The translations under genes were made by a program, and so were the position numbers. This document shows, one piece after another, positions 1 to 35,032 of a stretch of DNA of 35,032 nt; positions within the stretch are counted from its first letter, which is position 1, and every line of letters begins with the position of its first letter. Under the pieces are notes generated by a model. That model was not told the origin of the DNA. It made no database searches and was given only the letters and a program-made list of their open reading frames with translations. The stretch is from Armatimonadota bacterium (GTDB lineage: Bacteria > Armatimonadota > Chthonomonadetes > Chthonomonadales > CAJBBX01): positions 1 to 35,032 of the forward strand of contig JAPLCQ010000027.1 in NCBI GenBank assembly GCA_026392115.1, read 5' to 3'.

Positions 1-290
1 CCGGCGTTGTTGACGAGGATCGCCACGCCGCCGAGCTCCCGCGAGGCTTGCTCGACCGCCCGGAGGCACTCCTCCTCGCGGGCCAGGTCGCAGCAGATGG
101 CGACCGACCGGCGGCCCAGCGCCAGTACCTGGCCGGCCACGTCCTGCACCTCGGCTTCGGTTCGAGCCGCAACGGCCACGTCGGCGCCGGCTTGCGCCAG
201 GGTCAGGGCCGTGGCGGCGCCGATGCCTCGTCCGCCGCCCGTCACCAGCGCCGTCTTGCCCGCCAGAATCGGGCTCTCGAAACCGGTCAA
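1..290 (-). CDS. Short-chain dehydrogenase/reductase (SDR), N-terminal part
   Basis: The reverse strand encodes the first ~96 residues of an NAD(P)-dependent short-chain dehydrogenase/reductase; the rest lies beyond the window. The Rossmann nucleotide-binding motif TGGGRGIG is at about residues 17-24, and the reading frame reaches the family's LVNNAG motif at the edge. An Arg after the second strand (VAAR) suggests NADP(H) preference, which is inferred. I place the start at TTG 290-288, three bases past the RNase J stop, because no ATG or GTG fits upstream and the Rossmann strand begins about 10 residues later. The start codon is therefore weak and there is no clear ribosome site, so translation may be coupled to RNase J. 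Substrate and pathway cannot be told from this fragment. Confidence 0.85.
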   Translation of the reverse strand, partial: MTGFESPILAGKTALVTGGGRGIGAATALTLAQAGADVAVAARTEAEVQDVAGQVLALGRRSVAICCDLAREEECLRAVEQASRELGGVAILVNNA

Positions 291-292
291 GC

Positions 293-1972
293 CTAGATTT
301 CCATCACGGCGGGCACGATGACCGGTCGCCTGCCGGTGCGCTTCTTCAACGACCGAGCGGTCACGTCACGGATAACCATGCGGGCGTTGTCCGGGTCTAC
401 GTCGTCGGCATCGGCGGCCAGCGTCTCCAGGGCTTCGGTCACCTTGGTGCGGGCCTCGTCGAACATGTCCTCGGAGTCCTCGGGGTGCAGGAAGCCGCGG
501 GAGATGAGGTCCGGCCCGTAGACGATCTCGCCCGTGGCGCGGTCAAGGCCCACGGTGACGACCACGGTGCCCTCGCTTCCAAGGTGGCGCCGGTCGCGGA
601 GGATGACGTCGCTGACGCCGCCCTCGCTGAGCCCGTCCACCAGGATGCCGGCGGCCGGGCCGATGGGCTCCAGCAGTTCGGCGGTGGTGCCGTCGAGGAA
701 GAGGCGGTCGCCGTTCTCCAGCCAGAGCACGCGGTCGCGCGGCATGCCCATGCCCGCCACCATCTCGGTGTAGGCGTACATCATGCGCGGCTCGCCGTGG
801 AAGGGCGCTGCGTAGAGCGGCCGCGTCAGGTTGAACATCAGCTTCAGCTCTTCCTGGTTCGCGTGGCCGGAGACGTGGACCGGGGTGATCATGTCGTAGA
901 CCACGTGGGCGCCGCGCCGGATGAGCCGGTTGACGGTGCGCCACACATCCTCTTCATTGCCGGGGATCGGCTTGGAGGATAGGACCACCGTGTCGCCGGG
1001 GCGGATCTTGATCTTGTGGTCGTCGCGGGCCATGCGCGAGAGCGCCGCCAGCGGCTCGCCCTGGCTGCCTGTGGTTATGACGGCCACCTTATGGTCCGGT
1101 AGCTGCTCCATCTCCTCGATCTTCACGCGGTCCGTGTCGGCGTACTTCAGGTAGCCCAGTTCGCGGGCGACGCCGATGTTCCGCTCCATGGACCGGCCCG
1201 CCACCGCGACCCTGCGTCCGTACCGGGCGGCCGTCTCGAAGACCTGCTGCACGCGGTGCAAGTTGGATGAGAACGTAGTCACCAGCACGCGGCCCTCGGC
1301 CTTGCGGAACTGCTCGTCCAGCGCGTTGCCCACGACGCGCTCGCTGGGCACCCAGCCCTTGCGCTCCGCGTTCACGCTGTCCGATAGGAGGAGCATCACG
1401 CCCTCGTCGCCCAACTGCGCAAAGCGGGCGGCGTCGAAGTGCTTGCCGTCCACCGGCGTGTGGTCGATCTTGAAGTCGCCTGTGTGTACCACGATGCCGG
1501 CGGGCGAGAAGATGGCCAGGCTCACCGTGTCCGGGATCGAGTGGGTGACCCGGATGGGCTCCACCGTCAGGGCGCCGAGCTCCAGGGCCTCGCCGGGTAT
1601 CCACGTTCGAAGCTGCGCGGTCGGGAGCAGACCATGCTCGTCCAGCTTCTCGCGGATGATCCCGATCGTCAGCGGCGTGGCGTAGACCGGCGCCGAGACC
1701 TGCCGAAGCAGGTAGGGCAGCGCGCCGATGTGGTCCTCATGCGCGTGGGTGATGCAGATCGCGCGGAGTTGCTCGGCGTGGGCGGCCACGTAGGTAAAGT
1801 CGGGGATGATGAGATCGACGCCCGGGTGCTCATCAGTGGGGAAGATGACGCCCGCGTCGATCAGCACGGCGTCGTTCCCGTATCGCACGAAGATGGAGCT
1901 CTTGCCCACTTCCGAGGCCCCACCCAGCGGGATGATCTCTAGTCCGGCGCCCAGCAAGCTGCGTTCTGCCAC
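293..1972 (-). CDS. rnj: Ribonuclease J (metallo-beta-lactamase/beta-CASP family)
   Basis: This is a 559-residue cytoplasmic ribonuclease J, a zinc-dependent 5'-3' exo- and endoribonuclease for mRNA decay and rRNA/5'-end maturation. The metallo-beta-lactamase signature HAHEDHIG is at residues 76-83. Further family motifs follow in order: RVTHSIPDT, VVHTGDFKID, the beta-CASP region (FSSNLHRVQQ, AGRSMERN), SSKPIPGNE, HVSGHANQEE and PFHGEPRM. A C-terminal domain follows. Its length matches the usual ~550 residues. The start is GTG (1972-1970), with GGGAGG ten bases upstream (reverse complement of 1983-1988). The gene is followed within 3 bases by an SDR gene and is divergent from the secreted protein gene at 2098. 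Family assignment is secure; which RNAs it processes is unknown. Confidence 0.96.
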   Translation of the reverse strand: MAERSLLGAGLEIIPLGGASEVGKSSIFVRYGNDAVLIDAGVIFPTDEHPGVDLIIPDFTYVAAHAEQLRAICITHAHEDHIGALPYLLRQVSAPVYATPLTIGIIREKLDEHGLLPTAQLRTWIPGEALELGALTVEPIRVTHSIPDTVSLAIFSPAGIVVHTGDFKIDHTPVDGKHFDAARFAQLGDEGVMLLLSDSVNAERKGWVPSERVVGNALDEQFRKAEGRVLVTTFSSNLHRVQQVFETAARYGRRVAVAGRSMERNIGVARELGYLKYADTDRVKIEEMEQLPDHKVAVITTGSQGEPLAALSRMARDDHKIKIRPGDTVVLSSKPIPGNEEDVWRTVNRLIRRGAHVVYDMITPVHVSGHANQEELKLMFNLTRPLYAAPFHGEPRMMYAYTEMVAGMGMPRDRVLWLENGDRLFLDGTTAELLEPIGPAAGILVDGLSEGGVSDVILRDRRHLGSEGTVVVTVGLDRATGEIVYGPDLISRGFLHPEDSEDMFDEARTKVTEALETLAADADDVDPDNARMVIRDVTARSLKKRTGRRPVIVPAVMEI

Positions 1973-2029
1973 TCTTTACACACCTCCCGCGCGACCGACG
2001 TGCAAAGCCGCGACTCCTGAACCATGGTA

Positions 2030-2071
2030 CCTGCTCCCTGAGCAGGCTGCCCGGCGGCGGCTGGGTATACT
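2030..2071. promoter_or_regulatory. Divergent intergenic region with inverted repeat and -10-like box
   Basis: The 125-bp gap between divergent RNase J and the secreted protein gene holds an inverted repeat, CCTGCTC-CCT-GAGCAGG (2030-2046). Further right is TATACT (2066-2071), a good -10 match 26 bp before the chosen ATG at 2098. No convincing -35 is seen at the expected distance. The repeat could be a regulator site or a small hairpin. Assignment is by position only. Confidence 0.3.
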
Positions 2072-2097
2072 CCGCCATCATGGCAGGGGAGCGTGCG

Positions 2098-3408
2098 ATG
2101 CGACGAACGGCTTGGGCGGCGCTGGGGCTTCTGGTTGTGCCGGCGTTGTCGCCCGGTGCGGCGGCGCAGACCTCGCCCGATGCGTGGCGGGTAAACTTCC
2201 GCGCCGACGGAACCCCGGCGCCCCTTCGCGACCCGGCGGACCGCACCCTCTGGCCCAACCGCTGGAGCCGGGCCAACTCCGACGACTGGATCGCGGCCAA
2301 CCACGACCGCATCCGCCGTATGCGCCCGCGCCTGCTCCTCATCAACCTCTCGAACCAGGTGAAGCCCGAGAAGCCCATGCAGCTCTTCGAGCAGCTCCGC
2401 GCCGCCGTCCGCGAGGGTAGCCGCTACCACGGATACAAGAACCCGAAGGCCCCGGTCTTCCTGGACTACACCGTCTGGCGCTACGTCGACGCCCGCGACC
2501 CCGGCATCGACAAGGGCAACTGCGTCGCCGCGCCCCGCAAGCCCAACGTGCCCAGGGACGAGCTCAACTGCGACTACGGCGGCTTCTTCAGCGAGGCCTT
2601 CGCCGCCGTCATCGGGGTGCGCGACCCGAAGGAGCCGCAGCGCTTCCTGCGCCTCGATGAGCTGGTCGATCAGGGCTACGTCCACGAGGTCTGGTTCACC
2701 GCCGCCCCGTCGGGCGACTTCCGCTGCCTGGAGTGCGTCGAGGAGAAGCCGGTCTACGACGAGCGCTTCCGCAAGGTCCCCGGCAAGTGGGTGCAGGCCG
2801 GCAACGGCGGCGACGACCAGCAGAAGTGGACCGGCCGATCACTCCGCATCAATGGCCTCAACGACGAGCGCGGCATCGGCTGCGGCATGGAGAACCTGGC
2901 CCACTCCTTCGAAGGAACGGCCCACAGCCGGGCTATCCCATACTTCACGCGGTACTTCCACGAGTTCGGCGGCTTCGACCTGGACAAGCGCTACGGCCTG
3001 CCGTTCGACTCCTTCTACGCCCTCTGGGGTCAGGGTAAGGGGATCGAGTACCCCGCGCCCGACGAGGCCCTCGTGAAGGACGGCGAGAAGCGCTGGACCC
3101 TCAAGCCCTACGCCGCCCCGGCGGGCAACGTCCACTTCCCGCCCAACGGCCGTAGCCACTACGACCAGGCCAACACTCAGCCTGTCCTATCCACCATAGA
3201 GGACTGGCGCATCGGCTCCGGTCCCGGCGGCAAGGACCTCGCCAAGCCCTGGACCAACGCGGTCCTGGAGCCCTACGCCAGGCTAGCCCCCGACTGCATG
3301 GGCAAGTGGCTCGTCTACTGGCGCCAGAACGTCCCCGGCTACCAGAACAAGGCCAGGGACGATCAAGGCAAGCGCATGAAGAACTGGTGGGTGTTCTTGT
3401 TCTACTGA
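2098..3408 (+). CDS. Exported protein of unknown function
   Basis: I do not recognise this 436-residue protein. An N-terminal Sec signal peptide (MRRTAWAALGLLVVPALSP, cleaved near GAAAQ) shows that it is exported. The mature part is rich in Trp, Tyr, Pro and Gly. It has several Cys (GNCVAAP, LNCDYGG, RCLECVEE, GIGCGM, PDCMG) that could form disulfides outside the cell. A His/Glu-rich stretch, GCGMENLAHSFEGTAH, is followed by FHEFGGFD; it could bind a metal or form an active site, but this is speculation. There is no membrane helix after the signal. An ATG at 2080 is also in frame, but the strong ribosome site AGGGGAG (2085-2091) six bases before ATG 2098 decides the start. It stands alone, divergent from RNase J and convergent with the six-hairpin glycosidase. 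Confidence 0.8.
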   Translation: MRRTAWAALGLLVVPALSPGAAAQTSPDAWRVNFRADGTPAPLRDPADRTLWPNRWSRANSDDWIAANHDRIRRMRPRLLLINLSNQVKPEKPMQLFEQLRAAVREGSRYHGYKNPKAPVFLDYTVWRYVDARDPGIDKGNCVAAPRKPNVPRDELNCDYGGFFSEAFAAVIGVRDPKEPQRFLRLDELVDQGYVHEVWFTAAPSGDFRCLECVEEKPVYDERFRKVPGKWVQAGNGGDDQQKWTGRSLRINGLNDERGIGCGMENLAHSFEGTAHSRAIPYFTRYFHEFGGFDLDKRYGLPFDSFYALWGQGKGIEYPAPDEALVKDGEKRWTLKPYAAPAGNVHFPPNGRSHYDQANTQPVLSTIEDWRIGSGPGGKDLAKPWTNAVLEPYARLAPDCMGKWLVYWRQNVPGYQNKARDDQGKRMKNWWVFLFY

Positions 3409-3427
3409 TCCGGTCGCCCGCCCGACA

Positions 3428-3461
3428 GTGCTTGCTGCGGGTCCGGTCGCAGCAACCGCAC
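3428..3461. terminator. Hairpin between convergent genes, probable bidirectional terminator
   Basis: The only gap between two convergent genes (stops at 3408 and 3466) holds an inverted repeat. The inner stem TTGCTGCG (3432-3439) pairs perfectly with CGCAGCAA (3448-3455) around an 8-base loop. An outer GTGC/GCAC pair extends it across a two-base bulge. No T-tract follows on either strand, so it is not a textbook intrinsic terminator, but the position fits a shared 3' end. Confidence 0.5.
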
Positions 3462-3465
3462 CAGC

Positions 3466-4998
3466 CTATCCGATCCGCACCGTCACCCGCGCCGGCTCGT
3501 CGGAGGCGCGAAGCTGCGTTGACCTGGTGGTTCCGTTCCAGCAGCGCACCTTGAGGAGCACGGGCAGGCGCGCGGTGTAGGCGCCCTCCAGCAGGTCATC
3601 ATCCATGCGGTAGGTGAGGCGGAAGCCCTCCCGGAGTACGGTGGTCCCGAAGCCCTGCTGCCGGTACTCCTTTGGAACGGTGGGCGCGATGGTGGCGGAG
3701 CCGTCGAGGCCGAGGTCGATGCCCAGCAGGAACCGGTTCACGATGCGGATCAGGTTCGCCGGGTACTCGCAGTAGGTGTTCGGGCCGGCGCCCGCGCCCT
3801 CCGGCGGATGGTAGCGTTCGCGCCAGTAGTAGCCGTTGGCCTTGCCGGCGCGACACACCCGTTGCAGCGTGCGGACGATGCCGTCGGCGTCGCCCATCCG
3901 TGCCCTTGCCCAGCACTCCAGGTACCAGACGCGGCCCATGGCGGCCAGGTCGTGCCGATGGCCGGGAAGGGCGAACTCCCACTCCTCGTAGGTGTCGGGC
4001 CTGGCGGCTATGCCTGTGGGCATGCCGCCATAGGCGAGCCCGGCTTCGTCGCGCAGCTTCGGCCAGAGGGCCGCAGCTTGCCGGGCGTTGGCGAGGCCGC
4101 ATGCGATGGCCGCCCAGTTGGTGTCGGTCAGGCCGTGCTTGTCGATCAGTCCCTTCTGCGGGTGGATGTACTCGCCGAAGTGGTCGCCGACCCAGTATCG
4201 CTTGCGGAAGGTAGCTGTAACCCGGGCCGCGAGCGTGGCGTACCGTTTGGTCGAGCCGCTGTCGCCGAGCAGCCGGTTCAGGGAGGACACCCGCCGGAAT
4301 GCGTCTGCCGCGTGGCACTGGGCGACGCCGTCGAACTCGATCCTGGTCGGGAACTCCACGTAGTAGCCGGCGCCGGCGACAAGCCCTTCCGGCGTCACGA
4401 GCGATGCCAGGTAGTCGGCGGCCAGGTTCACGGAGGCGATCTGCGCCTTCAGCCAGGCGTGGTCCAGCGTCGCCCGGTAGATCACGTCGGCGTTCTGGAT
4501 ATAGGTGGGTCCGGCCAGCGCTCTCAGCGGGTTGCCGGGCACCCAGTGTGTGTAGAGCCCTCCGTTCGGGTCGACGGCCTGTCCCGACACCTCCTTCACG
4601 CCGGGCAGGATTGCCAGCGGAAGACGACCATCGGGCTTCTGGAACCCGCGCACATAGGCGAAGTTGCGCCTCGCGGTCTCGGCCCGGCCAAGCATGAGCA
4701 GAGCATCGGTGAGCTGGTGACCGTCCAGCGAGGGGTAGCTGAACCCGCGCCCGAAGCCGTCCCGATCGGCGCACACGGAGAAGTAGCCGGGGAACACGCT
4801 GTCATCTACAGCCGCGAGGACGTTCTGCGCGGCGGCCTTCTCGTATGCCTCAGCGATGGCGGCGTCGGGCAGGACGATCCCACTCGAGGGCTGCGGGTCA
4901 CGGGTGACCGCCGCGGTTCGTTCCGGCTCCAGAACCACCGCAGCCGCCAGGCAGGCGGCGCCCGCCAGGGCGCACCGGCGCGTCATTCCCTCACTCAT
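3466..4998 (-). CDS. Exported six-hairpin (alpha/alpha) glycosidase-like protein
   Basis: This 510-residue exported protein belongs to the six-hairpin glycosidase superfamily, as seen in GH78, GH63, GH65 and related families. I infer this from repeated helical-hairpin motifs (SLDGHQLTDALLMLG, GLTDTNWAAIACGLANA, AAMGRVWYLECWAR). The C-terminal pattern (NTYCEYPANLIRIVNRFLLG, then a small beta-domain after GLDGSATIAPTVP) resembles the end of alpha-L-rhamnosidase-type enzymes. The N-terminus (TRRCALAGAACLAAAVVL) is a signal peptide with twin arginines, so Tat export is possible. The start is ATG 4998-4996, with GAGGAG eight bases upstream; ATG 4986 is an alternative. It is the last gene of a minus-strand glycosidase run, 63 bp after the clan A gene. 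Family number, substrate and catalytic residues cannot be fixed by eye. Confidence 0.72.
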   Translation of the reverse strand: MSEGMTRRCALAGAACLAAAVVLEPERTAAVTRDPQPSSGIVLPDAAIAEAYEKAAAQNVLAAVDDSVFPGYFSVCADRDGFGRGFSYPSLDGHQLTDALLMLGRAETARRNFAYVRGFQKPDGRLPLAILPGVKEVSGQAVDPNGGLYTHWVPGNPLRALAGPTYIQNADVIYRATLDHAWLKAQIASVNLAADYLASLVTPEGLVAGAGYYVEFPTRIEFDGVAQCHAADAFRRVSSLNRLLGDSGSTKRYATLAARVTATFRKRYWVGDHFGEYIHPQKGLIDKHGLTDTNWAAIACGLANARQAAALWPKLRDEAGLAYGGMPTGIAARPDTYEEWEFALPGHRHDLAAMGRVWYLECWARARMGDADGIVRTLQRVCRAGKANGYYWRERYHPPEGAGAGPNTYCEYPANLIRIVNRFLLGIDLGLDGSATIAPTVPKEYRQQGFGTTVLREGFRLTYRMDDDLLEGAYTARLPVLLKVRCWNGTTRSTQLRASDEPARVTVRIG

Positions 4999-5061
4999 CC
5001 GGATGACTCCTCGATCGACGCGCGGCGAGGCCGACGGCTGATCTCCCGCCGGCCGGTGCCG

Positions 5062-7986
5062 TCACTTTTCGACGCCGAACTCAAGCTCGTTGGCCCAGTG
5101 GGTCGCCCAGTCGTTGTGGAAGGTGAGCGGGTTGTCCTTCGAGACGCTCCTGCCCGCCGCAAGCTCCATGGCGCCGCCTTCGTTGCTCCGAAACGTGAAC
5201 TTGATCGTGCCTCCCGACCTGAGCCTGGCGGCGACCTCGGGCATGGTGTCCAGCGGAATGGCGCACTCCAGCGTCGTTCCGTCGAACACCAACCTGGCTC
5301 CCGCAACGGGCCCGCCGTCGACCGGCGCCCTGGGTTGGCGCGGGTAGAAGTGTTTTCGCGGCGCGCCGACGCGGGCAAGGCAGAAGACCTCCGTGCCGCC
5401 GTCCTTGCACTTGTTCAGCGCGAACTCGTAGTCCGTGTCCTGGTATGCGCAGAAGCGGGGCATGGCGCCTGCCGGGTAGGGAAGCATGTCGGGCTTCCGA
5501 TCCTCCGGGATGACGTTGAGCGCAATCTGCAGGTTGTGCCCGGAGGGGATATCCGGGTCCTTGCGGTATGAGAACCGGCGGACGCCCGAAGGCCAGGTCC
5601 GCTCCTTGCCGGCATCGGTGGCCTTCTCCGGGTAGAAAAAGCTGTCGTCGTCACGCGTCGCGTAGCGGATGGTCTCGGCGACGGCGGGCGCCCTGGCGGC
5701 GAAGTAGAGATACCGGTCGTCGAAGCCGACATAGGCTTCGATCGGGGCGGCGCTGACCTGCTTGCTCCAGTCGCGGAACGGCAGGTAGGCCTGCTCGCTG
5801 ACACTGGCGCCCACGGCCTGTGCGCACGTCTGCGGTATGGCGCCCTTCCAGTCGTCCAGCCCGCCGTCCACGGCGATGGTGCGCCGCGATATTAGGTTTA
5901 CGTGCATCCTCTCGGCATGCTCGACCCGGCCTGCCGGCCCCTCAAACGTGGCTACCAGCGGGTAGGTGTTGTCGTCGCGTGCGGCTCCGCCCGTGACCGT
6001 GAAGGCGAACTCCCGGCTCTCGTTCGCCGCCAAGCGTACGGCCTGCTGGGCTCCTGCCAGGTTCAGGCCCTCCATCCGGCCGGACAGCCTGCCGGTGATG
6101 GGGCGATTCAGGACGTTGGTCAGCTTCACCCGAACCGAGGGGCGAGCGGCCACCGGTGCGGTCATATCCCATGCGACGATCTCGACGGGATCGATGCCCT
6201 TGATGACGGCGGATCGCACTGCCGAGACCAGCTTGGCGAAGGAGCCGGGGCTTCCGTTTGACCGAAGGAAGGCGCCGAGCCCGTTCAGCGGTACCGTGAT
6301 CTTGCCGCCCGACGAGGGGACCGGGTTGCCGTAGAAGTCATGGAGTACGAACAAGCCGCCGCCGTCGGGGATCACCATGGTCGCATCGGCCCGGACGGCA
6401 ACAGACCGGAACTGGCAGCGGTTCCGCTCGTAGGTCTGCCGCAGGTCGCCGACGACCACCAGCGTTCCGTCGTCCGGGTCGATGGGCCCCGTGCGGGCGC
6501 CGCCGACCTTGCGCGGAAGTCCCGAGAACGAGAAGACCCACGGAAGGCCGTTCTTGAACAGCACCTCCTTGAACTCGCGCTGGCCGATCAACCGGTTGGC
6601 CGCCGCGATCGCCGCGCCCGGCGCCCAGACCTGGCAGACGGCGTACTCCTTGCAGTCGATCCGCGGCTTCTCGGACGTGTCCACGTTGCCGTAGTAGATG
6701 CCCGCCGTCCGATCCTGCCCCATGGCGCGCATCGACGCGATCACGGCGGCCACCCGGTCGTCGCTGTTGCCGACCCAACTCTCGGTGTCCCAGACGCGGA
6801 CACGGCCGTACGCGCCCTTCCTGTCCATCCACTTGCGGACCAGAGCCGGGTCGGCGGCGAGCGGCTGATAGTGGATGCTGACGAAGTCCAGCAACGGCAG
6901 GAACTCGTCGGTCCCGTCGCAGAAGAGCTTGTCACGCGTGTTGGTGGACGAACAAGCCCCGCCGACCATCACCTTGACCCCGGCCTCGCGGCGCGCCTCG
7001 AGGACCGCCTCGGCCATGACCCGGTATATCTCACGGAAGCGCAGGCAGTCGGCGCCCCAGCCGGAGATGGAGACGCCCTCCCACGGCTCGTTCCACAGCT
7101 CGACGGCGTTGACCGGTCCCCTGGGCCAACCGTGCTTGATCAGCACGTCCTTCAGGTACGCCTTGAACTGCGGGTCATGCTCGGGCTTCCAGGCCAGGTC
7201 CTCCTTCTCCCCGTTCCGCATGCTGCCGTCGGCGTTCAGCCAGGGCCGCCCGCGGCCCATGGGCATCCACTCCGCCGGCGTGCCACCGGCTCCCACGGTG
7301 AACATCAGTGTGATGTCGTTCGCCAGCGCCCAGTCCGTGTGGGCGTCGGCGATGGTGTTGTAGCCGCCCTCCACGCGGGCGCCTTTGATGCCCATCTTCT
7401 TGAACGCGTTGAAGACCTGGGGCGACATCTCCCCCGGCCAGCCGAGGTCCATGGCGAAGGTGGGCATGAACACCCGACCCGGCTCGGCAGCCACGGTCCG
7501 GCAGCAGGTAGCGCCGAAGAACCGGCCCTTGCCGGGCAGGTCCAGCACGATGGCATAGCCGCCGAAGCGATCGCCGATCCTCGGCCGAATCGTCACAAAG
7601 CCGCCCTGCTCAGGCAGGTTGACGTCGACCGTGGTCGAGCTCGTAACGGCGATCCTGAACACCTGCGGTTTCCACATATCGCCGGCCATGGCCCGAGTGC
7701 CGTACTGGACGACGTCGAACCGTGCTCGCCCCTTGTAGCCGCCGGCTACCTTCACATGGAACGTAACGGCTGCGGTCTCTCCCGGCCAAAGGACGTTCGC
7801 CGTAGGCTTACCTGACACCTCGAACGATGTCTCCTGAACCACCACGTCCTTGCCCGACAGGCCGAATGCGGATGCGAAGCCGTCCATGCCGCTTCCAGTG
7901 ACCATCTGAGCCGGCGCGCGGCCCGATACGGCCAGGAGCGAGCACAGGCCGGCCCGCACTATCCAGGTGATCGTGTAACGTGGCAT
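5062..7986 (-). CDS. Exported clan GH-A glycoside hydrolase with C-terminal CBM9-like domain
   Basis: This 974-residue exported protein has a signal peptide (residues 1-27, ending RAPAQ), then an N-terminal beta-sandwich (~45-170). A TIM-barrel glycosidase domain of the clan GH-A type (GH5/GH39/GH30-like) spans ~175-500. WNEP places the acid/base Glu at residue 300, and WDTES places a candidate nucleophile Glu at 402; SIHYQP near 370 is also typical. Beta-rich domains follow, and residues ~700-974 resemble a CBM9/DOMON-like sugar-binding domain (IAVDGGLDDWKGA, then AYVGFDDRYLYFAARA). The start ATG 7986 follows GGAGG closely. It lies 49 bp after the GH2 gene and 63 bp before the six-hairpin gene, so co-transcription is likely. 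Retaining glycosidase activity is inferred; the substrate is not identifiable. Confidence 0.85.
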   Translation of the reverse strand: MPRYTITWIVRAGLCSLLAVSGRAPAQMVTGSGMDGFASAFGLSGKDVVVQETSFEVSGKPTANVLWPGETAAVTFHVKVAGGYKGRARFDVVQYGTRAMAGDMWKPQVFRIAVTSSTTVDVNLPEQGGFVTIRPRIGDRFGGYAIVLDLPGKGRFFGATCCRTVAAEPGRVFMPTFAMDLGWPGEMSPQVFNAFKKMGIKGARVEGGYNTIADAHTDWALANDITLMFTVGAGGTPAEWMPMGRGRPWLNADGSMRNGEKEDLAWKPEHDPQFKAYLKDVLIKHGWPRGPVNAVELWNEPWEGVSISGWGADCLRFREIYRVMAEAVLEARREAGVKVMVGGACSSTNTRDKLFCDGTDEFLPLLDFVSIHYQPLAADPALVRKWMDRKGAYGRVRVWDTESWVGNSDDRVAAVIASMRAMGQDRTAGIYYGNVDTSEKPRIDCKEYAVCQVWAPGAAIAAANRLIGQREFKEVLFKNGLPWVFSFSGLPRKVGGARTGPIDPDDGTLVVVGDLRQTYERNRCQFRSVAVRADATMVIPDGGGLFVLHDFYGNPVPSSGGKITVPLNGLGAFLRSNGSPGSFAKLVSAVRSAVIKGIDPVEIVAWDMTAPVAARPSVRVKLTNVLNRPITGRLSGRMEGLNLAGAQQAVRLAANESREFAFTVTGGAARDDNTYPLVATFEGPAGRVEHAERMHVNLISRRTIAVDGGLDDWKGAIPQTCAQAVGASVSEQAYLPFRDWSKQVSAAPIEAYVGFDDRYLYFAARAPAVAETIRYATRDDDSFFYPEKATDAGKERTWPSGVRRFSYRKDPDIPSGHNLQIALNVIPEDRKPDMLPYPAGAMPRFCAYQDTDYEFALNKCKDGGTEVFCLARVGAPRKHFYPRQPRAPVDGGPVAGARLVFDGTTLECAIPLDTMPEVAARLRSGGTIKFTFRSNEGGAMELAAGRSVSKDNPLTFHNDWATHWANELEFGVEK

Positions 7987-8035
7987 TTCATCCTCCGTGG
8001 CGGTCTGGCGGCGGTACGTAGAAACCGGCTAGGGC

Positions 8036-11000
8036 TCACCGGCGCCCGGCCAACTCCAGCAGAGCCGTGCCGTGCAGCCGGTCTCCGCTCGTCAGCGTCC
8101 TCGGCCCTATGGCGCACCTGGTCAGCACATGGAGCCACGTGCCCTCGGGCGCCAGGGCCGTCCGCACGTGCCGGTCGGCTGCAGCGACTACACGAAGCCC
8201 GCCTGCGGGGCCGCTGACGGCGGCGCGGGTCACGTTGAGCTTTACGGACCGGAAGTCGGCGGAGCCCTGCTCCGTCTCGTCTCTGGCCCAGGTCCATGTG
8301 GGCTGCTCGCGAAGGGACGTACCCGCCTTGGGTCCGCGGGCGGCGACGGCGGAACCCGCCTCTCGGCTGATGCTCTCCTTGGGGTAGACGCCCCATTCGC
8401 TCTCGCGCCGCCAGCTCAGCTTGCGGCACTCGGGCGCCAGAAGAATCCGCATGCCCTCCTCGCGCGCATCGATGGTGTCGCCGGTGACCTCGTAGTCCCA
8501 GTCCACCTCGCCGAGGCCGGCGGAGCTCAGGCGCCATGTCGTGACACCGCGCATCCGGTCCCAGCGGTCCTGTACGCGGACTTCGGCGCCGGAGCCCTTC
8601 ACCTCGACCGTCAGCGACTCGATCACCCGTGATCCCGCCGTGGGGAAGACGGCGTAGGGCGGCGAGTTGGGACCTCGGAGGTCGCCGAAGTCGAACCGCG
8701 TCAGATGAGGCATCGGCAGCGACCGGATGGCGAAAGCCGATCCGGACCCGGTCACCGCCCCGGTCCTGGCATCGATGCTCAGCGTGTAGCCGCGCCCGGC
8801 GATTGCCCAGACGCCGCCGGCACGGGACACGCGGGGCGGTGCGCCGCTCAGGGAGGGCAGCGCGGGCGGACGGCGGCGCCCGACCGTGGCGACGCAGGCG
8901 CTGACCAACCTGCCTCGTGCGTCCTTGGCCCGAACCTGCACGCGGCTGCCCTCGGCGATGCCTCCTGGCGCAGCGATGGCCAACAACCCGGTCCGTCCGG
9001 GCGCGGCCTCGGTCCTCGCCACGCCGTGCGCCGAACCCAGGGCCCACTCAAACGTTAAGCCACTCAGGTTGGTGAATGAGTACCGGTTCTCCACCGGCAG
9101 TTCGACGGCGCGCATCGCCGGCGACCACTCCAGCCGTCGGTTGGGGAACCAGACGGGGCTGAAGATGAGCTTGGAGAGCCACTGCTCGGGCTTGGGCCGG
9201 CGCCACGCATCGGTGATGCCCCAGAACCCGTGCACCCACGCATAGCCCGCCTGCTTTCCGCCGGGCAGGAAGTAGGGCTCGTCCAACTGCGCCCAGATGG
9301 CCCCGCCCAGGACGCGCTCGGAGCGGACGATGCTGGTCCACGCCCCCGGCGGCTCTCCTGGCTGCATGAAGGGCTTGCCGTACTCGGCGGCGCAGGCCCT
9401 GCCGTATGGGCTCTCAGGGTCGGACTGACCGGCGCCCCATAGCTCCCGCAGGCCCGGGTTCAGCCGCACATCGGTCTGCTCGTGGCAGACCGGGAAGTAC
9501 CATTCGCCCAGGAAGAGCGGCCTCGGATCGTCCTTGGTCACATCGTCGAAGGGCATGAGCGGGTAGTGGACGTTGGCAATATCGCAGATGCGCTTTGGAT
9601 CGGGGTTGTTGAATGTCGTGGCGCGGCTCGGGTCGAGTTCCTTGATCAGCCTGGCCGATTGCTCGAAGCATGCGTTGAAGGCGCTCTCGTTGGCCACCGA
9701 CCAGACGATGACGCTTGGATGGTGCCCGTGGTAGTCCACCATGGCCGATGTGGGGTCCAGGTACTTGCGGAGCTTGCCGAAGCCGCCCTCCTCACCCACC
9801 CAGCAGAACGGGGCCTCCACCTCCACATAGACGCCCTGCTTGTCGGTCTGGTCCAGAAGCTCTGCGTTTGGCGGGTAGTGGGAGGTGCGCAGGTAGTTCA
9901 ACCCGGCGTCGCGGAGGAGTGCCACGTCTGTCCCGGCGAACCGGGCGGTATCAGCGCGTCCGGTCAGCGGGTGCGTCTCGTGGTGGCAAGCGCCGGCCAG
10001 CTTCACGGGAACGCCATTGATGAGCAGCTTGCTCCCTTTCACCTCGACCCGCCTGAAGCCGATCGATCGCCGGACGCGCTCCACTATCGCGCGCCCATCC
10101 ATGATGTCGATGTCCAGACGGTAGAGGTTGGGCGTCTCGGCCGTCCACCGCTTGGGCGAGGCGACCCGGATCCGAATCCTGCCCGACCCAGCGGCGGCAA
10201 GACACTCCCGCAGGGGACGATCTAGCATGGTCATCGGCCGGGCGCCGGAGGCCTCGCCCAGGGAGACGTGCAGCCTCGCGTTCGGAAGCAGGGCGCCCCC
10301 GGCCACATTCAGCTTGATGCCGAGTTCGCCGTCGCGGTACGAGCTGTCGAGCCCCGCATCGATCCAGAGCGTGCGGACGTGCGTCTGAGGCAGCGAGAAG
10401 ATGCGGACGGACCGGTCGATGCCGGCCAGGCTGTGGAAGGCGTAGCCGCTGGAGAAGGAGAGCGCCTCGGACTCCGTCTCCTGCACCATGTCCAGGTCCA
10501 GCCTGTTGGCGGCTCCGAACCGCACCGTGTCGGTCACGTCCCACTCCACAGGCGTATAGAGGCACTCTGAGTACCCGAGCTCCTTGCCGTTCATCCAGTA
10601 CCGAACGCCGGCGTGGATGGCATCGAAGCGCAGGATCACCCTTCGGCCCCGCCATGCCGCAGGGACCTCGAACTCCCGGGCCATCGCCACATGCGTGTCG
10701 GCAGCCACGTCGATGCCCTGCTGCACCCACTGGCCCGGCACGCGGAAGGGCTTCCAGCCGGGATCGTTGGTTGCCCTGGCGCGGGCGTCCGCGACCTCCG
10801 TCGAGACGAGCCAGGACCCGTTCAGGCTGCGCCACGGCGCGACGTCGCCAAGCACCGACGCGGGTAGCGGGCGGTACCGGATCGGCTCGTAGTAGATCTC
10901 GCTGGGCGCCACATGCGCCGTCACGCGGAGGCCGGGCGCGGCTTCGTCAGCCACGTCGAGCCCGTTCGTGCGCGCGGCCCCTTCAAACCTCTCTCGCGCC

Positions 11001-11698
11001 ACCTGGAAGGCTCCGCTGGCGTCGGTGGTGACGTGGGCCAGTTCGCCGGCCTCGGTCGCTAGGCCGATGCGCACCTGCGGAACACCCGACCAGGCGAGGT
11101 CCAGCAGACGACCGGTGAGCGGGCCCGCCAGCGCCGAGAGATCGACCAGCCGGAAGCCTTCAGGCGACGGCTCGTCCGACCATAGCTCCACGGCCGAGAC
11201 TACGACGTTAACCGGGCCCTCCAGCCGGAACTCCAGCGTGAGCTTGCCGTCCCGGATCGCTCCTTGTGGAACCGCGAACATGAGCCGCTCGGCGCCGCCC
11301 CTGGGCAGGGGATGCGCCGGGTGAAGACAGGCGCCGCCCGCCCAGAGGCTCTGGACCCGCCCGTTGAACGTCTCGTTGGCGTACGTCACGGCGACCGCAT
11401 ACGGCCGGTCGGCGCTGAGTCCTGTGTAGTCGGCATGGATGACGTTCCACGCCCAGGAGACGCTCAGGGCGCGCTCGCCGCCATTGCACGAGCCCGGGGC
11501 ATAGGTGTGGATGCCGGCCTCCCGGATGTGGGGCTGCCGGCCCGGCACGCCGCAGTCGTCGTAGCTCTGCAGGTGCAGGCCGGCCGGCATGGCGGATAGC
11601 TGGTGCGGGCTCAACGCCGCGTCGGGTGCGGCGGAGGCCCCGGTTCCGGCCGCGAGCAGCAGGGCGGAACTGACGAGGAGTGCAAGCGCGACGGTCAT
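8036..11698 (-). CDS. Exported GH2-family beta-galactosidase-like enzyme
   Basis: This 1220-residue exported glycoside hydrolase family 2 protein most likely has beta-galactosidase or a related exo-beta-glycosidase activity. A signal peptide (residues 1-24, ending ASAAPD) is followed by ~260 residues of beta-rich sequence not found in plain LacZ. Next comes the GH2 sugar-binding domain (~285-440: PFRVPGQWVQQG, ILRFDAIHAGVRYWMNG), an immunoglobulin-like domain, and the TIM barrel from ~550. Barrel motifs are GACHHETHP, LNYLRTSHYPP, VIVWSVANESAF (acid/base Glu 671) and PLFLGEWYF (nucleophile Glu 732). The C-terminal ~270 residues resemble the LacZ small-chain supersandwich domain. GAGGGA lies eight bases before ATG 11698. 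It sits 84 bp after the GH95-like gene. GH2 membership is sure; sugar specificity is inferred. Confidence 0.9.
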   Translation of the reverse strand: MTVALALLVSSALLLAAGTGASAAPDAALSPHQLSAMPAGLHLQSYDDCGVPGRQPHIREAGIHTYAPGSCNGGERALSVSWAWNVIHADYTGLSADRPYAVAVTYANETFNGRVQSLWAGGACLHPAHPLPRGGAERLMFAVPQGAIRDGKLTLEFRLEGPVNVVVSAVELWSDEPSPEGFRLVDLSALAGPLTGRLLDLAWSGVPQVRIGLATEAGELAHVTTDASGAFQVARERFEGAARTNGLDVADEAAPGLRVTAHVAPSEIYYEPIRYRPLPASVLGDVAPWRSLNGSWLVSTEVADARARATNDPGWKPFRVPGQWVQQGIDVAADTHVAMAREFEVPAAWRGRRVILRFDAIHAGVRYWMNGKELGYSECLYTPVEWDVTDTVRFGAANRLDLDMVQETESEALSFSSGYAFHSLAGIDRSVRIFSLPQTHVRTLWIDAGLDSSYRDGELGIKLNVAGGALLPNARLHVSLGEASGARPMTMLDRPLRECLAAAGSGRIRIRVASPKRWTAETPNLYRLDIDIMDGRAIVERVRRSIGFRRVEVKGSKLLINGVPVKLAGACHHETHPLTGRADTARFAGTDVALLRDAGLNYLRTSHYPPNAELLDQTDKQGVYVEVEAPFCWVGEEGGFGKLRKYLDPTSAMVDYHGHHPSVIVWSVANESAFNACFEQSARLIKELDPSRATTFNNPDPKRICDIANVHYPLMPFDDVTKDDPRPLFLGEWYFPVCHEQTDVRLNPGLRELWGAGQSDPESPYGRACAAEYGKPFMQPGEPPGAWTSIVRSERVLGGAIWAQLDEPYFLPGGKQAGYAWVHGFWGITDAWRRPKPEQWLSKLIFSPVWFPNRRLEWSPAMRAVELPVENRYSFTNLSGLTFEWALGSAHGVARTEAAPGRTGLLAIAAPGGIAEGSRVQVRAKDARGRLVSACVATVGRRRPPALPSLSGAPPRVSRAGGVWAIAGRGYTLSIDARTGAVTGSGSAFAIRSLPMPHLTRFDFGDLRGPNSPPYAVFPTAGSRVIESLTVEVKGSGAEVRVQDRWDRMRGVTTWRLSSAGLGEVDWDYEVTGDTIDAREEGMRILLAPECRKLSWRRESEWGVYPKESISREAGSAVAARGPKAGTSLREQPTWTWARDETEQGSADFRSVKLNVTRAAVSGPAGGLRVVAAADRHVRTALAPEGTWLHVLTRCAIGPRTLTSGDRLHGTALLELAGRR

Positions 11699-11782
11699 GT
11701 GCTGGTCCCTCGGGAAGGCGCGAGATGCCAGGAGGTTCGGCGTTGGCGGCGCGAGTCCTGCTTGATCATGGCGCCCGCTGCC

Positions 11783-14263
11783 TCAACCGGCGCCATCCTC
11801 CGGGGCGATGGATATCCGCTCGCCCGCGGTGGTTCGGATGCGTAGGCGCTCACCGGCGAGCGACTCGGATGGGCGGCCATTGCGGTTCAACCTAGCCGCC
11901 CTGCCCGGCCAGGGGTTCTGCAGGACGCACTCGCGGCCCTTCTCGCTCTCGATCACCAGTGAGGTCACCTCTCCCTCGCGCAGTTCGGCGCTCACCAGGA
12001 GGGCGCCCACGGTTCGCAGGCGGCCGAAGGAGGCGTCGCGGTTCCTGGGCCAGACCGGGAAGAGGCGCATGACCCCCTCGTGGCTCTGCAGGAGCATCTC
12101 GTCGATGGTGGCGGGCACGCCTGAGCAGTTCTCGATGCCTCCGCCGCCGCTGAAGATCATCAGGTTGGGGAAGCTCCACTCGGTGAGGTTCCGGCGCAGC
12201 TTGGCCAGGACGTCCTCGGGGTCGTGGCCCACGCGGACCGCACCGGGGTAGGTCATGCTGAAGCCGTTGAAGTGGCCGATCCACTCGGGCTCCGCCCATC
12301 CCTTCACGTCGTCGCGCATCACCTTGAGCATCTCGGGGTCGGAGCCCAGGCCGATGACGCACGAGGGCCAGACCATCCCCATGAACTCGATGCGCGTGTT
12401 GTTGCGGCCCGGCCCGATGCGCGACGCCGACGGCCCGCCGTCGGCCCCTCGGATGCGCCGCACGCCGTCGACGACCGCAGTGGGGAAGTCGCTCAGACCG
12501 GCCAGCAGTCGGCGCCACCGGGGCCTCCGCGCCTCGTCCACGCCCAGTTCCGCGCTCACGTCCAGCATGCCGCGCAGGAGCATCCGAACCAGGCCCAGCG
12601 AGAGGCAGTTGTTCTTGTCGCTGCCGCCGTCGCCCACCTCGCCGGACGCGTCGTTGGTGATAACGTAGCGTCCGTCCTCCAGCTTCAGGTAGGTCTCCCA
12701 GAACGCGGCCGTCTCGCTGAGGAACGGGTAGACCCGCCGCGCGTACGCCTGGTCATAGGTGTGGTAGAAGCGCATCAGCATGTTGGCCGCCGCGAAGGCC
12801 GCGTTGCTCTTCTGGCCCAGGAACATGCGGTTGCCCTCGCCGGGGATGGAGTGCCCGTCCGGCATGAAGGCTGTCTCGAGCCCCTTGGGCCCGATGCCCA
12901 CGTCGTAGTAGACCCCCGGCGCTTTCAGGTACTTGCGGGCGTTGGCGCGGGCTGTGGGCAGGTACTCCAGGATGGGCGTGTCGTAGGGATCGGCCAGTTC
13001 CGCATGGTTGGCCGAGAAGACGCCCCACCAGGGCGCCTGGTGGTTGTAGTTCAGGTGGTAGTCGGCCTGCCAAGATGGCCCGTCGGCCGTGGTCCAGTTG
13101 CCGAAGAGCGAGGGCGGGAACCGGTTGTTCCGGCTGCATGAGGCCATGAGGTAGAGCGAGCCGTAGTAGAACCGCTCAATTAGCGGGTCACCGATCTCAA
13201 CGAAGGACTTCGACCAGAACTCCTGCCACCAGCGCTCGTGTGCCTGCCGCAGGGAGGCGATGCGGACCGGATCGAGGGCGGCCACCCGGCGCTTGGCCTC
13301 GGCCAGCGGGTTCCTCGCCTCCTCGCTGGTCACAATGGCCGCAACGATGGTGATGGGCTGCGCGGGCGAGAGGACGAAGCGGTCGGCGGGCCAGCCGTCG
13401 CCCCGGCTCCAGGGCAACCCCGGCTTGCGGTGGTTGAGCAGGCGCATGGCTACCGCGGCCTCGCTGGTCCAGCGCGAGGGCTTCTGTTCGAGCGCGATGG
13501 AGGAGGCGGTGGAGACGAAGCGGCGCACCGCCCACGTCCCGTCCGGCAGGTTGCCGGTGGCGGTCTCGGCCTCGTTGCCCGTCGCGGGCCAGAGCGAGAC
13601 ATCCACTCCGACCAGGTTCGAGGGCGAGAAGGCGTCCAGGTCGCCCGGGTCGCCGTCCACCGAGAGCTCGATGATCAGCAGGTTCTCGGTCGCGGCTACC
13701 CATGAGCGCATCCTGACGGTCGTGCCGGGACGGGTGAAGGGCGGGGGATCCTCCATGCGCTGGGTGGCCCGCAGCGTGTGGACCGCCTCGCCGGTCGCCA
13801 GAAGCTGCTCGGCGTGGTACGCGCCGTTGACCAGGGCCGGGATGCTGACGTCGATGCCGCCGATCGGGCAGGGGTGCGCGTTCGGGTAGACCGACTTGGA
13901 CTTCCAGAAGTCGTTCTTGGCGATCCAGAAGCGGTGTCGCTCGGGCGAGGCGTTCACATCAACCGGCTTCACGTTGACGTTGGCGCCGCCGGCCTCGCCA
14001 AGGCCGAAGTAGCGTCGCCGCTCCACCACACCGCCGACGGCCACGCCCACATCGCCCTTGCCCAGCAACGGCCCGTCCGGCGCCTTGCGAGTGGGCATGA
14101 CAAGGGGAGGAGCCGTCCAGACGCCCTTCTGGCGTCCGACGATGGCCAGCGCCTTGGCGGCCACCTGAGCGTCGCGCGGTAGCGGCCCCGCCTGCGCGGT
14201 GGTGGAGGCCAGGGCGAGGACGAACAGCCCAACGATCCGCCGCCGCGTCGTCTGGAACCCCAT
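11783..14263 (-). CDS. Exported GH95-like glycosidase (alpha-L-fucosidase/galactosidase type)
   Basis: This 826-residue exported protein resembles family GH95 (inverting alpha-1,2-L-fucosidases and alpha-L-galactosidases). The start is ATG 14263-14261, because GAGGAGGT lies seven bases upstream and a signal peptide follows (TTRRRIVGLFVLALASTTAQA). The frame stays open upstream to 15100, but that part only shadows the DUF721 gene. An N-terminal beta-domain (~30-340) leads into an (alpha/alpha)6 barrel. ADYHLNYNHQAPWWG (~400-414) contains the N-x-N pair used by GH95 enzymes to position water. NDASGEVGDGG may hold the catalytic acid. DEMLLQSHEGVMRLFPVWP near the C-terminus is a family hallmark, followed by a beta-sandwich. 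It begins the glycosidase run that continues with GH2, 84 bp downstream. The family is likely; the exact linkage is not known. Confidence 0.72.
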   Translation of the reverse strand: MGFQTTRRRIVGLFVLALASTTAQAGPLPRDAQVAAKALAIVGRQKGVWTAPPLVMPTRKAPDGPLLGKGDVGVAVGGVVERRRYFGLGEAGGANVNVKPVDVNASPERHRFWIAKNDFWKSKSVYPNAHPCPIGGIDVSIPALVNGAYHAEQLLATGEAVHTLRATQRMEDPPPFTRPGTTVRMRSWVAATENLLIIELSVDGDPGDLDAFSPSNLVGVDVSLWPATGNEAETATGNLPDGTWAVRRFVSTASSIALEQKPSRWTSEAAVAMRLLNHRKPGLPWSRGDGWPADRFVLSPAQPITIVAAIVTSEEARNPLAEAKRRVAALDPVRIASLRQAHERWWQEFWSKSFVEIGDPLIERFYYGSLYLMASCSRNNRFPPSLFGNWTTADGPSWQADYHLNYNHQAPWWGVFSANHAELADPYDTPILEYLPTARANARKYLKAPGVYYDVGIGPKGLETAFMPDGHSIPGEGNRMFLGQKSNAAFAAANMLMRFYHTYDQAYARRVYPFLSETAAFWETYLKLEDGRYVITNDASGEVGDGGSDKNNCLSLGLVRMLLRGMLDVSAELGVDEARRPRWRRLLAGLSDFPTAVVDGVRRIRGADGGPSASRIGPGRNNTRIEFMGMVWPSCVIGLGSDPEMLKVMRDDVKGWAEPEWIGHFNGFSMTYPGAVRVGHDPEDVLAKLRRNLTEWSFPNLMIFSGGGGIENCSGVPATIDEMLLQSHEGVMRLFPVWPRNRDASFGRLRTVGALLVSAELREGEVTSLVIESEKGRECVLQNPWPGRAARLNRNGRPSESLAGERLRIRTTAGERISIAPEDGAG

Positions 14264-14318
14264 CCGTCCCACCTCCTCGCCGGGTAGCCTGCAAGCGCCG
14301 CCGGACGTTCGATCGGGG

Positions 14319-14347
14319 ATCATAGCATGCCGCTCGGACTGTTGCCA
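14319..14347 (-). promoter_or_regulatory. Predicted promoter of the GH95-led glycosidase operon
   Basis: On the minus strand TATGAT (14324-14319) is a five-of-six match to the -10 consensus. Seventeen bases upstream is TGGCAA (14347-14342), a weak -35. The transcript would start near 14312, about 49 bases before the ATG at 14263, leaving room for the strong GAGGAGGT site. It is the best promoter candidate for the downstream glycosidase genes. Confidence 0.45.
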
Positions 14348-14351
14348 CCGA

Positions 14352-14367
14352 CTTGCGGCGCCGCAAG
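14352..14367. promoter_or_regulatory. Perfect 16-bp palindrome, candidate LacI-family operator
   Basis: CTTGCGGCGCCGCAAG is a perfect palindrome with a central CG, the layout of LacI-family operators. It lies directly upstream of the -35-like box of the predicted GH95 operon promoter and 25 bp past the DUF721 stop. An alternative reading is a short DUF721 terminator hairpin (six-bp stem with GCGC loop), but no T-tract follows. No LacI-type regulator is encoded in this window, so the partner is unknown. Confidence 0.4.
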
Positions 14368-14391
14368 CCGCCCCGGCCGTTTGGGAAGCCC

Positions 14392-15018
14392 CTACCTGCC
14401 CGCCTTGCGCCTCGTGATGGTGCAGAGCTGGCAGCGGGGGCCTTCGGTTAGGTAGAGGCTGTTGCAGACGGGGCAGACCCTCCAACCATGGCCGATGCGC
14501 CAGCGGCGGAGGCTGATCTGGTGCGCCAGGGCGTCGGCCACACGGGCCCGGCGGGCGGGGTCTTCGATGGCGGCTACGGCTGCGGCGATGCCGGCGGCCT
14601 CCTCCGGGGTCGGGGGATGGGCGGCCAGCTCCTGCTCGGTGGGGATCAGCTCGGGCTCGGGCGCCGGCGGAGGGGCCTTGAAGCCCGAGGCGCGGAACCG
14701 GATGTCCGTCAGGACGCCCTTGCCCACGCGCTCGTTCATGGCCCGGAGGATGCGCACTTTGTGCAGCGCCAGCTCCTGCGACCAGGCGGAGCTCTTGGTG
14801 CAGACGTGCAGCACGCCGTTCTGGACCCGCTCGGCTCGCGACGACTGGGCGGCGCGCGGGCCCACGGCCTCGGCCCAGTGAGCCATGGCCATGGCCTCGC
14901 GTATCCTCCCTCCCGTGTCCAGCTTTCGGATGAGTTCCGCCAGCACGCCGGGCATCGATTCGCGCCGGCGGGTGTAGCGGGCCATGGAAGAGGGCCGTGC
15001 GTTCTTGTCGCGGTCCAT
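14392..15018 (-). CDS. DUF721/DciA-like protein with C-terminal zinc ribbon
   Basis: This 208-residue cytoplasmic protein carries a DUF721 (DciA-like) domain at ~20-110. Motifs are MPGVLAELIRKL, HWAEAVGPRAAQSSRAE, GVLHVCTKSSAWSQELALHK and VLTDIRFRAS. DciA proteins act as loaders of the replicative helicase DnaB in most bacteria lacking DnaC. After an acidic, Pro-rich linker (~113-140) and a helical segment comes a four-Cys zinc ribbon: Cys182, Cys185, Cys196 and Cys199 (CPVC...CQLC). Many DUF721 proteins lack this extension, so the protein is longer than usual. The start is ATG 15018, with no ribosome site. TAGAAT ends six bases before the ATG, consistent with a leaderless message. It is not obviously related in function to the glycosidase genes downstream. 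Confidence 0.85.
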   Translation of the reverse strand: MDRDKNARPSSMARYTRRRESMPGVLAELIRKLDTGGRIREAMAMAHWAEAVGPRAAQSSRAERVQNGVLHVCTKSSAWSQELALHKVRILRAMNERVGKGVLTDIRFRASGFKAPPPAPEPELIPTEQELAAHPPTPEEAAGIAAAVAAIEDPARRARVADALAHQISLRRWRIGHGWRVCPVCNSLYLTEGPRCQLCTITRRKAGR

Positions 15019-15024
15019 GGCGGC

Positions 15025-15030
15025 ATTCTA
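15025..15030 (-). promoter_or_regulatory. -10-like box for a leaderless DUF721 transcript
   Basis: Reverse-strand TAGAAT ends six bases before the DUF721 ATG (15018). The bases between are GCCGCC, with no Shine-Dalgarno sequence. This spacing would start the transcript at or next to the A of the ATG. No clear -35 is visible. The remaining ~90 bp up to the divergent gene at 15122 show no other recognisable element. Confidence 0.4.
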
Positions 15031-15121
15031 CCTCTGCCGCGTTTGCAGCGCATCGGGCAGGAACCGAAGCCGCCCGCGGCGAACTAGGCGGCAGACCCAT
15101 TGACCGCTGGAGTATCCCCCA

Positions 15122-18100
15122 ATGCTAGTTCGTTCGGCCTGCATCGCGGCGACTGTCGCCCTCTTTTCCATGCTGGCGGCGCCGAAGCCCGCGAAGCGCC
15201 CGGCGGCCCCAAAGCCCACGCTCACCATGGGCGCCTGGTACGTGGCAGGGCCGTTCACGCCCACCGAGGGGCGCGGATTCGCCGTGGAGTTCGGGCCGGA
15301 GCGCTCGGTCTCGTGCGCCGAGCCCGTGGCCGGCGTCAGCTGGGTTAAGCGCGACATGCCGGACGGCCAATCGCACGATCTGGGCCTGCCGGACAACGGC
15401 TCCGCCTACCTGATGCGGACCATCACCTCGCCTGCGGCGCGCACGGTCATGGCGCGGTTCGGCAGCGATGACGGACTGGCGGTCTGGCTCAACGGCGTGC
15501 GCCTGCTGGCCAACGATGTCCCGCGTGTGACCGCGCCCGATCAGGACAGCCTGTCCCTGCCGCTCCGGGCCGGCGAGAACCGATTGCTCCTGAAGGTCTA
15601 CAACATCTCGGGCGGCTCGGGCTTCTTCTTCCGCCTCGACGGCGACGCGTCGGCGGGCGATGTCATCGATCCCGTCTCGGCTGTGGCGGGCTTTCCGGTA
15701 CCGGCCCTGCGCCGCGCCATTCGCGACCTGATGGCTCAGTATGGCGCGGGCTACCCGAAGGGCGCCGCCTACCTGGCCAGGATCGACAGGCTCTGCGCGG
15801 TGATCGGCAAGGCGCCCGAAGGAGGCCGCGACGCCGCCGTTGCCGAGTTGGCGGCCCTGCGGCGCGAGGCCCTGCTGGCCAACCCGCTGCTCCGGTTCGA
15901 CAAGCTGCTCCTCGTGCGCCGCTCCGAGCGCCAGATGGGCCTGCCGCAGAACTGGCAGGGCAACTCCTCCATCCCCACCCGCGGCTACGATAACCGCATC
16001 GAGCGGCTCTCCATCGCGACGGGCGCCCGGTCGGTGGTCTACCAGCCCGAGAACGGCGCATTCGTAGGCGACCTTGAGCCGCACTGGGATGCGCGCCGGC
16101 TGCTCCTCTCCATGCCCGGGACACACGGCCGCTTCCAGCTCTTCGAGATGCCGATCGAGGGCGGCGAGCCCCGGCAGGTGACGCCGGGCGAAGAGCCAGA
16201 TGTGGACAACTACAGCGGCGCCTACCTGCCCGACGGACGGATCGTCTACTGCTCTACCGCGTGCTATCTGGGCGTGCCCTGCGTGAGCGGCTCCGACAGC
16301 GTGGGCTCGCTCTACCTGCTCGATCCGAAGCTGGGCACGGCGCGGCAACTGACCTACGACCAGGACCACAGCTGGTACCCGCGCGTGCTCAACAACGGTC
16401 AGGTCATCTACACGCGCTGGGAGTACAGCGACACGCCGCACTACTTCTCCCGCCTGCTCTTCAAGATGAACCCGGACGGCTCGAACCAGATGGAGGAGTA
16501 TGGCTCGAACAGCTTCTGGCCCAACTCGCTCTTCTATGCGCGGCCCGTGCCCGGCCATCCGAGCAAGCTCACGGCCATCGTCTCGGGCCACCACGGCGTG
16601 CCGCGCATGGGCGAGTTGGTGGTGCTGGATCCCGACCGCGGCCGCCACGAGGCCTCCGGCGTAGTGCAGCGCGTGCCCGGCTTCGACAAGCGCGTGGAGC
16701 CGATCATCCGCGACCAGCTCGTGGAGACATCGTCGCCCCGCTTCCTCCATCCCTTCCCGCTCAGCGACAAGTACTTCCTCGTCTCCTGCCAGCCTGCCGG
16801 GCGGCCCTGGGGCATCTACCTGGCGGATGTGTTCGACAACCTCGTCTGCCTGGCCGAGGAGCCCGGGTACGCGCTGCTGGAGCCCGTGCCTCTGGTGGCG
16901 CGACCCATGCCGCCGGCCACGCCCGACCGCGCCAAGGTCGCCCAGAAGACGGCCACGATCTTCCTGGCCGACGTCTACCGCGGTCCGGGGCTCAAGGGCG
17001 TGCCGCGCGGAACCGTGAAGTCGCTGCGCGTCTACGCCAACCATTACGCCTACCGCGGCATGGGCGGTCATGTGAACGTGGGTATCGACGGCCCCTGGGA
17101 CGTGAAGCGCATCCTCGGCACCGTGCCGGTAAACGCCCACGGCTCGGCGCTCTTCACCGCGCCGGCGAACCTGCCGCTGGTTGTGCAGCCGCTGGACGCC
17201 GAGGGCAAGGCTCTTCAGGTCATGCGCTCCTGGTACACGGCCATGCCCGGCGAGTTCGCCACCTGCCAGGGTTGCCACGAGCCGCAGAGCAGCGCGCCCG
17301 GCCTGCGGCGGCCCCGGCCCGAGGGGATGGTCCCGGCCAAGATCGCGCCCTGGTTCGGCCCGGCGCGTGGCTTCAGCTTCGAGCGCGAAGTGCAGGCTCC
17401 GGTGCTGCAACGCTACTGCGTCAGCTGCCACAACGGCGCGCCGGGTCGACCGGACCTCCGCGCCCGCGCCGCGGTGGTCAACTACCGAGGCGCCTTCACG
17501 CCCGCCTACGAGGCCCTGCACCGCTTTGTCCGCCGCCCCGGCAACGAGAGCGACTACCACCTGCAGCGCCCTCGCGAGTGGGACGCCGGCACGAGCGAGC
17601 TGATCCAGATGCTCAAGAAGGGCCACCACGGCGTGAAGCCGGCGCCCGAGGCCTGGAACCGCCTCTACACCTGGATCGACCTGAACGTGCCGTGCCATGG
17701 GACCTGGACCGCCCAGAACGGCGCCGCGCCCGAGCGCAACCGCCGCATGTTGGAGCTGGCGCGGAAGTATGGCGGCTCGGATATCGACCACGAGGCCATG
17801 CCGTCCGATCCTCCGCCATCGGCCGAAGTGTCGCCCTTGCCCGAGGCCCCGGCGCCGCCGGTCCCCGCCAATCCCGCCGGATGGCCCTTCGGACCCGACG
17901 TCGCCGCGCGCAAGCAGACGTCCCACAGGGCACCGCGCGTGGTGGACCTGGGGAATGGCGTGAAGTTGCGGCTCACCTACGTGCCGCCGGGCGCCTTCGT
18001 CATGGGGTCGAACAACGGCGCGCCGGACGAGCGCCCCATGGCCGCGCGGCGCGTGGAGAAGGGCTTCTGGATGGCCGTCACGGAGACGACCAACGCCCAG

Positions 18101-18754
18101 TACGCCCGCTTCGACCCGCGGCACGACAACGGCGTCATCGGCATGCGTAACAAGGACCACACCTCGCGTGGCTATCCCATGGATCGCCCGAACCAGCCTG
18201 CTGTCCGGGTCACCTGGGCCGAGGCGGATCGCTTCGCCCGTTGGCTCAGCCGGAAGACGGGGCTGCAGTTCGACCTGCCCACGGAGACCCAGTGGGAGTA
18301 CGCCTGCCGGGCCGGTAGCGCGGAACCCTTCTGGTTCGGCGGGCTGGACACGGACTTCGGCCGCGCGGCCAACATGGCGGATCAGAGCCTTACGGCGCTG
18401 GCCGTGGCGGGCATCGATCCCAAGCCCGTGCCGAACCCCGATCCGCTTCTCGACTGGTCGCCCAAAGAGATGCGCTTCAGCGACGGCGCCCTGCTGCCGG
18501 CCGATGCCGGCTCCTTCGCGCCCAACCCCTGGGGCCTGCATGACATGCACGGGAACGTGGCGGAATGGACGCGCTCGGCCTACACGCGGCGGCCCGGCGG
18601 CGGCGATGCGCCCACGGACCCGGCAGCCGAGCGTGTCGTGCGCGGCGGCAGTTGGTACGACCGTCCGGCCCGCTGCACGGCCTCGTACCGCCTGTCCTAC
18701 GCCCCGTGGCAGACCGTCTACAACGTGGGATTCCGGGTGATCTGCCGGGAGTAG
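15122..18754 (+). CDS. HzsA-related di-heme protein fused to a C-terminal FGE-like (SUMF1) domain
   Basis: This 1210-residue exported fusion begins with a signal peptide (residues 1-20). A PA14/galactose-binding-like domain (~35-175) follows, then a helical stretch and a propeller-like region with TolB-type repeats (~255-600). A hydrazine-synthase-alpha-related segment (~605-860) has the typical LADVYRGPGLKGVPRGTVK and MRSWYTAMPGEFATCQGCHE. Two c-type heme motifs are visible: CQGCH (715-719) and CVSCH (766-770). After a Pro-rich linker, ~940-1210 is an FGE-sulfatase domain (MGSNNGAPDERP, LPTETQWEYACRAG, DMHGNVAEWT, VRGGSWYDRPARC, GFRVI). Against human FGE, Cys336 is replaced by Asp1180 while the Cys341 equivalent (Cys1185) remains, so normal formylglycine formation is doubtful. 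GGAG lies nine bases before the ATG. True hydrazine synthesis is not implied; redox or structural roles are possible. Confidence 0.88.
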   Translation: MLVRSACIAATVALFSMLAAPKPAKRPAAPKPTLTMGAWYVAGPFTPTEGRGFAVEFGPERSVSCAEPVAGVSWVKRDMPDGQSHDLGLPDNGSAYLMRTITSPAARTVMARFGSDDGLAVWLNGVRLLANDVPRVTAPDQDSLSLPLRAGENRLLLKVYNISGGSGFFFRLDGDASAGDVIDPVSAVAGFPVPALRRAIRDLMAQYGAGYPKGAAYLARIDRLCAVIGKAPEGGRDAAVAELAALRREALLANPLLRFDKLLLVRRSERQMGLPQNWQGNSSIPTRGYDNRIERLSIATGARSVVYQPENGAFVGDLEPHWDARRLLLSMPGTHGRFQLFEMPIEGGEPRQVTPGEEPDVDNYSGAYLPDGRIVYCSTACYLGVPCVSGSDSVGSLYLLDPKLGTARQLTYDQDHSWYPRVLNNGQVIYTRWEYSDTPHYFSRLLFKMNPDGSNQMEEYGSNSFWPNSLFYARPVPGHPSKLTAIVSGHHGVPRMGELVVLDPDRGRHEASGVVQRVPGFDKRVEPIIRDQLVETSSPRFLHPFPLSDKYFLVSCQPAGRPWGIYLADVFDNLVCLAEEPGYALLEPVPLVARPMPPATPDRAKVAQKTATIFLADVYRGPGLKGVPRGTVKSLRVYANHYAYRGMGGHVNVGIDGPWDVKRILGTVPVNAHGSALFTAPANLPLVVQPLDAEGKALQVMRSWYTAMPGEFATCQGCHEPQSSAPGLRRPRPEGMVPAKIAPWFGPARGFSFEREVQAPVLQRYCVSCHNGAPGRPDLRARAAVVNYRGAFTPAYEALHRFVRRPGNESDYHLQRPREWDAGTSELIQMLKKGHHGVKPAPEAWNRLYTWIDLNVPCHGTWTAQNGAAPERNRRMLELARKYGGSDIDHEAMPSDPPPSAEVSPLPEAPAPPVPANPAGWPFGPDVAARKQTSHRAPRVVDLGNGVKLRLTYVPPGAFVMGSNNGAPDERPMAARRVEKGFWMAVTETTNAQYARFDPRHDNGVIGMRNKDHTSRGYPMDRPNQPAVRVTWAEADRFARWLSRKTGLQFDLPTETQWEYACRAGSAEPFWFGGLDTDFGRAANMADQSLTALAVAGIDPKPVPNPDPLLDWSPKEMRFSDGALLPADAGSFAPNPWGLHDMHGNVAEWTRSAYTRRPGGGDAPTDPAAERVVRGGSWYDRPARCTASYRLSYAPWQTVYNVGFRVICRE
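18718..18754. other. Tail-to-tail overlap of two convergent genes
   Basis: The plus-strand di-heme/FGE gene ends with TAG at 18752-18754. The minus-strand FGE/lyase gene ends with TAG at 18720-18718. The final 37 bp therefore code on both strands: the conserved GFRVI end of one FGE domain and the last dozen residues of the lyase fusion. There is no intergenic space and no obvious terminator hairpin, so their transcripts must overlap. Confidence 0.85.
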
Positions 18755-21700
18755 AGCGAGCCGCGCGCAGCCGGGACCGCGAACCAGGCGGCCCGGCTGC
18801 AGGCGGCGTGGCCGGCGAGGCCCTCGGCGGCGATGACCTCGGCGTCCTGCAGGTCCACCTGCCACAGCCTGCCGCGCAGACCGGCGGGGACGGGCGCCTC
18901 CACCGTGAATGTGTAGGCGGCGTTGTCGCCGAAGTCCACGAACCGCCTGCCCAGCGCCGCGATCGATCCGTCCGGTCGGCTGATTACCGCTCCGTGGAAG
19001 CCCTCACCCTTGGCCCTGAGCGTCAGGCGGATGCGCTTCCCCGTGGCGGCGCAGTAGACGCGGGGCACGAGGCGGTCGAGAACCCCCAGGTCCGCGAGTT
19101 CAACGACCCGCGGCATGGCCCTGTCGGTGACGATATCCCATCCCTGGGACTGCTTCGAGGTCAGGGCCAGCCGCAGCACGCGCCCCGCCCGGCCTGCGGG
19201 CACTCGCACGGTCCGGCGCATACCTGCCTCCGCCGAGGCGCCGAACCCGATGAGGGCCACGGTGCGTCCTGTGGCCGTGAGAAGGCAGGTCGCCGGGTCG
19301 AGACTGCCGTGGCGTATGACGGCGATGCGGAACGGCCTGCCGGTCCTGTCCAGGATCGCCACGCCGGCGGATGGCCGCGCCAGATGCGTCAGGTAGAGCC
19401 CATTGGCGGTGTCGCACTGCGCCGGTGTGAGGCGCAGGGGGGATGGGCCCGTCGGCGCCATGCCGAGGCGCTTCAGGAACGGCAGGAAGCGGGTGGCGAA
19501 GAGCGTGCTGTCGGGTCCCCATTGGCGCGTGCCCAGGTACTCCTGAGTCGTCTCCCAGGTGCGCTCCGCGTTGTCGAGGAACCGGGCGTCACCCGTGCGG
19601 TCGTAGGCCCACGCCAGGCTATCCAGCGTGCGCCCGGCATACTCGGGACGGAAGCCCAGCGTGCGCTCGGCCAGGCGCAGCGCCATGGTGGCCGCGCGTT
19701 CGTCGCCGGTGGCGTCGTAGGCCTCGCGTAGGCCGGCCATGGCCAGGCCGTTGAAGAAGGCGATGCGGTTGTCGTAGCGGATGGCGAACTTGCCGGAGGG
19801 CTCCTGACCCGCCCAGAGGCGGTCCACCAGCGCCCGGATGCCCGCAAGGCAGCGCTCGTCGCCATGGGCCGCGTAGACGGCCGTCAGCGCGTAAAGGCTC
19901 CAGCCGATCTGGCGCTCGTTGCCCACGCCGCGGTCATGGACCAGGTCGTCGGCGATGCGCAGTCCGATCTGGTGGGCCACGTCGAGGCCGCGCCGGTCGC
20001 CGGTCAGATGCCACCAGGCGATGAGGCCGCGCACGAAGACATGGCCCAGTTCGGCCTCGGTCTCGGTGTGCCGCGGGCTGTGTTTCCACGGCAGGCCGGT
20101 CTCATGGTTCGTGTCGATATCGGCCTGGTGCCTTGCCGCGGCGATGGCGGCCCGCAGGACGCGGAGGTTGCCGGTCCGCGCAAACTGCATGGCGAAGTCA
20201 TACGGAATGTCGTATTCAAGGTTGGCGTAGGCGTTCTTGCCTTTATAGGGCCCGCCGAGGTAGGCGTCGCCCCAGTTCCGGAAGCCGTAGGGGCGCTTGC
20301 GGATCCAACGGTCGAACTCGGCGGCCACGCGCGTCTCGTAGGTGGGGAAGCGATCGAGGTCATAGGGGGCCAGGTCGCCCAGCGCCCGCGAGCCGCAGTA
20401 CCATTCGGGGCTTGCCACTGCCATGAGCGGCGCCTGCAGGGCCTTCAGCCGCTCGACGCACGGCTCCAGACCAGACGTCGCGGCGATGCGGAAGCGGAGC
20501 GTCTTGGCGATGCCCCGGTCGGCCTCGAAGGGCTCGCGACTCCCGTCGAAACCGATGCTGAGCCGCCGGCCCTCGACCCTGATTGCGGTGGGGGCCTGCT
20601 GCCAGAACTCCTCCATGGCGATGCCGATCCACCGGTCGCCGCAGCGAAGCGCGATCCAGCCCGGCGCTCGGGTCCACGCGGCGTCGGTACGTCCGGCAAC
20701 GCGCACGCGGCAGGTCTCAGAGTCGATCTGCTCAAGCAGCAAGGAGGACGCGGCCCTGCCCGCAAGCCGGATGCCGCCGTTCGGGCTTCCGAGCATGGTC
20801 GCCACGGGCGTGGCCGGTAGCTCCGTCTCCAACTGCCAGCCCGTCAGCGAAGCCATGGCGACCGCGCCGCGTCGCGTCAGCGTGGCCGTGATGTCGGAGG
20901 CGGCGCCGTCCGCCGAGCAGAGGCGCCGGTCGGCGGCAAGCTGGAAGAGGGGCTCGCCTGCTCCGAACGTGATCGGCTCGACCGCATCGCGTCCGGGGCG
21001 AGGCTGTACGGTCTGGTTTCGGCCATCCGCGGCGACCCGCCACCGGATCGCGTCGAGGGCCGCCCGGAGTGCGGCGACCGGTTGCGGCATCGGCGCACGC
21101 CGTCTCGCTTGGGCGTTGGTCACCAGGCGCACGGTGGCCGTCGCGCCCGCGCCCACGCTTGCGGCGAACTCAAGCAGGGCCCATCGCACGCTGCCGTCCC
21201 GCCATCGATCTGTCATGGACGCGGTTAGCGGTACGGGCCGACCGTTCGCCCCGAGCAGCGCCAGTCGTCCGACGTCCTTCACGCAGCCCTGCGGGAAGGG
21301 CACGCCGCTACGGATGATCTCACCGTCGCGCCGTACGCCGGCCTCCTCGGTGATCGTGAGCGGCGCCGATGCGGCTCGCGGCGGCGTGGCGGCGACCCGT
21401 GGAGCGTGCGTAGGGGCCGGGTCCTCAGCGGTCACGACGGGTCGCTGCGACTGCGCTTGCGACTGGTCGTCGGCCGCGCAGCGGAAGCCCGTCCCATCGT
21501 AGCAGCCGTACGAGACGGCACGGCCCCGGTCGAAGGTGCGGCCCAGGTTGGGCGCGCCGTAGTAGCCGATGGCCCCGCCGCCCCTCAGCACCTTGTACTT
21601 GCGGCCATACTGCACTGAGAGCGGCGAGAAGACCGTGGGGCCCATGGCCAGGGTGGCCCGGTCGGTGCGCGGTCCCGTCTCCGGATAGGGGCCATACCAG

Positions 21701-22263
21701 TCCTGGACCCACTCCCAGACGTTGCCGCTCATGTCGAGGCAACCGAACGGCGAGGCGCCAGCCACGAACCGCCCCACGGCGCCCAGCGCCGGCTCGTCCT
21801 CCAGCGCGGCCAGGCCGGTGGGCGCCGATTCGCCCCACGGGTAGGTTCTGCCGTCGGCCGATCGGGCGGCGTACTCCCACTCGGCCTCGGTGGGCAGCCG
21901 CTTGCCGGCCCAGGCGGCGTAGGCCGCGGCATCGTGCCAGGTGACGTTGGTCACCGGCCACCGTTCCCGCCCCGGCCGGGGCGCTCCGCCGCGCCATGTG
22001 ATCGGCGCCTTGTGGCCCGTCGCCCGGCAGAACCCCGCGTACTCGGCCTGCGTCACCTCGCACTCGTCGATCCAGTACGGGCGCAGCGTCACCTGATGTC
22101 GCGGGTAAGCGTCCGGGCTATCGGCCGCGTCCGCGCCCATGGTGAACGTCCCGCCCGGTACGCGCACCATGCCGTCGCGTCGCCCGGCGGTCGGTCCCTG
22201 CGCCAGACCCGCGGCGTAGAGGAGCGCCACAACACACAAGAGAGGTTGGATCATGTCGGGCAT
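18718..22263 (-). CDS. N-terminal FGE-like domain fused to exo-rhamnogalacturonan lyase-like (PcRGLX/YetA-type) protein
   Basis: This 1181-residue exported fusion has a signal peptide (~4-22), then an FGE-sulfatase domain (~30-265: MVRVPGGTFTMGA, ECEVTQAEYAGFC, RLPTEAEWEYAAR, DMSGNVWEWVQDWY, GTGFRCAAD). The active-site segment reads VLRGGGAIGYYGAPNLGRT with neither catalytic Cys. A Pro/Ala linker (~266-300) leads to a region like PcRGLX/YetA: an N-terminal RIFT-barrel-type segment (SGVPFPQGCVKD, DRWRDGSVRWALLEF), a beta-sandwich, and an alpha/alpha toroid (~590-960, e.g. DIDTNHETGLPWKHSPRHTE). A final beta-domain follows. Members act on rhamnogalacturonan; activity here is inferred. The ATG lies two bases past the GH127 stop, suggesting coupled translation; a second ATG at 22254 is possible. 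Its last 13 residues are encoded opposite the end of the di-heme gene. Confidence 0.8.
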   Translation of the reverse strand: MPDMIQPLLCVVALLYAAGLAQGPTAGRRDGMVRVPGGTFTMGADAADSPDAYPRHQVTLRPYWIDECEVTQAEYAGFCRATGHKAPITWRGGAPRPGRERWPVTNVTWHDAAAYAAWAGKRLPTEAEWEYAARSADGRTYPWGESAPTGLAALEDEPALGAVGRFVAGASPFGCLDMSGNVWEWVQDWYGPYPETGPRTDRATLAMGPTVFSPLSVQYGRKYKVLRGGGAIGYYGAPNLGRTFDRGRAVSYGCYDGTGFRCAADDQSQAQSQRPVVTAEDPAPTHAPRVAATPPRAASAPLTITEEAGVRRDGEIIRSGVPFPQGCVKDVGRLALLGANGRPVPLTASMTDRWRDGSVRWALLEFAASVGAGATATVRLVTNAQARRRAPMPQPVAALRAALDAIRWRVAADGRNQTVQPRPGRDAVEPITFGAGEPLFQLAADRRLCSADGAASDITATLTRRGAVAMASLTGWQLETELPATPVATMLGSPNGGIRLAGRAASSLLLEQIDSETCRVRVAGRTDAAWTRAPGWIALRCGDRWIGIAMEEFWQQAPTAIRVEGRRLSIGFDGSREPFEADRGIAKTLRFRIAATSGLEPCVERLKALQAPLMAVASPEWYCGSRALGDLAPYDLDRFPTYETRVAAEFDRWIRKRPYGFRNWGDAYLGGPYKGKNAYANLEYDIPYDFAMQFARTGNLRVLRAAIAAARHQADIDTNHETGLPWKHSPRHTETEAELGHVFVRGLIAWWHLTGDRRGLDVAHQIGLRIADDLVHDRGVGNERQIGWSLYALTAVYAAHGDERCLAGIRALVDRLWAGQEPSGKFAIRYDNRIAFFNGLAMAGLREAYDATGDERAATMALRLAERTLGFRPEYAGRTLDSLAWAYDRTGDARFLDNAERTWETTQEYLGTRQWGPDSTLFATRFLPFLKRLGMAPTGPSPLRLTPAQCDTANGLYLTHLARPSAGVAILDRTGRPFRIAVIRHGSLDPATCLLTATGRTVALIGFGASAEAGMRRTVRVPAGRAGRVLRLALTSKQSQGWDIVTDRAMPRVVELADLGVLDRLVPRVYCAATGKRIRLTLRAKGEGFHGAVISRPDGSIAALGRRFVDFGDNAAYTFTVEAPVPAGLRGRLWQVDLQDAEVIAAEGLAGHAACSRAAWFAVPAARGSLYSRQITRNPTL

Positions 22264-22265
22264 CG

Positions 22266-24560
22266 TCAGCGCCTCAGGATGCGTAGGCCGAAGAGGCCGC
22301 CCGCGGTGTGGCCCGGCCCGGCCTGGAAACGCACTGTGACGCGCTCCTTGCCAGCCAGGATTTCCGGCGGAAGCGGGTAGGTCTCGTCGTAGAAGATCTC
22401 GGGCCGGTTGCGGTTGAGCGTCTGGGTGGCGAGCAGCTTGCCGTCAATGAGAATGTCGAAGGTGCGCGGACCCACGTCGCTGCCCCAGTAGGTGCAGGAG
22501 AGGTCCTGCGCCACGCCGCGCAGCACCTTCACCTCGTAGGAGAACCAGCCATCCGGCGCGTGCCGCCACTTGCGGTCGCCGAAGCCGCCGGAGCCGTGGT
22601 TCAGGCCCGCCAGCTTGTGGTCACGCTCATTCTGCTCCTCGCCGGGGCGCACCACGTCCACCGTTCGCGCCTCCAGAGCTCGTAGCTGCTCCTGCTGGGC
22701 CCGGTAGGCGGCTGCGCGCTCACGCCACTGATCCGCTGTGAAGCGGTCCCAGTAGACGATGGTCGGCTTCTTGTACTCACGGAAGAATGGCGCCAGCGTC
22801 ACCGTGACCGGCGCCTCGGCGCCCGGCACGCGCAAGGCGCCGGGGGGTGAGCGGAACGTCATAGCCTTGCCGGGTACGGGCGTCCAGCGACGGGCGGTCT
22901 CGGCGGGCGGCGCGACAACGGCCGGGAAGATGCCGCTCGCCTGCGCGGCGCCGCAGAGGACGATGGGTCCGTACAGGAACGCCAGCCGGTTCGGGTTGTC
23001 CCGGAAGGCCTCGGTCCGGAGCGACATGGGTAGCGAGATCTGTACGGTGTCGCCCGACTTCCACGTCCTGCGGATGGCCGCGTAGCCGTCGGGACCGACC
23101 ATCGCGCCGCCAGGCTTGCCGTTCAGCCGCAGAGTCAGGCCGGGGCACCAGGCGGGTCGCCTGACGCGGAGGGTGAAGGCCGTCGGCTTCGCGCACCGGA
23201 GCGTCAGCGTGGAGGCCGCCCCGTCGGGGAAGCGCGTGGTCTGTGTGACGGTCACGCCGCGACCGCTCCAGGAGAGTTGCGAGGCTATGAATAGGTTCAC
23301 ATAGAGCGCGTCGTCGGTCGTGCTCCGGTAGTAGATGCCCTCGTGGTTGCGGACATGGTTTTCCACGCCCGTGCCTGTGCAGCACCAGAAGCTGTCCAGC
23401 GGGCCGTTGAAGGCCTTGCGCGACCCGCTGCGAAGCGGCACGTAGTAGCACATCATGCCCGTCTCGGGGTTCTGCGAGGCGAGGATGTGGTTGAAGAGCG
23501 CCCGCTCGTAGAAGTCGCCCAGAGCGGCCGATGGCTGCCAGCCGAACAGCCGGCCGGTGAGCTTGAGCATGTTATAAGTGTTGCAGGTCTCGGTCGTGTT
23601 CGGTCCGAGCGCCTGCGACAGCCGCTCCTTGGGCGTGAACATCTCGCCGTCGGAGTGGCCGCCGATGACGTAGGACCGCTCGTTGGCGACGCTGTTCCAG
23701 AAGAAGGACGCCGCCCGGCGGAGCTTCGGATCGGCCGTCAGCTCGTACTCCCGGGCCGCGCCGACGAACTTGGGTATCTGGGTGTTGGCGTGGAGGCCCG
23801 TCAGCGTGTCGTGGCCCGCGGCGGCCGGGTCGAGGAGCGCGAGGTGGTGGAATCTGCCGGCCAGGGTGCGGTAGCGGCGTTCGCCGGTCACCGCGTAGAG
23901 CTCGATCAGCGCCTCGGAGATGCCGCCATGCTCATTGCCGAGCATGGCCTGCATGCGATCGTCGGGCATCGTGGCGTACCGGTGATCGATCCAGTCCGCG
24001 AACCGCGTCGCCACCGCCAGCGCCGGGGCGCTGCCCGCGTGGCGGTGCATGTCAATGAGACCCGCCAGCACCTTGTGCAGCGTGTACCAGGGCGCCCAGA
24101 CCGGCTGCCGGTTATCGACGCGGTCGATGAAGCTATCCGGGAACGCGCTCAGGTAACCCGTGCCGATACGCTCCTGGCACTCGGCCATGCCCGCGACCAC
24201 CGCGGCGGCGTTACGCCTCAGGACCGGGTCGCCGTCGGCGGCCACGAAGAGGGCGCAAGCAGACAGATAGTGGCCCACGAAGTGGCCGCGCACCTCGCAC
24301 TCCGGCGCCTCCCAGCCGCCCAGCGGCTTCGCGGTCGATGGGATGCCCGCGTTCAGCCGGAACGTGTGCAGGAGCTGGTCAGGCGACAGGCTGCGCAGGT
24401 ACTTCCGGTCAAGCTCGCGGGCGCGCAGGAACGGGCCGGGCAGCAGCTTCACCTGGCCGGGCCCGAAGGGCAGGGCCTGGAGCGGCGCCACGGGCTTCAC
24501 GTCGGCGCCGGCCTGCAGGGCTGCGACGAGAGCTGTAAGGGCTACGAGAGACCGTCTCAT
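22266..24560 (-). CDS. GH127 beta-L-arabinofuranosidase-like protein (DUF1680)
   Basis: This 764-residue exported enzyme is of the GH127/DUF1680 family, whose characterised members (e.g. HypBA1) are retaining beta-L-arabinofuranosidases with a zinc-bound cysteine nucleophile. A signal peptide (MRRSLVALTALVAALQAGA) precedes the (alpha/alpha)6 barrel. Key residues are visible: Glu306 in GGHSDGEMF (acid/base candidate), Glu324 and Cys326 in TTETCNTYNMLKL, and Cys393-Cys394 in FWCCTGTGVEN. These match the Glu/Cys/Cys/Cys zinc set, with Cys393 as likely nucleophile. Beta-sandwich domains follow, and the last ~140 residues (from ~GGFGDRKWRHA) look like the accessory DUF6805-type domain. AAGGAGG stands just ahead of ATG 24560; the frame stays open upstream only as a shadow of GH32. 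It is the middle gene of a three-gene operon. Confidence 0.9.
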   Translation of the reverse strand: MRRSLVALTALVAALQAGADVKPVAPLQALPFGPGQVKLLPGPFLRARELDRKYLRSLSPDQLLHTFRLNAGIPSTAKPLGGWEAPECEVRGHFVGHYLSACALFVAADGDPVLRRNAAAVVAGMAECQERIGTGYLSAFPDSFIDRVDNRQPVWAPWYTLHKVLAGLIDMHRHAGSAPALAVATRFADWIDHRYATMPDDRMQAMLGNEHGGISEALIELYAVTGERRYRTLAGRFHHLALLDPAAAGHDTLTGLHANTQIPKFVGAAREYELTADPKLRRAASFFWNSVANERSYVIGGHSDGEMFTPKERLSQALGPNTTETCNTYNMLKLTGRLFGWQPSAALGDFYERALFNHILASQNPETGMMCYYVPLRSGSRKAFNGPLDSFWCCTGTGVENHVRNHEGIYYRSTTDDALYVNLFIASQLSWSGRGVTVTQTTRFPDGAASTLTLRCAKPTAFTLRVRRPAWCPGLTLRLNGKPGGAMVGPDGYAAIRRTWKSGDTVQISLPMSLRTEAFRDNPNRLAFLYGPIVLCGAAQASGIFPAVVAPPAETARRWTPVPGKAMTFRSPPGALRVPGAEAPVTVTLAPFFREYKKPTIVYWDRFTADQWRERAAAYRAQQEQLRALEARTVDVVRPGEEQNERDHKLAGLNHGSGGFGDRKWRHAPDGWFSYEVKVLRGVAQDLSCTYWGSDVGPRTFDILIDGKLLATQTLNRNRPEIFYDETYPLPPEILAGKERVTVRFQAGPGHTAGGLFGLRILRR

Positions 24561-24583
24561 GGGTCGCCTCCTTCGCGTGTGAG

Positions 24584-26665
24584 CTACGGTGTGGCCATGG
24601 GCGGCGCCCCGGCAATGCCCATGAGGCGCAGCGTCTCGACCGTCAGCTTGCCGGACGACTTCACCCGAGCCTTTCCGCCCTCCAGGTCGTAGACGCGCCG
24701 ACTGATGGCATAGGCGTCGTTCACGAAGCACTCCAACATGGAGCCGTCCAGGAACACCCGGAGCGAGATCGGCTTCGTGGCGTCGATCCTGCACCCGCCG
24801 CGATGCCACTCGGACCTCGGCGTCACCAGGGCGATGCGGCCCTTGTCCGGCTGAACGGTGAGCCGGTAGGCTCTGCCGTCGCCCTGGTCGCGGAGCGTCA
24901 GCGTCAGGTCGGCGCCGGGTTCGATGCGGGCCACGCACTCGATCATGCCGTCGGCGGTTAGGGCCACCTCCGTGGGCGTGGCCGGCGCGGCCTGTGCGAC
25001 CGGACGCGAATGGAGCGCCACGATCTCGGCGGCGGGCCGGCAGAAGAGCTCGCCCCTGCCGCCGGGATAGAGCTCCCGCGGCAGGCACATGAAGCCGCCC
25101 CAGCTCAGCACGCCCTGTCCGGCGACGGCCTCGTCCGTCTGGTTGGGCCCGTCCCATGCCCAGCCGACCCAGACGTGCCGCTTGCCGTCGAACATCCGCT
25201 TGCCGGCGTAGACGCCCGGGAAGTCGATGACGGCGTGCGGCGGCGCGGCGAATGGGCCGCCCGGCGCCGGGCCGGAGACGTAGCGGCCGCCGCCCAGGAG
25301 GTACCAGACGCCGTCGATCTCGAAGAGGTCGGGGCACTCCTCGCCCAGGCCGCCGGGCAGGGGCGGCTCGGCCTTCCATGTGACCAGGTCATCCGAACTC
25401 AACAGGCCCTGCACGGCCCGGCCGAACTCGTTCTCGCCTCCGGGCTCCCTGGGATCGGTGGCGATGACGATCATCCACCACTTACGAGCCACTGGGTTCC
25501 AGCAGACGAACGGGTCGCGCCAGTTGCGGAACCGCTTCCTGGCGTACTGGACGCCGTCCGGTCCCACCGTGAAGCCCGGCTCCTTCTTCCAGTGGATCAG
25601 GTCCTTGCTCGTGGCGTGGCGCACCACCTCCAGCGCGGCGGGGTTGCCGGGGTTGTGGCCCGTATAGAAGATGTGGAACGTGCCGGCGTGCTCCATGACG
25701 GAGCCGGTGAACATATGGCCGCCGTCGGGGCCGTCGGCTGCGCCGTCGCTCACCAGGGCGGTGGGGAGCTCTTTCCAGTGGACCAGGTCCTTGCTGACGA
25801 TGTGCTGCCACGGCACGAGTCCTGCATCGCCCTGCAGATAGAAGACGTGGTACTCGCCTTTCCAGAAGAAGGGGATCGGGTCGGCGAAGTTGCCGGTCTT
25901 GGGTCGGAAGTGGAAGGCGGTCTGCCAGACGCGGCCGGCCGGGGTGGCCATGTACGCGTCCTTCCCGTTGAGGATCAGCTTGCCGCCGCTCACCCTTGCC
26001 CCGCCATGGAGCGTGCCGGGAGGGAACGCGCCCTCGGCATCGCGGCAACTCGCATCCTCGAAGGTCCAGCGGGCCAGCGGCTTTGGGCCATCCGCCTTCC
26101 CGAGCGCCACCTGCGCCAACTCCTCGGGCGAGAGGGCGGCGCCGTAGATGCGCGCCTCGTCCACCGTGCCGGCGAAGTAGCTGTTCGGCTGCCCCTGCCG
26201 CGCACGGTGCCGCAGCCCGATGAGGACGTGCGAGCCGGAACCGGGCTTCAACGGCGGGCCGGCCATGCGGTACGAAGCTACCACCCGCTCGTTGCGGTAG
26301 AGCGTCACCTGATCGCCGCTATAGACGGCGGCCACGCGGACAGGCGCCTGGCCGGTTGTTGTCTCCGCCGGGTACGCGGCTTGGTCGGACTGCGTGCGGT
26401 GGAACATCTCGCTGCCGGACATCCATGCGCCGGGCTTGATCTCGCCGAAGACGATCCCGTCGAAGCTCTCGCTGCACTCCAGCGTGAGGACGCTGCCGCC
26501 CCGTTGCGTCAGATTGGCGGGAGTGACCCACGCCACCAGCGTCTTGTCGGCCAGCGGGCGAAGGTCGGGGTAGGCCCGGACGTAGGGCGCCTGTCCGGGC
26601 GCGGGCATCCGTAGCGCTGCAAGCATGGCGAGTCCTCCCAGGGTGCGAGAGACGGGCGTCTGCAC
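24584..26665 (-). CDS. GH32 beta-fructosidase-like enzyme with N-terminal LamG domain
   Basis: This 693-residue exported glycoside hydrolase of family 32 would hydrolyse beta-fructosides (inulin, levan or sucrose type). An N-terminal hydrophobic stretch (RTLGGLAMLAALRMPAPGQA) is the signal peptide. Residues ~30-190 form a LamG/concanavalin-like sugar-binding domain (WVTPANL, SYFAGTVDEARIYGAALSPEEL). The five-bladed propeller follows. NFADPIPFFW gives the candidate nucleophile Asp262, NWRDPF is the transition-state RDP motif (383-385), and GEECPDLFE holds the acid/base Glu443. A C-terminal beta-sandwich (~540-690, with LRVFLDGSMLECFVND) is typical of GH32. I choose GTG 26665, because GGAGG lies five bases upstream; ATG 26677 and 26728 have no such site. 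It heads the GH32-GH127-lyase operon. Confidence 0.9.
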   Translation of the reverse strand: MQTPVSRTLGGLAMLAALRMPAPGQAPYVRAYPDLRPLADKTLVAWVTPANLTQRGGSVLTLECSESFDGIVFGEIKPGAWMSGSEMFHRTQSDQAAYPAETTTGQAPVRVAAVYSGDQVTLYRNERVVASYRMAGPPLKPGSGSHVLIGLRHRARQGQPNSYFAGTVDEARIYGAALSPEELAQVALGKADGPKPLARWTFEDASCRDAEGAFPPGTLHGGARVSGGKLILNGKDAYMATPAGRVWQTAFHFRPKTGNFADPIPFFWKGEYHVFYLQGDAGLVPWQHIVSKDLVHWKELPTALVSDGAADGPDGGHMFTGSVMEHAGTFHIFYTGHNPGNPAALEVVRHATSKDLIHWKKEPGFTVGPDGVQYARKRFRNWRDPFVCWNPVARKWWMIVIATDPREPGGENEFGRAVQGLLSSDDLVTWKAEPPLPGGLGEECPDLFEIDGVWYLLGGGRYVSGPAPGGPFAAPPHAVIDFPGVYAGKRMFDGKRHVWVGWAWDGPNQTDEAVAGQGVLSWGGFMCLPRELYPGGRGELFCRPAAEIVALHSRPVAQAAPATPTEVALTADGMIECVARIEPGADLTLTLRDQGDGRAYRLTVQPDKGRIALVTPRSEWHRGGCRIDATKPISLRVFLDGSMLECFVNDAYAISRRVYDLEGGKARVKSSGKLTVETLRLMGIAGAPPMATP

Positions 26666-26799
26666 GGTATCCTCCATGCGGCCATTGGCCGGTGCGTTAG
26701 GGTACCGCCGAAGTGGCCGGCGCTCCAACGCCGTCCGGTCGGCGGCGCGCGGCTTGCGGCGACAGGACGCGGCGACAGCAACTACAGCGGAGGTGGCAC
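26666..26799. promoter_or_regulatory. Shared upstream region of divergent GH32 operon and esterase
   Basis: This 134-bp gap separates the two divergent starts and must hold both promoters. I see a 10-bp direct repeat GCGGCGACAG at 26756-26765 and 26769-26778 (period 13) and a small inverted repeat GGCCATTGGCC near 26690. Strong ribosome sites stand at both ends (reverse-strand GGAGG at 26675-26671; GGAGG at 26789-26793). No convincing -35/-10 pair is visible. Confidence 0.3.
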
Positions 26800-29262
26800 A
26801 TGAGGGGACTTCGGCTTCTGGCGGTTTTGGCGGGCGCGCTCACGGCGTGCGGAGCGGTCGCGCAGGAGACGCTTCCATTGCCCGATAAGGCGTGGGTCAT
26901 CGGCCCCATCGGCCGCGCGGGCCGCAACGCCATCGTGCAGGATGCGCTGATGCACCAACTCGTCACCGGAACGTGGCGCCCACCGGTCGCGGGGGATACG
27001 GTTGCCCGCGCCTCGGGCGGCGAGCGCGCTTGGAAGCAGATCACGCTGCCCGCCAACGGTAGCGTGGGCGGCGACGAGATGGCCGGCGGCTACCTCTATG
27101 TGTGCCTCAAGTCTCCGGCCGAGCGGGTGGCCATCCTGGAGGCCTCGGGGCACTCCTTGGCCATCGTCAACGGCGAGCCCCGCGGCGGCGATCCCTATGG
27201 GTTCGGCTGGCTCCGCGTGCCTGTGCAGTTGAAGCAGGGCGACAACCACCTGCTGTTCCAGGGCGCCCGAGGGCAGGTCCGCGTGGCCCTGCGCCAGCCT
27301 ACCGCGCCCGCTTACGTCGACGGAGCCGACCCGACCCTTCCCGATCTGGTGGCCGGCAAGCGCGGCAAGCATCTGGGCGCGGCGCTGGTGATCAACGCCG
27401 ACGGCCACTGGCTCCGCGGGGCGGCGCTCCGTGCCTCCGGGGCGGGCCTCTCATCCACACGGCGCGCCGTGCCGCCTGTGCCGCCATTCTCGGCGCGGAA
27501 GGTGCCCTTCGATATTGCATGGAACGGCTCCGGCGCCGGGTCGGTGAAGGTCTCTGTCCGGCTGGAGGGCGGCCCCAAGCCCTCCGCACCGTGCGAGTTC
27601 GGGCTTCGGGTCCGAACGCCTGCACAGACGCGCAAGGTCACCTTCATCAGCGAGATCGACGGGAGCGTGCAGTACTACGCCCTGAATCCGGCCACGCCGG
27701 GCGTGGGTCTCGGCGCCCGTCGGCCCGCGCTGGTGCTCTCGCTGCACGGCGCCTCCGTGGAGGGCCTGGGCCAGGCCGACTCGTATGCGGCCAAGACCTG
27801 GACCCACCTGGCCGCGCCCACCAACCGCCGGCCCTACGGCTTCGACTGGGAGGAGTGGGGACGCCTGGACGCCATGGAGGTGCTGCGACTGGCGACGAAC
27901 GATGTGAAGCCCGACCCGTCGCGCATCTACCTCACCGGCCACAGCATGGGCGGCCACGGAACCTGGATCAACGGCGTCACTTTCCCTGACCGGTTCGCGG
28001 CTATCGCGCCCAGCGCCGGTTGGGTCAGCTTCGTCTCCTACGGCGGCGGCTCCCGGTATGACAACCCCACGCCGACGGAGGAGATTCTGCGCCGAGCCGC
28101 GGCAGAGGGCGACACCCTGACGCTGGCGCCGAACCTGCGCGATCTGGGCGTCTACATCCTCCACGGCGACGCGGATGACAACGTGCCGGTCACCGAGGCC
28201 CGGCGCATGGCGCAGGAGCTGTCGGGCTTCCACAAGGACTACACCCTCTACGAGCAGCCCGGCGCGGGCCACTGGTGGGGCGCCGCGAGCGATCCCGGCG
28301 CCGGTTGCGTCGACTGGCCTGCCGTCTTTGACCTGTTCGCCCGCCGGAGCATCCCGGCGCCGGAGACCGTGCGGTCGGTCGACTTCACCACCATGGACCC
28401 GGAGACTTCCAGCCGCATGCGCTGGCTCACCATCGAGCAGGCTCAACGGCAGATGCTCCCCGCCCGAGCGCGCATCCGGCGCGACCCGGCCGTGCGCCGC
28501 TTCGTGGGGACGACCGAGAACGTGCGGCGAATGACGCTGGATCTCGGCGGCATGTCCCCCGGCGAGAAGGTGACGCTGGACCTCGACGGCGGGAAGCAGG
28601 AGGTCGCGGTCGCGGCAGCGTCGGCCGTGCTGACGCTGGAGAAGGGCGCCACCGGCTGGTTCCAGGCGGGCCCGCTCCACGCCGACGCCAAGGGCCCGGC
28701 CCGCTGCGGCCCTTATCGCCACGCCTGGAACCACCGGTTCATCCTGGTCTACGGAACCAGGGGCACGCCCGAGGAGAACGCCTGGGCCTTTGCCCGCGCC
28801 CGCTTCGACGCCGAGACCTGGTGGTACCGCGGCAACGGCGCGGTTGACATGGTTCCGGACACCGAGTTCCATGCTGACCGCGACCGCGACAGGGGCGTCG
28901 TCCTCTACGGCAACGCCGACACCAACGCCGCATGGTCCGCGCTGCTCTCCGCTTCGCCTGTGCAGGTGCGCCGCGGATCGGCCACGCTGGACGGGCGCAC
29001 TTGGAGCGGCGAAGACCTGGGTTGTCTCTTCATGCGGCCACGGCCCGGCTCGGCTGTGGCGTCGGTGGCCGTGGTGGGCGGCACCGGGCCGGCAGGCATG
29101 AAGCTCACGGGCCGTGCGCCCATCTTCGTCTCCGGTGCGGGCCTGCCGGACCTCCTGCTCTGGTCCGCCGAGAGCCTCCTGAAGGGCGTGTCGGGCGTGC
29201 GGGCCGCGGGGTTCTTCGGCAACGACTGGTCGGTGGCAGGCGGCGAGTTCGCTTACCAGTAG
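26800..29262 (+). CDS. Exported prolyl-oligopeptidase-family esterase (alpha/beta hydrolase)
   Basis: This 820-residue exported serine hydrolase carries an alpha/beta-hydrolase domain at ~290-515. The triad is visible: nucleophile Ser382 in GHSMGGHGTW, Asp459 in HGDADDNVPV, and His491 in PGAGHWWG. The N-terminus (LLAVLAGALTACGAVAQ) is a signal peptide. LTAC fits a lipobox, so it may be a lipoprotein; cleavage after AVAQ is the alternative. Residues ~25-290 are beta-rich and probably sugar-binding or structural. The ~300-residue C-terminal region is not recognised. Such enzymes near glycosidases are often carbohydrate or feruloyl/acetyl esterases, which is inferred here. GGAGG lies six bases before ATG 26800; the frame stays open upstream to 26713 without a better start. 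It probably shares a transcript with the DUF885 gene, 23 bp downstream. Confidence 0.85.
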   Translation: MRGLRLLAVLAGALTACGAVAQETLPLPDKAWVIGPIGRAGRNAIVQDALMHQLVTGTWRPPVAGDTVARASGGERAWKQITLPANGSVGGDEMAGGYLYVCLKSPAERVAILEASGHSLAIVNGEPRGGDPYGFGWLRVPVQLKQGDNHLLFQGARGQVRVALRQPTAPAYVDGADPTLPDLVAGKRGKHLGAALVINADGHWLRGAALRASGAGLSSTRRAVPPVPPFSARKVPFDIAWNGSGAGSVKVSVRLEGGPKPSAPCEFGLRVRTPAQTRKVTFISEIDGSVQYYALNPATPGVGLGARRPALVLSLHGASVEGLGQADSYAAKTWTHLAAPTNRRPYGFDWEEWGRLDAMEVLRLATNDVKPDPSRIYLTGHSMGGHGTWINGVTFPDRFAAIAPSAGWVSFVSYGGGSRYDNPTPTEEILRRAAAEGDTLTLAPNLRDLGVYILHGDADDNVPVTEARRMAQELSGFHKDYTLYEQPGAGHWWGAASDPGAGCVDWPAVFDLFARRSIPAPETVRSVDFTTMDPETSSRMRWLTIEQAQRQMLPARARIRRDPAVRRFVGTTENVRRMTLDLGGMSPGEKVTLDLDGGKQEVAVAAASAVLTLEKGATGWFQAGPLHADAKGPARCGPYRHAWNHRFILVYGTRGTPEENAWAFARARFDAETWWYRGNGAVDMVPDTEFHADRDRDRGVVLYGNADTNAAWSALLSASPVQVRRGSATLDGRTWSGEDLGCLFMRPRPGSAVASVAVVGGTGPAGMKLTGRAPIFVSGAGLPDLLLWSAESLLKGVSGVRAAGFFGNDWSVAGGEFAYQ

Positions 29263-29285
29263 GCGTCGAGGTAGGGGAGGGCGGC

Positions 29286-30938
29286 ATGGCAACGGAACTG
29301 CGGCGGCTGGGCTTCTCGTCGGTGGGCGAGGCCGTGGGCTGGTTCGACCAGGACTGGCGCGACCTGGATCGGCAGGGCGGCGGGCGCTGGTCGGCCTGGG
29401 GACGGGTGCGGCTCACCGAACTGCTCGACCGCTGGCAGGATGGGTTGCCTGGCCTGCTCGCCGAGGCCGAGGCGCCGGACGACCGCGCCGACCTGGTGCT
29501 GCTGTCCCGCACGGTGGCGGCTCGCCGGCGCGGCCTGGAGCTGGAGGCCCGGCAGTGGACCGAGATCGCGCCCCTGCTGCCCGGCCTTGCGCCGGTCATC
29601 GGCCTCCAGGACGCGCGCCGGCGCCATGAGCCCGCCGATCCCAAAGGAGACGCCCGCCTGCTCTCCGACGCCGGGGCCGCCCTGGCCGCCGCCCGGGTTG
29701 CGCTGCAAGGCGAGGCCCCTCGTCCGGCGCCCCATGTGGCGCATCGGGCGGCGGGCGCGGCGGAGGCCGTCGCCGATGCCCTGCGGAGTTGGTACGACTT
29801 CCGCGCGGGCTACGACCCCGAAATGGTCTGGTGGGCCGCCAAGCCGCACGAGCAGCTCCAGACCGCGCTGACCGACCACGCCGCCGCGTTGCGCCGCGCC
29901 GCTGAGCCCGCGTCGGGCCATGGCATTGTGGGCGACCCCGTGGGGCGGGACGAGTTGGTGCGCCAACTGGACGACGCCATGATCCCGCTGAGCCCCGAGG
30001 CGCTCATCGCCGCCGCCGATCGGGCGATGGAGTGGTGCCTGGCGGAGATGGCCCGCGCCGCTTTGGACATGGGCATCGGCGACGACCGCCGCGCCGCGCT
30101 GGAGCGCGTGAAGGGCATCCACGGCCCTCCCGGCAGCCAGCCCGGCCTCATCCGCGATCTTGCATTCGAGGCCATCGAGACGGTGGAGCAAGGCGACCTG
30201 CTCAGCGTGCCGCCCGTGGCCCGCGATGGGTGGCTCATGGAGATGATGACCGCCGAGGAGCAGAAGGCCAACCCCTTCTTCCTGGGCGGCGACACGATCC
30301 GCGTTTCGTACCCCACGAGCGACATGGACCACGGCTCGAAGCTCATGAGCCTCCGCGCCAACAACCGCCCGTTCGCCCGGGCCACGGTCCACCACGAGCT
30401 GGTCCCCGGCCACCATATGCAGGCCTACTACGCCCGGCGTACGCGACCGTACCGGCGTCTCTTCTACAACCCCTTCTGGACCGAGGGCTGGGCGCTCCAC
30501 TGGGAGATGCTGCTCTGGGATCGGGGCTTCGCCGCCACGCCGGAGGAGCGCGTGGGCATGCTCTTCTGGCGCTCGCACCGCTGCGCCCGGGTGGCCTTCT
30601 CGCTCCGCTTCCACATGGGCCTCATGAGCGCCGACGAGTGCATCGCCATGCTGGTTGACGGGGTTGGCCACGAGCCGAGCACGGCCGAGGCCGAGGTGCG
30701 GCGCTCCTTCCGGGGCGACTACCCGCCGCTCTACCAGTGCGCCTACCTGGTGGGCGCCTGGCAGGTTCAGGCGCTCCGGCGCGAGGCGCTGGCGGCGGGA
30801 TGGACCGACCGCGCCTTCCATGACGCGTTCCTGCGCGGCAATAGCATGCCCGTGGCCATGGCGCGGAGGCTCCTGCTGGGGTTGCCCATCGAGGACGCGC
30901 CCGAGCCGTGGCGGTTCGGCATCGAGGAGACCCAGTAG
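29286..30938 (+). CDS. DUF885 family metallopeptidase-like protein
   Basis: This 550-residue protein of the DUF885 family is a mostly helical, zinc-dependent peptidase-like fold. The family motif HHELVPGHHMQ (369-379) supplies two His ligands and the catalytic Glu371. TEGWALHWE (399-407) supplies the likely third ligand, Glu400. I see no signal peptide, so it is probably cytoplasmic, unlike many DUF885 proteins, which are secreted. GGGGAGG precedes ATG 29286; the open frame upstream to 28932 is a shadow of the esterase gene. It follows the esterase by 23 bp and its stop lies within a shared hairpin with the convergent permease gene. Peptidase activity is inferred from the motif; the substrate is unknown. 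The link to glycan use may be only positional. Confidence 0.88.
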   Translation: MATELRRLGFSSVGEAVGWFDQDWRDLDRQGGGRWSAWGRVRLTELLDRWQDGLPGLLAEAEAPDDRADLVLLSRTVAARRRGLELEARQWTEIAPLLPGLAPVIGLQDARRRHEPADPKGDARLLSDAGAALAAARVALQGEAPRPAPHVAHRAAGAAEAVADALRSWYDFRAGYDPEMVWWAAKPHEQLQTALTDHAAALRRAAEPASGHGIVGDPVGRDELVRQLDDAMIPLSPEALIAAADRAMEWCLAEMARAALDMGIGDDRRAALERVKGIHGPPGSQPGLIRDLAFEAIETVEQGDLLSVPPVARDGWLMEMMTAEEQKANPFFLGGDTIRVSYPTSDMDHGSKLMSLRANNRPFARATVHHELVPGHHMQAYYARRTRPYRRLFYNPFWTEGWALHWEMLLWDRGFAATPEERVGMLFWRSHRCARVAFSLRFHMGLMSADECIAMLVDGVGHEPSTAEAEVRRSFRGDYPPLYQCAYLVGAWQVQALRREALAAGWTDRAFHDAFLRGNSMPVAMARRLLLGLPIEDAPEPWRFGIEETQ

Positions 30939-30959
30939 CCCCGGGCGAGCGGGGCTACT
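30934..30959. terminator. Bidirectional hairpin holding both stop codons of convergent genes
   Basis: A perfect 10-bp stem, AGTAGCCCCG (30934-30943) with CGGGGCTACT (30950-30959), closes a six-base GGCGAG loop. The left arm contains the TAG of the DUF885 gene (30936-30938). The right arm contains the reverse-strand TAG of the permease (30957-30955). The two genes are only 16 bp apart. It is GC-rich with no T-tract, so Rho-independent termination is likely but not classical. Confidence 0.7.
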
Positions 30960-32193
30960 CGTGCCGCAGGGCTTCGATGGGGTCCAGGCCGGCCGCGCGA
31001 TAGGCCGGGTAGAGGCCGAAGAAGACGCCGACGAAGGCCGAGAAGGCGAAGGCGCCCGCCATGGCCCAGACCGGCAGGTGCACCGGGATGCCCGGGTCGC
31101 CGTTCATGCCGCCCGTCATCAGTTGCTTGCTGATGGCGCCGATGGCATAGGCCACGCCCGCTCCCACGCCGATGCCCACCACGCCACCCGCGCCGGAGAG
31201 CGTCGCGGCCTCGATGAGGAACTGCGTCAGCACGTCCTTCCGCTTGGCGCCGACCGCCTTGCGGAGGCCGATCTCGCGGGTCCGCTCGGTGACGCTGACC
31301 AGCATGATGTTCATGATGCCGATGCCGCCCACCAGCAGCGCCAGCCCGGCGATCCCGCCCATGACGAGCCCGAAGATGCTGAGGACGCGGTTGATGGCGT
31401 TCTGGATATTCTCCAGGCTGTCCACCTGGAAGCCCGGCGCGTTGTTGTGCCGCCGCATGAGGCAGGACCAGACCTGGTCCATGGCGGCGTCCACCATCTC
31501 GGCGTCGCGCGGTTGCGCCCAGATCACGCCTACGATCTCGACGCCGGCGAAGCGCTTCTGAATCGACGTAATCGGCGCCAGGACCATCATGTCGGGATCG
31601 TCGCCGCCCGTCCTGCCCTTGGGCGCGAGGATGCCGATCACGGAAGCCGAAATGCCCTTGATCTCGAAGTCCTTCCCCAGCGCGTCCTCGCCGGGAAAGA
31701 GCCGATCCTTCACCTTGCTGCCTATGACCACACCCTTGGACCATGTATCGTTGTCCTCGCGAGTGATGAACCGGCCCTGGGCGATCTCGAGGTTCCGAAG
31801 CCGCTCGAAATCGGGCTCAACGCCTGTCAGCTTGATCTGAATCTCGTTGTCCAGCCGACGAGCGGGCATCTCGCCGGTGGGCAGCTCGGCGGACATGCTC
31901 TGGACCAGGTCGCACTGCTCCGCGATGGCGCGGACGTCGTCCATCCGCATGCCGGAGAGCACGTTGGTGGCCTTGGCCTGCTTGGCCTTCCCCGGGTCGT
32001 AGGCGATGATGATCAACTTGGAGCCGAGGCGCTCGAACTCGCTGACGATCTTGGACCGAGCGCCCTCGACGATGGTGACCATGACGATCACCGCGCTGAC
32101 GCCGATAATGACGCCGAGCATGGTGAGCGCCGACCGGAGCTTGTTGGCCCGGAGGTTGGCCAGGGCGGTTTGTATGCTGCGAAGCAGGTTCAC
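30955..32193 (-). CDS. MacB/FtsX-type ABC transporter permease
   Basis: This 412-residue inner-membrane permease is of the MacB/LolC (FtsX) type. It has one N-terminal helix (~21-42, SALTMLGVIIGVSAVIVMVT), a large periplasmic MacB_PCD domain (~45-280), and three C-terminal helices. The hallmark IGIMNIMLVSVTERTREIGLRKAVGAKRKDVLTQFL is visible in segments near 305-340. In such systems the permease transmits ATPase energy mechanically to a periplasmic partner to export peptides, antibiotics or lipoproteins. The start is GTG 32193-32191, with AGGAG ten bases upstream. It lies 29 bp after the membrane fusion protein gene and is surely co-transcribed. Oddly, no ABC ATPase gene lies beside it: MacB fuses one, and split systems usually keep one between these two genes. 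The ATPase must be encoded elsewhere. Confidence 0.92.
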   Translation of the reverse strand: MNLLRSIQTALANLRANKLRSALTMLGVIIGVSAVIVMVTIVEGARSKIVSEFERLGSKLIIIAYDPGKAKQAKATNVLSGMRMDDVRAIAEQCDLVQSMSAELPTGEMPARRLDNEIQIKLTGVEPDFERLRNLEIAQGRFITREDNDTWSKGVVIGSKVKDRLFPGEDALGKDFEIKGISASVIGILAPKGRTGGDDPDMMVLAPITSIQKRFAGVEIVGVIWAQPRDAEMVDAAMDQVWSCLMRRHNNAPGFQVDSLENIQNAINRVLSIFGLVMGGIAGLALLVGGIGIMNIMLVSVTERTREIGLRKAVGAKRKDVLTQFLIEAATLSGAGGVVGIGVGAGVAYAIGAISKQLMTGGMNGDPGIPVHLPVWAMAGAFAFSAFVGVFFGLYPAYRAAGLDPIEALRHE

Positions 32194-32222
32194 GGTTTGG
32201 GGGCTCCTGGATCTTGCCGCCG

Positions 32223-33914
32223 CTAGTCGGGCTTGGGTCCGAAGTCAACGCCCTGGCGCTTCGGGCCTGTATAGACGCCCGGTTTCACCTTCTCGCCCTC
32301 CTTCAGGCCGGATACCACCTCGATGAAGGTATCGCCCCGCAGGCCGGCGCGGATCGTGCGCTTCGTGTAGGTGAGTTGACCGGGCTTGGCCGGGTCGGGC
32401 TTGCCGGCGACCTGCACCGAGGCCTTGTCGCCCGCGCCCTCCACGGCGTCCGACGGCAGGCGCAGCACGCCGCTTCGCCGCGACATGATGATCGTGCATC
32501 GGGCGCTCATGCCGGGCCGCAAGCGCGGGTCGGGTCGGGTCACGGTCACCTGCACGGAGAAGCGGACCACGCCGCCGGCGCCCTGCGCCTGGGAGGCGGC
32601 GTCCGTGCCGCCGAACGCGGCCGGGGCCACCTTGGTGACGCGGCCCTGGAAGACGACGCCGCGGGCGCCGTCGATGTGGATTTCCACGGGCAGACCGAGG
32701 CGCACCTTGTGTACGTCCACTTCGTTGACGGTCGCTTTCACCAGCATCGTGGAGAGGTCGGCCACCTGGAAGACGGGCGTGCCGCTTGAGAACGTGCTTA
32801 CGCCCGACGTGACCAGTTCGCCCTTCTCCAAGTAGCGGTGGGTGATCACTCCTGCCATGGGGGCGATCAGGCGCGTGTCGCGCTGACGGACCTCAATCTC
32901 TGTTAGCTGGTTCACAATCTGGTCCACGCCGGAGCGGGCCTGGGCCACGTCGTCGCCGCGCATGCTGTCCTGCAGGCGCGAGGCCCGGGCCTGGACCAGT
33001 TGGGCCTTTGCCTGTTGCAGTGCGGCGCGGGCCGCCACGAGCTGCTGCTCCTTCACCTTGATGATGGTTCGCGCCGCGCGCGCCCGGGCCAGCGAGGCCT
33101 CGGCCTGCGCCACGCGCTCCTCGGCGTCGGCCACCTCCAGCCTCTGCTGTTCCTTGATCACGTCGATCCGCTTCTGTGCCTGGTCCAACCGCGCACGGGC
33201 GGCGACGGCCTCGGTGCCCGCGGCGTCGACCTGCTGCTGGGCCACAAATCCCCTGGCCAGGAGCTGGTTCTGCCGGGCCAACTGGCGCTGGGCGTTGGCG
33301 GATGCCGTCTGCGCCTCGGTGAGGCCCGTCTGGGCTGCCACCAGCGCCTGCGGCTGGGTGGCGGTGCGAAGCAGGTCCAGCGCGGCCCTGGAGCTGCGAA
33401 GCGAGGCCTCGGCCTGGCGGATGTCGGCTTCGGTCAGGCTGGGCTGGCTCCGGCTCTCCTCCTCTGCCACCTCCACCTGCGACTGCGCCGACGCAACGGA
33501 CTGCTCCGCCACCTGGACGCCGGTGGAGGTCTGCTCGCGCTGGTAGCGCACGCCGGTGGACGCCGACGAGAGGCGGGCGCGGGAGCCTTGGAGCTGGGCG
33601 CGCATCTGGTCGACCTGGCTGTTGATCTCCGTGGGGTCGATCTCGGCAAGGAGCTGGCCCGCGGCAACCAGGTCGCCCTCGTCCACCAGCATGGAGGCGA
33701 TCCGGCCGGCGACCTTGGACTTCACGTCCACCTTGGTCAGCGGCTCGATGGTTCCGGTCTCTGTGACCTTGATCTCGACGATCCCTCGGCTCACGGTGGC
33801 CGTCGCCGGCGGCTTGGGAACCTTGGTCAGCATCCGTCGAATGCCCCACCAGCTTCCCCCAACGACGAGCAGCAGCGGCAGCAAACAGCCAAGGACGATC
33901 TTCAGTCGCTTCAT
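32223..33914 (-). CDS. Membrane fusion protein (MacA/HlyD family) with very long coiled coil
   Basis: This 563-residue periplasmic adaptor anchors by an N-terminal helix (~5-25, IVLGCLLPLLLVVGGSWWGI). It links an inner-membrane transporter to the cell exterior or to an outer-membrane channel. The first lipoyl half is at ~40-95 (VKSKVAGRIASMLVDEGDLV) and its second half at ~345-370 (LIAPMAGVITHRYLEKGELV). Between them are ~248 residues of Ala/Gln-rich heptad sequence (98-345), far longer than the hairpin of MacA (whole protein ~370 residues). A beta-barrel and membrane-proximal domain follow. The start is ATG 33914, preceded by GGGGGTGAG; the open frame to 34133 has no better site. It is followed 29 bp later by the MacB-type permease. 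The substrate is unknown; extra repeats in the hairpin may reflect a wide periplasm or lengthened channel. Confidence 0.92.
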   Translation of the reverse strand: MKRLKIVLGCLLPLLLVVGGSWWGIRRMLTKVPKPPATATVSRGIVEIKVTETGTIEPLTKVDVKSKVAGRIASMLVDEGDLVAAGQLLAEIDPTEINSQVDQMRAQLQGSRARLSSASTGVRYQREQTSTGVQVAEQSVASAQSQVEVAEEESRSQPSLTEADIRQAEASLRSSRAALDLLRTATQPQALVAAQTGLTEAQTASANAQRQLARQNQLLARGFVAQQQVDAAGTEAVAARARLDQAQKRIDVIKEQQRLEVADAEERVAQAEASLARARAARTIIKVKEQQLVAARAALQQAKAQLVQARASRLQDSMRGDDVAQARSGVDQIVNQLTEIEVRQRDTRLIAPMAGVITHRYLEKGELVTSGVSTFSSGTPVFQVADLSTMLVKATVNEVDVHKVRLGLPVEIHIDGARGVVFQGRVTKVAPAAFGGTDAASQAQGAGGVVRFSVQVTVTRPDPRLRPGMSARCTIIMSRRSGVLRLPSDAVEGAGDKASVQVAGKPDPAKPGQLTYTKRTIRAGLRGDTFIEVVSGLKEGEKVKPGVYTGPKRQGVDFGPKPD

Positions 33915-34177
33915 CTCACCCCCGGGGCGCGGCGTCTGCCGCATGGATTGGGACTCGGGCGCACTACGGTACTCGAGCGGCTCGGGTTTCGAGGCAGTAC
34001 AATAGTAGACCGTTCGGGGCGCCCTTGGGTGTCGTGTTTCCGCAGAAGCGAGGGTCCGTCTACACCAATAGACTGGGCTCCGCGCGGCGGGGCGCGACGG
34101 TGAGCGTGATGGCACCCTGGACAGACCAACCATTGGCGTGGCGATATGGCAATGCGGCGCACGCGTCGGATGACTTA
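33915..34177. promoter_or_regulatory. Divergent promoter region between transporter and sigma factor genes
   Basis: This 263-bp region separates divergent starts. Plus-strand TACAAT (33998-34003) is a good -10 match, and the overlapping reverse-strand TACTAT (34007-34002) could serve the transporter genes. Neither has a clear -35. Most of the remainder lies in the open frame upstream of the sigma gene and may be coding if an earlier start is used. No other element is recognisable. Confidence 0.3.
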
Positions 34178-34789
34178 ATGCGCTTGGGGCGTACCGACAA
34201 GTCGGTCGGCGACCTTCAGATCCTCCCCGATGAGGATGTGCTGCGTTGCTGCGCCTCAGGCGACCAGCAAGCCCTCCGCGAGCTGACGCGCAGGTACCAG
34301 GCGCCCATCTTCCGCTTCCTCTACCGCATGAGCGGGTCCCGGGAGGATGCCGAAGAGGCCGCGATGGATGTGTTCACCAAGGCCTGGCAGCACGCCGGTC
34401 GCTTCCAGTACCGGGCCAAGGTCTCGACGTGGCTGTACCGCATCGCCGCCAACCTGGCGCGCGATGCCCACAGCCGCAAGATGGCCCGGCCGCAAGAGGC
34501 ATGGCCGGACGAACGGCAGTTGGAGCGCGGGTCCCTGGGCAGCGCGGAGACCGACGCCCTGAACACCCTGGAAAGGGAAGATCAGGCGCGCCAGATTCGC
34601 GAGGCGATCGATCAGCTGAACGAGAGCGATCGCATGCTCATCGTGCTCTACTACCTGGAGGAGCGCGACTACGAGGAGATGCAGGCCATCACCGGCGTCT
34701 CCTACACCGTGCTCAAGACACGCCTGGCCCGCGCCAGGCAGCGGCTCAAGGCGAAGCTGGAAGACGGTTACAAAAGGACGGTCCCATGA
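34178..34789 (+). CDS. ECF-type RNA polymerase sigma factor
   Basis: This 203-residue extracytoplasmic-function sigma factor would direct RNA polymerase to stress- or envelope-related promoters. Sigma region 2 is at ~34-101 (ALRELTRRYQAPIFRFLYRM, EDAEEAAMDVFTKAWQ, VSTWLYRIAANLARD). Region 4 is at ~135-192 (INQL-like IDQLNESDRMLIVLYYLEE, YEEMQAITGVSYTVLKTRLARARQRL). A short variable linker lies between. I chose ATG 34178 because it gives a typical ECF length and GGATGA lies just ahead. ATG 34109 (226 residues) is also possible, and the frame is open from 34025. Its TGA overlaps the ATG of the next gene, a zinc-binding anti-sigma factor, which is the usual ECF arrangement. Confidence 0.93.
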   Translation: MRLGRTDKSVGDLQILPDEDVLRCCASGDQQALRELTRRYQAPIFRFLYRMSGSREDAEEAAMDVFTKAWQHAGRFQYRAKVSTWLYRIAANLARDAHSRKMARPQEAWPDERQLERGSLGSAETDALNTLEREDQARQIREAIDQLNESDRMLIVLYYLEERDYEEMQAITGVSYTVLKTRLARARQRLKAKLEDGYKRTVP

Positions 34790-35032
34790 ATTGCAGGGAT
34801 TTGGAGAAGAGCTCGGCGGCCTGGCTGCAGGGTCGCCGACCTGAACTGGCGGAGTCCATCGCCGAGCACACCGCGAAGTGCGCCCGGTGCGCCCTCCTGC
34901 TGCGCGAAGAGAAGGCCCTCCTGGAGAGCCTCGCCCCGCTCAGGGCGGAGCCGACAACGCCCGACCTCTGGCCGGACCTCTACGAGCGCATCCGCACGAC
35001 CACGCCGCGCCGCGGCGTTTCGCGCTCGTGGT
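34786..35032 (+). CDS. Zinc-binding anti-sigma factor (zf-HC2/ZAS domain), N-terminal part
   Basis: The first ~82 residues of an anti-sigma factor are present; the gene continues past the window. The ZAS motif is clear: Cys3 (MNCRDLE), then His28, Cys32 and Cys35 in HTAKCARC. Such domains clamp the cognate ECF sigma and release it on a signal; the cut-off C-terminus often has a membrane helix and a sensor domain. The ATG overlaps the sigma gene's stop (ATGA), so the two are translationally coupled and presumably made in a fixed ratio. The signal sensed cannot be judged from this part. Confidence 0.9.
   Translation, partial: MNCRDLEKSSAAWLQGRRPELAESIAEHTAKCARCALLLREEKALLESLAPLRAEPTTPDLWPDLYERIRTTTPRRGVSRSW

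Follow-up and report, generated by a model that had tools for sequence, protein, structure and literature searches.

Fusion of a hydrazine-synthase-alpha-like di-heme protein with an FGE-like domain: an old join present in Armatimonadota and several other bacterial phyla

The window, meaning the whole 35,032-nt stretch of contig analysed here, contains a long forward-strand reading frame (Table 1) that is open throughout, codes for 1210 amino acids and has a coding-like third-position GC of 0.91. The source genome is a 5.7 Mb draft in 181 contigs, and the closest relatives that bear a name are metagenome genomes entered as uncultured Chthonomonas sp., which show 94-95% identity in the searched part of the fusion protein. 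Genes of families GH2, GH32, GH95 and GH127 and a second SUMF1-like protein surround the gene, and the overlap with its convergent neighbour is arranged identically in both sister species. Eighteen matches to PF18582, the hydrazine synthase (HZS) alpha middle domain, were found in the source genome, and three of the 18 proteins carry an FGE-like domain: the product of the window gene, one encoded on contig C91 and one on contig C34, the last being interrupted by a contig end.

Table 1. Positions of the fusion gene, its domains and key residues, and its convergent neighbour in the window
Feature	Position	Strand	Basis
Whole gene, HZS-alpha-like di-heme protein with FGE-like domain	15122..18754	+	ORF, family searches, orthologs
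Signal-peptide-like start, residues 1-24	15122..15193	+	sequence read by eye; amino acids identical in both sister species
N-terminal beta-sandwich, residues 35-185, possibly carbohydrate-binding-like	15224..15676	+	strands in model
Beta-propeller, about residues 256-608	15887..16945	+	model; HZS alpha match Z 33.1 over 256-866
Cys387 in propeller	16280..16282	+	75/75 fusions, 41/42 unfused relatives
RWEYxD motif, residues 432-437	16415..16432	+	in fused and unfused non-anammox relatives; not in anammox HZS alpha
HZS_alpha middle domain PF18582, residues 630-720	17009..17281	+	Pfam
Heme c motif I, CQGCH, residues 715-719	17264..17278	+	75/75 orthologous fusions
C-terminal cytochrome-c domain, about residues 751-866	17372..17719	+	model, HZS alpha alignment
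Heme c motif II, CVSCH, residues 766-770	17417..17431	+	75/75 orthologous fusions
Candidate distal heme II ligand, His835-His836, at HZS His772 place	17624..17629	+	His835 75/75; profile alignment
Pro-rich linker, fast-evolving, residues 867-935	17720..17926	+	dN/dS 0.21-0.25
FGE-like (SUMF1/PvdO-like) domain, residues 953-1207	17978..18742	+	PF03781 143.7 bits; PvdO Z 30.0, FGE Z 25.6
Asp1180 at FGE Cys336 position	18659..18661	+	71/75 fusions have Asp; PvdO has Glu
Cys1185 at FGE Cys341 position	18674..18676	+	Cys 10/75, Ala 61/75 fusions
Convergent neighbour, SUMF1-like domain and PcRGLX/GH127-like parts	18718..22263	-	37-base overlap with fusion gene 3' end

A sequence-only reading had described the product as one exported polypeptide in which a sugar-binding-like domain, a propeller-like region, an HzsA-related segment with two heme motifs and a C-terminal FGE-sulfatase domain follow one another, and most of this was borne out. 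The middle domain matches PF18582 with 94.1 bits (cut-off 26.6), a family also matched by 33 of 33 fusions examined, the FGE-like domain matches PF03781 well above its cut-off of 23.3 bits, and the two heme motifs lie 50-52 residues apart throughout the 75 orthologous fusions. Export is probable, since the start looks by eye like a Sec signal. As for the sugar-binding-like domain, the model does predict a beta-sandwich, and Pfam recognizes NPCBM (6/33), LamG (2/33) or F5/8 (1/33) domains in other fusions, but the sandwich of the window protein itself has no Pfam match.

The AlphaFold model of residues 22-1210 (mean pLDDT 87.7, pTM 0.81) shows the propeller and the heme domains to share the fold of the alpha subunit of hydrazine synthase, the key enzyme of anammox. 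Its best solved match is HZS alpha (PDB 5c2v chain A; rmsd 2.9 A, 557 residues), covering the propeller and both heme domains. The model comprises the protein only, without heme, and its least certain heme region is the loop after heme I (pLDDT about 51); the predicted fold is nevertheless in keeping with a heme-binding geometry, the lack of which the earlier reading had named as grounds for giving up its proposal. For the C-terminal part, the fold matches are PvdO (rmsd 2.1 over 232 residues), TvpA (Z 29.4), PorK (Z 26.2) and FGE. TvpA is a Treponema variable protein.

As the contig belongs to a draft assembly, the fusion might be suspected of being two genes joined by an assembly or sequencing error, which the earlier reading had also recognized as a danger. 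When 84,980 species genomes were scanned, 384 relatives emerged, and the best 80 of the 384 were taken for locus analysis. The HZS-alpha-like and FGE-like parts were found in one frame at 78 of these 80 independent loci, and the other two loci are interrupted by contig ends; as the 80 are the top hits of a query in which fused proteins predominated, the proportion describes these loci and is no estimate of the frequency of the fusion in the whole family. The join is also intact in the two sister species, at 93-95% identity. An artefact is thus rejected, and its probability is vanishingly small. Every domain of the fusion is under purifying selection by dN/dS: against the two sister species the values are 0.04-0.11 in the heme and FGE-like parts, and in both comparisons the linker is the highest of all parts.

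Among the best 80 of the 384 relatives, the fusion occurs in Armatimonadota, Planctomycetota, Hydrogenedentota, Verrucomicrobiota, Kiritimatiellota and Sumerlaeota, and one fusion-locus record is labelled Nitrospiraceae. In the tree, the fused proteins make up one clade (SH-aLRT 100), and the true anammox proteins form a separate group. Three members inside the fused clade (L039, L046 and L047) have the FGE motif, and two others (L085 and L131) are interrupted by contig ends. The fusion is therefore genuine, old and present in several bacterial phyla. In L041, of the sister lineage to the fused clade, the two parts are separate genes overlapping by TGATG, and both have signal-like stretches near their starts, the second gene possessing its own. 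From this arrangement, both parts seem to act jointly outside the cytoplasm, whether L041 preserves the condition that preceded the fusion or has split again since. No fusion of HZS alpha with FGE was found in the literature searched on HzsA, FGE-sulfatase and the Pfam and family names, nor did the searched literature contain a biochemical test of any family member. Both parent families are already known, and the fusion is a widespread variant of them.

The heme region was compared with eleven anammox HZS alpha sequences obtained from a phylum-wide search; within the class of L127, no anammox genomes were over the cut-off. The profile alignment has a probability of 99.7%, with both CxxCH motifs in register. 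However, the window protein scores only 36.7 bits against the HZS alpha family NF052339, whose cut-off is 800 and with which full-length anammox proteins score 1351-1642. The tyrosine that binds the heme I iron in hydrazine synthase, Tyr591 (PMC12607021; PMC12758564), is replaced by Ser723, and by Asn or Ser in 68 of 75 fusions. Given the lack of Tyr591 and a family score that falls far short of the cut-off, we reject the possibility that the protein is a hydrazine synthase proper. At the place aligned with the zinc ligand Cys303 of HZS no Cys was found, in a propeller alignment that is loose; the fusions have another invariant cysteine, Cys387. For the distal ligand of heme II, His772 in HZS, the alignment points to His836 and conservation to the neighbouring His835. 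The fused and unfused non-anammox relatives have in common Cys387, RW(E/D)YxD, His491, Met701-Arg702, Glu711 and CxxCHE, the Glu of which directly follows the first CxxCH. This set, mostly absent from hydrazine synthase, suggests that the non-anammox relatives share a use of heme I that differs from that in hydrazine synthase.

In the FGE-like domain, the motif RGGSWYDRPARC aligns without gaps to the FGE motif containing Cys336 and Cys341 and so places Asp1180 and Cys1185 at these positions, as the sequence-only reading had proposed. Among the 75 fusions, the first position is occupied, apart from Asp, by Thr (2), Glu (1) and Ala (1), and the second, apart from Ala and Cys, by Ser (3) and Gly (1). 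The copper-binding pair of cysteines exists in none of the 75, which agrees with the earlier view that copper-dependent formylglycine chemistry is unlikely. That view had also taken the remaining cysteine for half of an active site, and here it fails: the C91 paralogue has Thr and Ala at the two positions, and no Cys pair was found in those SUMF1-family domains of the source genome that align at the motif. As the second position is mostly Ala and none of the 75 fusions has the pair, Cys1185 is, by this comparison of sequences, a lineage variant and not a half site.

Asp1180-Arg1181-Pro1182 are nearly invariant in the FGE-like part of the fusions, a pattern equally compatible with catalysis and with binding. 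The main rival explanation supposes that this domain itself holds a PvdO-like oxidase pocket from which the hemes remove electrons, the whole being a self-contained oxidase with its own relay. PvdO is the closest solved relative of the domain both by sequence (E 3e-16) and by fold, and Asp1180 aligns with its glutamate, which we take to be essential. PvdO is required for the oxidation of dihydropyoverdine, yet the purified protein is inactive and has no detectable cofactor, and whether it needs an electron partner was left undecided (PMC6206403). However, PorK, a secretion-ring protein, has Asp at the same place. An acidic residue alone therefore cannot separate an oxidase from a structural protein, and Asp1180 is not diagnostic. 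The score with the PvdO family model NF051459 is only 84.1 bits against a cut-off of 500, and the C91 paralogue has Thr at this position. We consider the PvdO-like pocket unlikely.

The same folds lend themselves to another explanation, in which the protein has no catalytic role and works as a sensor, a scaffold or an electron-transfer protein, its hemes shuttling electrons and its FGE-like part serving surface binding in the manner of PorK/GldK and the variable C-type-lectin proteins. PorK and TvpA, which use the FGE-like fold for structure or binding, match the domain's fold no less closely than FGE does. A pure scaffold, however, would not need so many invariant charged and aromatic residues as are present in the propeller and around heme I, and we regard this explanation as quite improbable.

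The glycoside hydrolase genes around the window gene had led the earlier reading to offer, as a speculative option, an oxidative step on sugars, and a helper of these enzymes would also suit the NPCBM, LamG or F5/8 domains of some relatives. A comparable idea has been put forward for cytochromes of planctomycetes that bear carbohydrate-binding domains (PMC5615132). Yet the glycan-gene surroundings, real as they are here, are local to the genus and are not kept in the relatives, among whose 98 co-directional neighbours carbohydrate-active families are rare and a different gene recurs. These neighbour statistics weaken the glycan helper as a general role, and we think a sugar-oxidising helper very improbable.

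The recurrent downstream gene, here called beta-gamma-like, codes for about 640 amino acids, which make up a propeller and, after it, a MauG/peroxidase-like part with two hemes. Its protein matches, by profile, HZS beta (E 1e-45) and HZS gamma (E 6e-39); the match to the NCBIfam beta-gamma fusion family is below the cut-off. In its model, the propeller is closest to HZS beta (Z 44.5; next match 35.3), and since the gamma-like part is modelled with low confidence, the gamma-like identity is taken from sequence profiles. Of the 59 fused loci whose flank is long enough, 17 have the gene downstream on the same strand, where it often overlaps the fusion, and no such gene was found in the examined flank of the other 42, the window gene among them. 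The window contains no beta or gamma subunit genes, and the one clear beta-gamma-like gene of the source genome is situated on contig C108 beside another HZS-alpha-like paralogue. Alpha and beta-gamma homologs lying side by side outside the anammox bacteria have been described by Hagglund et al. 2025 (PMC12758564).

Taken together, we favour, at slightly better than even odds (roughly 55%), an exported di-heme c oxidoreductase that is the alpha-like subunit of a hydrazine-synthase-like family, with the FGE-like part as a binding or assembly module. A redox role, as the sequence-only reading had suggested, is likely. Heme I, between the propeller and the middle domain, would be the working heme, and heme II, in the His/His cytochrome-c domain, would hand electrons to a partner or receive them from one. 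In many relatives the neighbouring beta-gamma-like protein is probably this partner, which would give a complex built like hydrazine synthase but acting on a different small substrate. The FGE-like domain, without copper cysteines, may serve as a recognition or assembly module of the C-type-lectin type. In the source organism, the window gene stands alone, with no beta-gamma-like gene adjoining it. A bolder version assigns the fusion, as alpha subunit, to a widespread but so far undescribed heme complex of the hydrazine-synthase type with new chemistry. There, a reactive intermediate would be produced by the beta-gamma-like di-heme protein and consumed by the heme of the alpha-like part together with an FGE/PvdO-like pocket on the same chain; this we hold to be rather unlikely.

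To our knowledge, hydrazine synthase was long believed to be without relatives. It has a large sister family with the same alpha build, accompanied in many genomes by the same beta-gamma build; within this family, a domain from a second oxidase-like family has been acquired by one old clade. Knowing the reaction of the sister family would reveal which kind of chemistry may have given rise to hydrazine synthase, and would assign a function to a protein family with 18 copies in the source genome and at least 20 in some others.

Five known systems resemble the fusion in part. FGE (SUMF1) shares the PF03781 fold and differs in its Cys336/Cys341 pair. PvdO (PDB 5hha; NF051459) has the FGE-like fold, an acidic residue at the Cys336 position and export in common with the window protein, but it is a single domain without heme, and the window protein falls under its family cut-off. 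The Planctomycete-specific cytochromes PSCyt1-3 (PMC5615132) are comparable in being an expanded set of c-type cytochromes, present in related bacteria and bearing carbohydrate-binding-like domains, whereas their domain families are different, and no PSCyt Pfam domain was matched in the window protein among families up to E 0.1. The non-anammox HZS-alpha homologs of clades I-IV (PMC12758564) also have PF18582, lack the HZS active-site residues and in some cases lie beside beta-gamma-like genes; an FGE or sulfatase-type domain is not mentioned for them in the main text of that paper. HZS alpha itself has the same succession of propeller, PF18582 middle domain with heme I and C-terminal cytochrome-c domain with heme II, but its heme motifs are 102 residues apart, against 51 in the window protein, and the FGE-like domain is present only in the fusion.

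The window's own genome contains 18 HZS_alpha (PF18582) genes, located on contigs C7, C27, C29, C34, C42, C55, C74, C87, C91, C97, C108, C116, C150, C152 and C153, and another genome of the phylum Armatimonadota has 26; none were found in most other sampled genomes of the family and order. At L041, sister to the clade of fused proteins, the HZS-alpha-like and FGE-like parts exist as two separate, TGATG-coupled genes, the second of which (FGE-like) has a signal-like start of its own.

Clear hydrazine-synthase beta-gamma-like genes are recognized in eight genomes of the phylum (one or two per genome; L164-L177), and the fused alpha gene is not always nearby. In three relatives' stretches, the alpha-FGE fusion, a second alpha-like gene and a beta-gamma-like gene follow one another in that order, almost end to end, and on C108 such a gene immediately precedes that of a 1356-aa HZS-alpha-like protein without the FGE domain.

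Coordinates of the loci and of further genes in the window
Feature	Location	Strand	Pfam
HZS-alpha-like + FGE-like two-gene locus	L041 169-4658		
Beta-gamma-like gene + HZS-alpha-like gene	own genome C108:26080-30896 (L033, L171)		
Three-gene array, alpha-FGE fusion / alpha-like / beta-gamma-like	L090 5032-13618; L092 4942-13625; L126 5926-13227		
Second SUMF1-like protein gene	window 18718-22263	-	PF03781, 171 bits
Long coding-like ORF, 442 aa	window 2080-3408	+	no match
Long coding-like ORF, 974 aa	window 5062-7986	-	no match

The window's fusion gene is convergent with the second SUMF1-like gene, overlapping it by 37 bases; the product of the latter joins its SUMF1-like part to PcRGLX-like and weak GH127-like parts, and this convergent, overlapping layout is common to both sister species.
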